Part shown: piece by piece, positions 1 to 64,000 of the stretch
Position numbering within the stretch: the first letter of the stretch is position 1
How the letters are laid out: each line of letters opens with the position of its first letter
Assembly: GCF_023276435.1 (NCBI RefSeq)
Contig: NZ_JALLPO010000011.1
Coordinates: 62,001-126,000 of the forward strand
Direction of reading: 5' to 3'
DNA from: Sphaerisporangium perillae
GTDB lineage: Bacteria > Actinomycetota > Actinomycetes > Streptosporangiales > Streptosporangiaceae
Length of the DNA: 64,000 nucleotides
Position numbers and translations under genes: made by a program
The notes under the pieces: model-generated
What the model was told of the DNA's origin: nothing
What the model saw: the letters and a program-made list of their open reading frames with translations, nothing else
Databases searched by the model: none

Positions 1-1026
1 TCCTCCGCCCATGGCCAGGCTCAGGCGGTGAACGGGTCCCGTCCGCGATCGCAGGGCGGCACCTCGCTCCCGGAGGCGAACGGCGCCCTGGCCCTCGGAG
101 CGAACGCGGCGTGGTCCGCCGGCCAGAACGGATGTTCCGGGCAGGAGGGGGCGTCGGTCCCATGGCAGGACGGGTTCGCCTTCCAGCCGCGGAACGGGAA
201 CGGTGTCGCGTCCCGGGGGTTCGAGGGCGTGCCGGTGGTGCGAGAGGCGCCTTCGCCGCCGGCGCAGGACGGGTCCTCGCGTTCGTCCCCAGGGCAGGAG
301 CCGCGTTCGTCCCCAGGGCCGGACGGGCCCTCGCGTTCGTTCCCCGGACCGGAGGAGGTCTCGTCCCGGCAGAACGACGAGCCGCCGCGCTGGCCGGGGC
401 CGATGGGCGACTGGTTCGACGCGCAGGACAGGCCGCCCCGGCTCGACGTCTCCCGGCCGTACGGCACGCCCGGCGGGCTGGCCTGGCCCGACCCGCAGGT
501 CCAGCGCGATCTGTGCCAGGCGGTGCCCGACGGCGCCCGGTTCCCCGATCCGCGGGGCACCTGGATCCGCCTGATCAACGGGGAGGGCCCGTCGGAGGAT
601 CCCTTCCGGGCGACCAACTCACTCGACTGCGCGCTCGCGGTGCTCTCGACGTGGCACGGCGAGCCGGTGGTGGCCGCGCCGCGCCGGCCGGAGTACGACC
701 GTCTGGGGCGGCCGTCGCTCGACGGCGAACCCGGCGGCGTCGCCCGCGCCGAACGCTGGCTCGGGCACCGCTTCGAGTACGTCGGGCAGGGCCGCCGCGC
801 GTACACCGCGGTGGCGCAGCGGCTGGAGTCCGGCGGCCACGGCGCGGCGGCCGTGCTCGTCACCCGCTGGCCGTCCGGCGGCAACCACGCGTGGAACGCC
901 GTCAACGCCGCCGGGGAGGTCGTCTGGATCGACGCCCAGCGCGGGCACACCTCGGTGGATCCGCCCGCCGGGCCGGTGACCGGGGTCTTCTGCGTCGCCG
1001 TCGACCGGCGCGGGAGGCGGCTGTGA
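1..1026 (+). CDS. Papain-fold (Tox-PL-like) toxin domain protein, 5' end cut by window
   Basis: The frame is open from the first base, so the true start lies upstream; the first internal GTG is at base 28. The visible N-terminal part is low-complexity (Gly, Pro, Ser, Arg) with imperfect SSPG repeats at about 270-350, as in the linker of a polymorphic toxin. The last 150 residues look like a papain-type toxin/deamidase domain: Cys in SLDCALAV (codon 628-630), His in GNHAWNAV and Asp/Gln in WIDAQ fit a Cys-His-Asp triad. Families of this kind act on host glutamine residues or cleave proteins; the target here is unknown. The next gene resembles an Imm35 immunity protein, which supports a toxin/antitoxin-effector reading. 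Delivery domains would be upstream and are not visible. Confidence 0.72.
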   Translation, partial: SSAHGQAQAVNGSRPRSQGGTSLPEANGALALGANAAWSAGQNGCSGQEGASVPWQDGFAFQPRNGNGVASRGFEGVPVVREAPSPPAQDGSSRSSPGQEPRSSPGPDGPSRSFPGPEEVSSRQNDEPPRWPGPMGDWFDAQDRPPRLDVSRPYGTPGGLAWPDPQVQRDLCQAVPDGARFPDPRGTWIRLINGEGPSEDPFRATNSLDCALAVLSTWHGEPVVAAPRRPEYDRLGRPSLDGEPGGVARAERWLGHRFEYVGQGRRAYTAVAQRLESGGHGAAAVLVTRWPSGGNHAWNAVNAAGEVVWIDAQRGHTSVDPPAGPVTGVFCVAVDRRGRRL

Positions 1027-1069
1027 GCGGAGTCCTGTGCGCGGTGATCGACTGGCGGGGGAGGCGGCC
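976..1069 (+). repeat. 47-bp imperfect tandem duplication at the toxin 3' end
   Basis: Copy 1 (976-1022) encodes the toxin's last residues, ending RRGRRL; copy 2 (1023-1069) follows at once in another frame and would read WRGRRP. The toxin stop (1024-1026) falls in copy 2. A third GTG at 1070 begins the immunity gene, whose Shine-Dalgarno stretch lies inside copy 2. The duplication therefore seems to have made the short spacer and the ribosome binding site between the two genes. Confidence 0.7.
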
Positions 1070-1354
1070 GTGAACGGGCGAGCGGTGTCCCCCGAGCAGG
1101 CGAGGGTGCTGGCCGAGGAGTACTTCAACGGCCCGCTCCCCGCCGAGGAGGCCACGGAGGTCGGGCTGTACGCCTTCGACGACGGCTACGTCGCCTGGGC
1201 GAAGCCGCCCGAACCCGAAGATCCCAGCACGCTGCCCGCCACCGTGGGCGGCGGGTGCGTCGTCATCGACCGGATCACCGGCGAGATCTCCATCCGTCCT
1301 CTGCTGACCCCGGAGACCGTGGCCGACCAGTGGGCGGGGCGCCGCCCCCGCTAG
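1070..1354 (+). CDS. Imm35/YrhB-like immunity protein
   Basis: A 94-residue acidic protein with the pattern of the small YrhB/Imm35 family: an N-terminal helix (SPEQARVLAEEYFN), a central strand with YAFDDGYVAWA, then CVVIDRITGEIS followed by a proline-rich end. Imm35 proteins are found beside peptidase- or deaminase-type polymorphic toxins and block them by binding. I chose GTG 1070 because a GGGGAGGCGG stretch sits just upstream; an earlier GTG at 1037 would add 11 residues but lies within the 47-bp duplication. It follows the toxin by 43 bases, so the two are probably co-transcribed. Family assignment is from residue pattern only. Confidence 0.6.
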   Translation: MNGRAVSPEQARVLAEEYFNGPLPAEEATEVGLYAFDDGYVAWAKPPEPEDPSTLPATVGGGCVVIDRITGEISIRPLLTPETVADQWAGRRPR

Positions 1355-1366
1355 GCCGGTGCCCTG

Positions 1367-1714
1367 TCACGGGTGGCTGAGGACGTTCACCACGCGGCCG
1401 TTGGGATCGAGGACGAAGAAACGGCGTACTCCCCACGGCTCGTCCTGGAGCGGATGCACGATCTCCGCGCCGCTCGCGACCACGGCCGCGTGCACCGCGT
1501 CCACGTCGTCCACCTCGATGCTCATTTCGGGCTGGACGGCGGCGGACGCGTCCCCGGTCACGAACGTGATCTGCGCGGTGGGGTTGGACGGGGAGGCGAG
1601 CGTCATCACCCAGCCCTGGTTCATGACCTCCTCGAAGCCGAGCAGGCCGTAGAATTCCCGGCTCTGCCGCAGGTCTCCGGTACGGATGTCGGGCACGACA
1701 CGGCGGATGGTCAC
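1367..1714 (-). CDS. VOC-superfamily (glyoxalase/bleomycin resistance-like) protein
   Basis: 115 residues forming a single VOC module: VVPDIRTGDLRQSREFYGLLGFEE at the start, an ITFVTGD strand, EVDDVDAVHAAVVASGAEIVHP, then WGVRRFFVLDPNGRVVNVLSH. Members bind a metal or small ligand as dimers and include lyases, dioxygenases and drug-binding proteins; the substrate cannot be told from sequence. GTG at 1714 is the likely start because AAGGAG lies about 10 bases upstream and homology begins there, although the frame stays open further out. It is convergent with the toxin/immunity pair and appears monocistronic. Confidence 0.8.
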   Translation of the reverse strand: MTIRRVVPDIRTGDLRQSREFYGLLGFEEVMNQGWVMTLASPSNPTAQITFVTGDASAAVQPEMSIEVDDVDAVHAAVVASGAEIVHPLQDEPWGVRRFFVLDPNGRVVNVLSHP

Positions 1715-1961
1715 AGGGTGGCTCCTTCTGGTCGGCGGACGCCGGCAACGGCGGCCGACCTCGATTGTGCGGCAGGAAGCCGCCGGCACGGTGGTCGGTA
1801 TCGAACAGTTTGGCGAATAGAGGCGTCGGCGGCCCTCGCGCCTCGTACCCTTTACACCGAATGGAGGAGATGATCGATTCGGGTCACGGCCTCTTCCGTC
1901 TCGCTGACCGTCCACGAAGGTGCCGCACCGCGCCAGTAGCAGCAGCAAAGGAGAGCCCCGC

Positions 1962-2165
1962 GTGGCCACCGCCCCCTCCCGTCACGAGCCGCCCGTCGCC
2001 GACGACCACAACCTGATCCAGGTGATCGACCTCGGGCCGGGCGCGGGCCACGACGGCGGCAGGGTCGTGTTCACCGGCACCCCGGCCCGGCTGGTCGCCG
2101 ACGCCGACACGCTCACCGCACGCCATCTCCGTGAGTACGTGGGATTCGGCGTGGGTGAGCGCTGA
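1962..2165 (+). pseudogene. UvrA-paralogue remnant: N-terminus fused in frame to C-terminus
   Basis: A 67-codon frame starts at GTG 1962 behind a good AAAGGAG (about 1948-1954). Its first 25 residues (ending PVADDHNLIQV) match the start of UvrA-like ABC proteins, where the next block would normally be a GAR-x-NNL segment. Instead it continues straight into IDLGPGAGHDGG, the extreme C-terminal signature of UvrA-type ATPases, followed by FTGTPARLVADADTLTARHL. About 700 residues, including both ATPase cores and the zinc modules, are missing without loss of frame. The simplest reading is an in-frame internal deletion; an excinuclease or drug-resistance role is impossible for this product. It might still be translated. 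Confidence 0.7.
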
Positions 2166-2175
2166 CCGGGTACGA

Positions 2176-4755
2176 CTAGTCGCTCCCCAGGGAGCCGACG
2201 ATGGAGGCGCGGGCGGCCTTGCGCGCGGGCAGGGCCGCCGCGAGCACCCCGGCCGCGCCGGACAGGACGACGAACAGCAGCACCTGCGTGAAGGGCACCC
2301 GGAAGAGGATGTCCTCCACCAGGGTCTGGGTGGCGGCCCAGCCGAACGTGACGCCCAGCGCCACGCCGACGATGGCGCCGATGAGGCCGAGGATCAGCGC
2401 CTCGACCGACAGCATCCGCCGTAGCTGCGGCCGGGTCAGGCCGAGGGCTCGCAGCAGCGCCGACTCCCGGGTCCGCTCGTGCACCGACAGGCTGAGGGTG
2501 TTGGCGATGCCCAGCAGCGAGATCAGGATCGCCAGGCCGAGCAGACCGGCGACCATCATGAGCAGCATGTCCAGCGCGTCGTCGAACTCGCTCCTGACCT
2601 CGGTGGAGCTGAGGACCTTGGCGGTCGGGTACGGCTGCGCCGCGGCCTCGACGGCCCTTCGCGAGACGTCGGCGGTCACGCCGTCCTTGGCGTTGACGAG
2701 GAGCCGGGTGTCGTCCAGCGGGCCGAAGTAGCGCTCGAAGGCGGCCTCGGGCACGGTGACGTCCGGCAGCGGCACCGTGTCCGGGTCGAAGACCCCGAGC
2801 ACCTTCAGCCGTACCGTGCCCGCCTTCGGCGTGGCCATCGCGATCGTGTCACCGGGCTCGGCCGTGAGCCTTCGGGCGACGTCGTCCGCCACCACCGCCG
2901 ACGCGCCTTCGAAGCCGCGCAACGATCCCTTCCGCAGCGCGACCTCGTACGGGCCGTTGAACGTGCCGACCTGGTCGGTGGCGCGGTCCTTGCCGGCCTG
3001 GCCGCCGGCGCCGCCAGCACCGGTACCGCCGGTGGCGGCGTCCTCCGCGACCCGGGCCTGCGACTGCCGGATCTCCACGACCGAGGTCAGCTCCGGCCGG
3101 GCGCGAAGGCCGGCGGCCAGCGCCCAGGGGAGTGCGGCGTCCTTGCCTGCGGAGGCGGCGATCTGCGCGGAGACCAGATAGTCGACGGGGAACTGCTTGT
3201 CCAGCCGGGCGGTGAAGGTCGCCCGGCTCGTGGCGGTGATGACCGAGATCAGCGTCATGAGCGTCACGCCGATCGTCAGCGCGATCGTCGTGGTGGCCGA
3301 GCGCTTCGGGTTGCGGCGCGAGTTGTCCATGGCGAGCCTGCCGGGGACGCCGAACAGCGTGGCGGGCGCCCACCCGGCGAACGCGCTCAGCGGCCTGACG
3401 ATCACCGGGCCGAGGATCAGCACCGCGCAGAAGGTGAGCACGCCGCCGGCCATGACGATGTACAGCGCCTGCTCGCCGGGGGACAGCAGGACGCCGGTGA
3501 CCGTGGTGCCCACGCCCGCGAGCAGGAACAGCGAGGCGAACACCACCCGCAGCACACCCGTCCTGAAGGTGTGCTCGTCGGTCTGGGTGCGCAGTGCCGC
3601 GACCGGGGCGACCTTGGTGGCCGAACGCGCCGGCAGCACCGCCGCGGCGACGGTGACGACCAGGCCGATGGCGAGGGCGAGCACGATGGTCCGCGGCGCG
3701 AGGGAGACCCCGGCCGAGGGCACGTCCTGCCCGGCGGCCTTCAGCAGGGCGAGCGCGCCCGCGCCGAGCCCGAGCCCGGTCAGCAGGCCGAGGACCGACG
3801 ACAGGAGCCCGACCACCACCGACTCCAGCAGGATGGAGCCGAAGACCTGCCTGCGCGTCGCTCCGATGCAGCGCAGCAGCGCCATCTCCCTGGTGCGCTG
3901 TGCCACCAGGATGTTGAAGGTGTTGTAGATCACCAGGGCGGCGACGAACATCGCCACCAGGCCGAACATCAGCAGCGCCGCGGCCATGACATCGATGTCG
4001 GCGCCGTTGCTCCTGGCCAGTTCCTGGGCGAGCTCCTGCCCGGTGTAGACCTTGTACCCTTTGCCGCCGAGCGCGGAGGAGACGGCGGCCTTCAGCCCCT
4101 CCGGGGTGACGCCGGCCGCCGCGGCGACGTCGATCTCCACGAAGCCCTTCGCCCCGGTCATCTCCTGCGCCGTGGCGGTGGTGAACCCCACCGCTCCCCT
4201 GTAGGCCAGCCCCTGGTCCACGCCCACGTCGAAGAGCCCGACCACCTGGAAGGCGTGCGGCTTGCCGTGCCCGTCGAGCACCTTGACGGTGTCGCCGGGC
4301 GCGAAGCCGCGGGTCTTCGCCGTGTTCGCGTCGATGACGACCTGGTCGGCGGCGGCCGGCGCGGCGCCGGAGGTGATCGCCGTACGGTTCAGCCCGCCGG
4401 TGGCGATCGAGATGCCCGCTGTGGAGAGGTCGCCGACGGCCTTGCCGTCCTTGCCGATCAGGGCGGCGTCCCCCTGGACCACGCCCTGCGCGTCCGCGAC
4501 GCCACTGACGCCGCGGATCGCGGCGAGGTCGCCCGGCGGGAGCAGGGCGGGCTCGTCGCCGCGCGTGCTCTGCGGCACCACCGCCACGTCCACCTTGTCG
4601 GCCGAGGCCGCGATGCGCTCCGTGAACCCCGCCTGGATCGTGTCGGTGAGCACGAAGGTGCCGGCGATGAAGCCCACGCCGAGCGTGATCGCCAGCGACG
4701 TCAGCAGCAGGCGCAGCTTGTGCGCCCGCAGTCCCGCCAGAGTGGTCTTCAGCAC
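2176..4755 (-). CDS. FtsX/MacB-type ABC transporter permease
   Basis: 859 residues with the two-module layout of actinobacterial FtsX-like permeases: a TM helix near 15-37 ([20 protein letters not shown]), an extracellular MacB-like domain to about 250, three TMs around 255-380, a short helical pair near 400-450, a second N-terminal TM ([20 protein letters not shown]), another periplasm-facing domain and three final TMs at about 715-845. The two TRExALLR motifs ([15 protein letters not shown] and [15 protein letters not shown]) are the coupling helices. Such proteins work as mechanotransmission exporters or as antibiotic/peptide resistance pumps rather than as classical channels. GTG start, two bases past the stop of the ATPase gene, so the pair is translationally coupled. 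Confidence 0.93.
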
Positions 4756-4756
4756 C

Positions 4757-5524
4757 TCAGCCCTCCAGCTTCATCAGCGTGTCGAGCACGGTCTGCGGGG
4801 AGGGATGCGCCAGCTCGGTCACCAGCACGCCGTCGCGCAGGAAGACCACGCGGTCGGCGTAGGAGGCGGCGACCGGATCGTGGGTCACCATGACGATGGT
4901 CTGCTCCAGCTCGCGCACCGAGGTGCGCAGGAAGGACAGCACCTCGGCGCCGCTGCGCGAGTCCAGGTTGCCGGTCGGCTCGTCCGCGAAGATGACCTGG
5001 GGCTTGCTGATGAGCGCCCGGGCGACCGCGACGCGCTGCTGCTGGCCGCCGGACAGCTCGCTCGGCCGGTGCTTGAGCCGGTCGCCGAGCCCCACGGTAC
5101 GGATCACCGTGTCGAACAGCTCCTGGTCGGGCCGGCGGCCGGCGATGTCCAGCGGCAGGAGGACGTTCTGCTCGGCGGTGAGCGTCGGGAGCAGGTTGAA
5201 CGCCTGGAAGATGAACCCCACGCGCTCGCGCCGCAGCAGCGTTAGCCGCTTGTCGCTGAGCCGGGTGATCTCGATGTCCCCGATGCGCACCTCGCCGTCC
5301 GTCACGGTGTCCAGGCCGGCCAGGCAGTGCATCAGGGTCGACTTCCCGGAGCCGGACGGGCCCATGATCGCGGTGAAGGCGCCGGTGTCGAACCGCACGT
5401 CCACCCCGCGCAGCGCGTGGACGGCGGCGTCCCCCTTGCCGTAGACCTTCGTCACCCCTCTGGCGACGACGGCGGCGGTGGACGCGGCCGCCCGGCGGAC
5501 GGCTTCCTCTCCGGTGACGGTCAC
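4757..5524 (-). CDS. ABC transporter ATP-binding protein (MacB/LolD type)
   Basis: 255 residues. Walker [10 protein letters not shown] at 55-63, Q-loop in [10 protein letters not shown], signature LSGGQQQR, Walker [14 protein letters not shown] and the H-loop in MVTHDP are all intact, so it should hydrolyse ATP. The TGNLDSRSG ending of Walker B is typical of the LolD/MacB subclass that drives FtsX-like permeases. GTG 5524 is chosen because TTGAGGAG lies 6-13 bases upstream; an open frame extends further but without homology. It sits between the response regulator (194 bases upstream) and the permease (downstream, nearly touching), suggesting a sensor-regulator-pump unit. Confidence 0.94.
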
Positions 5525-5718
5525 GTCTGGCTCCTCAAGCGGTAAGTGTCTGAGCTGCGGAATCTCCGCGAGATCAACGCTATTGCCGCATGTGCCGCGA
5601 TTCGTGGCCCCTGGGAACGGACTTGGGGTACGCCTGGAGAGGGTGCCGGACGGGCCCGTGCGACTGCTGAGGTACCGGGGACTCACCCTTTCGGCCGACC
5701 CCGCCGGCCGGATGCGGG

Positions 5719-6426
5719 TCAGTGCTCGGGCGCGGTGCCGCCGAGCGGAGTGATCAGGCCGGTCTCGTAGGCGTACACGACCGCCTGGGCGCGGTCGCGC
5801 GCGCCGAGCTTCGCCAGGATCCGGCCGAGGTGCGTCTTGACCGTGGCCTCGGCCAGGACGAGCCGCTGCGCGATCTCCGCGTTGGACAGGCCCCGCCCGA
5901 CCAGCACCAGGACCTCGCGTTCGCGTGCGGTGAGCTGCCGGAGCCCGTCGGGCTCGGTCGCCTCCACGCCGGGCAGGTGGACGGTGAAGCGCTGCAGCAG
6001 CCTGCGGGTCGTGCTCGGCGCCACGACCGCGTCCCCCGAGTGCACCGAGTGGATCGCGCTGATCAGGTCGGACGGGGGCACGTCCTTCAGCAGGAATCCC
6101 GAGGCGCCGGCCTTCAGCGCCGCGAAGGCGTACTCGTCGAGGTCGAAGGTCGTCAGGATGAGCACCTTCGGCGGGTCGGCCATGGTGCCGATCAGCCGGG
6201 TCGCCTCCACGCCGTCCACGCGCGGCATGCGCACGTCCATCAGGACGACGTCGGCCCGCACCGCGCGGAGCAGCTCCAGCGCCGCGGCGCCGTCGGCGGC
6301 CTCCCCGACGACCTCGATGTCAGGCTGGGCGCCGAGGACCATACGGAAGCCGGCGCGGACGAGCTGCTGGTCGTCGACCAGCACGACCTTGATCGCCGCC
6401 CCGTCCTGCTCGCCGGGCATGCTCAT
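5719..6426 (-). CDS. NarL/LuxR-family response regulator
   Basis: 235 residues: receiver domain with the acidic pair D18/D19, phospho-acceptor D64 (VLMDVRMP) and the conserved lysine in GFLLKDVPP, then a LuxR-type HTH (LTAREREVLVLVGRGLSNAEIAQRLVLAEATVKTHLGRIL split over about 165-205). The ATG at 6426 overlaps the stop of the kinase gene by four bases (ATGA), giving tight stoichiometry. Its likely targets are its own operon and the adjoining ABC exporter; a palindrome at 7667-7682 is a candidate binding site. Confidence 0.95.
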   Translation of the reverse strand: MSMPGEQDGAAIKVVLVDDQQLVRAGFRMVLGAQPDIEVVGEAADGAAALELLRAVRADVVLMDVRMPRVDGVEATRLIGTMADPPKVLILTTFDLDEYAFAALKAGASGFLLKDVPPSDLISAIHSVHSGDAVVAPSTTRRLLQRFTVHLPGVEATEPDGLRQLTAREREVLVLVGRGLSNAEIAQRLVLAEATVKTHLGRILAKLGARDRAQAVVYAYETGLITPLGGTAPEH

Positions 6427-7607
6427 GCGGCCCTGGTCACGGGGAGTCGTACGGCCACCTGGAATCCTCCTCCTGGGCAAGGGGAAGCGTGCACGCTGCC
6501 CTCGTACATCGCGACACGTTCGCGCATGCCGATGAGCCCGTGCCCGTCGATGCTGCGCGGCGCGGCCGCGCCCCGCCCGTCGTCCGTCACCCGCAGCATG
6601 ATCTCCTGTGGACCGTACTCCATCTCGACCCGGGCCCTCGCGCCCGGTCCGCCGTGTTTGAGGGTGTTGGTCAGGGCCTCTTGGACGATGCGATAGATCA
6701 CCAGCTGTTCCCCTTCGGGCAGGTCGCGGTGGGTGCCGGTGACGGTGTACTCGACCGGCAGGCCGGACCGCCGGATGTGGGTCACCAGCCCGTCGAGCTC
6801 GGCCACCCCCGGCTGCGGCGCGTACTCCTCCTCGCTCGCGTCGTCCTGCCTGAGCACGCCGACCAGGCGGCGCATCTCGGCGAGGGCCTGCCGCCCGGTG
6901 CTGGAGATCGTCTGGACGGCCCGTCGCGCCTGCTCGGGATCGCTGTCGATGGCGTACCCCGCCCCGTCGGCCTGGACGATCATCACGCTCACGTTGTGGG
7001 CGACCACGTCGTGGAGCTCGCGGGCGATGCGCGCCCGTTCGGCCGCGGCGGCGATGCGCGCCTGCTGGTCACGCTCGTGTTCGGCGCGCACCGCCCGCTC
7101 CTCCAGGCTCTCCAGGTACCGCCGCCGGGTGTTGGCGTAGATGCCGCCGATCCAGGTGGCGGCCATGAAGAGCGAGCCGGAGGCCAGGGCGAGCACGGTC
7201 AGCTCTCCCCAGCGGAGCAGCACCAGGCACACGCCCAGCTCGACGATCGCCCCCGCCGCGATGGCCCAGCGCAGGGCGCAGAGCGACGCGACGCTGTACA
7301 TCGCGACCAGGACCGCGAGGTTGGCGGGGAGCGGCTCGACGCGCAGGAGCCACTGCAGGAAGCTGATGAGCGCGACGGCCGCGAACGCGTGGACGGGGCG
7401 GCTGCGGCGCCAGAACAGCGGGGCGATGAGCGCCGCCGACACCGCCAGGTATCCGGGGACGCCGAGGCCGATGGCCCCCGGCAGGTGGCTGGTGCCGCGG
7501 TCGTAGTTGGCCATCGACGTCAGGCACATGAGGAGGAGCGGTACCAGGAACAGCAGGTCCACCAGCTTGGCGTGGCTGGCCCCCCATGAGCGCACTCTCC
7601 CGAACAC
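6423..7607 (-). CDS. Sensor histidine kinase, HisKA_3 type
   Basis: 394 residues. Four to five TM helices occupy about residues 15-160, with very short loops, so it probably senses within or at the membrane, like LiaS/DesK-type kinases. A coiled segment (YLESLEERAVRAEHERDQQ) leads to the HisKA_3 box with H199 (ARELHDVVAHNVS) and an HATPase_c domain carrying the N box (QEALTNTLKHGG) and G box (DDGRGAA, GHGLIGMRERV). It is the first gene of a four-gene minus-strand set with the response regulator and an FtsX-type exporter. The GTG start at 7607 has only a weak ribosome binding site. Confidence 0.92.
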   Translation of the reverse strand: MFGRVRSWGASHAKLVDLLFLVPLLLMCLTSMANYDRGTSHLPGAIGLGVPGYLAVSAALIAPLFWRRSRPVHAFAAVALISFLQWLLRVEPLPANLAVLVAMYSVASLCALRWAIAAGAIVELGVCLVLLRWGELTVLALASGSLFMAATWIGGIYANTRRRYLESLEERAVRAEHERDQQARIAAAAERARIARELHDVVAHNVSVMIVQADGAGYAIDSDPEQARRAVQTISSTGRQALAEMRRLVGVLRQDDASEEEYAPQPGVAELDGLVTHIRRSGLPVEYTVTGTHRDLPEGEQLVIYRIVQEALTNTLKHGGPGARARVEMEYGPQEIMLRVTDDGRGAAAPRSIDGHGLIGMRERVAMYEGSVHASPCPGGGFQVAVRLPVTRAA

Positions 7608-7666
7608 GTGACCAACCCTACGTTCGCCCAGCTCACCGCCCTTCCGCCTGGAGAGGGATCTGTGTC

Positions 7667-7682
7667 TACGACCCAGGTCGTA
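7667..7682. promoter_or_regulatory. Perfect palindrome TACGACCcaGGTCGTA before the two-component/ABC operon
   Basis: Seven-base arms separated by CA, 60 bases upstream of the kinase start. LuxR-type response regulators bind such inverted repeats as dimers, so autoregulation by the NarL-family regulator encoded here is the natural guess. No second copy was seen in the 194-base gap before the ATPase gene. Confidence 0.5.
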
Positions 7683-7770
7683 CGGGACAAATGGCTTACA
7701 CCGGTCTTACGGCTCGTCCGGCATAGTTCTTTTTGGGAGCACACCTTCGGGTGAGTAAAGGGAGAACGAG

Positions 7771-7860
7771 ATGCAGGGGACAAAGACGACGGGTCGCGTG
7801 GCCGGGGGGACTGCCACGCGACCCCGAGACCCCGAATCCTCTCCCCTTTCCCTCGCTTGA
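7771..7860 (+). CDS. Candidate 29-residue small protein or leader peptide
   Basis: An ATG at 7771 is preceded by AAAGGGAG with a seven-base gap, a strong ribosome binding site. The frame runs 29 codons to TGA 7858-7860 and encodes a basic, Thr/Gly/Pro/Arg-rich peptide starting MQGTKTTGRVAGG. The mRNA can fold inside the frame: GGTCGCGTGGC (7791-7801) pairs with GCCACGCGACC (7813-7823). A strong hairpin follows 30 bases downstream. No plus-strand gene comes after it, so this is a stand-alone small gene or a small RNA rather than an attenuator of a neighbour. I do not recognise the peptide. Confidence 0.35.
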   Translation: MQGTKTTGRVAGGTATRPRDPESSPLSLA

Positions 7861-7890
7861 CGCCCTCTGCCCAGCGGGCCGATGCGGGAA

Positions 7891-7921
7891 AGAGCCGCCT
7901 CCACCACGTGGAGGCGGCTCT
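7891..7921. terminator. Strong hairpin, probable bidirectional terminator
   Basis: AGAGCCGCCTCCAC pairs perfectly with GTGGAGGCGGCTCT over 14 bp with a CAC loop. On the minus strand it lies 80-110 bases beyond the stop of the gene ending at 8004 and is followed by TTTCCC; on the plus strand it would end a transcript from the small frame at 7771. No long T tract is present, as is usual in high-GC actinomycetes. Confidence 0.65.
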
Positions 7922-8003
7922 CGTGTGTCGCGGGGACGTCGCAGCCGTGCGTAGGGCCGCCTCGGCCCGCCTGTGCGGAGGCCTTGCTGCTTGCGCGGAC
8001 GCC

Positions 8004-9086
8004 TCAGCGGCCGTGGCCGGTGGCGCCCACCGTCGCCTGCTCGGCGTTGGCCCAGTTGCCCGCCACCGTCCTCAGCGCGGGCAGCCACGTGCCAGGCTGA
8101 TCGCGGCCGGCGGTGAGATGCCGTAGCGCGCTGTCGCGCATGGCGAGGCAGACACCGGCCAGATGGACGCCGGCCCCGCCGAACCCCGGAAGGCCCACAT
8201 CGTTCCCTCCTGCCAGGGCGCAGGCCTCGTCGAGCGATTCGGACGCGCTGAGGTCGAGATCTCTGCCCAGGGCCTCGATGGAGGGGGGACGGATGCTCTT
8301 CAGGGCGTCGAGATCGGCGGCCGTCGCGCGACGGTACCCGGAGGGCAGGGAGGACTCGCCCCCGAGGTCCTTCGGCCACGGCACCGACCTGACGCTGTCG
8401 CGCATTGTCGGCGCGGCGCGGCCGAAGGTCTGGTAACCGCCCGCGGCGCCCAGCGTGCCGGCCCCGAGCCCCAAGATCACCGACTCCGAGACCCCGAGCC
8501 GGACGGCGAGGCCGGACAGCACCGACGCCAGCGCGCCGTTGACCTTGGCCAGGCCCGCCACCATCGACCTGACGACCGTTCCCGCCTCCACCATGGCCGT
8601 GTTGGCGACATAGGTGGCGGAGGCGTTCAGGCCGGGCACCACCGCGGCCGCGAGAAAGGGCGCCACGAAGCTGAGCAGCGCCGCCCCGACGGTCGCCGAG
8701 GACAGGCCGAGCGCGGTGTAGGAGACCGAGCTCGCCTTCAGCGCGTGGTCCATGTCGTCGTACATGCCGGCGGCCTCGTCCAGCGCAGCCTGGTAGGGCT
8801 GGAGCCGGTTGGCCATGAAGGCGTCGCGTCCTCGCTCCGTCCAGTCGTCGGCACGGGAGCGGCGCGTCACCGCCTCGGTCATCTGGTCGTTCGCCTGCCG
8901 GACCAGCCGGGCGACGGTGCCGTACCGGTCGGCGGCATGCCAGATCTGGGCCGGATCGGAGACCAGCGCCATCAGCGCGACCGCGACAGGCCAGCCGAGC
9001 GGGAAGACCCATGCCGCGGCGGTCGCGTTGGACGCCCCCCAGGCACTCGGCGCGGAGGTGACCACATCACTGAAGGCGACACCCAT
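8004..9086 (-). CDS. Helical WXG100-like protein, possible type VII secretion substrate
   Basis: 360 residues. The first 140 form a helix-rich region with a WHAADRYG and WTERGRDAF pair resembling the WXG/ESX helical hairpin seen in large actinobacterial T7SS substrates; a hydrophobic, Ala/Val-rich stretch follows at about 120-215, and a glycine/serine-rich C-terminal half ends GNWANAEQATVG. No Sec signal peptide is present. I did not find ESX core genes in the window, so secretion is inferred from fold resemblance only. ATG 9086 has a GGAG 12 bases upstream. The gene is separated from a tRNA by 114 bases. Confidence 0.5.
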   Translation of the reverse strand: MGVAFSDVVTSAPSAWGASNATAAAWVFPLGWPVAVALMALVSDPAQIWHAADRYGTVARLVRQANDQMTEAVTRRSRADDWTERGRDAFMANRLQPYQAALDEAAGMYDDMDHALKASSVSYTALGLSSATVGAALLSFVAPFLAAAVVPGLNASATYVANTAMVEAGTVVRSMVAGLAKVNGALASVLSGLAVRLGVSESVILGLGAGTLGAAGGYQTFGRAAPTMRDSVRSVPWPKDLGGESSLPSGYRRATAADLDALKSIRPPSIEALGRDLDLSASESLDEACALAGGNDVGLPGFGGAGVHLAGVCLAMRDSALRHLTAGRDQPGTWLPALRTVAGNWANAEQATVGATGHGR

Positions 9087-9126
9087 GATGATCGTTCTCC
9101 AGAGGAGGCGACGAACGACGGCGGGG

Positions 9127-9200
9127 TGGGGTCGGTGGGATTCGAACCCACACTGTCAGGTACCTAAAACCTGTGCCTCCTGCCGTTGGGCTACGACCCC
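9127..9200 (-). tRNA. tRNA with UAG anticodon, class I shape (nominal Leu, codon CUA)
   Basis: 74 nt on the minus strand. Acceptor GGGGTCG/CGACCCC, discriminator A, T arm GTGGG-TTCGAAT-CCCAC and anticodon arm CAGGT-TTTAGGT-ACCTG all pair perfectly; the D stem is GCC/GGC (3 bp). The loop gives anticodon UAG with G37. The variable region is only five bases (ACAGT), although bacterial leucine tRNAs normally carry a long variable arm. CCA is not encoded. Calling it tRNA-Leu rests on the anticodon alone; a non-standard or specialised tRNA is possible. Confidence 0.8.
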
Positions 9201-9254
9201 GTGCCTGTGCGGCTTGCGCCATCTTAGTTGAGCGCGCGGCTCTCGCCGTACCGA

Positions 9255-9728
9255 TCAGGCGAGACCGAGATCTTTGCGCAGGCGCGCCACGTGACCCGTC
9301 GCCTTCACGTTGTAAAGAGCCTTCTCGATCTTGCCGTCGGCGTCGATGACGAAGGTGGAGCGCAGCACGCCGACCGTCGTCTTGCCGTACATGGTCTTCT
9401 CGCCGTAGGCGCCGTACGCCTGGTGGACCGCCAGATCGGGGTCCGACAGCAGCGGGAACGTCAGCGAGTCGCGCTCGACGAACTTGGCGAGCTTCTGCGG
9501 GGAGTCCTTGGAGACGCCCAGCACGACGAAGCCCGCGGCGGTCAGCCCCGCCAGGCTGTCACGGAAGTCGCATGCCTGCTTTGTGCACCCCGGCGTCATC
9601 GCGGCGGGGTAGAAGTAGAGGATGACCCGCTTGCCGCGGAAGGATTCCAGACTGATGTCCTTGCCCTCGGCGTCGGGCAGGGTGAAGTCGGGTGCGGCAT
9701 CGCCGGGCTCGAGTCTCGTCTGCGTCAC
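9255..9728 (-). CDS. bcp: Thioredoxin-dependent peroxiredoxin (Bcp/PrxQ)
   Basis: 157 residues, usual length for the family. The peroxidatic cysteine is C48 in MTPGCTKQACDF, with the resolving C53 five residues later, the PrxQ alpha pattern. Flanking elements (APDFTLPDAEG, VILYFYPAAMTPGC, VLGVSKDSPQKLAKF, LLSDPDL, RSTFVIDADGKI) are intact. It reduces hydrogen and organic peroxides in the cytoplasm using thioredoxin. GTG/ATG-type start at 9728 fits the family N-terminus. It stands alone next to the tRNA. Confidence 0.95.
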   Translation of the reverse strand: MTQTRLEPGDAAPDFTLPDAEGKDISLESFRGKRVILYFYPAAMTPGCTKQACDFRDSLAGLTAAGFVVLGVSKDSPQKLAKFVERDSLTFPLLSDPDLAVHQAYGAYGEKTMYGKTTVGVLRSTFVIDADGKIEKALYNVKATGHVARLRKDLGLA

Positions 9729-9851
9729 GGGAACAACCTACCGGCACGCCCCCCGTGCCGGGTGGTCACCCGACCTGACAGACTGATCGCTGCAAGGTAG
9801 CGGCGAGCCGGGCGAGGGCGGCTCGCCCGGGAGCAAGAGAAGGGGATCGTC

Positions 9852-10184
9852 ATGGCGGACACCGATCCCGAGGCGCTCGAGAAGGAAATCGAGCGCACCC
9901 GGGCGGAGCTGGCTGTCACCGTGGACGCCATCGTGGACCGCGTCAGCCCTAAACGGGTGGCCGAGCGCGGCGTCGCCCGGGTCAAGGCCAATGCCGAGCA
10001 TCTGGTCACGGCGGCCCGCGACATGATCGGCGCCTCGTCCCCGGCGGGATACTCCCAGTACGGGTCCGACGAGGAAGGCTGGCAGGACGACTACCCCGCC
10101 AGGAACCTCGCCCCCATCCTCATCGGCGTGGGCGCCATCGTGGTCGTCGGCGCCGCCATCGCCCTCTGGCGCCGCCGCCGCTGA
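9852..10184 (+). CDS. DUF3618 single-pass membrane protein
   Basis: 110 residues. The N-terminal half carries the DUF3618 signature (EALEKEIERTRAELAVTVDAI followed by DRVSPKRVA), an amphipathic helix-turn-helix segment; a hydrophilic middle (SQYGSDEEGWQDD) leads to one C-terminal TM helix (LIGVGAIVVVGAAIALW) capped by RRRR, so the N-terminus should be cytoplasmic. The family is common in actinomycetes, often near phage-shock-like membrane proteins, and has no established biochemical role. ATG 9852 has AAGGGG 8 bases upstream. Confidence 0.85.
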   Translation: MADTDPEALEKEIERTRAELAVTVDAIVDRVSPKRVAERGVARVKANAEHLVTAARDMIGASSPAGYSQYGSDEEGWQDDYPARNLAPILIGVGAIVVVGAAIALWRRRR

Positions 10185-10218
10185 CGTCGCGCCGGTCCGG
10201 GCCTGTTCGCGCGGGCGC

Positions 10219-11406
10219 TCAGAGGAAGGTCTTGCCCTCGCCGCGGTAGGTCGGCACGGTCTCGGCGATCCGGTCACCCTCGATGAGGTGCAGCGCGTCG
10301 AAGCGCTCGCACAGCTCGCCGGCCTTGGCGTGGCGGAACCACACGCGGTCGCCGATCCGGAGGTCGTGGGCGGCCCGGCCGAGCAGCGGGGTCTGCACCT
10401 CGCCCGCGCCCTCCCGGCCGCTGTAGCCGAGACCCGCGGGCAGGTACGGCTGCGGCAGGCGCGACGCGCCGGGGGAGCCTGAGGCGTGGTAGCCGCCGCC
10501 GAGCACGGTCACGACCCCCGGGGCGGGCCTGCGCACCACGGGGAGGGCGAACAGCGCGGCCGGACGCCCGGTGAAGCCGCGGTAGAAGTCGAACAGGCGC
10601 GGGTGGTAGAACCCCGACCCGGCGGCGATCTCGGTGACCGCCCGTTCGCGCGTGGTCTTCTCCAGCGAGCCGGTGCCGCCGCCGTTGACGAACTCGAGGT
10701 CGGCGACCTGCCGGACGGCCTCGACGATCCGTCCCCTCCGGACGATCAGCTCGCGCCGCGACCGCTCCTGCATCCACCGGACCACCCGGCCGTACGGGCC
10801 GGGAACCCGGTCGCCGACGCCCGCGATCTGCGCCTCGTAGGCCATGAGGCCGACCAGCCGGAACCCGGGGCGCTTGGTCACCTCGGTGGCGAGGTTCACG
10901 GCCTGCTCCGGCTCTCTGACCGGGGAGCGCAGCACTCCGGCGCGCATCGTGCCTCCCAGCGCGACGAAACCCGCGTCTATATCCAGACATATGCGGATCT
11001 CGTGGCGGGACGGCACGCCACCGACCGCCTCGTCGACCAGGTCGAGATGCTCGGGACAGTCGGCGATCAGCGTGATCTCCCGGGCCGCCCGCGTGTCGCC
11101 CGCGAGCCGGGCCAGCGCCTCCCTGTCCACCGTCGGGTAGGCCACCAGGATGTCGGTGAACCCCTCGGCCGCCAGCCACAGGGCCTCGGGCAGCGTGAAC
11201 GCCATGACGCCCTCGAAGCCGTCCATCTCCAGCACGCTGCGCAGGATGGCCCGGCAGCGGACGGACTTGCTCGCCACCCGGATCGCCTTGCCGTGGGCCC
11301 GGCGGACCATGGCGGCGGCGTTCGACCGGAGCGCGTCCAGGTCGACGATCGCGAAGGGAGGATCAAGGTCCGCGGTGGCGCGGTCGTACCGCTGGCGCTC
11401 GTCCAT
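10219..11406 (-). CDS. PLP-dependent fold-type III enzyme (D-threonine aldolase/D-amino acid deaminase-like)
   Basis: 395 residues. An alanine-racemase-like barrel begins PFAIVDLDALRSNA and places the probable Schiff-base lysine at K47 (RVASKSVRC). LEFVNGGGTGSLEKT matches the phosphate-binding glycine motif, and a C-terminal beta domain ends with GDRVWFRHAKAGELCERF, where family members bind a metal through H and C. Such enzymes cleave or deaminate D-threonine, D-serine or related 3-hydroxy-D-amino acids; which of them is not decidable. The gene is alone between DUF3618 (plus) and a membrane protein on its own strand 44 bases upstream. Confidence 0.82.
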   Translation of the reverse strand: MDERQRYDRATADLDPPFAIVDLDALRSNAAAMVRRAHGKAIRVASKSVRCRAILRSVLEMDGFEGVMAFTLPEALWLAAEGFTDILVAYPTVDREALARLAGDTRAAREITLIADCPEHLDLVDEAVGGVPSRHEIRICLDIDAGFVALGGTMRAGVLRSPVREPEQAVNLATEVTKRPGFRLVGLMAYEAQIAGVGDRVPGPYGRVVRWMQERSRRELIVRRGRIVEAVRQVADLEFVNGGGTGSLEKTTRERAVTEIAAGSGFYHPRLFDFYRGFTGRPAALFALPVVRRPAPGVVTVLGGGYHASGSPGASRLPQPYLPAGLGYSGREGAGEVQTPLLGRAAHDLRIGDRVWFRHAKAGELCERFDALHLIEGDRIAETVPTYRGEGKTFL

Positions 11407-11449
11407 GCCCGCAGCTTAGACCGGCGACATTAGATGAGCCTAGGTCACG

Positions 11450-13006
11450 TTAGCCGCCTGTCACCGGGGCGCCGTTCCCCGGCACGGGCTCGGAGCGCTC
11501 CCGCGTACTCCGTGGCGCTTCCCGGCCCGCGCGCCGCAGGCCCTCGAACGCCAGCCCCGCCGCCATGCAGGCCACCGGGATGACCGGGACGACGTACCGG
11601 TGGTCGAACGCCGCGATCAACGGCGGCAGCAGGAGCAACGTCATGGCGACCGCCCACGGCAGCAGCGCCGGGCCGCCGAGCCGCCGCCACCGCACGAGCA
11701 CCCCGAACAGGCCGATCAACATGATCACGGCCAGGAACGGGCCACGTAGATAGCCCTGCTCCTGGTAGGCGCGCAGCCACCGGGCATAGGGCTCGACGAG
11801 CACCGTGTCCGCGCTCCGGCCCTGGTAGGCCGCCGTGAGCTGCGGGGCCGTGCGGCCGGACGACGCGATCTTGTCGGTGAACGGCTTCGCCGAGGGCGGG
11901 AAGACGTACGCGCTCTGCGGCCCGGGGGTGGGGTAGACCCTGCGCGTCCACTCGAAGCTCCACAGGGCGTCCCTGACGCCGGTCATCAGGAAGTCCAGCG
12001 GCTGCGCCGTGATCGCCTCCTTGGCGAACACGCCGGTCAGCCGCTCGCGGTCGGCGTCCTTGGCGACCTTGGCGAGCGGCGAGGCGGCGTCCCAGATGTA
12101 GGACGGTGGCGCGGGCCGCCCCTCTGCCGGCCCGGCGGGACAGAGGACCTTCTCCTCGCCGGCCGGCTTGATCTTCGCGCAGTCGGCGAAGCTCATCGTC
12201 CGCGCCCACAGCCAGACGTTGCTCCCGCCGAGACCGTAGACGCCGTGGTCGCTGTGGTACCAGGCCGCGTACCCGCCGAGGCCGACGACCGCCGCGAGCG
12301 CGCAGGCGAGCAGGACCCTCCAGCGTGCTCGTGCCAGCAGCATGCAGACGAGCACGACGATCAGCACGGGAAGCCCGACGGTGCGGGTGACGGTGGCGGC
12401 CGTGAGCAGCAGCCCCGCGGCGACGGCCGTCCCCACCCCCGGGCGCTCGCGCCAGAGCAGTACCGTCACCGCCGCCGTCACCAGGAACGTGAACAGCAGA
12501 TCGGCCATGACCAGGTGCTCGAGCTGCACCATGTGCACGTCCAACAGCACCGGGACCGCGGCGAGCGTCGCCCCCCAGCCGGGCAGCCCGGCGCGGCGCC
12601 GGAGCACCGCGTAGACGCAGGCCGCCATGGCCAGCCCGAGCAGATGCTGGACCGTCACGACGGCGGTGAAGCTCGAGAGGGGCCGCAGAGCCCACAGGAA
12701 GAGCGAGTACCCGGCCGGGCGCGACTCCAGCGGTTGCGGATCGATCGCCGCATTGACGTACACGAACGAGTCGGCCCAGAACCACAGCGCCGGCCGGTAC
12801 CCCATCATGGCGACCAGCCGCAGCCCGGCCCCTGCCGCCAACGCGACGAGGAACACCCAGTGGGCCGCGAAGCCCTGACGCGCCGCCGCGAACGACCACA
12901 GGGACGCGTGACGACCGCCGGAGGCCTCCGTGGCCGGGGTTGCGACCGTGCTCGACGTTGTGCCGGGCAGCACCGGAACCTCCTCAGGCAGACGGCGGGC
13001 CTCCAT
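11450..13006 (-). CDS. Multi-pass membrane protein, GT-C/PMT-like glycosyltransferase family
   Basis: 518 residues from ATG 13006, chosen because GGAAGG precedes it; an upstream ATG at 13081 is weaker. About ten TM helices ([59 protein letters not shown] and others) surround a large extracytoplasmic loop at about 250-380. The first loop after TM1 has [14 protein letters not shown] where GT-C enzymes keep acidic catalytic residues, and [14 protein letters not shown] resembles the second acidic loop. Members use lipid-phosphate sugars to glycosylate cell-wall lipids or proteins. No neighbour indicates the acceptor. Confidence 0.65.
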
Positions 13007-13201
13007 GTTAGGCGCCTTCCGAGCGAGCCTCCCCGACCCCTCAGAAGAACGCCGCCGCATCGGTCGCCTGTCAGGTGGCATCGCCGAACAAGGTGATCTT
13101 CAGTTTGTAACGGCCCTGATGCCTGCTCGCCTGGTGAGCGAAGATATCGAGGTTTACAACTCGTGGGACCGCTTGGACGCGGAAGCCGAGTTCAGGGCCG
13201 C

Positions 13202-13492
13202 GGTCAGCCTGCCGCCGGCCGCCCTCGCCGGCGTACGCCGGGGTGGGCCTGTTCATCGCGCCGATCTTCCCCACCGGCCTGCCATGGCTGTACCGGGCCA
13301 TCCCGGAGGCCCGGCAGGCCGGCGCCTACGTCGTCGCCGCCTCCATGGTCGGGGGAGTGGCGTTCCTGCTCCTCGGCGCCGGGATCGAGCGGATCGGCAC
13401 CGCCTCGGTACCGGTGCTGCTGTTCGGGGTGAACGCGCTCTGCCTCGGCGCCCTCTGGTGGATCATCACGGCCGAGCGCCGCTCCACCGAGG
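13202..13492 (+). pseudogene. MFS transporter remnant (C-terminal helices only)
   Basis: The frame containing 13243 encodes GLFIAPIFPTGLPWL, then AASMVGGVAFLLLGAGIERIG and VLLFGVNALCLGALWWII, matching the last three to four helices of a major facilitator sugar/drug transporter. No start, no N-terminal half and no proper stop remain: the frame runs on antisense into the regulator gene. Just upstream another frame reads FRAAVSLPPAALAGV, consistent with a frameshift near 13220. It is a decayed fragment, not a functional gene. Confidence 0.7.
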
Positions 13493-14446
13493 TCACGCGT
13501 GGGCGAAGGTTCGCCGGTAGTGGGCGGGGGCTGTCCCGACGAGGCGGGTGAAGTGGCGGCGGAGCATCGTGGCCGTGCCGAACCCGCATCGGGTGGCGAC
13601 CTGCTCGACGGACAGGTCGGTGGTCTCCAGCAGCCGCTGCGCCTCGGTGATCCGCTGCCGGATCAGCCATTGGGCCGGGGTGGTGCCGGTGAGCGCGACG
13701 AAGGTGCGGGCGAACGTGCGCGGGGCCGTGCGGGCGTGCCGGGCCAGGTCGGTGACCGTGAGCGGCCGATCGAGGCGGGCGCGCGCCCATTCCAGCGTGG
13801 CGGCGACGCTCGACCGGGCGCCGGTCGGCTCGGGGACCGGCCGCTCGACGAACTGCGCCTGGCCGCCGTCACGATGCGCCGCGGTGACCATGCGGCGGGC
13901 GATCGCGTTGGCCACGGCCGCGCCGTGTGCCCGCCGGACGAGTTCCAGGCAGAGGTCGACGCCCCCGACCGTGCCCGCCGCGGTCCAGACGCCGTCATCC
14001 TCCATGAATAGCACGTCGGGGACGACGGTGATGTCCGGATGGTCGCCTGCGAGCCGTTCGGTGAGCAGCCAGTGGGTGACGGCGCGCCGGCCGTCCAGCA
14101 GACCGGCTTTGGCCAGGACGAACGCTCCCGAGCACAGGGAGGCGATCGTCTTGCCGCTCGTCCGCGCGGCGCGGAGGGCCTCGATGATCTCGTCCGGGAC
14201 GGGCGCGCAGGGCTGCTCCCGCCCAGGGGCCACGATCAGGTCGGCGCCCGCCAGGCCGTCCAGAGTGTGGGTGGCCTCGACCAGCGCGCCCGGGTGCATC
14301 CGCACGGGCCGGCCGTCCACCGAGCAGCGGCGCAGCTCGAACGGCGGCACGCCGCTGTCGGTCCGGTCCATGCCCCAGACCTCGGCGATGACCGCGTAGT
14401 CGAAGGCCCGCATGTCGTCGTAGACGAGGGCCGCCACAGTGCGCAT
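13493..14446 (-). CDS. GlxA-family transcriptional regulator (DJ-1/PfpI plus AraC HTH)
   Basis: 317 residues. Residues 1-185 form a DJ-1/PfpI-like domain (VAALVYDDMRAFDYAVIAEVWG at the start; the nucleophile elbow region reads ASLCSGAFVLAKAGLLDGRRAVTHW), normally a ligand sensor in this family. Residues 215-317 form an AraC double HTH (LTVTDLARHARTAPRTFARTFVALTGTTPAQWL and VEQVATRCGFGTATMLRRHF in pieces). It is divergent from an isochorismatase-fold hydrolase, and its start codon overlaps the left arm of a perfect palindrome, so autoregulation plus control of the hydrolase is likely. AdpA belongs to the same architecture, but no bldA-type TTA codon dependence was tested here. Confidence 0.92.
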   Translation of the reverse strand: MRTVAALVYDDMRAFDYAVIAEVWGMDRTDSGVPPFELRRCSVDGRPVRMHPGALVEATHTLDGLAGADLIVAPGREQPCAPVPDEIIEALRAARTSGKTIASLCSGAFVLAKAGLLDGRRAVTHWLLTERLAGDHPDITVVPDVLFMEDDGVWTAAGTVGGVDLCLELVRRAHGAAVANAIARRMVTAAHRDGGQAQFVERPVPEPTGARSSVAATLEWARARLDRPLTVTDLARHARTAPRTFARTFVALTGTTPAQWLIRQRITEAQRLLETTDLSVEQVATRCGFGTATMLRRHFTRLVGTAPAHYRRTFAHA

Positions 14447-14480
14447 GGCAGGAATGTATCGCACAATGACATTCCTGCCA
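14446..14480. promoter_or_regulatory. Perfect 12-bp inverted repeat shared by regulator and hydrolase
   Basis: TGGCAGGAATGT (14446-14457) and its exact complement ACATTCCTGCCA (14469-14480) are separated by 11 bases, so the arms lie about two helical turns apart. The left arm covers the regulator's start codon and the right arm ends 39 bases before the hydrolase ATG. Each arm matches nine of ten positions of the AdpA-type consensus TGGCSNGWWY (the S position is A). The site most likely binds the adjacent GlxA-type regulator. Confidence 0.75.
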
Positions 14481-14518
14481 CTCGCCCAGGTGCGGGGCGC
14501 CGGGCGAGGCTGGTGGCC

Positions 14519-15124
14519 ATGAGCGAGAACAATGTCATGGTCACCGTCGAGGACAACGCAGCCCTTGTCGTCATCGACGTGCAGAAAGGCTTCGAGGCCG
14601 CCTACTGGGGCCGCCGCGACAACCCGGACGCCGAGGAGAACATCGCCGCCCTGATCCGCAAGTGGCGCGCCGAGGAACGGCCCATCGTGGTGGTACGGCA
14701 CGACTCGCACACACCCGGTTCGCCCCTCGAGCCCGGGACGCCCGGCAACGAGCTGAAGGACGTCGTGACCGAGGCCCTGGGCGCGGACGCGCCGGACCTG
14801 TTGGTCACCAAGACCGTCAACTCCGCGTTCTACGGCGAGCCGGACCTGGGCGGGTGGCTGCGCGACCACGGGGTCCAGCAGATCGTGATCATCGGGATCC
14901 AGACCAACATGTGCAACGAGACGACGGCCCGCATGGCCGGCAACCTCGGCTACCGGGTGCTGTACCCGATCGACGCGATGCACACCTTCGACGCCGTGGG
15001 CCCCGACGGCGAGGTGGTCACCGCCGAGGACCTCACCCGGGCCACCGCGGCCAGCCTCCACCACGGCCGCTTCGCCCGCGTGGTCCGCACCGCCGACCTC
15101 CTGCGGGTCCCCGCCCCCGCCTGA
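14519..15124 (+). CDS. Isochorismatase-family cysteine hydrolase
   Basis: 201 residues. The fold's catalytic Asp is in LVVIDVQKGFE, the Lys in LLVTKTVNSAF and the nucleophilic Cys in IGIQTNMCNETTARMAGNLGY (motif TNMC-x-x-TAR), so the Asp-Lys-Cys triad is complete and it should be an amidohydrolase rather than a true isochorismatase, which lacks the Cys. Likely substrates are nicotinamide-like, ureide or carbamoyl compounds. ATG 14519 is 39 bases from the palindrome bound, presumably, by the divergent GlxA-type regulator. Confidence 0.9.
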   Translation: MSENNVMVTVEDNAALVVIDVQKGFEAAYWGRRDNPDAEENIAALIRKWRAEERPIVVVRHDSHTPGSPLEPGTPGNELKDVVTEALGADAPDLLVTKTVNSAFYGEPDLGGWLRDHGVQQIVIIGIQTNMCNETTARMAGNLGYRVLYPIDAMHTFDAVGPDGEVVTAEDLTRATAASLHHGRFARVVRTADLLRVPAPA

Positions 15125-15137
15125 GGACCACGGTCCG

Positions 15138-15641
15138 TCAGTTCGGTGCGGTGGGCGCCTTGGGCGGTCCCGGACAGAAAGGACCGCTGCAGGTGAAGTG
15201 GATCGGGGGCGCCGACAGCGCCGGTGCGACAGGAGCCTCCGGCAGTGCGCTCCCCTTCGGCAGGAGATGGGCGCACGTCTTGGCCGCCTGCTGGAACCGT
15301 GACGACACCGGGTCGAGGTCCTCGCCGGTCAGGTCTATCTGCATCCCCCCGCCCGCCGAGATGGTGACCCCGGGGAAGCCGGGTACGCCGTTGGCGCGCA
15401 TGCACGCGGTGAACTCCTCGGCCTGCTTCGACCTGTCCCGCACGCCGGTGCCGGTCGGAGCCGGTGTGGCCACGTTCACTGTGGCGCCGGCCGTCGGGGT
15501 GGCGGAGGTGGTACCCGCCGCGGCACTGGGATCGGTGGCGCCATGCGCGGCGGTGCACGCCGCCGCCGCGAGCGCGAGAACCGCCAGGCCGACCCCCAGC
15601 CGGGCCGGCCGGATGCTGACTGCGAGCCTTCGGACGAACAT
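15138..15641 (-). CDS. Putative lipoprotein next to a two-component system
   Basis: 167 residues starting ATG 15641, where GGAGGG stands four bases upstream. Signal peptide RPARLGVGLAVLALAAAAC ends in a lipobox cysteine, followed by a Thr/Ala/Pro tether. The folded part (SKQAEEFTACMRANGVPGFPGVT ... FQQAAKTCAHLLP in pieces) has two spaced cysteines and resembles the small lipoproteins that often accompany OmpR-type systems and macrolide-type exporters in actinomycetes. Its end (IHFTCSGPFCPGPPKAP) adds two more cysteines. Divergent from the response regulator gene; shared control is plausible. Confidence 0.75.
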   Translation of the reverse strand: MFVRRLAVSIRPARLGVGLAVLALAAAACTAAHGATDPSAAAGTTSATPTAGATVNVATPAPTGTGVRDRSKQAEEFTACMRANGVPGFPGVTISAGGGMQIDLTGEDLDPVSSRFQQAAKTCAHLLPKGSALPEAPVAPALSAPPIHFTCSGPFCPGPPKAPTAPN

Positions 15642-15720
15642 GGTTCCCTCCATGGGGACGTGATGACCGCTTGTCGAGATCCAGCAAATCCCGGAGGGGG
15701 TTACCGGGGCGGAACGGCCG

Positions 15721-15742
15721 CTGTTACCGCGCTGTAACCCCG
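15721..15742 (+). promoter_or_regulatory. Tandem 11-bp repeat, candidate OmpR-type box
   Basis: CTGTTACCGCG is followed directly by CTGTAACCCCG. An 11-bp direct repeat is what OmpR/PhoB-type regulators bind as head-to-tail dimers. The outer sequence also forms a GGGGTTAC ... GTAACCCC inverted repeat with bases near 15698. It lies 42 bases before the response regulator start and about 80 bases before the divergent lipoprotein. Confidence 0.55.
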
Positions 15743-15783
15743 CGGCAGGAATCATGGGAATCCGGGCGCCTGGAAGGAGACCC

Positions 15784-16446
15784 ATGCGGGTCCTGGTGGT
15801 TGACGATCATCGCGAGCTGGCCGAGACGGTCGCGGCGGGGCTGCGCCGTGAGGGGCTGGCGGTCGACGTGGCCTTGGACGGCCCGGCCGCGCTCGAGCGG
15901 ACCTCGACCAACAGGTACGAGGTCGTCGTGCTCGACCGCAACCTGCCGGGGATGCACGGGGACGATGTCTGCATGTCCCTGGTCGCGCAGGGCAACCCGG
16001 CCCGCGTGCTGATGCTGACGGCGGCGGCGACGATCGAGGACCGCGTCGACGGTCTGACCTTCGGCGCGGACGACTACCTTCCCAAGCCGTTCGCGTTCGC
16101 CGAGCTGGTGGCCCGCATCCGGGCCCTTGCCCGGCGGAACCAGCCCGCGCTGCCGCCGGTGCTGATCCACGGCGAGCTGCGGCTGGACCCCGGCAAACGG
16201 GTCGCGCAGCGGGCCGGGCGGCGGCTGGAGCTCAGCTCGAAGGAGTTCGCCGTGCTGGAGCTGCTGCTGGCCGCCACCGGCAGGGCGGTGTCGGCGGAGG
16301 AACTGCTGGAGCGGGCGTGGGACGAGGCGGCGGACCCCTTCACCAACACGGTCAAGGTGACGGTCAGCCGGCTGCGCCGCAAACTCGGCGACCCGCCGCT
16401 GATCGAGACCGTTCCCCAGGCCGGCTACCGGATCGTGGAACCGTGA
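15784..16446 (+). CDS. OmpR/PhoB-family response regulator
   Basis: 220 residues. Receiver domain with D7/D8, phospho-acceptor D51 (VVLDRNLPG), T in LMLTAAA and K in DYLPKPF; winged-helix domain from about 125 (ELRLDPGKR ... LSSKEFAVLELLLAA ... VKVTVSRLRRKLG, ending AGYRIVEP). ATG 15784 is preceded by GGAAGGAG. The cognate kinase begins 43 bases downstream in the same direction. Confidence 0.96.
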   Translation: MRVLVVDDHRELAETVAAGLRREGLAVDVALDGPAALERTSTNRYEVVVLDRNLPGMHGDDVCMSLVAQGNPARVLMLTAAATIEDRVDGLTFGADDYLPKPFAFAELVARIRALARRNQPALPPVLIHGELRLDPGKRVAQRAGRRLELSSKEFAVLELLLAATGRAVSAEELLERAWDEAADPFTNTVKVTVSRLRRKLGDPPLIETVPQAGYRIVEP

Positions 16447-16489
16447 CGTCGTATCGACCCGGACGGGGCTCCGCGCCCGGTACTTCCGG

Positions 16490-17725
16490 ATGACGCTCCA
16501 CCGGGTCCGAGGCCTGTTCCGGTGGACCGTCCAATTGCGGCTCACCCTCATGTACGGGGCGCTGTTCCTGGTGACGGGCGCGCTGCTGCTCGGCGTCACG
16601 TACATGCTGGTGGCACACTCTCTCGACTGGGTCACCGTCACGCCGTCCGTACCACCGGCGAACGTGCCGGCCGGAGGGCCGCCCGCGCCGCAGGCCCCGG
16701 TCCTCAGCTCGGAACCGCACCCCCAGGCCGCCCTCCAGCGGGCCAACGACATGCAGAGGCTGCTCGTGGCGTCCGGCATCGCTCTGGTGCTCATGACGCT
16801 GGTCTCGGGTGGGCTCGGCTGGCTGATGGCCAGGCGCGCGCTGCGGCCGCTGCGGACGATGGCGGTCACGGCGAAGGAGATCTCGGAACGCAACCTGCAC
16901 AGGCGCCTCGCCGTACCGGGGCCGCAGGACGAGATCAAGGACCTGGCCGACACGTTCGACGGGCTGCTCAGCCGCCTGGAGGACGCCTTCGAGGCGCAGC
17001 GCAGGTTCGTCGCCAACGCCTCGCACGAGCTGCGCACCCCGCTCACCCTCGAACGCAGCCTGCTGGAGATCGCGCTCGCCGACCCGGAGGCGACGGCCAC
17101 GGAGCTGCGTGAGACCTGCCGGCGGGTCCTGGCGAGTAACCAGGATCAGGAGCGGCTCATCGAGGCGCTCTTGACACTGGCCCGCAGCCAGCGTGGCCTC
17201 GACCGCCGCGTCGGCCTGGACCTCGCCACGGTCACCGCCGAGCTCGTGGCCGCCACCCGCGCCCATCCTCTTCGTGGTGCAGACGGCGGTGAGCCGGTGC
17301 GGGTCGAGGTGGACCTGGCGCCGGCACTCACCGAGGGTGATCTGCCGCTGGTGGAGCGGATGGTCGGCAACCTGCTGGACAACGCCGTTCGCCACAACGT
17401 GGCAGGTGGGTGGGTGCGGGTGCGGACGGGCGTCGACGGCGGCAGGCCGACGCTGCGCGTCACGAATAGCGGTCCGGTGATCCCCGCCGACCAGGTCGGC
17501 GCGCTCTTTCAGCCGTTCCACAGGATGAATGCCGTCTGGGCCGGCGGTCAGGACGGCCTCGGCGTGGGGCTGTCCATCGTCGCGGCCATCGCCACCGCGC
17601 ACGCCGCCGACCTCCACGCCGAGCCGGTACCCGGCGGCGGCTTCGATATCCGGGTAAGGTTCCCGCCCACCTCGGGGGCGTCGTCACGGTTCCGCCAGTC
17701 CCGCCGCTCCACCACGACGCGGTAG
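16490..17725 (+). CDS. Sensor histidine kinase, HAMP-HisKA type
   Basis: 411 residues. TM1 at about 18-42, a short Pro-rich extracellular loop (residues 45-88), TM2 at about 91-113, HAMP (ARRALRPLRTMAVTAKEIS), HisKA with H179 in FVANASHELRTPLT, and HATPase_c with N box MVGNLLDNAVRHN and G boxes near GQDGLGVGLSIV. The small sensor loop suggests sensing of membrane stress or the neighbouring lipoprotein rather than a bulky ligand. The C-terminus carries an extra basic tail (FRQSRRSTTTR) past the ATPase domain. Confidence 0.95.
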   Translation: MTLHRVRGLFRWTVQLRLTLMYGALFLVTGALLLGVTYMLVAHSLDWVTVTPSVPPANVPAGGPPAPQAPVLSSEPHPQAALQRANDMQRLLVASGIALVLMTLVSGGLGWLMARRALRPLRTMAVTAKEISERNLHRRLAVPGPQDEIKDLADTFDGLLSRLEDAFEAQRRFVANASHELRTPLTLERSLLEIALADPEATATELRETCRRVLASNQDQERLIEALLTLARSQRGLDRRVGLDLATVTAELVAATRAHPLRGADGGEPVRVEVDLAPALTEGDLPLVERMVGNLLDNAVRHNVAGGWVRVRTGVDGGRPTLRVTNSGPVIPADQVGALFQPFHRMNAVWAGGQDGLGVGLSIVAAIATAHAADLHAEPVPGGGFDIRVRFPPTSGASSRFRQSRRSTTTR

Positions 17726-17887
17726 CGCCGCTTTCCTCGCATCATCACAACTCGCATCACTACGACTCGCATCACGACGATGCGGTAGCGCCGGTCCCGC
17801 CAGGTCACTGAGCCCCGGTAGCCCCAGTCCGCCGCTTGCGGCTTCCACGCCGGCTTTCGGCGTTCAGCGGAGGAGCAGCAGAGCACC

Positions 17888-17923
17888 TTGACATCATCGC
17901 TCTATATAGAGAGCATTGCTCTC
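17888..17923 (+). promoter_or_regulatory. TTGACA promoter embedded in two palindromes
   Basis: A consensus -35 TTGACA at 17888-17893 is followed 17 bases later by GAGCAT as the best -10. The spacer holds CTCTATATAGAG (17900-17911, perfect 12-bp palindrome), and GAGAGCATTGCTCTC (17909-17923, perfect 7-bp arms) covers the -10. This is the layout of a tightly repressed promoter for the membrane protein gene at 17969. The repressor (MarR, PadR or TetR type) is not encoded next to it. Confidence 0.6.
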
Positions 17924-17968
17924 GAAGTGGAGCGATGGGCTAGCCGCTTCCCCCCATAGGAGTCACTT

Positions 17969-18610
17969 GTGAGCACATCCTCGCTGCGGTCCCGCCTCGG
18001 GGCCGCGGTCTTCGCAGTCGCTGGCGTGCTGTTCCTCCTGTATCCAGCGGTGCGGCCGTATTCCGACGAGAAGTCGATGGCCGGCGCCGAGGCCATGGCT
18101 TCCTCGGCCTGGGTGGCGGCCCACCTATTCGCCGTGGCCGGGTTCATCCTGCTCACGCTGGGTCTGCTCGGCCTTCACCTGATGCTGGATCAACGCCTGA
18201 CGCTTCGTGCGGTCGTGGTGACGTGGATCGGCGTGGGGCTCGCCCTCCCGTATTACGGCGCCGAGGTCTTCGGGTTGAACGTCATCGCGCGCCGCGCCGT
18301 CCAGGATCAGAGCACCTCGTTGCTGCAACTGGCGGACGACTTCCGCTTCGGGCCTGCGGCGGTCACCATGTTCGCGGGCGGGCTCCTGCTGCTCGGCGCA
18401 GGCGTGGTGCTGGCGGCGGTCGCGGTCTGGCGTTCGGGAACGCTGGCACGCTGGAGTGCCGTCCCGCTCGCCGCCGGTTTCGCCCTGTTCATCCCGCAGT
18501 TCTTCGGCCCGCCCGCGCTCCGGATCGCACATGGCGCGCTGATCGCGATCGGCGGCGTCTGGCTGGGCCTGGAGCTGTGGCGAGCACGGCAGGAGGCTCT
18601 GCTCCGGTGA
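17969..18610 (+). CDS. Six-helix membrane protein of unknown function
   Basis: 213 residues with about six TM helices: LGAAVFAVAGVLFLLYPAV, AHLFAVAGFILLTLGLLGL, AVVVTWIGVGLALPYYGAE, AVTMFAGGLLLLGAGVVLAA, WSAVPLAAGFALFIPQFF and HGALIAIGGVWLGLELW. No catalytic or transporter motif is recognised; the overall pattern resembles small DUF4386-like or hypothetical actinobacterial membrane proteins. Its promoter region contains strong palindromes, so expression is probably inducible. GTG start. Confidence 0.65.
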   Translation: MSTSSLRSRLGAAVFAVAGVLFLLYPAVRPYSDEKSMAGAEAMASSAWVAAHLFAVAGFILLTLGLLGLHLMLDQRLTLRAVVVTWIGVGLALPYYGAEVFGLNVIARRAVQDQSTSLLQLADDFRFGPAAVTMFAGGLLLLGAGVVLAAVAVWRSGTLARWSAVPLAAGFALFIPQFFGPPALRIAHGALIAIGGVWLGLELWRARQEALLR

Positions 18611-18804
18611 CGAACGGGCTTCCGAGCCGAGACCTTTCCGGTTGCTATTTGGGCCGGTGCCCCCAGGCGCTGTGATCAGCGGCGCCGGCGGTCACGAAGA
18701 GACGGATCGGCAAGACGCGTCAACAGAACATGGCGGTATGCATCGGATGCCTCGGGACCGGAATCGTCACACCAGTCAGGCACACGCCAGTCATCACACA
18801 CCAG

Positions 18805-20508
18805 TCATGTCCGATGGTGTGGCTCCGAGGCGTGTTTCCGATGGCGTGGGCCGGAGGCCCGCCCGAGGTAGGTGTAGGCCCAGCGGTCTTTCCCGGCGCG
18901 GCGGCGCTGGTATCGCTCAGGATGGCGGTAGCGGTCACGATTATGGAACTGACACGCTGGCCCGAGATTGGCCAGATCAGTCGGTCCTCCTTCGGCCCAA
19001 CTGTCGGCATGATCTATCTGGCACATGGTGGCAGGCAAGGGACAGTCGTCAACCCAGCAGGTCGCATAACGGGCGAACACCGCCCGTCGCTGGGCGGGGG
19101 TGGCGAGCCGTACCCGGCGGCCCATGTTCAGTACCTGCCCCTCGGCGTCCATCACGATCCGGATCAGAGCGGACGTGCGGGCCAGGCGGTGGATGTCACC
19201 CAGCGGCAACAGCTGTCCAGTGGCCGGCAGCAGGGCGGGGAGCGCCCGGTCAACCCGGTACCCGCACGTTCGGCACACGTCATCAACTGAGCTGGTAGGT
19301 CTGGCGGAGGTTGTAGATCCAACAGGTCCAACAGACCCGGCAGCTCCAACAGCTCCAACAGGCCCGGCAGGCGTGCCCTGGGAGGTCTGCGTGGGTCGGC
19401 TGCCGCTGTCTCCCGCAGGGACGTCGCCATCTTCCGGGAACTGGGCGGGAGGGGCATCGGGCAGGGACCCGGCATTGACCAGAACCAGCAGCTCAGTACT
19501 GATCTTCTGCTCCAGCAGGGCGATGAAAGCGTCCGCGTTACGCACACGCAGTGGACGATCATCCCCCTCGGTCCGGGGCTTGGCGTAGGCATCCAGAAGG
19601 GTCTTCAACCGGGCGGCGGCCTCGCGTGGCAGGTGAAACTCCCCCTCCATCCCACCTGAAGCGCTCTGCCGCACGATGAGGAATCGTGCGGCGTGATCAG
19701 CGTCCGCGTCTCCGGTCAGTCCACCGGGGGTCAGCGCCTCGCGCAGATAGCGGCCCGCTTTGGCGACCTCGGCCGGGGTCGCCTCGTCGGCCAAACGGAC
19801 CAGGATCGCCTCGGCCGGCCGCACCTGCTCATCGCTCAGAGACCTGGTAGCGGTACAGATGGCCGACACCATCCCTTCGGGCAAGACTCCCGACGCGAAC
19901 CGGGCACGTACCACCGGAAGGCGCGCCAACTCCACCGCCAAACCCACGAGGTGCCCGGCACCGGCCATACTCATCCCGCACTCGGCCCGCAGCCACGTCT
20001 TCGTCGAGGCATGCCCCTGGCGCCTGGCCTCACCCGTCGTGTGCACCCGTCCCACTCGGTCCGCGATCGCCGAGGTCAGCCGATCTCGCGCGATCACAAG
20101 ATCTTCCGCCTCGGCCATACAGATCGTCGCCGACTCTGGCACCCGCCCAACCGCCAGCGCCTCCGCCGCTTCCCGCACAGAATTCACCAAGGCCCAGGAG
20201 GCCCGGCCACCGGCCGGCGTATCCGTCTGCTCACTAGTGCGGGCGGAGCCGAACTCCGTATCAACGCCACCCACGTTCGGGTCACGCGCGCCGGTGCCGC
20301 GTGAATCCTGGTTGTATGCGTCCCGGTCGTGTGGGCCTTGGTGGCGTAGGTCCTGGTCGTGCAGGTCGTTCAGCGGATCGAAGCCATGCGCGGCGGAGCC
20401 ATCACTGGACCAGCCGGAGGATCGAGCGACCAGTGCCGCCCACCACTCAGGGCCAAGTGAGCCCGAGCCCGGCGGTCGCGCCTGACCGTGCTTGGAGACC
20501 TCCGCCAT
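18805..20508 (-). CDS. DUF222/HNH endonuclease family protein (13E12 repeat type)
   Basis: 567 residues. A DUF222 helical region spans roughly 100-330 (VNSVREAAEALAVGR ... RLTSAIADRVGRVHTT ... SDEQVRPAEAILVRLADEAT). A Pro/Gly/Ala/Val linker with GPVGAVGAAGSVGPVG repeats (DNA about 19310-19375) precedes an HNH nuclease near 455-520: CWVDDCPLP, CQIDHADSWAEGG, N in LANLGP and CQFHNRDRY, so the zinc ligands and the HNH core are intact. Members occur in many copies in actinobacteria, like mobile or phage-related 13E12 repeats. Function is unproven; self-mobility is possible. Confidence 0.85.
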   Translation of the reverse strand: MAEVSKHGQARPPGSGSLGPEWWAALVARSSGWSSDGSAAHGFDPLNDLHDQDLRHQGPHDRDAYNQDSRGTGARDPNVGGVDTEFGSARTSEQTDTPAGGRASWALVNSVREAAEALAVGRVPESATICMAEAEDLVIARDRLTSAIADRVGRVHTTGEARRQGHASTKTWLRAECGMSMAGAGHLVGLAVELARLPVVRARFASGVLPEGMVSAICTATRSLSDEQVRPAEAILVRLADEATPAEVAKAGRYLREALTPGGLTGDADADHAARFLIVRQSASGGMEGEFHLPREAAARLKTLLDAYAKPRTEGDDRPLRVRNADAFIALLEQKISTELLVLVNAGSLPDAPPAQFPEDGDVPAGDSGSRPTQTSQGTPAGPVGAVGAAGSVGPVGSTTSARPTSSVDDVCRTCGYRVDRALPALLPATGQLLPLGDIHRLARTSALIRIVMDAEGQVLNMGRRVRLATPAQRRAVFARYATCWVDDCPLPATMCQIDHADSWAEGGPTDLANLGPACQFHNRDRYRHPERYQRRRAGKDRWAYTYLGRASGPRHRKHASEPHHRT

Positions 20509-20889
20509 CTACCCTCCCAGCAAATTCGAAAGCCTGTGCGAATAGTTTCACATTCCAGGAACCCTCGCAACCCGATTGTCGTCGACAATAAATGTGTAGT
20601 TTAAGTGCTTGGTCCCTGATTGCTACATATAGACCAATTGCCAACTTTGGTGGTGAAATTGAGCAAATCTGTTGCCGTGCAGCGAACCAGCCCATCGCTT
20701 GGGAGTGGCGGCGACTTTCCCGTACGCCTGGACAGGAACGGGAGGCGGACGACGGAAGTCCCCTGCCCTTTGTCGTCACTACTGAGAAAACTCGTGGGGG
20801 GAATGGGGACGGCGGATATCGGCCTTCCCCATCCCTGGCGAAACTGTCACGCGCTGCACAGAATCGAATGGGAGGACTGGGCTCGGCGC
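20509..20889. other. AT-richer intergenic stretch with a 15-bp palindrome
   Basis: No supported gene. The stretch is clearly lower in GC than its surroundings (TAAATGTGTAGTTTAAG near 20589) and has ATTGTCG-T-CGACAAT at 20575-20589, a perfect 7-bp-arm palindrome suited to a repressor 70 bases before the DUF222 gene. The base shift suggests imported DNA around the HNH gene. Confidence 0.45.
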
Positions 20890-21330
20890 TCAGACCGGAT
20901 CTCGCCCCGAGAGACAGGAAAGGCATCCGTCGTTCCCCTTACGCTCGTATCTCACCTGAAACCAGACCGTTCGGCCGGCGGCGTCCTCGTAGACGTCCCA
21001 GCGGTGAGAGAGCGTTTCGACGAGCATCAGGCCTCGCCCGCCTTCGGCGAACAGGTCTCCGCGGACGTGCGGCACCGTGTCGCCTCCGGCGTCCACCACG
21101 TCGACGTGGACGACGTCGTAGCAGTCGGCGAGGGCGAGCGTCACCCTTCCGCCGTTTCGGGAGTCCGAATGCACCACCGCATTGGTGACGACTTCGGAAA
21201 CCAGCAGCGTCACGTCGTCCAGAGCCGGATGGTCGTCGCCGAGTTTCCGTCTTACGTACTCGCGCGCCAATGAGACCGACTGCGGGACGCCGGGCAGATC
21301 GATGACGCCCAGCAGGTTTCCCATCCTCAT
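20890..21330 (-). CDS. ATP-binding anti-sigma-factor-like protein (HATPase_c_2)
   Basis: 146 residues with the SpoIIAB/RsbW fold: SVSLAREYVRRKLGDD, the N box LLVSEVVTNAVVHSD, DVVDAGGDTVP and the G-box GGRGLMLVETLSHRW. Catalytic serine-kinase activity toward an anti-anti-sigma factor is possible, but no STAS partner is adjacent. It is divergent from an XRE/DUF5753 regulator and a DUF397 protein, the trio found at whiJ-like loci of streptomycetes, where the ATPase modulates development-linked regulation. ATG 21330 follows AAAAGG. Confidence 0.9.
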   Translation of the reverse strand: MRMGNLLGVIDLPGVPQSVSLAREYVRRKLGDDHPALDDVTLLVSEVVTNAVVHSDSRNGGRVTLALADCYDVVHVDVVDAGGDTVPHVRGDLFAEGGRGLMLVETLSHRWDVYEDAAGRTVWFQVRYERKGNDGCLSCLSGRDPV

Positions 21331-21506
21331 GCGTTCGCCTTTTCGCTCGTTCGCCGGAAAGTCGCATGTCCTTTCGACTTCGCTTTACCAGACTGTCAAC
21401 GGGGACTTACGATCGGTAGCGAAACGCGTGCACACCGTATCCACAGTGCGCGTCAGCAAAACGGTCAGCCAGCCCGAGACAATCCCTTTGCATGGGTAGG
21501 TGAGAT

Positions 21507-22355
21507 TTGTCCCCCCAAAGAGAAATAGACCCTCACGAGTCCCCGCGGGCCGTCTTCGCTTTCGAGCTACGCCGTTACCGCCAGGCGGCCCAGCTCACGC
21601 AGCGGCAACTCGGAGACCGCATGGGATTCTCCGATTCCATGGTCAACATGATCGAGCAGGCCAAGCGCCCGCCGTCCCGGCGCTTCGCCGAACTCTGCGA
21701 CGAGATCTTCGGCCTCGACGGCACCATGGTGAGGCTCTACACCGCCACGACATGGAACAAGGCCCCGGAGTATCTGCGGCCATGGCTGGAGGAAGAAGAA
21801 CACGCGACAGGCTTGCGGACGTGGCAGCCCACGATCGTTCCCGGCCTGCTCCAGACACAGGCGTACACCCGTGAGATCCTGGCCGCCACCCCTGGCCTCA
21901 CCGTCGACGAACTGGAGAAACGCCTCGCGAACCGCATGCAGCGGCAGGCGATCCTCCAACGCGGCAAGCCTCCTACGCTCAACGTGGTCATCGACGAAGC
22001 GGTGCTACACCGGATGATCGGTGATATAGAAATCATGCGGGAGCAACTGACGCACCTGCTCGAAGTCGCCCGGCATCCCAATGTGACGATCCAGATCGTG
22101 CCCTCCACGGTCCGGGCGCACTGTGGGATGGCAGGCGGGTTCATCATCGCCGAACGGAACGGGTCCCCCTACGCCGCTTACACCGACGCGCAGCCTTTCG
22201 GGCGTACCTTCGACGATCGTCTCCTGATCGCCGAGTTGGTCCTCCGGTACGACGCGCTCCGAGCCGAGGCCCTTCCGTTCAGCCAGACACTCCGACTCCT
22301 AGAGGAAGCGGTGAGCCAAATTGGCGCAGAACCTTCAAGGTGCACGGTGGCGTAA
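21507..22355 (+). CDS. XRE-family regulator with DUF5753 (WhiJ-like)
   Basis: 282 residues. HTH_XRE at about 15-75 (FELRRYRQAAQLTQRQLGDR then FSDSMVNMIEQAKRPPSRRFA) and a DUF5753 domain from about 100 (VPGLLQTQAYTREIL, VVIDEAVLHRMIG, NVTIQIVPSTVRAHCGM). Such regulators bind promoters of developmental and antibiotic genes and work with the co-encoded DUF397 protein. TTG 21507 is the likely start, with AGGTGAG just upstream; no ATG or GTG gives a full HTH. The next gene overlaps its 3' end by 35 bases. Confidence 0.93.
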   Translation: MSPQREIDPHESPRAVFAFELRRYRQAAQLTQRQLGDRMGFSDSMVNMIEQAKRPPSRRFAELCDEIFGLDGTMVRLYTATTWNKAPEYLRPWLEEEEHATGLRTWQPTIVPGLLQTQAYTREILAATPGLTVDELEKRLANRMQRQAILQRGKPPTLNVVIDEAVLHRMIGDIEIMREQLTHLLEVARHPNVTIQIVPSTVRAHCGMAGGFIIAERNGSPYAAYTDAQPFGRTFDDRLLIAELVLRYDALRAEALPFSQTLRLLEEAVSQIGAEPSRCTVA

Positions 22356-22521
22356 GAGCCGCTATAGCGCTGACCAGGGCGAATGCATCGAGGTAGCATC
22401 GAACCTTCCCGGCCTGCGGGCGGTCCGGGACAGCAAGAACCGTGCCGCCCCGGCACTCGTCGTCTCCCCCGACGAATGGGCCGCCTTCCTGAGCGGTGTC
22501 AAGCGCGGCGAGATCGGATGA
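22321..22521 (+). CDS. DUF397 protein
   Basis: 66 residues with the whole DUF397 pattern: ARWRKSRYSADQGECIEVA, a VRDSKNR turn, then LVVSPDEWAAFLSGVKRGE. These small proteins are partners, often thought to be antitoxin-like or co-regulators, of the XRE/DUF5753 protein encoded just upstream. Start is TTG inside the upstream gene, so translation is coupled. Codon use and length are normal for the family. Confidence 0.92.
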   Translation: MAQNLQGARWRKSRYSADQGECIEVASNLPGLRAVRDSKNRAAPALVVSPDEWAAFLSGVKRGEIG

Positions 22522-22779
22522 TCTATACCGCCTGACCATCCGCGCGGATGCGCTCGCGGGCCGTCCGATCATGCACCCTAGATCGTCGGGAAGAACATCC
22601 TCTGCTGGAGAACATCCCGGCTGAAAACGTCCCGGCCGGAGTCGGAGACCATTCTCCGTGAGGATGACGACGCGGGATGGAAATAGAATCCGCGGCTTCC
22701 ATCACGAATCAGGTCGAGCCGGGACGATAGCGGTGAACAAGACCCTCTGGTCGGCGGACCGGTGACGAGGAGGTTCGGA

Positions 22780-23832
22780 ATGAACGACGAATTGGTGCTC
22801 GTCACCGGTGGGTCCGGATTCGTAGGTGCACACTGCATCCTGCGACTGCTGGACGCGGGTTATCGCGTACGGACGACCGTGCGCTCGCTCGAACGTGAAG
22901 CCGCTGTGCGCGCGATGCTGAGGGTCGGCGGCGCCGAACCGGGCGAGGCGCTCTCGTTCGCCGTGGCCGACCTCATGACCGACGCCGGCTGGCCGGAGGC
23001 CGTCGCCGGTTGTGACTTCGTGCTTCACGTCGCCTCGCCCTTCCCGCCGGGCGTGCCGAAGCACGAGGACGAACTCGTCGTGCCGGCCCGCGAAGGAACG
23101 CTGCGCGTTCTGCGGGCCGCGCGGGACGCGGGCGTCAGGCGCGTGGTGCTGACGTCCTCGTTCGCCGCGATCGGCCGCGGCCACCAGCGTGCGGATCGGC
23201 CCTTCACCGAGGAGAACTGGACCGACCCGGACGGCGGTGGCGTGGGCGCCTACGTGAGATCGAAGGCGGTGGCGGAGCGCGCGGCGTGGGACTTCATCGC
23301 CGGTGAGGGAGGGGCCCTGGAGTTGTCCGTCGTCAACCCGGTCGCGGTGTTCGGGCCGGTGCTGGGGCCGGATTACTCGAGTTCGATCCACCTTGTGCGG
23401 CGTTTGATGGACGGGGCGATGCCGGGCCTCCCGCGCCTGTATGTCAGCGTCGTCGATGTGCGGGACGTGGCGGACCTGCACCTGCGTGCCATGACCGATC
23501 CCGCCGCCAAGGGGGAGCGGTTCCTGGCCGTCGCCGGCGACTCCATGACCATGCACGAGATGGCCCAGGTCCTGAAGTCGCGCATGGGCGACGCGGCGGG
23601 CCGCGTCCCGACCAGAGTGCTGCCCGATTGGGTGGTGCGGCTGGCCTCGCTGGTCGACCCGGCGCTCAAGCTCATCGTTCCCGAGCTGGGCAAGATCACG
23701 AACGCCTCCAACGAGAAGGCCAGGCGCGTGCTCGGCTGGGAGCCGCGATCGAGGGAGGACGCCCTCATCGCGACCGCCGAGAGTTTGGTACGGCTCGGAT
23801 TGCTACGGCAATCGGGAAGGGCGGCGGCCTGA
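22780..23832 (+). CDS. NAD(P)-dependent epimerase/dihydroflavonol-4-reductase-like protein
   Basis: 350 residues. Extended-SDR cofactor motif VTGGSGFVGAHC near residues 7-18, then TVRSLEREAAV for NADP-type specificity, HVASPFPPG, a serine in VVLTSSFAAIG and YVRSKAVAE giving the Y-x-x-x-K catalytic pair. C-terminal helices (NASNEKARRVLGWEPRS) match reductases acting on carbonyl groups of aldehydes, ketones or flavanone-like compounds. ATG 22780 has GAGGAGG eight bases upstream. Immediately downstream begins a stretch of gene fragments. Confidence 0.9.
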   Translation: MNDELVLVTGGSGFVGAHCILRLLDAGYRVRTTVRSLEREAAVRAMLRVGGAEPGEALSFAVADLMTDAGWPEAVAGCDFVLHVASPFPPGVPKHEDELVVPAREGTLRVLRAARDAGVRRVVLTSSFAAIGRGHQRADRPFTEENWTDPDGGGVGAYVRSKAVAERAAWDFIAGEGGALELSVVNPVAVFGPVLGPDYSSSIHLVRRLMDGAMPGLPRLYVSVVDVRDVADLHLRAMTDPAAKGERFLAVAGDSMTMHEMAQVLKSRMGDAAGRVPTRVLPDWVVRLASLVDPALKLIVPELGKITNASNEKARRVLGWEPRSREDALIATAESLVRLGLLRQSGRAAA

Positions 23833-23968
23833 GCCGCCGGCCGGGATCACGACGCCCTCGCTCCATGACCACTGACCTGGACTGGGTCCCTCGGACTCCT
23901 GGCGCGGACTGGTCACCTTTGGTCCGGCGGCCGACGAGTTCGCCTGCCCAGGCCCACTACGACGCCGG

Positions 23969-24049
23969 CTGACCAGCGGCCCGTCCGCGTACAGGGTGAC
24001 CCAGCGGCCCGTCTGAACGCAGGCTGACCAGCGGCCTTTCTGAACGAGG
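23969..24049. repeat. Three tandem 26-28-bp repeats, possible IS21-like end remnant
   Basis: Copies at 23969-23995, 23996-24023 and 24024-24049 share a core TGACCAGCGGCC and a GTCTGAACGCAGG-like tail. Multiple short direct repeats of this size are typical of IS21-family ends, where the transposase binds; no transposase gene remains. They stand at the start of a run of gene fragments (SDR remnant, frameshifted gene). Assignment to IS21 is a guess. Confidence 0.4.
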
Positions 24050-24189
24050 TGAAGTGCGGCGAGGTCTGAGACCCGGCTATGGGGCGAAGCGGTCATCCGG
24101 GCTGGTGCAGCACCTTGTCGGCGAGGTTTTCGATGACCTGGGCGACCTCTGCGGGGTGCTTCAGGTCGGCGCCGTGGTCGCGTTTGTGC

Positions 24190-24405
24190 ATGACGACCCA
24201 GTACGCCAAGGAGCTCCGCTCCGAGGGCATCCTGGTCAACGCCGCCGCTCCCGGAGCCTGCGCCACCGACTTCACCAAGGACATCCCGATGACGATCACC
24301 CGGACGGCCGCGCAGGGCGCCGCGATCGTGGTCCGCCTGGCCACCCTCGGCCCGGACGGCTCCACCGGCGGCTACTTCCACGACGACGGCCCGGTCCCCT
24401 GGTAG
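24190..24405 (+). pseudogene. Short-chain dehydrogenase remnant (C-terminus)
   Basis: The frame reads TTQYAKELRSEGILVNAAAPG, then CATDFT and RTAAQGAAIVVRLATLGPDG ... DDGPVPW with its own stop. This is the last third of a carbonyl-reductase-like SDR, from just past the catalytic tyrosine; the Rossmann half is absent. The bases before it (24060-24190) read in reverse as an unrelated short frame ending near 24093, so the join is a rearrangement point. Confidence 0.75.
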
Positions 24406-24470
24406 ACGACGGCGGTACCGTCCCCGCTGTGACGATCGGCGTGACCGCCGCCGCTGTGGCCGGTGGCGGT

Positions 24471-24960
24471 TCAGGGCAGGCCCGCCGCGCCGGCGCCGTA
24501 CATGATGATCTTCCGTTGCCTGGGCGACAGGCGCGGGACCGGTCCGGCGACGAAGCGGCTGGAGCCGGGCACGTCCGGCGAGGACCGCCCGCCGCGGCGG
24601 TGCCGCCAAGGCGTTCTGCACGGGTATCCCGGACGCGGCCGCGAAGGCCGCCACGCCGCCGGCCGACCACCTGCCGGGAATGTCCAGCAGAACCAGGCCG
24701 TCGGCGTCCAGCGCCGCGAGCCCGTTGACGCCCTGCGCCTCCTGCTTCGCCTTGTCGTTGAGGATCGTGCGGTCGTACCGGTAGTGATACAGCGAAGCAG
24801 GCGTGACCCGCGCCGAACGCCCGGAGGCGGTGTCGGTCACCATCAGTCTCCCCGCGTCCCAGGAGACGACCATCGAAGCAGCAGGCGAGCCGTACAACAT
24901 CCCACCAGCGGGATGGAGCTCCGCCTGCGGCGCTAAACCGGCACCCTCACGATCATCCAT
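24471..24960 (-). pseudogene. Hypothetical protein gene broken by a frameshift
   Basis: From ATG 24960 the frame encodes a compact beta-rich protein (MLYGSPAASMVVSWDAGRL, LYHYRYDRTILNDKAKQEAQ, LVLLDIPGRWSAGGVAAF) and then degenerates into Arg/Pro codons after about residue 115. A neighbouring frame takes over near 24560-24600 and continues convincingly as FVAGPVPRLSPRQRKIIMYG to a stop at 24471. One base has been lost or gained there, either truly or by sequencing error. I do not recognise the family; length would be about 162 residues if repaired. Confidence 0.55.
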
Positions 24961-25046
24961 CGCCACCCCGGCACGCCCTGAGAACCCCGCCCCCCGACCG
25001 AATCCACTCTCCAGCCTACGCGCTGACAGCGCGGATCTCGGTGCTG

Positions 25047-26921
25047 TCAGGGCAGGGCGTCGCTGGTGCGGTCCGGGTGTTCGGGGCTGTGGCGGTGCGG
25101 GGGTGGACCGGTGACCGGCCGGTCCCCGTGAGGCTGGGACCACCACACGCCCTCGCCGTGCGACAGGCCCCGGATCCGCCGCGCTGCCTCCGGTACGCTC
25201 CTGGCCGGGATCTCGCCCCTGATCAGCCACGTCTCCCGCACGGCCGAGGTGTCGGAGAGCCGCGCGCCGAGCCCGGCCAGCAGTGTGGCGGCCGCGCTGA
25301 GCGACTCGTGCGGCACCTCCAGCTCGAAGGCGTGACATGGCTCGAACACCGTCGTCCCCGCCTCGCGGAGGGCCCGGTGGACGACCAGCGGGGTCACCGT
25401 GCGGAAGTCGCCCGCCGTGCTGAGCGGCGCCACGAATCCGCCGCGGGTCAGCGTGACCGCGCAGTCGGCGACCTGCCAGCCGTACAGCCCTCGCTGGAGC
25501 GCCTCGTGCACGCTCTCCTCGATGGCCCGGTGGAAGGCGAGCGGCAGCGAGCCGAGGTCCACCTCGCGGCGGTAGGTGACGCCCGTACCGGGTTCGACCC
25601 GCAGCCCGACGGTGGCGTAGAACTCGTTGGGCCCGCGCCGGTCGATCTCCGTGACCGCCTCCGCGCTGCCGCGCGGGCGCTCCAGGCAGACCAGGCGGCT
25701 CTCCTCGAAGACGGCCTCCACCCCGAAGTCGTCGCGCAGCGTCTGGGCGATCACCTCCTTCTGCACCTCTCCGTAGAGCAGCACCGAGACGCCCTCGCCG
25801 GGGACCGTGCGGGTCTGGATCAGCGGATCCTGGTCGGCCAGGGTGACCAGCGCGGCGTGCAGCCGGGCGGCCTCGGCCCCGCGGCGTGGCCGCACCAGTG
25901 TCTCCAGCGTGGGCCGGGCGAATCGCGGCCGCTCGGAGAGGCCGGCCGAGGCCCCCACGCGGTCGCCGACCCGCACCCCCGGCAACCCCCACACCTTGGT
26001 GATCGCCGGAGTGGCGCCGACGGTCTGGAGCGCGGTGACCCGCCCGGTGTGCTCGCCGTCGGGGCGATGCAGGGTCAGCGGCCGGCGCGGGTGAAGCTCG
26101 CCCGCGAACAACCGCAGGTAGGCGACCTTCTGCCCGTTCTCGGCGCGTTCGACGGCGAAGACGGTGCCGCGCGGCGCTCCCCCGGCATGCGGGGCGGCCG
26201 GGAGCAGGCCGGTGATGCCGTCGATGAGCTCGGCCATGCCCTGCCCCCCGATCGCCGAGCCGAAGAACACCGGGTGCGCCTGCCCGGCCGCGGTCTGGGC
26301 GCGCAGGCGGTCACGCAGGAGGCCCGGCGCGGGGGCGCGTCCGTCGACGAGGTCGGCCAGCAGGCGGTCATCCTGCTCGGCCAGGGCCTCCGCCGCGCGC
26401 TCGATCGGCAGCGGCCGGGTGCGTACGGCCGGGGTGCCGATGCCCTCGACCGTGTTCATGGCGATCGCGTGCGGCGACAACCTGCGGCGGATGTCGGCCA
26501 GCACCTCGTGCTCCCGCGCGCCGGCCCGGTCGATCTTGTTGACGAGGATGAGGGTCGGCAGCCGCATGCGATGCAGCACCCTGGTCAGCACGCGGGTCTG
26601 CGCCTGGATGCCCTCGACCGCCGACAGCACCAGCACCGCGCCGTCGAGCACGCCCAAGGCGCGTTCGACCTCGGCGATGAAGTCGCTGTGCCCCGGCGTG
26701 TCGATGAGGTTGACCTGCAGGTCGCCGATGATGAAGGGCGCGACGGCGGTACGGATGGTGATGCCGCGCTGCCGCTCGATGGCGCCGCGGTCGGTCTGGG
26801 TGCTGCCGGAGTCGACGCTGCCGAGCCGTTCTATGGCCCCGGTGTGGAACAGCAGCCGCTCGGTGAGGCTGGTCTTACCCGCGTCGACGTGTGCCAGGAT
26901 TCCGATGTTCAGGACGTGCAT
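25047..26921 (-). CDS. TetM/OtrA-like ribosomal protection GTPase
   Basis: 624 residues, close to the 639 of TetM. EF-G-like domains: G1 AHVDAGKTS at 10-18, switch I RGITI, G3 DTPGH, G4 NKID; then domain II, domain III, domain IV with [17 protein letters not shown], and a C-terminal EF-G domain V ([17 protein letters not shown]). Proteins of this type bind the ribosome and eject tetracycline; actinomycete OtrA-like members may instead be housekeeping paralogues. ATG 26921. The 5' leader holds a long-range inverted repeat, and no tetracycline biosynthesis or TetR gene is adjacent. Confidence 0.9.
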
Positions 26922-26931
26922 GGGCGTTGGA

Positions 26932-26979
26932 GACCTCGAATACTCGCGTGCCGATCGGGCGCTGGGAGATTTCGAGGTC
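26932..26979 (-). promoter_or_regulatory. Inverted repeat in the leader of the TetM-like gene
   Basis: GACCTCGAA (26932-26940) is the exact complement of TTCGAGGTC (26971-26979), so the leader RNA can form a 9-bp stem with a 30-base loop ending 11 bases before the start codon. It could occlude the ribosome binding site or serve as an attenuator; tetM genes elsewhere are controlled by leader structures, but the mechanism here is unknown. Confidence 0.4.
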
Positions 26980-27145
26980 CTGCCGCATCGCGTGCTCCTG
27001 TTTCGTCGGAAGAACGCACACCGTCCCACCGGCCACGAAGAACCGCAACCGATTTTCCGGCCGCCCGCCGTCGCGGGGCGGTGGGAAGGGCGAGTTCGAG
27101 ATCAGGGCAGGGCTTCGCGGCCATGCGCGGTGAGGTCGAGCGAGG

Positions 27146-28522
27146 TCAGCACTCGATGACGTTGACGGCGAGGCCGCCGCGGCTGGTCTCCTTGTACTTG
27201 TCGAGCATGTCGCGGCCGGTGTCGCGCATGGTCTTGATGGCCTTGTCCAGCGAGACGAAGTGGCGGCCGTCGCCGCGCAGGGCCATGCGGGCCGCGGTGA
27301 TGGCCTTGATGGAGGCGACGGCGTTGCGCTCGATGCACGGGATCTGCACCAGGCCGCCGATGGGGTCGCAGGTCAGGCCAAGGTTGTGCTCGATGCCGAT
27401 CTCGGCGGCGTTCTCGACCTGCTCGGGCGTGCCGCCGAGCGCCTCGGTCAGGCCGGCGGCGGCCATCGAGCAGGCCGAGCCGACCTCGCCCTGGCAGCCG
27501 ACCTCGGCCCCGGAGATCGAGGCGTTCTCCTTGAACAGCACGCCGATCGCCCCAGCCGTCAGCAGGAACCGGATCACGCCGTCGTCGTCGGACTGCGGCG
27601 TGAACCGGTCGTAGTACGTCAGCACGGCGGGGACGATGCCGGCGGCGCCGTTGGTCGGCGCGGTGACGATGCGGCCGCCGGCGGCGTTCTCCTCGTTGAC
27701 GGCGAGGGCGAAGAGGGTGACCCAGTCCATCGTCTGGAGCGGGTCCTTCTCGGGGGCCTCGCTCTGCAGGCGGCGCAGAAGCTGGTTGGCCCGCCGCTTG
27801 ACCTTCAGGCCGCCCGGGAGCACGCCCTCCTTGGCGGTGCCGCGCCGCACGGACTCGGACATGACGTGCCAGAGGTGCAGCAGCGCCGCTCTGATCTCGG
27901 CTTCGGTACGGCCGAAGGCCTTCTCGTTCTCCAGCATGAGCCCGGAGACGGACAGGCCGGTCTCAGCGCAGTGCCGCAGCAGCTCCGCCGCCGTGGTGAA
28001 CGGGTGGGGGAGCTCGGTGTCGTCGGCCTTGATGCGGTCGGCGCCGGTGGCGTTCTCGTCCACGACGAACCCGCCGCCCACCGAGTAGTAGACCTTCTCG
28101 CGCACCGGCTCGCCTTCGGCGGTGAAGGCGGTGAAGCGCATGCCGTTGGGGTGGTGCGGGAGCGAGATCTTGCGCTCGAAGATCAGGTGCTCGCCGATCA
28201 CGAATGGGATCTCGCGGGTGTCGTACAGCCGCACGGTGCCGGAGTCGCGCATCCGCGCGAGCCGGTCGTCGACGGTGTCCACGTCGACCAGCTCGGGCTT
28301 CTCGCCCGACAGCCCCAGCAGCACCGCCTTGTCGCTGCCGTGTCCCTTGCCGGTCAGCCCGAGGGAGCCGTAGAGGATGACCTCCACCCGGGCGGTCTTC
28401 TCCAGAAGGCCGTCCTCGTGCAGGCCTCGCGCGAACTTGTGGGCCGCCGCCATCGGGCCGCCGGTGTGCGAGCTCGACGGCCCGATGCCGATCTTGAACA
28501 GATCGAAGACGCTGATCGCCAT
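27146..28522 (-). CDS. sdaA: L-serine ammonia-lyase (single-chain, iron-sulfur type)
   Basis: 458 residues. The beta domain starts [21 protein letters not shown], the substrate loop; the alpha domain contains the [4Fe-4S] cysteines in [16 protein letters not shown], the family's [19 protein letters not shown] and the conserved [10 protein letters not shown]. It converts L-serine to pyruvate and ammonia. It lies 193 bases downstream of gcvH on the same strand, in a set headed by a glycine riboswitch, so it probably drains serine formed from glycine. No glyA is visible here. The C-terminal cysteine (VIEC) of the family is kept. Confidence 0.96.
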
Positions 28523-28685
28523 TGATCTCCGTCCGTGTACATGTCGTGCGAGGTGTGTGCTCGGGCGAGCGCGGGTCGCTAACCGAAGTCGTTGTCCGCC
28601 CCGAGGGGGTCGCCATTCGGGACGTGGTGCGCCGCGGGCCCGGCGGATGGCCGGGCCTGCGGCCGGTGGTGGACGGGTGGGCTGA

Positions 28686-28741
28686 GTCAGGACTCGGCCG
28701 AGGTGACCGTGAGGTCAGGCCTCGGACGAGGTGACGGTGAC
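28686..28741. repeat. 28-bp tandem duplication of the gcvH 3' end
   Basis: Copy 28714-28741 contains the last codons and stop of gcvH (minus strand); a near-identical copy follows at 28686-28713, just past the stop, in another frame. Differences are about four of 28 bases. It is one of several cases in this window where a gene's own end is repeated behind its stop codon. Confidence 0.65.
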
Positions 28742-29100
28742 GTACTCCTCGGAGGTGAGAAGGTCCTCAGGGGTGCCTTCGATGCGCACGCGGAACAGCC
28801 AGCCCTCACCATAGGGGTCGGAGTTGACCAGCGAGGGATCGTCGACGACGGTCTGGTTGACCTCGACGACCTCGCCGGTGACCGGCGCGTAGATGTCGCT
28901 GACGGACTTGGTGGACTCGACCTCGCCCACGGCGTCGCCCGCCTCGATGGTGCCGCCCACCTCGGGCAGCTGGACGTACACGACGTCACCCAGCGAGTCG
29001 GCGGCGTACGCCGTGATGCCCACGGTCACGGTGAGGCCGTCGTCGAGCCCGGCCACCCACTCGTGCTCCTTGGTGTAGCTGAGCTCCTCGGGAATGCTGC

Positions 29101-29104
<4 letters not shown>
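28715..29104 (-). CDS. gcvH: Glycine cleavage system H protein
   Basis: 129 residues. Lipoyl-carrier fold with the lipoylated lysine K66 in [15 protein letters not shown] near the N-terminus and the glycine-rich [12 protein letters not shown]. It shuttles the aminomethyl group between GcvP, GcvT and GcvL. GTG 29104 overlaps the gcvT stop by four bases (GTGA). GcvP and GcvL are not in the window. Last codons are repeated past the stop. Confidence 0.97.
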
Positions 29105-30192
<1,088 letters not shown>

Positions 30193-30239
30193 GATGCGCA
30201 CCTCAGACAGGGTTGGATGAGAGCATCCTCCCCCTCTGT

Positions 30240-30425
30240 CATCGGTGCCTGAGAGTTTCGCCCGGGTTTTGGCCGGACTTTCACCTTCGGCGAGGCCTCG
30301 TGGAGGAGGCCTGCTTTCCAGAGATCACCTGGCCCGCGCGGTCCTTTGCCTTGTGAGGTTCGCGGGGAGGACTTGCTCCTTCAGGGGCCCTGACCGGATG
30401 TCAGGACGCTCTCCCGCACGGGATC
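30240..30425 (-). promoter_or_regulatory. Tandem glycine riboswitch upstream of gcvT
   Basis: On the minus strand the leader shows two consecutive glycine aptamers: the first has CGGGAGAG ... CTGAAGGAGCAAG ... ending in a variant CTCACAAGGCA, the second has CTCTGGAAAGC ... GCCGAAGGTGAAAG ... GAAACTCTCAGGCACC, which matches the family consensus closely. They are joined by the short AAAGGACCGCG linker usual for tandem riboswitches. Glycine binding normally turns on downstream glycine cleavage genes; here gcvT-gcvH and probably the serine dehydratase. Confidence 0.9.
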
Positions 30426-30459
30426 ATCGGTGTTCTCGACCACCCTACCAATGACCGCC

Positions 30460-31167
30460 CTACCTGTGACCGTCCGCCGTGGCGGCGTCGACCAGAGCCT
30501 CGAACAGGTGGCCTTCCTCGCCCGCCTCGGGGTGCCACTGGACGGCGAGCGCGAAAGGATGCCCGGCGAGCTCCACGGCCTCCACGGTGCCGTCGTCGCT
30601 GCTCGCCGACACCGTGAGCCCGTCGCCGAGCCGGTCGACGGCCTGGTGGTGGTAGTGGGCGGCGTCGACCTTCTCCGCGCCCAGCACCTCGGCGAGCCTG
30701 CTGCCCGGCACGGGGGACACCGGGAGGTGGCCGAACTCGCCGGGGGCGGGGGAGTGGCCGCCGTGGCCGACCACGTCGGGAAGGTGCTGGTGGAGGGTGC
30801 CGCCCAGGTGGACGTTCAGCACCTGAAGTCCCCGGCAGACGCCGAGGAACGGCAGCCCGGCGTCCAGCGCCGCGCCGACCAGCTCGAACTCGGCCGTATC
30901 ACGAAATTTCCGGATATAGCCGGTCTGTTGGTGCGGGTCCTCGCCGTACCTGCCGGGATCCACGTCGCCGCCGCCGGCCATGATCAGGCCGTCCAGCCGC
31001 CCGGCGAGCGGGGCGGGATCGCCCGCCGGGGGCAGGATGACCGGCTGGCCGCCCGCCCGCACGACGTGCTCGACGTAGGTGTACGGCAGCAGCGCGGCCG
31101 GCATCCGCCACACAGTGAAGGCGGCGGGCTCGACGTAGCAGGTGATGCCGATGACGGGACGTGACAT
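30460..31167 (-). CDS. puuD: Gamma-glutamyl-gamma-aminobutyrate hydrolase (PuuD-like, class I GATase)
   Basis: 235 residues. Class I amidotransferase fold with nucleophile Cys in GVCRGLQVLNVHLGGTLHQHL and the His-x-Glu pair in VQWHPEAGEEG. PIGITCYVE at the start and GGGDVDPGRYG match PuuD, which hydrolyses gamma-Glu-GABA to GABA and glutamate. It is the last of four same-strand genes (PuuA-like, PuuC-like, SDR, PuuD-like). ATG 31167 is nine bases from the SDR stop. Confidence 0.9.
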   Translation of the reverse strand: MSRPVIGITCYVEPAAFTVWRMPAALLPYTYVEHVVRAGGQPVILPPAGDPAPLAGRLDGLIMAGGGDVDPGRYGEDPHQQTGYIRKFRDTAEFELVGAALDAGLPFLGVCRGLQVLNVHLGGTLHQHLPDVVGHGGHSPAPGEFGHLPVSPVPGSRLAEVLGAEKVDAAHYHHQAVDRLGDGLTVSASSDDGTVEAVELAGHPFALAVQWHPEAGEEGHLFEALVDAATADGHR

Positions 31168-31175
31168 GGCCGGGC

Positions 31176-31940
31176 CTACAGCGGGGTCACGTAGGCGCCG
31201 GAGATCCCGCCGTCCACCAGGAACTCGGCCCCGGTGATGAAGCTGGCGTCGTCCGAGGCCAGGAACGCGACGGCGGCGGCGATCTCCGAGGCCTCGGCGA
31301 ACCGGCCCACCGGGATGTGGACGAGGCGCCGCTGGGCCCGCTCGGGGTCCTTGGCGAACAGCTCCTGCAGCAGCGGGGTGTTGACCGGCCCCGGGCAGAG
31401 AGCGTTGACGCGGATCCCCTCGCGGGCGAACTGGACGCCCAGCTCGCGCGACATGGCGAGCACGCCGCCCTTGGAGGCGGTGTAGGAGATCTGGGACGTC
31501 GCCGACCCCATCACGGCCACGAAGGAGGCGGTGTTGATGATGGAGCCCTTGCCCTGTCGCCGCATGTACGGGATGGCGTGCTTGCAGCAGAGATACACGC
31601 TGGTCAGGTTGACGTCCTGAACTCGGCGCCAGGCATCGATGCCGGTGGACAGGATGGAATCGTCGTCGGGAGGGGAGATGCCCGCGTTGTTGAAGGCGAT
31701 GTCGACGCTGCCGTAGGTCTCGAACGCCGTCTCGAACATCCGGCTGACGTCCTCCTCGCTGGTGACGTCGGCCCGGACGAACAGGCCGCCCACCTCCTCG
31801 GCGGCCTTGACGCCGCCCTCCTCGTCGAGGTCGGCGCACACGACCTTCGCGCCCTCCTCGGCGAAGCGGCGGGCCGTGGCGAGGCCGATGCCGCCCGCCG
31901 CACCCGTGATGACGGCGACGCGGTCGCGCAGACGTTGCAT
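31176..31940 (-). CDS. Short-chain dehydrogenase/reductase
   Basis: 254 residues, classical SDR: TGAAGGIG cofactor loop, D in CADLDEEGG favouring NAD, NNAG, and catalytic S-Y-K (NTASFVAVMG ... ISYTASKGG). The C-terminal end VDGGISGAYVTPL is intact. It sits between the aldehyde dehydrogenase and the hydrolase of the gamma-glutamyl-amine pathway, a position where other organisms have the flavin oxidase PuuB or a dehydrogenase; it might act on the alcohol of a gamma-glutamyl amino alcohol. Confidence 0.92.
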   Translation of the reverse strand: MQRLRDRVAVITGAAGGIGLATARRFAEEGAKVVCADLDEEGGVKAAEEVGGLFVRADVTSEEDVSRMFETAFETYGSVDIAFNNAGISPPDDDSILSTGIDAWRRVQDVNLTSVYLCCKHAIPYMRRQGKGSIINTASFVAVMGSATSQISYTASKGGVLAMSRELGVQFAREGIRVNALCPGPVNTPLLQELFAKDPERAQRRLVHIPVGRFAEASEIAAAVAFLASDDASFITGAEFLVDGGISGAYVTPL

Positions 31941-32038
31941 GGTGACGAACTCCCTGGTGCTGGTTCGGTTCCTGATGTGTGCGGCGGCCACCCGGACCGG
32001 CGCCTGATCCGCGTACGCGCCTCCGCGGCGCGCGGCGG

Positions 32039-33382
32039 TCAGTGGGCGATGAAGACGTTCTTGGTCTCGGTGAAGGCGGCCAGCGCGTCCGGCCCGAGCT
32101 CGCGGCCCAGCCCCGACTGCTTGAAGCCTCCGAACGGCGTCCAATAACGGACCGAGGAGTGGGAGTTGACCGACAGGTTCCCCGCCTCGACCGCACGGGC
32201 CACCCGCAGGGCCCGGCCGACGTCCCGCGTCCAGATCGACCCCGAAAGCCCATATTTCGTGTTATTGGCGATCTGGATGGCTGCCGCCTCGTCGTCGAAC
32301 GGCACCACGCTGACCACCGGCCCGAAGATCTCCTCGGTGAACGCCCGATCGTCCAGCGAGTCGTGGGTCAGCACGGTCGGCGGGAACCAGAACCCCTTCC
32401 CCGAGGGGCACGTCCCCTGGTAATGCGGAGTGCCGGTGACGAACGACGCGACCCGATCGCGGTGCTCGGCGCTGATCAGCGGCCCCATGTCCGTGCCCGG
32501 GTCCAGGGGGTCGCCCACCGTGAGCGCGCCGACGGCCGTGCGGAGCCGGTCGAGGAACTCCTCGTACACCGGGCGCTCCACCAGGACGCGCGAGCGCGCG
32601 CAGCAGTCCTGCCCGCTGTTGTCGAAGACCGCGGAGGGGGCGGTCGCGGCGGCCTGCTCAAGGTCGGCGTCGGCGAAGACCACGTTGGCGCTCTTGCCGC
32701 CGAGCTCCAGGGTGACCCGCTTGACGTGCTCCGCGGCCCTGGCGAGGATCAGCTTCCCGACCTCCGTGGAACCGGTGAAGACGATCTTGTTGACGCCAGG
32801 GTGCTCCACGAGGCGGGCCCCGGCGACCTCCCCTGCTCCAGGAAGAACCTGGAGCACCCCCTCGGGGAGGCCGGCTTCGAGGGCCAGCTCCGCCAGCCTC
32901 AAAGCCGTCATCGGGGTCCACTCCGCCGGTTTAACGATAACCGTGTTGCCCGCCGCGAGCGCGGGAGCGGCGCCCCACATCATGATCGCCATGGGGAAGT
33001 TCCACGGCACGATCACTCCCACGACGCCGAGCGGCTCGGCGAAGGTGATGTCCACCCCGCCCGGCACCGGGATCTGCTTGCCGTGGTTGCGCTCCGGCGC
33101 CCCCGCGTAGAAGTGCAGGACGTCGCGGACGTTGCCCGCCTCCCAGCGGGCGTTGCCGATCGGATGGCCGGCGTTGGCCAGCTCCAGCCCGGCCAGCTCG
33201 TCGCCGTGCCGGTCGACCAGGTCGGCGAAGCGCCGCAGCAGCCGGGCACGGTCGCCGGGCGAGACCTCCCGCCAGGCGGCGAACGCCTTCCTGGCGCGCT
33301 CCACCACGCGGTCGGTCTCGGCCAGGTCGGCGAGCTCGACGTCGGCGAGCACGTCCTCGGTTGCAGGGTTGATGATCTTCAT
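32039..33382 (-). CDS. puuC: Aldehyde dehydrogenase (PuuC-like)
   Basis: 447 residues. NAD-binding segment with VPWNFPM, KPAEWTPM, FTGSTEVGK; catalytic Glu in LELGGKSANVVF and Cys in SGQDCCARSRVLV, with EEIFGPV and FGGFKQSGLGRELG near the end. Some 40-50 residues shorter at the N-terminus than typical 495-residue members, starting INPATEDVLADV. It oxidises aldehydes to acids; context says gamma-glutamyl-gamma-aminobutyraldehyde or a similar amine-derived aldehyde. Two-base spacing from the glutamine-synthetase-like gene. Confidence 0.93.
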   Translation of the reverse strand: MKIINPATEDVLADVELADLAETDRVVERARKAFAAWREVSPGDRARLLRRFADLVDRHGDELAGLELANAGHPIGNARWEAGNVRDVLHFYAGAPERNHGKQIPVPGGVDITFAEPLGVVGVIVPWNFPMAIMMWGAAPALAAGNTVIVKPAEWTPMTALRLAELALEAGLPEGVLQVLPGAGEVAGARLVEHPGVNKIVFTGSTEVGKLILARAAEHVKRVTLELGGKSANVVFADADLEQAAATAPSAVFDNSGQDCCARSRVLVERPVYEEFLDRLRTAVGALTVGDPLDPGTDMGPLISAEHRDRVASFVTGTPHYQGTCPSGKGFWFPPTVLTHDSLDDRAFTEEIFGPVVSVVPFDDEAAAIQIANNTKYGLSGSIWTRDVGRALRVARAVEAGNLSVNSHSSVRYWTPFGGFKQSGLGRELGPDALAAFTETKNVFIAH

Positions 33383-33383
33383 G

Positions 33384-34730
33384 TCACATCCGCTCGAATC
33401 CCCGGAAAAGCTCCCAGTCGGTGACCGCCGCGTCGAAGGCGGCCAGCTCGATCCGGGCGTTGTTCGCGTAGTGCTCGACGACCTGCTCGCCGAGCGCGTC
33501 TTTGGCGATCTTCGAACCCTCCCACAGCGCGAGCGCGTCCCGCAGGGTGGCGGGCACGGTGTCGGCGCCCGCAGTGTAGGCGTTCCCCGTGTACGCCTCC
33601 TCCAGCGGCAGCTCGTTCTCGATGCCGTGCAGCCCGGCCGCGATGAGCCCGGAGACCGCGAGGTAGGGGTTGACGTCGCCGCCCGGCACGCGGTTCTCGA
33701 TGCGGAGCGAGGGCCCGTGCCCGACCAGCCGCAGGGAGCAGGTGCGGTTGTCCACGCCCCACTTGACCGCGGTCGGCGCGAAGCTGCCCGGGACGTACCG
33801 CTTGTAGGAGTTGATGTTGGGCGCGTAGAGCAGCGTCAGCTCGCGCATGGCGGCGAGCTGCCCGGCGATGAAGTGCTCTCCGAGCTTCGACAGCCCGTGC
33901 GGGCCGTCCCCGGCCATGACCGGCTCGCCGTCGTCGGCGCGCAGCGAGATGTGGACGTGGCAGGAGTTGCCCTCGCGCTGGTTCGGCTTGGCCATGAAGG
34001 TGATCGACATGCCCTCCTGGGCGGCGATCTCCTTGGCCCCGTTCTTGTAGATCGAGTGGTTGTCGCAGGTGGCGAGCGCCTCGGCGAACCGGAACGCGAT
34101 CTCGTGCTGCCCGAGGTTGCACTCGCCCTTGGCGGACTCGACGTACATGCCCGCCCCCTCCATGCCGAGCCTGATGCGGCGCAGCAGCGGCTCGACGCGT
34201 GCGCCGCCGAGCAGGGAGTAGTCCACGTTGTACTGGTTCGCGGGGGTCAGGTCGCGGTAGGCCCTGGACCAGGCGTTCTCGTAGCTGTCGTTGTAGACGA
34301 TGAACTCCAGCTCGGTGCCGACGTACGCCGCCCAGCCGCGCTCGGCCAGCCGGGCGGTCTGCCCGCGCAGGATCTGGCGCGGAGAGGCGGCGACGTCGGC
34401 GCCGTTCTCCCAGACCAGGTCGGCCATGAGCATGACCGTGCCCTCCTGCCAGGGCACCCGGCGCAGCGTGGCCAGATCGGGCCGCATCACGAAGTCGCCG
34501 TAGCCCCGCTCCCAGGACGACATGCTGTAACCGTCGACCGTGTTCATGTCGATGTCCACGGCGAGGAGATAGTTGCATCCCTCCGCGGCATGGTGCAGCA
34601 CCTCCTCGAGGAAGTACCGCGCGGACAGCCGCTTGCCCTGGAGGCGTCCCTGCATGTCGGCGATGGCCAGAAGCACGGTGTCCACCCGGCCGGCGGACAC
34701 CTGTTCACGCAGTTGGTCGACGGTGAGCAC
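33384..34730 (-). CDS. Glutamine-synthetase-like gamma-glutamylamine ligase (PuuA/GlnA3-type)
   Basis: 448 residues. GS-type catalytic elements: GTELEFIVYND, AKGECNLGQHEIAFR, NSCHVHISL, NINSYKRYVPGSFAPT and RIENRVPGGDVNPY. No Tyr-adenylation loop is obvious. GlnA3/PuuA-type enzymes join glutamate to polyamines or ethanolamine instead of ammonia, and the PuuC- and PuuD-like neighbours support that role; a true glutamine synthetase is unlikely. GTG 34730 has AAGGGGG eight bases upstream. Divergent from a FadR-type regulator. Confidence 0.92.
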   Translation of the reverse strand: MLTVDQLREQVSAGRVDTVLLAIADMQGRLQGKRLSARYFLEEVLHHAAEGCNYLLAVDIDMNTVDGYSMSSWERGYGDFVMRPDLATLRRVPWQEGTVMLMADLVWENGADVAASPRQILRGQTARLAERGWAAYVGTELEFIVYNDSYENAWSRAYRDLTPANQYNVDYSLLGGARVEPLLRRIRLGMEGAGMYVESAKGECNLGQHEIAFRFAEALATCDNHSIYKNGAKEIAAQEGMSITFMAKPNQREGNSCHVHISLRADDGEPVMAGDGPHGLSKLGEHFIAGQLAAMRELTLLYAPNINSYKRYVPGSFAPTAVKWGVDNRTCSLRLVGHGPSLRIENRVPGGDVNPYLAVSGLIAAGLHGIENELPLEEAYTGNAYTAGADTVPATLRDALALWEGSKIAKDALGEQVVEHYANNARIELAAFDAAVTDWELFRGFERM

Positions 34731-34829
34731 CGCGCCCCCTTCTCGCAAAAGTCTGGAAACAGACCATTGGAGGCATGCAAGCACCAGGGGCCGCCCCGCG
34801 TCAACGGTTGAGGAGACCCGAGCCGCCGA

Positions 34830-34849
34830 ATGGACTAATCTCCAACCAT
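34830..34849. promoter_or_regulatory. Candidate GntR-type operator between the Puu-like operon and its regulator
   Basis: ATGG (34830-34833) and CCAT (34846-34849) flank a core in which TGGA/TCCA also pair. A CCATTGGAGG copy at 34764-34773 repeats part of the site near the operon start. FadR-like regulators bind short TGG-N-CCA type repeats. Assignment is tentative. Confidence 0.3.
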
Positions 34850-34873
34850 TGAGGCCGGTCTGGGGAGGAAGTG

Positions 34874-35596
34874 ATGGGCGAGCAGCAGCTCGTCGCGCTC
34901 CTGCGGCCGGTCCGGGCCGGCAACGCCTTCGAGGAGACCGTCGAACGCCTGCTCCAGGCGATCAAGCTCGGCGTGGTCGCGCACGGCGACAAGCTCCCGC
35001 CCGAACGTGAGCTGGCCGTCCAGCTCGGCATCAGCCGGGTCACGCTGCGAGAGGCGATCCGCGCCCTCCAGCAGGCCGGCTACCTCGACGTACGGCGCGG
35101 CCGGTACGGGGGAGCGTTCGTCGTCTACGAGCCGCCACGGCCGCGCCACGGCGACCTTCGCAGGGCCGTCAACCAGATGGGCGCCGACGATCTGGACGAC
35201 GCGCTGACCTTCCGGATGGCGATCGAGTGCGGTGCCGCGCAGGTCCTCGCGGCCATCGACCTCACCGAGGAGCAGCGTGCCCTCCTCCGGCGGCGTCTCG
35301 CTGACGTCAACGACGCCGCGCCCGGCGACTACCGGCGGCTCGACACGGCCTTCCACCTGTCCATCGCCGAGCTGACCGGCTCGGCGCTCCTGGCGGCGGC
35401 CGCCGCCGACGCGCGGCTGCGGGTCACCGACCTGCTCAACGCCATCCCCGTGCTCGGGCCCAACATCGACCACGCCGCCGCGCAGCACGCCGCGATGGTC
35501 GCCGCCATTCTCGCCGGCGACCCCGAGGCCGCGAGGAAGGCCGTCGTCGAGCATCTGGACGGCACAGCCGCGCTCCTGCGGGCGTTCCTGGCCTGA
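34874..35596 (+). CDS. FadR/GntR-family transcriptional regulator
   Basis: 240 residues. N-terminal winged helix (EETVERLLQAIKLGVVAHGDK, LPPERELAVQLGISRVTLREA, IRALQQAGYLDVRRGRYGGAF) and a C-terminal FCD helical domain with the metal/ligand residues D, H and H (LDTAFHLSIAELTG, IDHAAAQHAAMVAAIL). Probably represses the divergent gamma-glutamyl-amine genes until an amine or its gamma-glutamyl derivative binds. ATG 34874 behind GGAGGAA; a GTG three bases earlier is possible. Confidence 0.94.
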   Translation: MGEQQLVALLRPVRAGNAFEETVERLLQAIKLGVVAHGDKLPPERELAVQLGISRVTLREAIRALQQAGYLDVRRGRYGGAFVVYEPPRPRHGDLRRAVNQMGADDLDDALTFRMAIECGAAQVLAAIDLTEEQRALLRRRLADVNDAAPGDYRRLDTAFHLSIAELTGSALLAAAAADARLRVTDLLNAIPVLGPNIDHAAAQHAAMVAAILAGDPEAARKAVVEHLDGTAALLRAFLA

Positions 35597-35714
35597 TCCG
35601 GCCGGCCCGCGACCTGCCCGGATCCGGCCGCTCGCCTCGCCGCGCCCATCGCCGGCGCCGTGGATCGGAGGATCACCCCCCGAGGGCCCGTAGCATCGGT
35701 ACCGGGGGATACCT

Positions 35715-36506
35715 GTGGGAGTCTGGTTTCACGAGCGGATCATCGACACCGGACGTCTGCCGCTCTTCTGCTTTCTGACGGCGCTGATCGTCACGTTCAT
35801 CTTCACGCGCGTCAACGTGCGGCTCATCCGGGCGAAGGTCGGCTGGTTCCGCAACGTCAACGTCGGCGACGTCCACGTTCACCACGTCGTGTTCGGCGTG
35901 GTGCTCATGCTGTTCGGCGGCGTCGCCGGGCTGATCAGCGCGGGCCTGTCCTCCGGGTGGTACGCCGTCACGGCCGCCGTCTTCGGCGTCGGCGCGGCGC
36001 TGGTGCTGGACGAGTTCGCGCTGATCCTGCACCTCCGGGACGTGTACTGGTCGGAGGAGGGACGCACCTCGGTCGACGCGGTCTTCGTCGCCATCGCGGT
36101 GACGCTGCTCCTGCTGGTCGGACTGCGTCCCTTCGGCTGGGAGGCGCCCACCCCCACGCCGGGCGGGTGGTGGACGGCGGCCCTGCTGTTGCTGCTCAAC
36201 CTCGTGCTCGCGGTGATCACGCTGCTCAAGGGCAAGATCTGGACCGGGCTCGCGGGCCTGTTCGCCCCGTTCCTGCTGATCATCGGCGCGGTACGGCTCG
36301 CGCGTCCGGGATCCCCGTGGGCCCGCTGGTTCTTCGCCCCTGGCTCCCGCAGGCCCAGCCCGTACAAGATGGCGAAGGCCGTCCACCGGGAGGACCGCTG
36401 GCGCCGCCCCGCGATCAGGGTGAAGATCGCCGTCCAGGAGTTCGTCTCCGGCCGCCACGACCTGCCCTCGGCCTGGACCGGCGAGCGTGGCGCCAAACTG
36501 AAGTAG
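35715..36506 (+). CDS. Integral membrane protein of unknown function
   Basis: 263 residues, about six TM helices (LFCFLTALIVTFIFTRVNV, VFGVVLMLFGGVAGLISAG, AVTAAVFGVGAALVLDEFAL, VDAVFVAIAVTLLLLVGL, AALLLLLNLVLAVITLL, LAGLFAPFLLIIGAVRL) and a 75-residue basic cytoplasmic tail. A conserved-looking histidine motif GDVHVHHVVFG at the second helix and LDEFALILH in the third could bind a metal or mark a membrane hydrolase. I do not recognise a named family. GTG 35715 behind GGGGGA. Confidence 0.75.
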   Translation: MGVWFHERIIDTGRLPLFCFLTALIVTFIFTRVNVRLIRAKVGWFRNVNVGDVHVHHVVFGVVLMLFGGVAGLISAGLSSGWYAVTAAVFGVGAALVLDEFALILHLRDVYWSEEGRTSVDAVFVAIAVTLLLLVGLRPFGWEAPTPTPGGWWTAALLLLLNLVLAVITLLKGKIWTGLAGLFAPFLLIIGAVRLARPGSPWARWFFAPGSRRPSPYKMAKAVHREDRWRRPAIRVKIAVQEFVSGRHDLPSAWTGERGAKLK

Positions 36507-36523
36507 GAGCGGCCGGGCGCCGG

Positions 36524-36766
36524 TCACCTGCGCAGATGGGCCACCAGGCGCCTGATCTGCTCGGCGTAGTGCTCGGTGAACTCCTCCGAGGCCGGGTCCG
36601 CCCCGCAGATCGCGCGGACGAGGTGCGGGAAGGCGACGCCCGCGCTGGTCACGGCGAACAGCGCGAGGAGCAGGCACGCGGGGTCGAGGTCGGCGGGGAA
36701 CTCGCCGTCCGCTTGGCGGCGCCGCAGATCGTCGAGGTCGCGCCGCATGTCGTCACTGAGACGGCG
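36524..36766 (-). pseudogene. TetR-family regulator remnant (C-terminal domain)
   Basis: About 80 residues (DDMRRDLDDLRRRQADGEF, PADLDPACLLLALFAVTSAG, ADPASEEFTEHYAEQIRRLV) match the ligand-binding C-terminal domain of a TetR regulator, ending at a normal stop. Upstream codons turn into unrelated Arg/Ser-rich sequence and no HTH is present in any frame. It cannot bind DNA; a truncated remnant. Confidence 0.7.
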
Positions 36767-36949
36767 GCAGGAGAGCCTTCTCCTGAAACGGCCAAGGCCC
36801 CGCGATGGTGAAAGGCACGCGATGGCCGCTAGGTGCCGACGCCGCCCGACCCGCCGACCTGCAAGAACGCATGACCGGGGCATGGTCGGCGGATTCCAGG
36901 GGAGTGTGCGGGGACGGACGATGATCGGGGATCAGGGAGGCGCGGCACG

Positions 36950-37144
36950 ATGGGCTTCATGGACAGGTGGAAGATCCGGGAGCTGAAGGCCCGGGCCAAG
37001 CGACGGTTCGGCGCGAGCACGGGGAACCGCACCATGGCCGCCGAGGCCCGCACCGAAGCGGCAGAGGCCCGGCTCCTCCAGACCGAACACGAGATCAAGG
37101 AGACGGCCCAGCAGATCCGCCGCGAATACGGCACCCGCCCCTGA
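36950..37144 (+). CDS. CsbD-like stress protein
   Basis: 64 residues, highly charged and helical: MDRWKIRELKARAKRRFG, TGNRTMAAEARTEAAEARL and an EIKETAQQIRRE tail. This follows the CsbD layout (K/A-rich helix, G-x-x-TGN turn, second helix) of small cytoplasmic proteins induced by general stress; biochemical role unknown. ATG 36950 follows GGGAGGCG. Part of its 3' end is copied downstream. Confidence 0.7.
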   Translation: MGFMDRWKIRELKARAKRRFGASTGNRTMAAEARTEAAEARLLQTEHEIKETAQQIRREYGTRP

Positions 37145-37252
37145 CACCCCGTCCACCGTCGCGCGGTGCGCGGCCTCGACTCCCGTCCGATGCGGCGCTT
37201 TGGACGGCACCCGCCCCTGACACCCCGCCCACCCGTCGGATGCGGCGCTTTG
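37130..37252. repeat. Interleaved direct repeats copying the CsbD-like gene's 3' end
   Basis: A 22-base block starting GGCACCCGCCCCTGAC, which spans the gene's stop codon at 37130-37151, recurs at 37206-37227. Between and after them the block TGCGGCGCTTTGG appears at 37191-37203 and 37241-37253. The repeats have 76- and 50-base spacing and leave no open gene to 37422. Confidence 0.6.
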
Positions 37253-37368
37253 GTTCGCGTCGGGTGGGTGCGGGTCTGTGGGCGCCGCGTCGGCGGGAAG
37301 AGGGTACGGCGATGCCGGCGCCATGTACGGCGAGAAACCGGCCGGCGATCGTGGTTGTCGGACTGGGC

Positions 37369-37422
37369 GCCCGTGCCCGTGCCCGTGCCCGTGCCCGTGC
37401 CCGTGATCGGGATCGGGATCGG
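37369..37422. repeat. Hexanucleotide repeats (GCCCGT)6 (GATCGG)3
   Basis: Six perfect GCCCGT units (37369-37404) followed without a gap by three GATCGG units (37405-37422), ending at the very base before the stop codon of the alpha/beta hydrolase on the minus strand. Slippage-prone; likely variable in length between strains. Confidence 0.85.
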
Positions 37423-38061
37423 TCAGGGCAGGCGGCTGAGGAATGAGGCGATCACCTGGCGGATGTCGTCCCTGGCGAGATCGGCGTCGTGCCCCCCGGC
37501 GCCGAGATAGGCCGTCACGGGGTGGCCCGAGGCCAGGAGCGCGTTGCTGAGGTCGAGCGTCTGCGTCGGAGGCACCACGGTGTCCTCGTAGCCGTGCATG
37601 AGCAGGATGGGCACCCCGTTGCCGACGTGGTTGGCCGGCGTCGAGTCCGCGGTCATCTCGTCCCCGGGGGCCGGGACGTGGCCGAGCAGTCGCGCCCATG
37701 GGCTGCCGTCCTCGCGGCACTCGGGCCAGTCGGCGGCCAGCGGGTCGACGGGAGGGGCACAGGCGATCACGGCGCTCACGTCGTCGGGGGCGTCGACACC
37801 GCGCAGGCCCAGGTGGACGGCGAGATGCGCCCCCGATGACGTGCCCGCGACCAGCAACGGCGCATCGGGATGGTCCGCCCGCACCTTGCGCGCCGCCGAC
37901 CGTACATCCTCCAGTTGCGCAGGCCAGGTCGCCTCGTGGCTCAGCCGGTAGGTGACCGGGACGACGTCGAGGCCGTGCTCGGCCAGGAGGGCCCGCGACC
38001 GCTCGCCGGCGTGTCGCTCCATCCACGCACCACCGTGCAGCCAGATCAATACCCGCCTCAT
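37423..38061 (-). CDS. Alpha/beta hydrolase (esterase, BD-FAE-like)
   Basis: 212 residues. Oxyanion motif LIWLHGGAWM, nucleophile elbow VAGTSSGAHLAVHL (G-T-S-S-G), acid Asp in HGYEDTVVPP and catalytic His in AGGHDADL: a complete Ser-Asp-His triad. Resembles kynurenine formamidase/acetylxylan-type esterases (BD-FAE family). Substrate unknown. Starts ATG 38061; its 3' end abuts hexanucleotide repeats. Confidence 0.88.
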   Translation of the reverse strand: MRRVLIWLHGGAWMERHAGERSRALLAEHGLDVVPVTYRLSHEATWPAQLEDVRSAARKVRADHPDAPLLVAGTSSGAHLAVHLGLRGVDAPDDVSAVIACAPPVDPLAADWPECREDGSPWARLLGHVPAPGDEMTADSTPANHVGNGVPILLMHGYEDTVVPPTQTLDLSNALLASGHPVTAYLGAGGHDADLARDDIRQVIASFLSRLP

Positions 38062-38100
38062 GCATGGATGTTACGACCGCGCCGTCCCCCGTCGCCCGCA

Positions 38101-38200
38101 CGACTCCGGCACCGCCCGCAGGATTTCGGCACCGCCCGCAGGATTTCGGCACCGCCCGCAGGAGTCCGGCACCGGCCGCAGGAGTCCGGCAGTGGCCGTA
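38101..38200. repeat. Five tandem 20-bp units between the esterase and the LLM oxidoreductase
   Basis: Units of exactly 20 bases (38101-38120 to 38181-38200) built on GGCACCGCCCGCA; units 2 and 3 are identical. The sequence lies in the 332-base gap before 38394 and is non-coding (20 is not a multiple of three). The two-helical-turn period could stack proteins on one DNA face, or it may be a simple variable repeat. Confidence 0.8.
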
Positions 38201-38393
38201 CGGGGAGGTCGGCAGTGGCGTGGCGGGGAGCGCGACAGGGGAGGTTCTGTGCGTGACGGGCATCTTCACGGAGACGACGCCCGCCACCGTACGACGAGAT
38301 GACTTGATGACTTGATGACGAGTAGATCGTCACCGAGACAGTACGCGGCATCTTGTGCCGATATCGGATACAGCAGACATGGAGCGGCACCCC

Positions 38394-39317
38394 ATGCGGA
38401 ACGACAACCCGGCACCGCCGGACCTCGCGGAACTCAGACGGCGCCTCGGCAAGACCGGCGTATGGCTCAGCATGCTCGGCAACCAGGACGCGGACACCGC
38501 CCGCAGGGTGGCCGCGACCATCGAGGAGCTCGGATACGGAGCCCTGTGGATCGCCGAGATTTTCGGCGGCAAAGAGTCCCTGGTCAACTCCGCCATCCTG
38601 CTGTCGGGCACCGAGCGGCTGTTCGTCGCCACCGGCATCGCCAACATCTGGGCCCGGGATGCGGCGGCCGTGGTCGCCGGGTCCAACGCGCTCGCGGAGG
38701 CGTGGGGCGGCCGTTTCGTCCTAGGCCTCGGCGTGAGCCACGCTCCGCTGGTCACGGTCCGAGGGCACGACTACGGCAAGCCGGTCGCGACCATGCGCGC
38801 GTACCTCGACGCGATGGACCAGGCCCCCTACGACGCGCCGCTGCCCGAACGGCCCGCCTGGGTGCTCGCCGCCCTGCGGACGAACATGCTGCGGCTCGCC
38901 GCCGAGCGTGCTCAGGGGGCGCACACCTACTTCGTGACGCCCGAACACACCGCCAAGGCACGGGACATCCTCGGCCCCGACCCCCTGCTCGTCCCCGAGC
39001 AGGCGTTCGTCCTGGAAACCGACGCCGGCCGGGCCCGGACGATCGCCCGCGACTACATGGCCTTCTACTTGAAGCTCCCGAACTACCTCAACAGCCTGCG
39101 CGAGCTCGGCTGGACCGACGACGACTTCGCCGGAGGCGGCAGCGACGGCCTAGTGGACGCGATCGTGCCGTGGGGCGACGTGGAGGTCGTCGCCAGGAGG
39201 ATCCGCGCCCACCACGAGGCCGGCGCCGACCACGTCTGCGTCCAACCTCTGGCCACCACCCCAGACGACTGCCTATCCCAACTCCGCTACCTGACCCCAG
39301 CCCTAACCCCCCACTAA
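38394..39317 (+). CDS. F420-dependent LLM-class oxidoreductase
   Basis: 307 residues from ATG 38394 (GGAG eight bases upstream; earlier starts at 38355 and 38379 are possible). TIM-barrel of luciferase-like monooxygenases: GYGALWIAEIFGGKESLV, LFVATGIANIWARDAAAVVAGSNA (split), RFVLGLGVSHAPLV, then HEAGADHVCVQPL near the end. The GxxxSH and IANIW elements are typical of F420-binding TIGR03620-type members. Such enzymes reduce or oxidise secondary metabolites or cofactors with F420H2. Alone between repeats. Confidence 0.88.
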   Translation: MRNDNPAPPDLAELRRRLGKTGVWLSMLGNQDADTARRVAATIEELGYGALWIAEIFGGKESLVNSAILLSGTERLFVATGIANIWARDAAAVVAGSNALAEAWGGRFVLGLGVSHAPLVTVRGHDYGKPVATMRAYLDAMDQAPYDAPLPERPAWVLAALRTNMLRLAAERAQGAHTYFVTPEHTAKARDILGPDPLLVPEQAFVLETDAGRARTIARDYMAFYLKLPNYLNSLRELGWTDDDFAGGGSDGLVDAIVPWGDVEVVARRIRAHHEAGADHVCVQPLATTPDDCLSQLRYLTPALTPH

Positions 39318-39700
39318 CCCCAGCCCGCCAGTCCCGGCCTGCCCCGGCCTGTCCCCGGCCCGACCTGCTCGCCCCGACCCTGCCCGACCCGGCCTGCCCG
39401 ACCCGACCCGACCCGGCTTGCCCGACCCGACCCGACCCGACCCGGCTTGCCCGACCCGACCCGGCCTGCCCGGCCTGCCCGGCCTGCCCTGCCCGGCCAC
39501 CCGGCCCTGCCCTGCCCGGCCCTCCCTCGTCGATGTCGTGCTCCTACGTCTGGCGCCGGGTCGGTGGGGAGGGGTACGGCGGTGTCGGCGCCCTCGTACG
39601 GCGGGTGGGTGATCTCCGTGCCGGCCTCCCCCTCCTGTCCGGCCTCCCCCTCCTGTCCGGGGGTGGTGCTCCTATATCCGGCGCCGGGTCGGTGGGGCTG
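39318..39700. repeat. Repeat-filled 383-base intergenic region
   Basis: No gene is supported. 39345-39525 is a degenerate (CCCGA)n and (CCGGCCTGC)n simple-sequence tract. Then two similar blocks follow, at about 39536-39585 and 39665-39712, both with GGCGCCGGGTCGGTGGGG; the second overlaps the 3' end and stop of the NicO exporter, so the first is a downstream copy. CCGGCCTCCCCCTCCTGT occurs twice in tandem near 39625-39660. Confidence 0.75.
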
Positions 39701-41341
39701 TCATACGGCGCCGGCGATGCCGCGGACGGCGAGGCCGGCGCCGAGGAGGACGACCATCGTGGCGGTGCCGACCGGGGCGAGACCCGCGATCCGGCCGGCT
39801 AGGCCCCTCCGAGCCGTGGCGAGCCTGTCCAGCCGGGCCGTCAGCTTCACGAGCAGCAGTCCGGTCGCCGTGAGGGTGGCCGCCATCCCGATGCCGTAGG
39901 CGCCTACCAGCGCGACACCGAACCAGGTGCGGCCCAGTGCCGCCGCCCCGAGGAGAACGATCAGCGCCGACGGGCTCGGAACCAGGCCACCCGCCACGCC
40001 CAGCCCGATCAACCCGGCTCGCCCGTGCCCCTGCCCCTGCCCCTGCCCGTGCCTGTGCCCGTGCCCGTGTCCGTGGCCTGGGGTGAGGCCTTGGTCTTGG
40101 GGCGGCTCGGGATCTTGGTCGTGCTCATGCACGTGTCCATGCCCATGCCCATGTCCATGTCCATGTCCATGTCCGAGGTTGTGGCCGCGGAGGGCGGACC
40201 AGAGTAGGCGGACGCCGACGGTGGCGATGAGGAGGCCGCTGGCGAGGCCGAGCCAGGAGAGCACCGATTCGCCGGCCACGGAGGAGAACGCGCTGATCAG
40301 GAGCCCTACGACCAGTACGCCCGCGGTGTGGGTGGCCGTGACGGTGGCGCCGACGACCAGCGCGTCGCGCGGGCGACCCCGGCGGCCGGCCAGGTAGGCG
40401 GCCATGACGGTCTTGCCGTGCCCGGGGATCAGCGCGTGCCCGGCGCCGAGCACCACCGCGAGGAGCACGGCGAGCAGGCCGAGCGGTACGGTCAGCGATG
40501 AGGCGCCGATCAGGCCGGTGAACGTCCGGTCGAGCCCCGCGAGCCAGTCCCCGATCGGGCCGGGAAGGGACGGACCGGCCAGCGAGGGGGCGCGGAGGAG
40601 CGGACCGGCCGGAGAGGAACCTCCGGGGGCCGGGGCCGCTTCCGCCGAGCCGGAGGTCGTGACGTTGAGGGTCACCGAGCGCTGGTCGAGCGGTTCGGCG
40701 AGCAGGTCATCGGGATACTTGCGCAGCTCGTCGCTCGCGCTGGCCGACGGCACGCTGGGCCGGTCGAACCGTACCCCTTCGGAGGTGGCGGTGATCTCGC
40801 GCCAGCCGATGCGCCCGCCGAGGAAGGAGTCGGTGAAGGCGACGGAGGACGAGACGGTCGCCGGGGCTGACAGGGCGCAGGTCAGGCGGCTGGTCTCCAG
40901 GCCGCCCTCCCCGGCGGCGTAGGTGTAGGACGTGGCGCCCACTCGCCACTGCACGGCGGTGCCGTCCACGACGAGCCGCTGGGCGCGGGCGAGCGAGGCG
41001 CAGGTCGCGGCGGCGTGCGCGGCGCGTTCCTGCGGTGAGGCGGCTCCGGACCGGTCGGTGTCTACCGCCGCCGCGGCCTGGAGCGTGGGAAGTTCGGCGT
41101 AGTCGACGATGGCGGTGTTCTCGACCTGTCGTGGCGAGACCTTGAGGCCGTCATAGTGGTTGACCGTGAACTTTCCCAGCGGGTGGGCCGCCACGGCGGT
41201 GACTCTCAGCGGGTGGCTGGCCACGACGGAGGCGCCTAGCGGGTGGGCCGCCACGGCGGTGGCTTCCAGCGGGTGGGTGGCTACGGCGGAGGCGCCTAGT
41301 GGGTGGGCCGCCACGACGGCGGCCAGGACGAGGGCGATCAT
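39701..41341 (-). CDS. NicO-type nickel/cobalt exporter with repeated N-terminal export junction and His-rich loop
   Basis: 546 residues. A short signal peptide (MIALVLAAVVAA) is followed by five 10-residue units beginning HPL (residues 13-57); the last, HPLGKFTVNHYDGL, starts the conserved mature extracellular domain (to about 300). The membrane part has the NicO/RcnA signature GAGHALIPGHGKTVMAAYL, six or so TMs, and between TM helices a long His/Gly loop (repeated GH units, then EHDQD and HGQGQG) for metal binding. Probably effluxes Ni or Co. ATG 41341 overlaps the TPR gene's stop (ATGA), so the two are coupled; DUF4331 is upstream in the same set. Confidence 0.85.
   Translation of the reverse strand: MIALVLAAVVAAHPLGASAVATHPLEATAVAAHPLGASVVASHPLRVTAVAAHPLGKFTVNHYDGLKVSPRQVENTAIVDYAELPTLQAAAAVDTDRSGAASPQERAAHAAATCASLARAQRLVVDGTAVQWRVGATSYTYAAGEGGLETSRLTCALSAPATVSSSVAFTDSFLGGRIGWREITATSEGVRFDRPSVPSASASDELRKYPDDLLAEPLDQRSVTLNVTTSGSAEAAPAPGGSSPAGPLLRAPSLAGPSLPGPIGDWLAGLDRTFTGLIGASSLTVPLGLLAVLLAVVLGAGHALIPGHGKTVMAAYLAGRRGRPRDALVVGATVTATHTAGVLVVGLLISAFSSVAGESVLSWLGLASGLLIATVGVRLLWSALRGHNLGHGHGHGHGHGHGHVHEHDQDPEPPQDQGLTPGHGHGHGHRHGQGQGQGHGRAGLIGLGVAGGLVPSPSALIVLLGAAALGRTWFGVALVGAYGIGMAATLTATGLLLVKLTARLDRLATARRGLAGRIAGLAPVGTATMVVLLGAGLAVRGIAGAV
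41178..41327. repeat. Five 30-bp in-frame repeats at the signal-peptide junction
   Basis: Units at 41178, 41208, 41238, 41268 and 41298 alternate between two types, giving a 60-bp higher-order pattern. Each encodes HPL plus a seven-residue piece ending in A-x-A-like residues, so each carries both a putative signal-peptidase site and the His-Pro-Leu that starts the mature domain in the last unit. Confidence 0.85.
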
Positions 41342-42657
41342 GAGAACCTCGCGAGGGCGGGCATCGTGGGTGAGAAGCGCGGGTTGCTGTCCTTGACCTG
41401 GGTGAAGGAGTGCCGGGAATCGCGCCGGAGCGCCCGCTCGATCGTGCCCCGGTGGTAGTAGGCCAGGGCGTTGCGCCATCCCCTGGCCGTGGCCTTCTTG
41501 GCGTACGGCAGGGCTTCGCGTGATCTGCCCGCCTTGTGCAGCGCCCAGGCCAGGGCGTCGGCGGCGGCCATGTTGGGGTTCTTGACGTACTCGGCCTCGG
41601 CGTGCCGTACGGCTTCCGCCGGGGAGCCGTGGTCGGCCTCGAACTCGGCCCACGTGAGGTCGTCGCGGACGCCGTTGGCGGCCATGAGCTGCTTCTGCGC
41701 CCTCAGGAGCGTCCACTGCTCGCCGGGATCCTCACCGAGCTTCAGCAGTACCTCGCCGTACTCGACGACGTACTGGGAGAGAGGGAGCCGGGCGACGACG
41801 TCCGCGTAACCGGCGGCGGCGCGGTCCAGCCGCCCGCCCAGCGCCTCGGCCCGGGCTCGGCCGGCCAGGGCGGGGACGAAGTCGGGAAAGGCGCGCAACG
41901 CCTCGTCGTACATCTGGCCCGCGCGCTGGAGGTCTCCCGAGCGCAGTGCCAGCTCGCCCAGGTAGTACCGGCAGTAGGCGACGTCCTCGGGGGCGAACGC
42001 GTCGCGCAGCGCGGCCTCCAGCAGCCTCCTCGCCTCGCGGACGTCGCCGCGAAGTTCGGCGTCGTAGGAGGCCCGGGTGAAGGACGCGACGCCCGGCTTC
42101 AGGTCCATCATGCGGCGGACGGCCTTGGTGGCCCCGGCGTAGTCGCCGAGCTGGGTGCGGGCGTCGGCGAGCACGCCGTAGGCGGCGGCTCCGTAGGGGT
42201 TGGCGGTGATGGCCTGCCGCGCCAGCCCCGTGGCGACGGCGAACTCGTGCCGCCCGGCGGCCAGGGCGGCCCGCCCGGTGAGGACGGCGAAGTCGCCTGG
42301 CGCGAGGGCGGCCGACCGGTTCAGCGCCTCCTCCGCCTTGGTGTAGGAGGAGGGATCGGCGGTGATCCGAGCCTGCTGCACGTAAGCGGCGCCGAGTGCC
42401 GCCCAGGCCTGGTGGTCCTTGGGCAGCCGCTTCAGCCGCTCCCGCAGGCTGCTGACCGTCTGCGCCGCGCCGGCGGGCGAGAGCGGGACCTCCGCCCGCC
42501 CGGCGGAGGCCGGGCCGGCGACGGGGGCGGCGGGGGAGGGGGCCGAGGGTGGCAGCAGGGTCGCCCCGGCCGTGACCGCCAGCGCCAATCCCAGCGCGCC
42601 CGCCCCCATGACGGCCGCCGCGCGGACACGGCCGCGGCGGCGATCGAGGTGGGACAT
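41338..42657 (-). CDS. TPR-repeat protein with N-terminal membrane anchor
   Basis: 439 residues. One TM/signal helix (AAAVMGAGALGLALAVTAGATLL) near residues 12-34, a Pro/Ala linker, then about eight TPR-like helical pairs: AWAALGAAYVQQARI, YTKAEEALNRSAALAPGDFA, GAAAYGVLADARTQLGDYA, VAYCRYYLGELALRSGDLQRA, ALAGRARAEALGGRLDRAA, ADALAWALHKAGRSREAL and a final AYYHRGTIERAL. Likely an extracytoplasmic scaffold for the two co-encoded proteins. ATG 42657 follows AGGAGG. Stop overlaps the exporter start. Confidence 0.85.
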   Translation of the reverse strand: MSHLDRRRGRVRAAAVMGAGALGLALAVTAGATLLPPSAPSPAAPVAGPASAGRAEVPLSPAGAAQTVSSLRERLKRLPKDHQAWAALGAAYVQQARITADPSSYTKAEEALNRSAALAPGDFAVLTGRAALAAGRHEFAVATGLARQAITANPYGAAAYGVLADARTQLGDYAGATKAVRRMMDLKPGVASFTRASYDAELRGDVREARRLLEAALRDAFAPEDVAYCRYYLGELALRSGDLQRAGQMYDEALRAFPDFVPALAGRARAEALGGRLDRAAAGYADVVARLPLSQYVVEYGEVLLKLGEDPGEQWTLLRAQKQLMAANGVRDDLTWAEFEADHGSPAEAVRHAEAEYVKNPNMAAADALAWALHKAGRSREALPYAKKATARGWRNALAYYHRGTIERALRRDSRHSFTQVKDSNPRFSPTMPALARFS

Positions 42658-42799
42658 GGTGTTCCTCCTGGTGGTTCCCGGTTGCTGAGGTGGCGGCGCC
42701 CGCTCTGGGGGCAAAGGTGGCCTCGCCGGTGTCAGGGGCGGGGCGGCCGCTTCGGGGGGGGTGAGGCGGCCGCGTGGGTTCGCGGATCGGGGTGGCGGT

Positions 42800-42830
42800 G
42801 CCGGCTCCCGTCCCGGAGGCGAGAGCCGGC
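42800..42830 (-). terminator. Hairpin after the DUF4331 gene
   Basis: GCCGGCTC (42800-42807) pairs with GAGCCGGC (42823-42830), eight bp, 8 bases past the DUF4331 stop on the minus strand. A second GCGGCCGC pair lies at 42743-42750 and 42766-42773. No T tract; may only attenuate read-through into the TPR gene. Confidence 0.4.
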
Positions 42831-42837
42831 GGCCCGG

Positions 42838-44229
42838 TCAGCGCTGGTTGACCGCCGCGGCGCTGGGCAGCGGGATGTAGGGGAACCTCTGCTGGAACGG
42901 CCTGTCGTTGCCGTTGACCTTGTCGCCCTCGGCCAGGGCGTCGACCAGCTTGCCGGTCAGCGCGGCGCCCTCGACGGCCTGCAGCGAGATGTCCACGACG
43001 TCGTCACCGAGGCGGCGGCCGTTCGGGAAGCCCTGCAGGTCGCCGGCGAGCACGCCGAGCCGGTTGGGGTTCGCCGTGGGCGGGACCGCCATGTTGAGCC
43101 GCAGCATCTCCGAAGGCCTGAACGCCTCGGGATCGGCGTCCTTGTTCAGGATCTGGGAGTTGAGGTCGGCCTTGATCGGCCCGTTGGCCTTGGCGATGCC
43201 GGTCAGGAAGATCTCGACCAGGTCGGCGCGCGGCGTCTTGGGCGCGGGGATCTTGTAGATGCTCTCGATGAGCTTGGGCAGTTCGGGCTCGGTGACCCGC
43301 TTGACGACGGCGGGGATCGAGGCGTCCTTGTCCGGGCTGATGGCGTTGAAGGTGTCCTTCAGGCCTGCGGGGATGACGACCTCGTTGACCAGCGGGTTGC
43401 CCAGCCGCGAGACCTGCCGGTACCCGCCCGGGCTCCACTTCTCGGTGGTGGACCAGATGCCGATGACCGGGTTGCGACCGGCGTCGCCCCTCAGCGCCAC
43501 TTCGTCCTTGGGCACCTGGATGGCGATGCTGTGGACGTTGTAGCCCTTGGTGGTGTCCTGCCCGACCTCCGACAGGTCGCCGCCGTACAGCAGGTCGAAC
43601 ACCCGCAGGTCGAGGAAGAACGCCTCGTCGGCCTGGCCGGCGAAGGTCTGGCCGCCGCCGGGCAGCCGCTGCAGGGACTGCGCGCGCAGCCGGGCGTAGT
43701 CGGGCATCGAGGCGGCGCCGGTGTTGCTGGGGGCCACGACGCCGTTCTTGATGAGGGTCGTCCACCCGTGCTTCGCGTCGAACTTCTTGAGCGTGTACCG
43801 CTGGCGGAACAGCAGGTTCTCGTCGTCGATCGAGGTGACGGGGCCGTTGTTGTACAGGAAGGTGGACGTGCCGCGCCGGTCCTCGTTGCGGAAGGTCCAC
43901 TGGTAGGTGACGTCCGGCAGCCCGTTGCCGTTGTTGTCGATCTTGATGTTGTAGCGGGAGCGGGTGTCGAAGGTGTAGAAGTTCGGCCCGCCCGTCGGCT
44001 CCTCGAACGGGATCCAGTTGGCCATCAGCGTGACGGTGTCGGGCTTGTCGGGGCTGACGAAGGCGTACACATCGGTGTTGTCGTTGCGAGGGTCGCCGGC
44101 GATGAGCGGGGCCTCGCGGTGGGAGGACGCGCCACCGGGCTCGGGGCGCAGGAGGGTGAGCGAGGAGGCGGCCAGCGCCCCCACGATCCCCAGCGCGATC
44201 AGGGCTCGCCGGTTGATCCGGAGCTCCAT
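42838..44229 (-). CDS. DUF4331 exported protein
   Basis: 463 residues. Signal or anchor segment LIALGIVGALAASSLTLL, then the family's hallmark ASSHREAPLIAGDPRNDNTDVYAFV. Other DUF4331 blocks are kept (NWIPFEEPTGGPNFYTFD, VTYQWTFRNEDRRG, FLDLRVFDLLYGG, GIWSTTEKWSP, RLGNPLVNEVVIP, FPNGRRLGDDVVDISLQA). The protein should face the outside as a beta-rich domain. Its biochemical role is unknown. It heads the same-strand set DUF4331-TPR-NicO, which hints at handling of a metal or a substrate that carries one. Confidence 0.93.
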   Translation of the reverse strand: MELRINRRALIALGIVGALAASSLTLLRPEPGGASSHREAPLIAGDPRNDNTDVYAFVSPDKPDTVTLMANWIPFEEPTGGPNFYTFDTRSRYNIKIDNNGNGLPDVTYQWTFRNEDRRGTSTFLYNNGPVTSIDDENLLFRQRYTLKKFDAKHGWTTLIKNGVVAPSNTGAASMPDYARLRAQSLQRLPGGGQTFAGQADEAFFLDLRVFDLLYGGDLSEVGQDTTKGYNVHSIAIQVPKDEVALRGDAGRNPVIGIWSTTEKWSPGGYRQVSRLGNPLVNEVVIPAGLKDTFNAISPDKDASIPAVVKRVTEPELPKLIESIYKIPAPKTPRADLVEIFLTGIAKANGPIKADLNSQILNKDADPEAFRPSEMLRLNMAVPPTANPNRLGVLAGDLQGFPNGRRLGDDVVDISLQAVEGAALTGKLVDALAEGDKVNGNDRPFQQRFPYIPLPSAAAVNQR

Positions 44230-44680
44230 GTCGTCGTGGTCCTTTCGGCCGCCGGTCGCGATGCGACCGGGCGCTGAGCGGTTGAAAGAGGTCCGGCCGG
44301 GTCCTCACGGGGAGATACGCGGCCGTGGCGCTTTCGGATTGGCCGATCGGGAAAATCATTTGGCGGCGCCCATCGATACGGCCGCCTGGAATAGGACGAA
44401 CGGCGCGAGAAACTCACCCAGCGCGCGATGAGTCGCTTAACGGGACGTTTAGCCTTCATAGGGATACGGAACCCGCGGCGATCGCACTCTCGATCGCCCC
44501 AAAACCGATAAATCCTCATAAATGGGATATCCGTGCAGACCGAGGGGAGGCTGGGACCTAGAAGCGATCAGCCGGTAACGCTTCGCCGCTGAACATCCGT
44601 GGAGATCGGCCCAGGGTCCCATCGGCCAGGATGGGCTTCGGTGCCGGAGAGATCCGCGCCGGCCGGACCAGGTGGCCGGA
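44230..44680. other. 451-base divergent-looking gap without a recognised gene
   Basis: Upstream region of the DUF4331 gene and downstream region of the ABC exporter, both on the minus strand. No frame is convincing on either strand. GC falls around 44450-44530, which probably holds the DUF4331 promoter. I could not place a clear -35/-10 pair or a riboswitch. Confidence 0.4.
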
Positions 44681-46579
44681 TCAGCCGGGGAGGGCTTCGG
44701 CGTTCGCGAGGAACTGGGTGGTGGCCAGTTCCCGGTAGAGACCGTCCTCGGCGAGGAGCTCACGGTGGGTGCCCGAGGCCCGCACCCGGCCGCCCTCCAG
44801 CACGACGATCCTGTCCGCGCTGGTGACCGTGGACAGGCGATGCGCGATGACGAGCACCGTCGTCGTGCCGGCCACCTCGCTGATCACCTCGCGCAGCCGC
44901 ATCTCGTTCACGGCGTCCAGCTGCGAGGTCGCCTCGTCCAGCAGGAGCAGCCGCGGCCGGCGCAGCAGCGCCCGGGCGATGGCGACGCGCTGCCGCTCGC
45001 CTCCCGACAGCATCTGGCCCCGGTGGCCGACCGCCGTCTCGAGCCCTTCCGGGAGCCGGCGCACGAGTTCCTCCAGCCGCGTACGGCCGAGCACCTCGGC
45101 GACCTCCTCGTCGGTCGCGTCCGGCGCGGCGAACACGAGGTTCTGCCGGAGGGTCCCGGAGAGCACCGGAGCGTCCTGCTCGACGTAGCCGAGGGACGAG
45201 CGCCAGGCGGCCAGCGGCAGGTCGCGGATGTCCACGCCGTCGGCCGCGAGGATGCCGGAGGAGGGCTCGTAGAAGCGCTCCAGCAAGGCGAAGATCGTCG
45301 ACTTGCCCGCTCCCGAGGGCCCGACGAGGGCGGTCATGCCGCCTGCGGGGATCTCGAAGGAGACGTCTCGCAGGGCCGGCGGGCGGTCGTCCCGGTAGCG
45401 GAACCCCACCCCGGTGAGCGTCACACCTGCGGGCCCGGTCGCCGTGACGCCCGCCGGGCCCATGGCCGGCACACCTGCGGGACCGGTGGCCGTCGCGCCT
45501 CCGGGAACCGTGGTCGTCGCGGTGGCCGGGTTCGGGACCGGGGCGATGCCGGTCGCCGCGGCCGGACCGTGGGACGTGGCCGGGGGCTGGGCCGATGTGA
45601 TCGGCTCGGCGGGCAGGTCCTCGATCTCGCGCAGCCGGGGGATGACCGCGAGCCCGGCCTGCAGCTGCACGGCCGCCTGGACGAGCTGCGCGATCGGCGC
45701 CATCAGGTAGAACAGGTACAGCAGGAAGGCGATGAGCGAGGACACCTCGAGCGTGCCGCTGGACACCCGCACGCCCCCCACGCCCAGCACCGCGAGAAAC
45801 GCCAGCTGGACGGCGAGCCAGGTCGAGGTGCCGGCCGTCGCGCTCCAGCCCGCCGCGCTGAGCCCTCGCCGCCAGGCCGTACGGGCCGCGTTCTCCACCG
45901 CGGCGGTCTCCCGCTCCTCGGCGCCGGACGCCTTCACGGTGCGGAACGCCTGCAGCGAGCGGTCGAGAGTCGCGCCGACCTCACCGAGGGCGGCCTGCGC
46001 GGCGTTCGTGGCCTTGCGGATGCGCGGGAGCACGAACAGATTGATCATTCCGATGGCGATCAGCACCGCCAGCGTGACCAGGAGCAGGACGGGGTCCATG
46101 GCGGCCATCAGCGCCACGCACCCCGTGAGCGTGAACACCGCCGTGATGCCGCTGGTGATGCCGGTCGTGCAGACGGCGCGCAGCAGCGTGGTGTCGGCCG
46201 TCACCCGTGACTGCAGGTCGCCCGGCTCCAGCCGGTCCACGTCGGGTACCCGGAGCCGCAGCATCCGCCGGACGAGCCGGAGCCGCGCGCTGAGCACGAC
46301 GCTCTCCGCCGTGCGTTCGAGCACGTAACCGCCGAGCGCCGAGATGACGGCCCCCACCATGACCAGGGCGCTGAGTCCCAGTACGGGTCCGGCCAGCGAC
46401 ACGTCCTGCCCGAAGGCGTCGATGACGCTCTTGGCCACGAGTGGGGTGGCCAGCCCGGCGAGGCTGCCGACCAGGCCGAGGGCGCCGCCCAGCACCAGCG
46501 TCCACCTGTAGGGCCGGACATGTGTGAGGAGCAGCCGCCAGGAGCCGGCGGGCGGGGAGTTCGGGGGCTTCACGGTCAA
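44681..46579 (-). CDS. ABC exporter, fused membrane and ATPase domains
   Basis: 632 residues. Six TM helices at about 25-330 (first VLGGALGLVGSLAGLATPLVA) and an ATPase with Walker A GPSGAGKST, Q-loop GYVEQDAPVL, signature MLSGGERQR, Walker B LLLLDEATSQLD and H-loop IAHRLST. Between the domains an unusual 60-residue Pro/Ala/Thr linker has three copies of a TGPAGV-type unit (DNA about 45414-45500). Half-transporter, likely a homodimer exporting lipid or drug. Start is uncertain (TTG 46579 or GTG 46573). Divergent from an RpiR regulator. Confidence 0.92.
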   Translation of the reverse strand: MTVKPPNSPPAGSWRLLLTHVRPYRWTLVLGGALGLVGSLAGLATPLVAKSVIDAFGQDVSLAGPVLGLSALVMVGAVISALGGYVLERTAESVVLSARLRLVRRMLRLRVPDVDRLEPGDLQSRVTADTTLLRAVCTTGITSGITAVFTLTGCVALMAAMDPVLLLVTLAVLIAIGMINLFVLPRIRKATNAAQAALGEVGATLDRSLQAFRTVKASGAEERETAAVENAARTAWRRGLSAAGWSATAGTSTWLAVQLAFLAVLGVGGVRVSSGTLEVSSLIAFLLYLFYLMAPIAQLVQAAVQLQAGLAVIPRLREIEDLPAEPITSAQPPATSHGPAAATGIAPVPNPATATTTVPGGATATGPAGVPAMGPAGVTATGPAGVTLTGVGFRYRDDRPPALRDVSFEIPAGGMTALVGPSGAGKSTIFALLERFYEPSSGILAADGVDIRDLPLAAWRSSLGYVEQDAPVLSGTLRQNLVFAAPDATDEEVAEVLGRTRLEELVRRLPEGLETAVGHRGQMLSGGERQRVAIARALLRRPRLLLLDEATSQLDAVNEMRLREVISEVAGTTTVLVIAHRLSTVTSADRIVVLEGGRVRASGTHRELLAEDGLYRELATTQFLANAEALPG

Positions 46580-46739
46580 TGCAACGTAAAACGCGTAGTG
46601 TCGCGTTCCCTGATCCGGGTTGCGGAGTGGCCGTCATTGGTGAATGGCCGTGCGCCGCCGCGCGTACCGGCCATGACCTGCGCCGGTGCCGGTCCCGGCC
46701 TGCCGGCGCGCACGTGGCGGGTATGTTCGTGTTCTCCTG

Positions 46740-46757
46740 GTGAATGCGGCCATTCAC
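46740..46757. promoter_or_regulatory. Inverted repeat GTGAATG-cggc-CATTCAC
   Basis: Perfect 7-bp arms in the 308-base gap between the divergent ABC exporter and RpiR regulator; a further GTGAATGGCC half-site lies near 46640. The rest of the gap holds no gene. RpiR-type regulators bind such inverted repeats, so this may control both genes. Confidence 0.45.
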
Positions 46758-46887
46758 CATCGGCAGAAGTTCCCCCGGCCGGAAAGCGTCCCTGCCGGAG
46801 GGGGCGGAAGGCCGGGTGGGATGAGGACGGCGGTCGCCGGCGTTGTCGATCGCGCGGGGTGGGTGCCCCCGGGGCCTGGAGGTGGAA

Positions 46888-47775
46888 GTGACGGACGGGG
46901 TCGAACGGCTGATCGAGGGCAGGCGCCTTTCTCCGGTGCAACAGCGCATCGCGCACTACCTGAGCGAGAACCTTCCTGACGCGATCTTCCTGTCGAGCGT
47001 CGAGCTGGCCGAGCGGGCGGGCGTGAGCCAGCCGTCGGTGACCCGGTTCGCGATGGCCCTCGGCTTCGCCGGCTATCCCGAGTTCCGCCACGCGCTTCGT
47101 CCCCTGGTGGTGGGCGGCGAGGGGGCAGCCGATCCCTTACGGTCGCGGCCGGACGGTGGATCCGGCGGAGTGCACTCCCTGCTGGAGATGATCGACCGCG
47201 AGATCCGCAACCTCACGGCCGTCCGCGAGCGCCTCGCCGGCGGGGCGCCGCCGTTCGGGCCGGCCGGCGGGCTGCCCGGGCGCATCCAGGGTCTCGGGAC
47301 GGCGCTCGCGGCCTGCGAACCGCTGCCCGTGCTCGGGTTGAGGGTGTCCTCCGGGCTGGTCATGACCTTCGCGTACTACGCGCGGCGCATCCATCCCGAC
47401 GTGCGTCCGCTGGTTCACGGCGGCTCGGAGCTGACCGATGGCCTGCACGCCGCGCGCCGGGCGGGGTCGGAATGGCTGCTGGCCGTCGTGCTGCCCCGCT
47501 ACCCGGCCGAGGCGGTGCACGCGCTGGAGTACGCAGCCAAGCTCGGCCTGCGCACGGCGGTCATCACCGACCGGGCCGAGGTTCCCTTCCCCGCGGACGT
47601 GGTGCTGCCCGCGCCGGTGGGGGAGAGGCCCGTGTGCGACTCGCACGCGGCGCCGCTGACCATCGCGATGCTGCTGCTGGAGGCGATGGCCGAGGCGGCG
47701 CCGCTGCGCACCCGCGCCCGGCTGGAGGAGCATGAGCGGATGACCGGCCAGACGGGGGTGTTCCTGCAGCCGTGA
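46888..47775 (+). CDS. RpiR/MurR-family transcriptional regulator (HTH plus SIS)
   Basis: 295 residues. N-terminal HTH_6 (LSPVQQRIAHYLSENLPDAI, ELAERAGVSQPSVTRFAMAL, GFAGYPEFRHALRPL) and a C-terminal SIS sugar-phosphate domain at about 120-280 (LGLRVSSGLVMTFAYYARRI, LLAVVLPRYPAEAVHALEYA, LRTAVITD). Ligand is probably a phosphosugar or related acid. GTG 46888 chosen because GGAGG is ten bases upstream. Divergent from the ABC exporter. Confidence 0.93.
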   Translation: MTDGVERLIEGRRLSPVQQRIAHYLSENLPDAIFLSSVELAERAGVSQPSVTRFAMALGFAGYPEFRHALRPLVVGGEGAADPLRSRPDGGSGGVHSLLEMIDREIRNLTAVRERLAGGAPPFGPAGGLPGRIQGLGTALAACEPLPVLGLRVSSGLVMTFAYYARRIHPDVRPLVHGGSELTDGLHAARRAGSEWLLAVVLPRYPAEAVHALEYAAKLGLRTAVITDRAEVPFPADVVLPAPVGERPVCDSHAAPLTIAMLLLEAMAEAAPLRTRARLEEHERMTGQTGVFLQP

Positions 47776-47842
47776 CCGGCCGCGGAGCGGGCGCCCGCGC
47801 GGATCACGGCCGTACGCCACCGCCGCCCCTAGAGTGATCCGC

Positions 47843-48538
47843 ATGAGTGAACGACCTCTCGCGCTGATCACCGGAGGTTCCCGTGGAGTGGGCGCGGCGA
47901 TCGCCCGGGCCCTCGCGCCGGAGTACGACCTGCTCCTCGGCGGACGCGACGGAGTCGCGCTGAGTGCGGTCTGCGACGAACTGGGCGCCCGGCCCTGGCC
48001 GGTGGAGCTGACCGACGAACGGGCGGTCGCGGAGGCCACGGCCGGCATCGACCGCCTGGACCTGCTCGTCCACAGTGCGGGCGTGGCAAGACTCGGCATG
48101 ATCGCCGACCTGCCGGTGGAGGCCTGGCGCGAGTCGTTCGAGGTCAACGTGATGGCCGTGGCGGGTCTCACGCGGCTGCTGCTGCCGGCGCTGCGGGCGG
48201 TCCGGGGCCAGGTCGTGCTGATCAACTCCGGTTCGGGGCAGCGGGCCGACCCCAACTGGGCCGCCTACGCAGCGAGCAAGTTCGCGCTCCGCGCCTTCGC
48301 CGACGCCCTGCGGCAGGAGGAGGAGTCCCGAGGCCTGCGCGTCACCACGGTGTATCCCGGACGGGTCGGCACCGACATGCAGCGCGTGGTGCGCGAGGCG
48401 GAGGGCGGCCCGTACGAGGCCGCCAAGTACCTGCGTCCCGAGTCGGTCGCGCGGGCCGTCGTCGCGGCGGTGACGGCGACCGATGACGCCCACGTCACCG
48501 AGATCACGATCAGGCCCTCGGCGCGTCCGGTCACCTGA
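47843..48538 (+). CDS. Short-chain dehydrogenase/reductase, possibly leaderless
   Basis: 231 residues. TGGSRGVGAAIARAL cofactor loop, LLVHSAGVARLG, catalytic SGSGQRADPNWAAYAASKFALR (split S, Y and K), YPGRVGTDM. SDR of unknown substrate. ATG 47843 has no ribosome binding site, but TAGAGT at 47829-47834 lies eight bases upstream, the spacing of leaderless actinobacterial transcripts. Confidence 0.92.
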   Translation: MSERPLALITGGSRGVGAAIARALAPEYDLLLGGRDGVALSAVCDELGARPWPVELTDERAVAEATAGIDRLDLLVHSAGVARLGMIADLPVEAWRESFEVNVMAVAGLTRLLLPALRAVRGQVVLINSGSGQRADPNWAAYAASKFALRAFADALRQEEESRGLRVTTVYPGRVGTDMQRVVREAEGGPYEAAKYLRPESVARAVVAAVTATDDAHVTEITIRPSARPVT

Positions 48539-48629
48539 GGGCGGACGAATTACTTCACATACTCACATCAGGGCGAATTGATTCACATATAAGGACATAC
48601 GTTGGCTTTTTCCCGGAGAGATTGGGGGA

Positions 48630-49979
48630 GTGTCCGACCTGTCGTACTGGTGCGAGCTGGCCTGGTTGCATCCCGGTGAGGCGGTCAAGGGTGTGCTCGT
48701 CCGGGTGCAGGGCGGCCGCTTCGCCGAGGTCGAGCGCGGTGTCGCCTCCCCCCCGCACGGGGCGGTGCGCCTCAGCGGCCTGACGATGCCCGGCCTGGCC
48801 AACGCGCACTCCCACGCCTTCCACCGCGCCCTGCGCGGGCAGGCGCAGGGCGGTACGGAGGGCTTCCAGTCGTGGCGCGAGCGCATGTACCAGGTGGCCG
48901 CGATGCTCGACCCGGACAGCTACCTCGCCCTGGCCAGGGCGACTTTCGCCGAGATGGCGCTGGCCGGCATCACCTGCGTCGGGGAGTTCCACTACCTGCA
49001 CCACGGCGAGGGCGGCCGTCCGTACGCCGACCCCAACGCGATGGGCCACGCGCTGATCCAGGCGGCCAGGGACGCCGGCCTGCGGATCACCCTGCTGGAC
49101 GCCTGCTACCTCACCGGAGGCATCGGCACCGCTCCGGCCGGGACGCAACTGCGCTTCGGCGACGGGGACGCCCACCAGTGGGCCGCGCGCGTGGACGACC
49201 TGGCGAGTGAGTACGCCGGGGCCGAGGACGTGGTGATCGGTGGCGCCGTGCACTCGGTGCGCACCTGCCCGCCCGAGCAGATGCCCGTGGTGGCCGAGTA
49301 CACCCACCGCAGGGCGGCCCCGCTGCACACGCAGGTCTCCGAGCGGCGCACGGAGAACATCCACTGCGTCGAGACCTACTGCGCGACCCCGGTCCAGGTG
49401 CTGTACGAGCACAACATCCTCGGCCCGCGCACGACCGCCGTTCACGCGACCCACCTGTCCGACGTGGACGTGGCGCTGCTCGGCGGGTCCGCCACCCACG
49501 TGTGCGTGTGCCCCACCACCGAACGCGACCTGGCCGACGGCATCGGCCCAACCCGCAGGCTGTACGAGGCGGGATCCCCGGTCACGCTGGGCAGCGACAG
49601 CAACGCCATGATCGACCTGCTCGAGGAGGCCAGGACGGTCGAGCTGGACGAGCGTCTCACCACCGGGGAGCGGGGGACCTGGACGGCCGCCGACCTGCTG
49701 CGCGCGGCCACCATGGTGGGGCAGGCCTCGCTCGGCCACCCCGACGCGGGCTTCATCGTTCCCGGCGCCTGGGCCGACCTGGTGTCGGTGCGGCTCGACT
49801 CGGTGCGGACCGCCGGCGCGGGCAGCGGCTACCCGGGAGAGACCGTGGTGTTCGGCGCGTCGGCCTCCGACGTGCACTCGGTCGTCTCCGGCGGGCGGCG
49901 CGTGGTCGTCGAGGGCGGCCACGTTCTCGGGGACGTCGGCAGGATGCTGGCCGACGCCATCTCGGCGATTCGGGAGTGA
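48630..49979 (+). CDS. hutF: Formimidoylglutamate deiminase (HutF)
   Basis: 449 residues. Amidohydrolase fold: metal site in GLANAHSHAFHRALRG, then GEFHYLHHGEGG, LHTQVSE, HATHLSD and GSDSNAMIDLLEE, which match HutF, the enzyme converting N-formimidoyl-glutamate to N-formyl-glutamate plus ammonia in histidine catabolism. hutU, hutI, hutH and hutG are not in the window. GTG 48630. Its leader is AT-rich with TTCACATA repeated (about 48555 and 48583), possible operator. Confidence 0.93.
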   Translation: MSDLSYWCELAWLHPGEAVKGVLVRVQGGRFAEVERGVASPPHGAVRLSGLTMPGLANAHSHAFHRALRGQAQGGTEGFQSWRERMYQVAAMLDPDSYLALARATFAEMALAGITCVGEFHYLHHGEGGRPYADPNAMGHALIQAARDAGLRITLLDACYLTGGIGTAPAGTQLRFGDGDAHQWAARVDDLASEYAGAEDVVIGGAVHSVRTCPPEQMPVVAEYTHRRAAPLHTQVSERRTENIHCVETYCATPVQVLYEHNILGPRTTAVHATHLSDVDVALLGGSATHVCVCPTTERDLADGIGPTRRLYEAGSPVTLGSDSNAMIDLLEEARTVELDERLTTGERGTWTAADLLRAATMVGQASLGHPDAGFIVPGAWADLVSVRLDSVRTAGAGSGYPGETVVFGASASDVHSVVSGGRRVVVEGGHVLGDVGRMLADAISAIRE

Positions 49980-50255
49980 CCTTTCCGCCGGTCCGGGCGC
50001 CGATCACCTCATTCCATTTCCCGGGTGTTCAACGGCCTTTTCCTGGGGCATCCCTGAGCTCTTCAGGGGAGAACTCATACCTGAGGATGAGCCGGAAACC
50101 ATTCTCTGGTCGTATCTCTTTTGGGAATCTTTGCCTTGGACTGGACGTTGATCCGGGCAGAAGAGGGGGAGAGGACGCGACACCGGCATCGATGGCCGGC
50201 GGGACGGACTCACCCGCACAACAGGGCGGGCGCGGCGAGACGAGGTGCCATAGGA

Positions 50256-51197
50256 ATGGCAAGGCCGACGGGGAATCGGGCGCAGGATCAGCAGGGGGCC
50301 GAGAGAGATCTGCTCGGCACCTACCTGGCCGAGATCGGGCGGGTGCCGCTGCTCAGTGCGGACCAGGAGGTCGAGCTGGCCAAGCGCATAGAGGCGGGCC
50401 TGTTCGCCGAGCAGCTCCTGGACAGCGGGGTGCCGGAGCCGAAGGCCTCTGACGCCACCGACGAGGAGCTCGAACGGCTCGCGGTGTCGGGCCAGCGCGC
50501 CAAGGACGAGTTCATCCAGGCCAACCTGCGGTTGGTCGTGGCCGTCGCCAGGAAGTACTCCGGCAGGGGGATGCCGCTGATCGACCTGGTGCAGGAGGGC
50601 AACCTCGGCCTGGTGCGGGCCGTGGAGAAGTTCGACTACCGCCGGGGCTACAAGTTCTCCACCTACGCCACCTGGTGGATCCGCCAGTCGGTGGGCCGCG
50701 CCATCCACGAGCAGGCCAGGCCCGTGCGCCTGCCGACCCACGCGGGCGAGCAGATGACCCGCCTGATGCGGGTCCGCCGCGACATGATGGCCGAGATGGA
50801 CGCCGAGCCGACCGACGCCGACCTCGCCGAGGTCCTCGACCTGCCGATCGAGCGGGTGCGCGAGCTGCGCCGCTGGGCCTCCGACCCGGTGTCGCTGCAA
50901 CTCGGCGTGGGCGACGAGGACGAGACCGAGCTCGGCGACATGATCGCCGACGACACCTGGGCCGACCCCGAGCAGCAGGCCATGGACACCCTGGAGCGCG
51001 AGCGCCTCGAGGTCTGGCTGGACGGCCTGGAGGGCCGCACCCGCGAGATGTTGCGCTGGCGTTACGGCCTGGTCGACGGACGCGAGCACACCCTCACCGA
51101 GGTCGGCGAGCGGTACGGCATCGGCCGTGACCGGGCGCGCCGCATAGAACGCGACGCCCTCGCCCGCCTGCGGAAGCTCGCCCAGGCCGCGGCCTAG
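50256..51197 (+). CDS. Group 2 RNA polymerase sigma factor (sigma-70 family, HrdA/SigB-like)
   Basis: 313 residues, without the long N-terminus of a primary sigma. Region 1.2 (RDLLGTYLAEIGRVPLLSADQE), region 2 (AKDEFIQANLRLVVAVARKY, GLVRAVEKFDYRRGYKFSTYA, TWWIRQSVGRAI), region 3 and region 4 (LTEVGERYGIGRDRARRIER). It should direct RNAP to HrdB-like promoters under stress or developmental conditions. ATG 50256 after GAGGTG/AGGA. Upstream 276 bases contain a small CCCTGA/TCAGGG hairpin at 50052-50068 and no gene. Confidence 0.95.
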   Translation: MARPTGNRAQDQQGAERDLLGTYLAEIGRVPLLSADQEVELAKRIEAGLFAEQLLDSGVPEPKASDATDEELERLAVSGQRAKDEFIQANLRLVVAVARKYSGRGMPLIDLVQEGNLGLVRAVEKFDYRRGYKFSTYATWWIRQSVGRAIHEQARPVRLPTHAGEQMTRLMRVRRDMMAEMDAEPTDADLAEVLDLPIERVRELRRWASDPVSLQLGVGDEDETELGDMIADDTWADPEQQAMDTLERERLEVWLDGLEGRTREMLRWRYGLVDGREHTLTEVGERYGIGRDRARRIERDALARLRKLAQAAA

Positions 51198-51216
51198 CAG
51201 AGCGGTCCACCCATCA

Positions 51217-51240
51217 CGGCGCGTCCTTTGGGACGCGCCG
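51217..51240 (+). terminator. Terminator hairpin after the sigma factor gene
   Basis: CGGCGCGTCC (51217-51226) pairs perfectly with GGACGCGCCG (51231-51240) around a TTTG loop, 19 bases past the sigma stop. Strong 10-bp GC stem; T tract absent. Confidence 0.65.
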
Positions 51241-51290
51241 ATAACGTTTCACCGACCCTCCGAAACGTGGCCGAAACATCCCTGCCGCGA

Positions 51291-51308
51291 GTTTCACGTA
51301 CGTGAAAC
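51291..51308. promoter_or_regulatory. 18-bp perfect palindrome, candidate GlnR site before amtB
   Basis: GTTTCACGTACGTGAAAC is fully palindromic, 136 bases upstream of amtB. Within it TTCAC-N6-GAAAC fits the actinobacterial GlnR pattern gTnAC-N6-GaAAC on both strands. GlnR activates amtB-glnK-glnD in related organisms under nitrogen limitation. Confidence 0.65.
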
Positions 51309-51443
51309 ACGCCAGGTCCAGACCTGAAACGGCAGAAGAACACGCTTTCGCCCAACGTCAGTGCGCAGCCGGTCAATGAAGCCCTGGAGCGCCCACTGCG
51401 GGAGAAATCGGCCACACGCCATTTGTAAGGAGGGTCGCATCGA

Positions 51444-53089
<1,646 letters not shown>

Positions 53090-53093
53090 CCGG

Positions 53094-55460
53094 ATGATGA
53101 GAGGCGACGCTCGCTCATATGCCGCGGCCCGCAAGGAGCGGGCCGCGGACATCGACCGCTGGCTGGCCGACCTGTTCCGCACGGCGTGTCCACAGCCGTA
53201 CGGACGGGAAGGCCGGATCGGGCCCGGGGGGGCGAAGAGCGGGTTCGCGCCCGGAGAGGATCGCGGCGGCGCCGGCGCCTCCTTCGGGGGGCCCGGCGCA
53301 CCGCCGACGGGGGCCGGTGCGCTTCTGGCCGGGACCGGCATCGCGCTGGTCGCCGTCGGCAGCCTCGGACGAGGGGAACTGGCGCCGGGAAGCGATCTCG
53401 ACCTGGTCCTCCTCCACAACGGGCAGGACGACATCGGCCGCATCGCGGACCGCATCTGGTACCCCATCTGGGACTCCGGTCTGGGGCTCGACCACTCGGT
53501 CCGCACGGTCGAAGAGGCCACCAAGGTGGCACGTGAAGATCTCAAGGCGGTGCTCGGGCTCATCCAGGCCCGGCACATCACCGGGGACCCCGAGCTGACC
53601 AGGGCGGCCCGCGAGGCCGTGCTCGCCGAGTGGCGGGCGGACTCCCGGCGCAGGCTCGGCGAACTGCGCGAGGCGGCCGACAAGCGCGCGGAGTCCTCCG
53701 GCGAGCTGGCCTTCCTGCTCGAACCCGACCTCAGGGACTCCCGCGGCGGCCTGCGCGACGTGCAGGCCATGCAGGCCGTGGCCGCCGCCTGGGTCGCTTC
53801 CGCGCCCGGTCCGCGGGTGCGCGAGGCCTACGAGTTCCTGCTGGACGTCCGCCACGGGCTCCATCTGGTCACGGCGCGCGGCGCCGACCGCCTGGTGCTC
53901 CAGGAGCAGGACGCCGTGGCCGGGGCGCTCGGCCTGCTGGACGCCGAGGCCCTGATGCGCCGCCTGGCGGAGGCGGGACGGACGGTCTCCCACGCCTTCG
54001 ACGCGACGTGGCGCACCGTGGACCGCCTGCTGTCCGGGCCGGCTCCGCGCGGGCGGCGCCCGCTGGCCGACGGCGTGGTCGAGCACGGCGGCGAGGTCGT
54101 CCTCGCGCGCGGCATCAACCCCAAAGACGACCCGATCCTGGTGCTGCGGGCGGCGGCGGCCGCAGCCGAGGCGGGGCTCCCGATCGCTCCGGCCACGGTG
54201 TCGGTGCTCGCGGCCCAGTCGCCGGCGATGCCGGTTCCCTGGCCGGACGAGGCCCGCGACGCCCTCGTCGCGCTGCTCGGCGCCGGGCGCGCGGCCGTGC
54301 CGGTGTGGGAGGAGCTCGACCAGGCCGGCATCATCGTCAGGCTCATCCCCGACTGGGAGCGCGTGCGGCACCGCCCGCAGCGCAACCCCGTCCACCGTTT
54401 CACGGTCGACCGCCACCTCATCGAGACGGCGGCGGGCGCGGCGTCCTTCACCCGCGAGGTGTCCCGGCCCGACCTGCTGCTCATCTCCGCCCTGCTGCAC
54501 GACGTCGGCAAGGGCTGGCCGGGCGACCATTCGACGACCGGCGAGATCGTGGCCAGGGACATCGGTGCCCGCATGGGGCTGGTCCCGGCCGACGTGGAGA
54601 CGCTGGCCACCGTGGTCCGCCACCACCTGCTGCTCCCGGAGACCGCCACCCGCCGCGACCTGGACGACCCGGTCACCATCTCGCGGGTCGCCGACGCGGT
54701 CGGCTCCCGGGAGGTCCTGGAACTGCTGTCCGCGCTTGCCGTCGCCGACGGCAACGCCACCGGGCCGGCCGCCTGGAACTCCTGGAAGGCGTCCCTGGTC
54801 TCCGAGCTGGTCCGCAAGGTGCGGTCCGCCCTGTCGGGCAGCCCGCCGGCGCCGGCGCCCACGCTGTCCACCCAGCAGGCGTCCCTGGCCAGGCACGGCG
54901 GCGGCGCGATCCGCGTCAACGGCGGCGCGGTGACCGTGGTGGCGCCGGACCGGCCCGGCCTGCTCTGGCGGGCGGCCGGTGTGCTCGCGGCGCACCGCAT
55001 GGTGGTGCGCTCGGCCTCGGCCGCGTCCGCGTCCTCCACGGCGGTGATCGAGTTCTCGGTGATCCCCGAGTACGGCACGCCGCCCGACCCGGCGACCCTG
55101 GAGGCCGATCTGCGCCTGGTGCTCGCGGGCCGGCTGGACATCGAGCAGAGGCTCGCGCGGCGCACCCGATCGGTCCGCCCGGCGCGGGTGCCCGTCGCCC
55201 CGCCGAGGGTCAGCCTGGTCGACGACGCCTCCCAGACGGCGACCGTCGTCGAGGTCCGGGCGCATGATCGTCCAGGTCTTCTGTGGCGCATCGGCCGGGC
55301 CTTCGGCGAATGCAACCTTGACGTGCGGGCCGCGCGAGTGGAGACTCTCGGCGCGGAGGCGGTGGACGTCTTCTACGTGGTCGACAGATCTGGACAGCCC
55401 ATCACCGACGCTGCGCAGCGTGCGCAGGTACGGGAGCACGTGCTCGCGGCTCTGCGCTGA
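53094..55460 (+). CDS. glnD: [Protein-PII] uridylyl/adenylyltransferase with HD and ACT domains
   Basis: 788 residues. Nucleotidyltransferase with GSLGRGELAPGSDLDLVLL at about 88-106, PII-UTase-specific region, HD hydrolase ALLHDVGKGWPGDHS near 466-480, and two ACT domains at about 615 and 717 that sense glutamine. Actinobacterial members adenylylate PII. A Gly/Pro-rich insert (residues about 40-80) precedes the transferase. Five bases past glnK. Confidence 0.96.
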   Translation: MMRGDARSYAAARKERAADIDRWLADLFRTACPQPYGREGRIGPGGAKSGFAPGEDRGGAGASFGGPGAPPTGAGALLAGTGIALVAVGSLGRGELAPGSDLDLVLLHNGQDDIGRIADRIWYPIWDSGLGLDHSVRTVEEATKVAREDLKAVLGLIQARHITGDPELTRAAREAVLAEWRADSRRRLGELREAADKRAESSGELAFLLEPDLRDSRGGLRDVQAMQAVAAAWVASAPGPRVREAYEFLLDVRHGLHLVTARGADRLVLQEQDAVAGALGLLDAEALMRRLAEAGRTVSHAFDATWRTVDRLLSGPAPRGRRPLADGVVEHGGEVVLARGINPKDDPILVLRAAAAAAEAGLPIAPATVSVLAAQSPAMPVPWPDEARDALVALLGAGRAAVPVWEELDQAGIIVRLIPDWERVRHRPQRNPVHRFTVDRHLIETAAGAASFTREVSRPDLLLISALLHDVGKGWPGDHSTTGEIVARDIGARMGLVPADVETLATVVRHHLLLPETATRRDLDDPVTISRVADAVGSREVLELLSALAVADGNATGPAAWNSWKASLVSELVRKVRSALSGSPPAPAPTLSTQQASLARHGGGAIRVNGGAVTVVAPDRPGLLWRAAGVLAAHRMVVRSASAASASSTAVIEFSVIPEYGTPPDPATLEADLRLVLAGRLDIEQRLARRTRSVRPARVPVAPPRVSLVDDASQTATVVEVRAHDRPGLLWRIGRAFGECNLDVRAARVETLGAEAVDVFYVVDRSGQPITDAAQRAQVREHVLAALR

Positions 55461-55479
55461 CTTCGCAGGTCAGCAGAGC
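55449..55479 (+). terminator. Hairpin overlapping the glnD stop
   Basis: GCTCTGCGCTGAC (55449-55461) pairs with GTCAGCAGAGC (55469-55479) with one two-base bulge. The 145-base gap to the conservon then holds CATAA/TTATG (55498-55510) and a possible -10 TATGTA near 55567. Terminator assignment tentative. Confidence 0.4.
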
Positions 55480-55624
55480 CAAGAACGCTCCGGAATTCAT
55501 AACAATTATGTTGGGTGTCCCGGTTCTGTCCTCGGCATTGGTGACCTTGTGGTCGAATTGTCCCGGTTATGTACCTATCAGCCATGCCGTCATCCATGCA
55601 TGGAAGAACGCGGGGGGTGGCGCG

Positions 55625-58600
55625 GTGAGCATGATGGAAACCGAGACCAAGACCACACTCCAGCCAGGGCCCGTCACGGGCACCAAGCGGCACAGGCGAG
55701 GGGGCGGCCAGGGCGGCCCCGGCCCCCAGCGCGGGCGCGGCGGTGTCGCGCGGCTGTCGCTGCGCAACTGGCGGGTGCCCGCGCGCCTGACCGCGCTCAT
55801 CCTCGTGCCCACGATCGTCGGCGTGCTGCTCGCCGGCCTGCGCGTGGTGTCGTCCATCGACAGCGTCGCCGCCTATCAACGCACCGCCGCCGAAGCGGAG
55901 ATCGCCGGCCATCTGCGCGACCTCAGCCTGCAGATGGGGTTGGAACGCGACAGGGCCATCTGGTTCCAGACCACTCGCCAGCAGAGAACGGCGCTCGCCG
56001 ACCAGCGCAAGACCGTCGACGTCGCCACGACCAAGGTGCGCGACGACCTCGTCAAGATCGACTCCGGGTACGGCGTGCGCGCCGTCCAGGACGCCCTGCA
56101 GGTCGGGAACCGCCTGGACACCATGGCCGTCATCCGCAAGGGCGCCCAGGCCGCCAAGTACAACGATCTGATCGCCTCGCTGCTCCGGCTGCACGACGAG
56201 ATCATCCAGACGAGCGAGGACCCGCAGCTCATCGGCGACGCGCGCGGTCTGAGCGCGCTCGCCCACGCCAAGGAAGAGGCGTCCCAGCAGCGCGGCACGC
56301 TGATCGGCACCCTGGCGCGCGGCGACCGGTTCACCCCCGACAAGCTCGAGGAGTTCATCGCCTCCCGGTCGCGGCAGAAGGCCGCGATGACCACGTTCAA
56401 CGGCGAGGCCGGCGCCGACAACGGCATGCTGCTCGCGCTGACGCTCCGCGGCCAGCAGATGATCAGGGCCGAACTGACCAAGTCGTGGGCCATCGCCCTG
56501 GCCTCCCGCAACCTTCCGGTGCGGGAAGGCAACGTGGGCGGCGGAGCCGTCAAACAGTGGTTCGACGACAGCACCAAGACCATCGAGCTGCTCCAGCGGG
56601 TGGAGAACCAGGTCGCGGCCTCGGTCGCCGCCCGCGCGTCCGCTCTTGAGTCCACCGAGCGGCGCAACGCGATCATCGCCGGCGTCCTGATCCTCGCCCT
56701 CATCCTGCTCGTCCTGGCCACCACGGTGCTCATCGCCCGCTCGCTGGTCCGGCCCCTGCGGCGGCTGCGGTCCGAGGCGCTGGAGATCGCCGGATCCCGG
56801 CTGCCGGCCGTCGTGCGGCGCATGCGCGAGACCGGCGAGGTCGCCGAGGCCGCCGACGTCCAGCCGATCCTCGTCGGCACCCAGGACGAGATCGGAGAGG
56901 TCGCCACCGCGTTCGACGAGGTGCACCGCCAGGCCCTGCGGCTGGCCGCCGAGGAGTCACAGCTGCGCGGCAACGTCAACGCGATGTTCGTCAACCTCTC
57001 GCGGCGCATCCAGACGCTGGTCGAGCGGCAGATCTCGCTCATCGACGGCCTGGAGCGCGGCGAGCAGGACGGCGGGCGCCTGGCCGACCTGTTCAAGCTC
57101 GACCACCTCGCCACCCGCATGCGGCGCAACAGTGAGAACCTGCTGGTCCTGGCCGGGCACGAGGCCGCGCGCAAGCGCAGCCAGCCCGCCAAGCTGGTCG
57201 ACGTGGTCCGGGCCTCGCTGTCGGAGGTCGAGGGCTACGAGCGCGTCAGCGTCAAGGTCCACCGCAACTCGGCCATCGCGGGACACGCGGCCAACGACGT
57301 GGTCCACCTGGTCGCCGAGCTGGTCGAGAACGCCCTCGCCTTCTCGCCGGGCAACACCCGCGTCGTGGTGTCGAGCAGCATGATCGAGGGCGGTGGCGCG
57401 CTGCTCGCCGTCAGCGACGCGGGCATCGGCATGACCGCCGAGGAGATCGCCGAGGTCAACCGGCGGCTCGCCGATCCGCCCGTCGTGGACGTCTCGGTGT
57501 CCCGCCGCATGGGCCTGTTCGTGGTGGGCCGCCTTGCGCTGCGCCACGACATCCGCGTCCAGCTCCGGCGCGGCGACTCGGCGGGCCTCATCGCCATGGT
57601 CCTGTTCCCGCCACAGCTCATCACCGTGGCCGGCGGCCGCGGGCCGGTGCTGCCGCAGCGCGGCGCCACCCAGGACACCCCCACGCCCGCGTCCGGCGCG
57701 GGGCGGGCGCCCAACGGGTCCGGTCCCGGCGGCCAGGGCGGCGAGTCGTCCTCCGCCTTCAACGCCGGGTCGCAGTCCAACGGCACCGGCTCCTACCCGG
57801 CCCCGAACGGCACAGGCTCCTACCCGGCCCCGAACGGCACAGGCTCCTACCCGGCCCCGAACGGCACAGGCTCCTACCCGGCCCCGAACGGCACAGGCTC
57901 CTACCCGGCCCCGAACGGCACAGGCTCCTACCCGGCCCCGAACGGCACAGGCTCCTACCCGGCCCCGAACGGCACAGGCTCGTTCCCGGTTCCCAACGGC
58001 ACAGGCTCCTCGCCCGGCTCGGCCGGTGAAGGGCCGACGACACCTCGCCCGCTGGGGGCCTTCGGCGGGCCCGCGCCTACCGGGCCCGTCCCCGGGCACA
58101 CCGGCCCGGTCCCGGCGTCCGGAGCCGCCGACCCGTCCCACCGGTCCGACGAGTCCTCGTTCGGGCCGGTCGGCCCGACCACCGGGCCCCGGACGGGACC
58201 TTTCACGCCCTCCGGCCCGCGTACCGGACCCGAGGGACCGTGGACCGGACCCGAGGGACCGCGGACCGGGCCTGAGGGGCCGCGCACCGGCCCCGTGACG
58301 CCCGGCGGCGCGGAGTCGCGGCTGGAGCGGGGTGACGAGTTCTTGCCGATCTTCGCCTCCGTCGAGTCGGCGTGGTTCCGCCGTCCCGACCCCGGCGAGA
58401 TCGCCGCGACCCGGGGCCAGGCGCCGGCGGGCCCGGAAGCAACGGGAGGGGCACCGCGCGTGGAGCGGTTCGAGGGAGCAGGGCAGGCGAGTCCCGCCGA
58501 GCCCGTTCCGCAGGCACCCGAGCCTTCGCGACCCGCCACCGGCGGAGCGGCATGGGGCTCCACGGCCGACAGCGGATGGCAGGCGGCCGACGCGGTGAAG

Positions 58601-58840
58601 GATCCCACTCTGGGAGGGATCACTTCGTCCGGTTTGCCGAAGAGGACACCGAAGGCCAACCTTGTGCCGGGATCGGTCACCGGCCCGTCCGCTCCGGCGG
58701 CGGCGCCCTCACCGCCCCCGCAGGTGTCCGCCGAGCAGATCCGTGCCCGGATGTCGCGGTTCCAGCAGGGGATCCAGCGAGGCCGGGCGGACATCACGGA
58801 GACGGCGTCCCGCAACACCGATACCGACCAACTTGACTGA
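55625..58840 (+). CDS. Conservon kinase-like protein with NIT sensor domain (CvnA-type)
   Basis: 1071 residues. N-terminal TM near 55-78, a nitrate/nitrite-sensing-type (NIT) extracellular domain (about 80-345), TM2 near 352-378, HAMP, a poorly conserved dimerisation region (VNLSRRIQTLVERQISLIDG) and HATPase_c (552-660; ENALAFSPGN, DAGIGM). The C-terminal 400 residues are disordered and hold nine NGTGSYPAP-type repeats (718-799) and GPRTGPE repeats. CvnA proteins pair with a roadblock protein, DUF742 and a Ras-like GTPase encoded next; they are atypical kinases acting through the GTPase. GTG 55625. Confidence 0.92.
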   Translation: MSMMETETKTTLQPGPVTGTKRHRRGGGQGGPGPQRGRGGVARLSLRNWRVPARLTALILVPTIVGVLLAGLRVVSSIDSVAAYQRTAAEAEIAGHLRDLSLQMGLERDRAIWFQTTRQQRTALADQRKTVDVATTKVRDDLVKIDSGYGVRAVQDALQVGNRLDTMAVIRKGAQAAKYNDLIASLLRLHDEIIQTSEDPQLIGDARGLSALAHAKEEASQQRGTLIGTLARGDRFTPDKLEEFIASRSRQKAAMTTFNGEAGADNGMLLALTLRGQQMIRAELTKSWAIALASRNLPVREGNVGGGAVKQWFDDSTKTIELLQRVENQVAASVAARASALESTERRNAIIAGVLILALILLVLATTVLIARSLVRPLRRLRSEALEIAGSRLPAVVRRMRETGEVAEAADVQPILVGTQDEIGEVATAFDEVHRQALRLAAEESQLRGNVNAMFVNLSRRIQTLVERQISLIDGLERGEQDGGRLADLFKLDHLATRMRRNSENLLVLAGHEAARKRSQPAKLVDVVRASLSEVEGYERVSVKVHRNSAIAGHAANDVVHLVAELVENALAFSPGNTRVVVSSSMIEGGGALLAVSDAGIGMTAEEIAEVNRRLADPPVVDVSVSRRMGLFVVGRLALRHDIRVQLRRGDSAGLIAMVLFPPQLITVAGGRGPVLPQRGATQDTPTPASGAGRAPNGSGPGGQGGESSSAFNAGSQSNGTGSYPAPNGTGSYPAPNGTGSYPAPNGTGSYPAPNGTGSYPAPNGTGSYPAPNGTGSYPAPNGTGSFPVPNGTGSSPGSAGEGPTTPRPLGAFGGPAPTGPVPGHTGPVPASGAADPSHRSDESSFGPVGPTTGPRTGPFTPSGPRTGPEGPWTGPEGPRTGPEGPRTGPVTPGGAESRLERGDEFLPIFASVESAWFRRPDPGEIAATRGQAPAGPEATGGAPRVERFEGAGQASPAEPVPQAPEPSRPATGGAAWGSTADSGWQAADAVKDPTLGGITSSGLPKRTPKANLVPGSVTGPSAPAAAPSPPPQVSAEQIRARMSRFQQGIQRGRADITETASRNTDTDQLD
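57779..58021 (+). repeat. Nine 27-bp in-frame repeats (NGTGSYPAP) in the CvnA-like gene
   Basis: Units 2-7 are identical at base level, indicating recent expansion; unit 1 differs by one base and units 8-9 diverge. Each unit contains one N-x-T triplet. A second, shorter set of 21-bp-type GPRTGPE repeats lies at about 58215-58300. Confidence 0.92.
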
Positions 58841-58864
58841 CGCGGTACTGATGAGGAGGGGCTC

Positions 58865-59287
58865 GTGATTGAGCTGAGTCACGAGGCACGCAGGTTCGAC
58901 TGGCTGATCACGGAGTTCGTGAGCGGCACACCTGGCGTGGCGCACGCGGTCGTGGTCTCGGCCGACGGGTTGCGGCTGGCGAACTCCGACGGGTTCCCGC
59001 CCGACCGGGCCGACCAGCTCGCGGCCGTCGCCGCGGGGCTGCTGAGCCTGACCGTGGGCGCCTCGCGCGTGTTCGACGGCGGCGGCGTGACGCAGACCGT
59101 CGTGGAGATGCAGTACGGCATCATGCTCGTGATGGCGATCAGCGACGGCTCCTGCCTGGCCGTGCTGGCGTCGCCCGACTGCGATATGGGCCTGGTGGCC
59201 TACCAGATGACGCTGCTGGTCGAGCGCGCGGGCCAGGTGCTCACCCCGGCCCTCCGCGCCGAGTTGCAGACCTCCAGGATCCGGTGA
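58865..59287 (+). CDS. Roadblock/LC7 protein (CvnB-type)
   Basis: 140 residues: FDWLITEFVSGTPGVAHAVVVSADGLRLANS and GFPPDRADQLAAVAAGLLSLT. Roadblock/LC7 fold of the conservon; in related systems it acts with CvnD as GTPase-activating or scaffold protein. GTG 58865 has GGAGGGG upstream. Ends GTGA-overlapping the DUF742 gene. Confidence 0.95.
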   Translation: MIELSHEARRFDWLITEFVSGTPGVAHAVVVSADGLRLANSDGFPPDRADQLAAVAAGLLSLTVGASRVFDGGGVTQTVVEMQYGIMLVMAISDGSCLAVLASPDCDMGLVAYQMTLLVERAGQVLTPALRAELQTSRIR

Positions 59288-59646
59288 TGCTCGAGGGTGA
59301 CGGGAACGAGGACGAGCCTCTCTTCCGTCCGTACGCCGTCACCGGGGGCCGGGCAGAGCCGAACTACCACCTCGCGATGGAAACTCTGGTCTCATCGGCC
59401 CCCATAATGGGCGATGATTTGTCTCTGCTCACTCCCGAGCAAGAAGCGATCATCGTGCTCTGCCACTCCGTCCGTTCGGTCGCCGAGGTCTCCGCGCTGT
59501 TGCGGGTGCCGCTCGGCGTGGCCCGCGTGCTGATCGCGGATATGGCCGACGAAGGTCTGGTGCGCCTGCATTTGCCGCGGCTTAACCAGGGACAACCGGA
59601 CCACAACCTGCTTGAAAGGGTTCTCAGTGGACTTCGCAGGCTCTAG
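59284..59646 (+). CDS. DUF742 protein (CvnC-type)
   Basis: 120 residues from GTG 59284 (ATG 59287 also possible). DUF742 pattern: LFRPYAVTGGRAEPNY, LLTPEQEAIIVLC, SVAEVSALLRVPLGVARVLIAD, GLVRLHLPRL. It contains a winged-helix-like segment; conservon subunit of uncertain function. Overlaps both neighbours. Confidence 0.95.
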   Translation: MMLEGDGNEDEPLFRPYAVTGGRAEPNYHLAMETLVSSAPIMGDDLSLLTPEQEAIIVLCHSVRSVAEVSALLRVPLGVARVLIADMADEGLVRLHLPRLNQGQPDHNLLERVLSGLRRL

Positions 59647-60217
59647 CCGTGGCCCCGCGCTGACGTCGACGAAGATCGTCGTCGCGGGTGGGTTCGGCGT
59701 CGGCAAGACCACCTTTGTGGGAGCGGTGTCGGAGATCCTCCCGCTCACCACCGAGGCGGTCATGACCGACGCCAGCGCGGGCATCGACGACCTGGGTCTG
59801 ACCCCGCACAAGACCACGACCACGGTGGCGATGGACTTCGGCCGGCTCTCGCTGGACCAGGACCTGATCCTCTACCTGTTCGGCACGCCCGGGCAGCACC
59901 GGTTCTGGTTCATGTGGGACGACCTGGTCCGCGGCGCGATCGGCGCCGTCGTCCTGGTCGACACCCGGCGCCTGGCCGACTGCTTCCCGGCCATCGACTA
60001 CTTCGAGGAGGCCGGGCTTCCCTTCGTCGTGGGCATCAACGGCTGGGACGGGCACTACCCGCACGTCGAGCAGGAGGTCCGCGAGGCCCTCACGCTGGCG
60101 CCGCACATCCCGATCGTGCGCACCGACGCGCGCTCCAGGGACGCGGTGAAGTCCACCCTGATCACGCTCGTGGAGTACGTCCTGACCCTTAGATCGGCGT
60201 ACGGCCGCACCAACTGA
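59627..60217 (+). CDS. Conservon GTP-binding protein (CvnD-type)
   Basis: 196 residues from GTG 59627 (AAAGGG upstream, overlapping DUF742 by 20 bases). P-loop GGFGVGKTT at 21-29, switch region with TTTVAMDFGR, G3-like FGTPGQHRFWF and the G4-like GINGWDG. Ras-like small GTPase of the MglA/CvnD class, normally working with the roadblock partner. Last gene of the conservon. Confidence 0.95.
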   Translation: MDFAGSSRGPALTSTKIVVAGGFGVGKTTFVGAVSEILPLTTEAVMTDASAGIDDLGLTPHKTTTTVAMDFGRLSLDQDLILYLFGTPGQHRFWFMWDDLVRGAIGAVVLVDTRRLADCFPAIDYFEEAGLPFVVGINGWDGHYPHVEQEVREALTLAPHIPIVRTDARSRDAVKSTLITLVEYVLTLRSAYGRTN

Positions 60218-60257
60218 CCGGCCCGCGCGGCCGAGCCGATCGGCCGAGCCGACCGAG

Positions 60258-61217
60258 CTAACCGGCCGAGCCGGCCCACCACGTCGCCGCGACCAGCTCG
60301 GCGACCAGGGTCTCCGTCAGCAGGGCCACCTCGGGGTCGCCGTCGCCCGCGTACCTGAGAGCGCGGGCGCCCTGCACCGTGCCGCCGACCGCGAGCACGG
60401 TCGAGCCGCGCTGCCGCACCCACTCCATGGCCTGCTCGTCGTAGCGCGATCCGGGGAACAGGACGGCCCGGTAGTCGAGGGTCTTGGTCAGGTACACGTC
60501 GACGTGCGCCCAGTCGCCGGTCTCGCACGCGTCGGCGGGGCGCCGCGGCCCTTCGCGGAACATCAGCGCCGACTGCTCGGCCGAGGACAGCCGTTCGGCG
60601 GGCGCGATCGTGTAGACGCCGTGCGGCCCGGAAAGCAGTTCCAGGACGTCGGCCAGCCAGGTGCCCCTGCGGTCCAGCAGGTCGCCGGTGGCGTCGGCGG
60701 CGCGGCGCACCAGCCCGGGGAGGTCGGCCTTGACGCCGGTGAGCCGTGCCTGCAGGGCGAGGAGCAGCGCGAGCGTGTGCTGGAACGTGCGGCAGGAGAC
60801 GCCGCCGCGTTCCTCGCCCGCCACCATGTCCACCACCAGGTCGGCCCCGAGGGTGACGGGGGAGCCGGGGGTGTTGGTGAGCGCGACGATCGGCGACCTG
60901 CCGTGGTGGCGCTCCAGCGCGTCCAGGGTCTCCCGGCTGGCGCCGGTGGCCGAGATGGCGACGACCAGCGTGCCGGGCGCGGGCGGGTGGCCGAGCTCGG
61001 CGGAGGCGTACTCGGCGACCGCGTCGACGCCGGCGGCGCGCAGCCGCAGCGCCGCCACCCCGGCGGCGTAGCGGGAGCTGCCCATGCCGAGGAAGACGAC
61101 CCGCCGGGGGTTCTCGGGCAGCCCGTCGAACGGGTCCCCCTCTTCCAGGGCGGTGGCGAGCGCGTCGAGCGCCGCGGGCTTGGCTTCCAGGTCGGCCAGG
61201 TAAAGCTCGGGGTTCAC
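60258..61217 (-). CDS. SIS-domain protein (glucosamine-phosphate isomerase/deaminase-like)
   Basis: 319 residues with two SIS domains: VVFLGMGSSRYAAGVAALRL, VVAISATGASRETLDALE, VALTNTPGSPVTLGADLVVD, then LSSAEQSALMFREGPRRPAD and VLAVGGT. It resembles the isomerase half of GlmS without the glutaminase, so it should act on amino-sugar phosphates. Four-base overlap with the kinase-like gene upstream suggests a linked pathway: phosphorylate glucosamine, then isomerise and deaminate it. GTG 61217 after GAGGAG. Confidence 0.85.
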   Translation of the reverse strand: MNPELYLADLEAKPAALDALATALEEGDPFDGLPENPRRVVFLGMGSSRYAAGVAALRLRAAGVDAVAEYASAELGHPPAPGTLVVAISATGASRETLDALERHHGRSPIVALTNTPGSPVTLGADLVVDMVAGEERGGVSCRTFQHTLALLLALQARLTGVKADLPGLVRRAADATGDLLDRRGTWLADVLELLSGPHGVYTIAPAERLSSAEQSALMFREGPRRPADACETGDWAHVDVYLTKTLDYRAVLFPGSRYDEQAMEWVRQRGSTVLAVGGTVQGARALRYAGDGDPEVALLTETLVAELVAATWWAGSAG

Positions 61218-62335
61218 GCGATCTCCTCGGCGGGGGGTGGGACGGTCTCGACGGCGGCGGGGTGCGGCCGCGGGTCGCCGGGGAAGCGGCTCCGCAGCAC
61301 GCCCATGGGGGCGTAGCGCCAGCGGGGCAGGTGCCGCGCGGCGTAGATCAGCTCGCGGCACTCCTGCTCGATCTCGAACGGCGCCAGCAGCGACTCCTCC
61401 AGCAGCGCCGGCCTGCCGTGCGCGGCAAGCCCCTCGCGGTAGGCGCGGAGCAGGACGCCGCGCGCGGTGGCGGCCCAGGCGAGCGCCCGCGCCGGGTCGG
61501 CGTCCCGGCGGCGGATCGCCACCTGGGCCACGTGCTCGAGGCTCGTGCGGAGCTGGGAGAGGTCGCGGGCGGCGGGCTGGAACGGGTCGGCGCCGGCGAC
61601 CGTGGGGTTGCCGTCGAAGTCGATGACGGCGTACCCCTCACGCCAGCGGAGCGTCTGGCCGACGTGCAGGTCGCCGTGGATGCGGATCAGCGGTGTGGCC
61701 TCCACGCGGCCGAGGGCCTCCAGCAGGCCGGACAGGGTGCGCGCGTGCCCGGCGAGCCAGGCGCCGTCCTCGCCATCGGTGAGCGCGAGCGCCTCGGCCA
61801 GAGCCTGCCCGGCGCGCGCGGCCCACGCCTCGCCCGGACTTGCGGTGCGCACCGGGTCGGGGAAGTCCGGCGAGGGGGTGGCCATCGCGGCGTGCAGGTC
61901 GGCGGCGAGCCGTCCGAGGTCTGCGGCGAAGGCGGTGCGCCCGGCCACGGCCTCGTCCACGCACCACTCCCAGCCGTCCGTGGCGTCCGGCAGGTAGGCG
62001 GTGACCAGGGCGACCAGCGTCTCGGTCCCGCCGGGCGAGGGCGCCGACAGCGCGGCATAGGGCAGGGCGGTCGCGGTGAAGCCGACCGCCGTCAGGTGGG
62101 CGAAGATCTCCGGTGCGGGCTGGGGGAGCGGCGGGGGCGGGGTGAGCCACTTGACGACGACCCGCTCGTCGACGACCACCGAACGGTTGGTCTGGTCGAC
62201 GTCGAACCCGCGTTCACCGGCCGTGGCCTCGATGGGCGGAAGTGGGTGGAACCGCACGACCGTGTGATTCCCCGGCACGCCCGCCCCCTGGGACAGGGCA
62301 GCGACCAGCGCCGCGGTCGCGCCGTCCCCGGCCAC
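61214..62335 (-). CDS. Maltokinase-like phosphotransferase, probable glucosamine kinase
   Basis: About 373 residues from GTG 62335; TTG 62416 would add 27. Kinase C-lobe: IRIHGDLHVGQTLRW (catalytic loop, near 219), YAVIDFDGNPTV (metal loop, near 236), RDLSQLRTSLEHVA, and the CRELIYAARHLPRWRYAP tail typical of the maltokinase/SjGlcNK group. N-lobe lysine in VVVKWLTP. Characterised relatives phosphorylate glucosamine. Next to an SIS protein and divergent from an ABC uptake system, as in related actinomycetes. Confidence 0.75.
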   Translation of the reverse strand: MAGDGATAALVAALSQGAGVPGNHTVVRFHPLPPIEATAGERGFDVDQTNRSVVVDERVVVKWLTPPPPLPQPAPEIFAHLTAVGFTATALPYAALSAPSPGGTETLVALVTAYLPDATDGWEWCVDEAVAGRTAFAADLGRLAADLHAAMATPSPDFPDPVRTASPGEAWAARAGQALAEALALTDGEDGAWLAGHARTLSGLLEALGRVEATPLIRIHGDLHVGQTLRWREGYAVIDFDGNPTVAGADPFQPAARDLSQLRTSLEHVAQVAIRRRDADPARALAWAATARGVLLRAYREGLAAHGRPALLEESLLAPFEIEQECRELIYAARHLPRWRYAPMGVLRSRFPGDPRPHPAAVETVPPPAEEIA

Positions 62336-62372
62336 CGGCGTATTTCCGTGCGACGCGGGGCCGTGAGGATCT

Positions 62373-62390
62373 GTTGAACTCGGATTCAAC
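62373..62390. promoter_or_regulatory. Inverted repeat GTTGAA-ctcgga-TTCAAC in the divergent promoter
   Basis: Perfect 6-bp arms, 38 bases before the kinase GTG and about 150 bases before the ABC solute-binding gene. Placement suits a repressor of both operons. The regulator is not in the window. Confidence 0.5.
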
Positions 62391-62542
62391 TCAGGTACCA
62401 AACTACGAGCTAACAATGTCCGGGAAAGTCTTGCTCATGTTGATATGTGCTGCAACACTCCTGATTTGGTCTGCCGTGCGAAGGTCAGGCACTGCGGTCT
62501 CTCTCGTACCACAGAACCTTGAGAACCTAAGGAGTAGCGGCT

Positions 62543-63679
62543 GTGTCCCGAATCCGGTACACCCGTCATCTACCGGCTGCCACGGTGGCCGCCGGCCTTG
62601 TGCTTGCCCTCGCGGCGTGTGGCGGTAGCAGCTCGACCAGCGCCGACGGCGCGGCCCCGAGCGCGGCGGCCGAGCAGCTCAACCCCAACGCCGATCTGAG
62701 CAAGCAGTCGCTCACGATCACGATCTGGGACGGCTACAGCCCGAAGGACCTGGCCGACCAGGTCAAGAAGAAGCTGGGCTTCGAGCTGAAGACCGCCATC
62801 CACGACACCAACGAGACGGCGATGGCGAAGCTGACCGCCAACGCCGACAGTGGCATCGATGTGGCCTTCGTCTCCGGCCAGTACGCCCAGGCGCTCAACG
62901 AGCAGGGGCTGCTCGAGCCGCTCCACTCCGAGCTGATCCCGAACCTCGCGAACCTCTACCCCGAGGCCGCGCAGCTCTCCTTCGACAAGGGCAACAAGTT
63001 CTCGGTCCCCTACACCTGGGGCACGACGGGCATCTGCTACCGCACCGACCTGGTGAAGACTCCTCCCACCAGTTGGAACGATCTTCTTAACCCGTCAGCG
63101 GACCTCAAGGGCAAGGTCACCATGATGACCACCGAGCGCTGGCTCGCGCTTCCCGCCCTGAAGCAGCTCGGCCTCTCCATCAACACCACCGACGACAAGC
63201 AGCTCGCCCAGGCCAAGGACCTCCTGCTCAAGGCCAAGCAGGGGGGGATGCTCTACGACGACACCACCTTCGGCGCCAAGCTGGAGAAGGGCGAGGCCGC
63301 CCTGGTCGAGGCGTGGGACGGCTGGTGCCCGACCACCAACCCGAAGATCAAGTTCGTGGTGCCCAAGGAGGGCAGCGACCTCTGGTCGGACACCATGGTG
63401 ATCATGAAGACCTCCAAGAACAAGGAGGCCGCGCACGCGTTCATCAACTACATCCTCGACCCGGCGGTCCACAGCTGGGTGGGCGAGAACATCCTGTACA
63501 AGGTGCCGAACAAGGCCGCCATGGACCTCCTGATCAAGAACAACCAGGATCTCCTCGCCAAGAACACCCCCCTGCAGATGACCCCGGCGGAGCTGCTGAA
63601 GGGCGAGTCCATCGTCGACCTCGGCGAGGCCTCCACCAAGTACACCCGCCTGGCCACCGAGATCTCCGCCAACCAGTGA
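62543..63679 (+). CDS. ABC transporter solute-binding lipoprotein (PotD-like fold)
   Basis: 378 residues. Lipobox cysteine C26 after LVLALAAC, Ser/Ala linker, then a type II periplasmic-binding fold of the spermidine/putrescine (PotD/PotF) group: ITIWDGYSPKDLADQVKK, VAFVSGQYAQALNEQGLLEP, SVPYTWGTTGICYRTDLV, DLWSDTMVIMKTSKN. The kinase and SIS neighbours suggest an amino sugar as ligand, whereas the fold suggests a polyamine; unresolved. RBS AAGGAG before GTG 62543. Confidence 0.93.
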   Translation: MSRIRYTRHLPAATVAAGLVLALAACGGSSSTSADGAAPSAAAEQLNPNADLSKQSLTITIWDGYSPKDLADQVKKKLGFELKTAIHDTNETAMAKLTANADSGIDVAFVSGQYAQALNEQGLLEPLHSELIPNLANLYPEAAQLSFDKGNKFSVPYTWGTTGICYRTDLVKTPPTSWNDLLNPSADLKGKVTMMTTERWLALPALKQLGLSINTTDDKQLAQAKDLLLKAKQGGMLYDDTTFGAKLEKGEAALVEAWDGWCPTTNPKIKFVVPKEGSDLWSDTMVIMKTSKNKEAAHAFINYILDPAVHSWVGENILYKVPNKAAMDLLIKNNQDLLAKNTPLQMTPAELLKGESIVDLGEASTKYTRLATEISANQ

Positions 63680-63689
63680 CGGTCTCGCG

Positions 63690-64000
63690 TTGACTGCCAA
63701 GCACGACATCGCACCACCCGGCGCACCACCCGGCGCACCACCCGGCGCGCCGGCCGGCCCCTCCACGGGCCGGCCGTCGCGCCGGAGCCGTGGCCTCGGG
63801 ACGGCCGCCGCCCGCCTGGCGTTCCTCGGCCCGGGGCTCGGCTATCTGATCGTCCTGCTGCTCGTACCACTGGCCCTCGTGCTCAGCTACACCGTCTTCC
63901 GGAGGGGACGGTTCGGCGGGGTGGTGTACGAGTGGACCCTCGAGAACTTCACCCGGCTGTTCGATCCTCTCTATTTCGACGTCGTCCTGAGTTCGGTGAA
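63690..64000 (+). CDS. ABC transporter permease, cut by the window end
   Basis: From TTG 63690, 11 bases after the solute-binding gene. A Pro/Gly/Ala repeat (PPGA units, 12-bp DNA repeats at about 63713-63750) precedes a TM helix (LAFLGPGLGYLIVLLLVPLA) and YTVFRRG, then FTRLFDPLYFDVVLSSV as in PotB-type permeases. Incomplete at the 3' end. Confidence 0.85.
   Translation, partial: MTAKHDIAPPGAPPGAPPGAPAGPSTGRPSRRSRGLGTAAARLAFLGPGLGYLIVLLLVPLALVLSYTVFRRGRFGGVVYEWTLENFTRLFDPLYFDVVLSSV

Follow-up and report, generated by a model that had tools for sequence, protein, structure and literature searches.

A widespread DUF4331-TPR-permease gene trio in Sphaerisporangium perillae, likely an unnamed metal-capture system

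What might an exported protein of the DUF4331 family, a TPR protein and a NicO/RcnA-like permease do together? We analyzed this question for a locus lying in a stretch of 64,000 nucleotides of Sphaerisporangium perillae DNA, hereafter the window, whose minus strand carries the three genes in a row (39701-44229), as a preliminary description had proposed. The DUF4331 gene (42838..44229) encodes 463 aa with a PF14224 match and a predicted signal peptide at residues 1-34; the TPR gene (41338..42657) encodes 439 aa, with an N-terminal hydrophobic segment followed by TPR repeats; and the permease gene (39701..41341; 546 aa from ATG) encodes an N-terminal domain and the motifs HALIPGHGKT and THT. 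The stop codon of the TPR gene overlaps the start of the permease gene by the four bases 41338-41341, a feature also described before that makes translational coupling possible, and the permease frame was open at the TPR stop in 64 of the 64 same-strand TPR-permease pairs of the genome-contig loci. An apparent fusion of these two genes in one open frame (L087 and L045) was discarded, as the TPR matches were split over two frames and the case looks like a frameshift. The gap between the DUF4331 and TPR genes has the 180 bases previously given (42658-42837). The hairpin reported in it is present as a GC-rich inverted repeat (42800-42830) with 11-base arms at 42800-42810 and 42820-42830 that are 91% complementary, but folding of the gap stretch was little above that of shuffles (z -1.58; 14 of 200 shuffles equally good) and the terminator scan lists no intrinsic terminator in this gap.

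Whether the three genes are neighbours in other genomes had been set as a test of the joint function, and they stay together across actinobacterial loci and in other phyla. The trio is genuine and widely distributed, and the literature searched contains no description of it. A scan confirmed at least 572 DUF4331 relatives, and among the best 80 of 572, which constitute our named actinobacterial loci and lean to close relatives, the trio was complete in 71 and DUF4331 accompanied by TPR in 79. DUF4331 was carried by 58 of the 296 Actinomycetota genomes sampled. Of the 72 places in Actinomycetota genomes with a long DUF4331 gene, 43 had all three genes and another 11, some of them at contig ends, had DUF4331 and TPR with no near permease. 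Among the 296 genomes, TPR was present in 35/35 bearing the permease N-terminal domain (p about 4e-36 for permease-TPR co-occurrence; Fisher test, descent ignored) and long DUF4331 in 42/46 bearing TPR. Some organisms belong to both the whole-genome and the genome-contig sets (e.g. L034/L108 and L041/L107). The association has exceptions: (i) the exported DUF4331 proteins L204, L208 and L209 have neither partner, (ii) G075 has permease and TPR with no DUF4331 match, and (iii) the DUF4331 proteins beginning MSSHREAP with no signal peptide were without both partners in 10/10 cases of the 72-place sample, and this N-terminus therefore has uses outside the trio.

The window DUF4331 protein matches PF14224, an orphan family, over its full length (514.7 bits, E 3.2e-154; gathering score, 27 bits). 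No report on DUF4331 or PF14224 was found in the literature searched, where a control family name, DUF4198, was retrievable together with nickel. Cleavage is predicted after Ala34, so that the mature protein would begin Ser35-Ser-His (SSHREAP; codons at 44107..44127, minus strand), a putative ATCUN-type Cu/Ni site. The ATCUN motif is defined by a free N-terminus with His at the third place. This residue was found in 189 of the 190 N-termini retrieved from relatives by a pattern search which allowed only His or Tyr at that place and counted only listed N-terminal motifs. The fairer check is given by the two family alignments, in both of which His3 is the only invariant His, and by the named loci, in which 80/80 DUF4331 proteins showed an ATCUN-like N-terminus, though the rows in these checks were cut at the motif. 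The position of the 190 motif sites, 160 after a signal-like stretch, 30 directly after the start codon and none elsewhere, is consistent with a Ser-Ser-His end exposed by either signal peptidase or Met removal. In the AlphaFold model (pTM 0.88), residues 1-11 have a pLDDT <50, and the conserved tail is predicted to be left flexible. The TPR protein gave matches above the Pfam cut-offs to TPR_14 (45.1 bits), TPR_16, TPR_17 and TPR_19, and in 75 of 79 relatives a hydrophobic 15-mer lies ahead of the TPR part.

The NicO-type label given to the permease holds as a relationship. Since it scores below the cut-offs of both Pfam NicO (PF03824; 18.1 bits against 27.7) and the RcnA model (NF007454; 84.5 bits against 195), the window permease is, judging from these profiles, a diverged NicO/RcnA relative and not a curated member; a Nostoc homologue in the same gene setting reached 44.3 bits with NicO. 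HALIPGHGKT conforms to H-x-x-x-P-G-H, the NicO/RcnA-type motif expected to lie in a transmembrane helix, and its His250, Pro254, His256 and Lys258 were invariant in 23 aligned rows. The THT motif and the very His-rich loop previously described, which we place at residues 387-440 with 16 His (40022..40183, minus strand), are also shared with NicO/RcnA Ni-Co transporters. In contrast to these, the window permease has an extra N-terminal domain with an EF-hand-like DTDRSGAASPQE and, once the signal peptide is cleaved, a predicted His1 (His53 of the precursor; HPLGKFTVN, with the His53-Pro54 codons at 41180..41185, minus strand). Five 30-base tandem repeats copying the ..AAHPLG.. end of the signal peptide, with five HPL sites, lie at 41175..41323 on the minus strand. 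The invariance of His1 in our alignment is partly built in, as rows were cut where the match to the His-starting query begins. The fairer checks are that 28 of 29 relatives begin with HPLG (the exception being L103) and that Ala precedes His in 55 of the 62 permeases found by motif, with 18 of 80 loci not found in this way. The window permease also gave a weak match to DsbD_2, and its superfamily relatives include transporters of electrons and organic solutes, which counts against a metal reading.

The actinobacterial scope first suggested for the system holds within Actinomycetota but is too narrow. Similar rows were found on proteobacterial plasmids, in several of which HupE/UreJ replaces NicO, and on one cyanobacterial plasmid, and a Bacteroidota plasmid carries DUF4331 with TPR. 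In Marinobacter, Lichenicola, Comamonadaceae and Croceicoccus, DUF4331 is followed by TPR or an unnamed protein and then HupE/UreJ; in Nostoc, by an unnamed TPR-like protein and NicO; the TPR call in such non-actinobacterial rows is weak or by eye for some. In Rhizobium, HupE adjoins a DUF4331 with no signal peptide, and 3 of 16 plasmid records had no such partner beside DUF4331. HupE/UreJ (PF04955, PF13795) is a different family from that of the window permease, whose family profile found 0 of the 3 tested. HupE/UreJ permeases have been described as nickel permeases (PMC12537917), and the anglerases, HupE/UreJ-2 permeases bearing N-terminal-His domains and reported in 2025, comprise Ang-1 of Pseudomonadota and Ang-2 of Actinomycetota (PMC12537917). 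Like them, the window protein joins a metal-type permease to an outward domain whose first residue after cleavage is, as judged from the sequence, His; it differs in being NicO/RcnA-like, in lacking a PF13795 match and in being accompanied by DUF4331 and TPR. N-terminal-His domains of HupE/UreJ-2 permeases bind Cu with Kd of 73.6 and 62.3 nM, and one of these also binds Ni, at 220 nM (PMC12537917); "TPR" and "tetratricopeptide" are absent from the main text of that paper. The Marinobacter and Lichenicola permeases resemble the anglerase type (A|H start, PF13795), those of Comamonadaceae and Croceicoccus do so by eye, and PF13795 was found in L230 and L231.

Taken together, these results point towards a likely metal-capture system that has yet to be named, and our best guess is that the captured metal is handed to the permease. 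DUF4331 would be exported and left by signal peptidase with a free Ser-Ser-His tail which, going by ATCUN chemistry, may grip Cu(II) or Ni(II); the membrane-anchored TPR protein would keep it beside the permease, whose N-terminal His, on the outward-facing domain, would take over the metal before its movement across the membrane. That the locus is a conserved extracytoplasmic system of transition-metal capture and transfer has, in our estimate, an even chance of being right. The metal role first suggested gains support from the ATCUN-like N-terminus, the N-terminal-His permease and the HupE/UreJ exchange; metal binding, substrate, direction and a physical complex are inferred. We favor uptake over efflux in our analysis because HupE/UreJ nickel permeases can occupy the same place, and the earlier "exporter" label is best read as tentative; the familiar RcnA relatives being exporters counts against uptake. 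It is tempting to speculate further, and with less confidence, that the large DUF4331 family consists of ATCUN metalloproteins, their S/A-x-His end freed by signal peptidase outside the cell or by methionine aminopeptidase inside. Together with a TPR protein as docking platform and a permease with N-terminal His, they might form a previously undescribed kind of two-station metal relay that spans several bacterial phyla. His3, the fixed pair of partners and the precedent of N-terminal-His permeases make this orphan family testable. If the metal reading is true, Cu/Ni handling at the surface of bacteria of several phyla would gain a capture step and a scaffold.

Other explanations have to be weighed against metal capture and transfer. 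An efflux or detoxification role, in which the permease would export Ni/Co (or Cu) as RcnA does and DUF4331 and TPR would serve outside the cytoplasm as buffer or sensor, in many cases controlled by an ECF sigma factor and its RskA-type anti-sigma factor, would suit the RcnA match, the His-rich loop and the ECF or RskA-like genes in the flanks of 34/161 loci, which are divergent from DUF4331 in five loci of genus g46 (L032, L088, L090, L187 and L189), as well as the RskA_C domains of the Croceicoccus and Pseudoalteromonas loci. We nevertheless regard it as unlikely: the permease scores under the RcnA cut-off, the HupE/UreJ replacements point to import, and the flanks of the window locus (L038) gave no ECF or RskA match. 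The part of the ECF-type literature seen in PMC6180224 held nothing relevant to the locus.

Doubtful, too, is a non-metal unit of surface-protein assembly, in which TPR would be scaffold or chaperone, the permease would move electrons or an organic or sulfur solute (DsbD/TauE-like) and SSHREAP would be a docking tail, a use that the predicted flexibility would equally suit. In three Rhodobacterales DUF4331 indeed lies next to genes of type II secretion, on a Streptomyces plasmid it adjoins a class F sortase, 41 of 80 DUF4331 proteins have a C-terminal TM-like segment, and DsbD_2, weak in the window permease, reached 35.1 bits, above the cut-off, in the Nostoc homologue. Docking, however, needs no free amine and His3, yet the no-signal forms start exactly M|S-x-H; the His1 predicted for the permease and the nickel-type names of three permease families (NicO, HupE_UreJ and HupE_UreJ_2) speak for metal. 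Conserved gene order alone, with no joint function, is very improbable. Close relatives do share much order, and our named loci lean to them, but the trio persists while order and strand vary (T-N-D, divergent, inverted permease), a different permease family takes the same place in other phyla, permease and TPR co-occur at the genome level (p about 4e-36, not corrected for descent), and no-signal DUF4331 stands without both partners.

As for other metal-linked genes, NiSOD was commoner in permease-bearing genomes (27/35, compared with 57/261 of those without; Fisher test, descent ignored); this link, which would speak for a metal role, is confounded by descent, since 4/4 permease-bearing genomes of family f28 are without NiSOD. 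A weak link was seen with urease, present in 14/35 permease-bearing and 44/261 other genomes.

The preliminary description had placed three neighbouring genes on one strand, and they are present as described: those for a DUF4331 protein (42838-44229), a TPR protein (41338-42657) and a permease (39701-41341), all on the minus strand, in a genome of 9.3 Mb. The permease is a NicO/RcnA relative, as proposed, but a diverged one that scores under both curated cut-offs, and the hairpin noted between the DUF4331 and TPR genes exists but is unremarkable. The named DUF4331 loci that match best, among the best 80 of 572 relatives, belong to Sphaerisporangium, with 85 and 84% identity. DUF4331 had matches in 25 of 60 relatives and in 58 of 296 Actinomycetota genomes, and we ran three protein profiles (DUF4331, TPR, permease) over every frame of the flanks of all 72 distinct long matches (E < 1e-100), the window's own among them, and of the 80 named loci. 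The neighbourhood in other genomes, on which the earlier proposal had staked itself, is conserved: the full trio occurs in 71/80 named loci (best 80 of 572), and 43 of the 72 long-DUF4331 places have both partners within 6.5 kb. DUF4331 and TPR occur together in 79/80 of the same named loci, a separate count agreeing, and at the sole exception (L116) the sequence stops 113 bases past DUF4331. Six of the nine permease-less named loci have room for the gene (five Nocardia, one Amycolatopsis) and three are contig ends.

Among the 72 places, 11 have TPR alone, at least two of them cut by a contig end (L188, L196); for three of the 11 (L093, L206 and L196) the same genome has a permease on a separate contig. 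The 18 partnerless places comprise ten forms starting without a signal peptide (some flanks short), four at a contig edge, one 5'-cut and three exported forms (L204, L208, L209) lacking both partners despite at least 2.3 kb upstream and 6.9 kb downstream. The arrangement itself varies, with the order TPR-permease-DUF4331 in L129, L132, L136 and L192, a divergent trio in L031, L207 and L210, and an inverted permease in L145, L155, L163, L169 and L185. Eight of eight no-signal loci (L046-L052, L098) share a neighbouring family whose 106-aa representative gave no Pfam match. The DUF4331 of L104 (8001-10586) has a long C-terminal extension (862 aa counted from SSH), in which no additional Pfam domain was found at E 0.01.

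Permease and TPR profiles were searched in the same 296 genomes, with co-occurrence tests that ignore descent. TPR was found in 35/35 genomes having the permease N-terminal domain, long DUF4331 in 33/35 of these and in 42/46 TPR genomes. The four TPR genomes without it are G216, with a diverged DUF4331 in the same gene row; G075, with TPR and a permease cut by the contig start and no DUF4331 match despite about 10 kb on the expected side; and two of genus g46 with a lone TPR paralogue. Such lone paralogues (L220, L221, L222), in three g46 genomes, have no DUF4331 or permease nearby. NiSOD is present in 27/35 permease-bearing versus 57/261 other genomes, a link confounded by descent, as all four permease genomes of family f28 lack NiSOD. 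Genes for ECF sigma factors and/or RskA-like proteins occur in the analysed flanks of 34/161 loci; since ECF genes are frequent in actinomycetes, their distance to DUF4331 matters, and a divergent pair adjoins DUF4331 in L032, L088, L090, L187 and L189 (g46, taken for Streptomyces). The flanks of the window's own locus contain neither gene type.

Plasmid searches (35 and 38 records, partly overlapping; 16 examined) placed DUF4331 in Pseudomonadota, Bacteroidota and Cyanobacteriota as well. The row DUF4331, TPR or unnamed protein, HupE/UreJ recurs in Marinobacter, Lichenicola, Comamonadaceae and Croceicoccus (there with DUF4331 annotated as two frames, followed by ECF sigma and anti-sigma genes), while Nostoc has DUF4331, an unnamed protein and a NicO permease with HPLGNF. 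In Rhizobium HupE adjoins a no-signal DUF4331; Adhaeribacter and Miltoncostaea have the DUF4331-TPR pair, Pseudoalteromonas has sigma/anti-sigma, DUF4331, Ig-like and TPR-like genes, and Streptomyces CA-256286 has the full trio. Of the permeases, those of Marinobacter and Lichenicola matched HupE_UreJ_2, that of Rhizobium HupE_UreJ and that of Nostoc NicO; for Comamonadaceae and Croceicoccus the type was taken from the record annotation. Marinobacter, Adhaeribacter and Pseudoalteromonas (ANAPC3) each have a TPR-type match that exceeds a Pfam cut-off; the TPR profile of the trio itself gave 319.9 bits in Miltoncostaea and 34.8 bits in Lichenicola, where the Pfam match was weak, and the assignment in Comamonadaceae, Nostoc and Croceicoccus was by eye only. 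Partners of these kinds were absent beside DUF4331 in 3 of the 16 records (Methylocystis, Streptomyces NBC_00316, Aliiroseovarius). Synteny, co-occurrence and permease exchange are established, and the trio is a real, widespread gene system, of which we found no description in the literature searched. On three Rhodobacterales plasmids, from Jannaschia, Sulfitobacter and Paracoccus (together L234, L237 and L239), DUF4331 has an A24 peptidase and genes of type II secretion as neighbours and is possibly a secretion substrate; on a Streptomyces plasmid a second DUF4331 (L245:16091-18483) adjoins a class F sortase, with a molybdopterin oxidoreductase near.

Sequence comparison also demonstrates an N-terminal rule for the predicted mature DUF4331, which is Ala|SSHREAP in 80/80 named loci (best 80 of 572). 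The third residue, His3, is the only invariant His in 44 aligned rows, and likewise in 16 more varied ones. Scanning 192 loci (96, 80 and 16) for the motif gave 160 sites behind a signal-like stretch (156 preceded by Ala), 30 directly behind a start codon and none elsewhere, with His at place 3 in 189/190, the exception being Tyr in a 142-aa frame (L252); L253 starts V|SHH, outside the scan pattern. No-signal forms begin with Met (or GTG/TTG) followed by S-S-H, S-H-H, S-N-H, S-D-H, A-D-H or P-D-H. Met removal is permitted when Ser, Ala or Pro comes next, so that signal cleavage and Met removal, although unlike routes, would both lead to the same free X-X-His end. When the mature protein is modelled with AlphaFold (pLDDT 81.7, pTM 0.88), residues 1-11 fall below pLDDT 50, and the tail is, as modelled, conserved yet flexible; beyond it the model bears only a general resemblance to Ig-like sandwiches.

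The permease has a predicted mature end of its own, A|HPLGNFTVN, with HPLG in 28/29 relatives (not L103) and Ala before His in 55 of the 62 permeases found by motif at the 80 loci; the 18 loci missed are mostly permease-less or have a variant start. In this predicted N-terminal His it resembles the anglerases (Ang-1, Ang-2), N-terminal-His domains on HupE/UreJ-2 permeases that were shown to bind Cu and in one case also Ni (PMC12537917). We propose that cleavage frees both N-termini, that the X-X-His (ATCUN) end of DUF4331 would bind Cu/Ni, and that the TPR protein may dock DUF4331 beside the permease, the metal then being handed over to the putative first permease residue, His1, with uptake as the favoured direction. 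The metal role advanced in the preliminary description is the best supported reading of the trio, short of proof.

The window genome also has a separate, Ang-2-like HupE_UreJ_2 protein (A|HGFSS; L261, G000:C88:78787-79290), with a frame downstream that by eye is metallophosphatase-like; metallophosphatases are reported near Ang-2 (PMC12537917). The signal region of the window's permease contains five 30-base tandem copies (41175-41323, minus strand), each repeating the predicted ..AAHPLG.. cleavage site, with HPL at residues 13, 23, 33, 43 and 53. In L107, a relative from Sphaerisporangium, the repeat is a different one, around HPLSGLTVNHAPAVPA. GC-rich tandem repeats of the CCCGACCCGG type lie at 39333-39527, between a luciferase-like gene and the permease.
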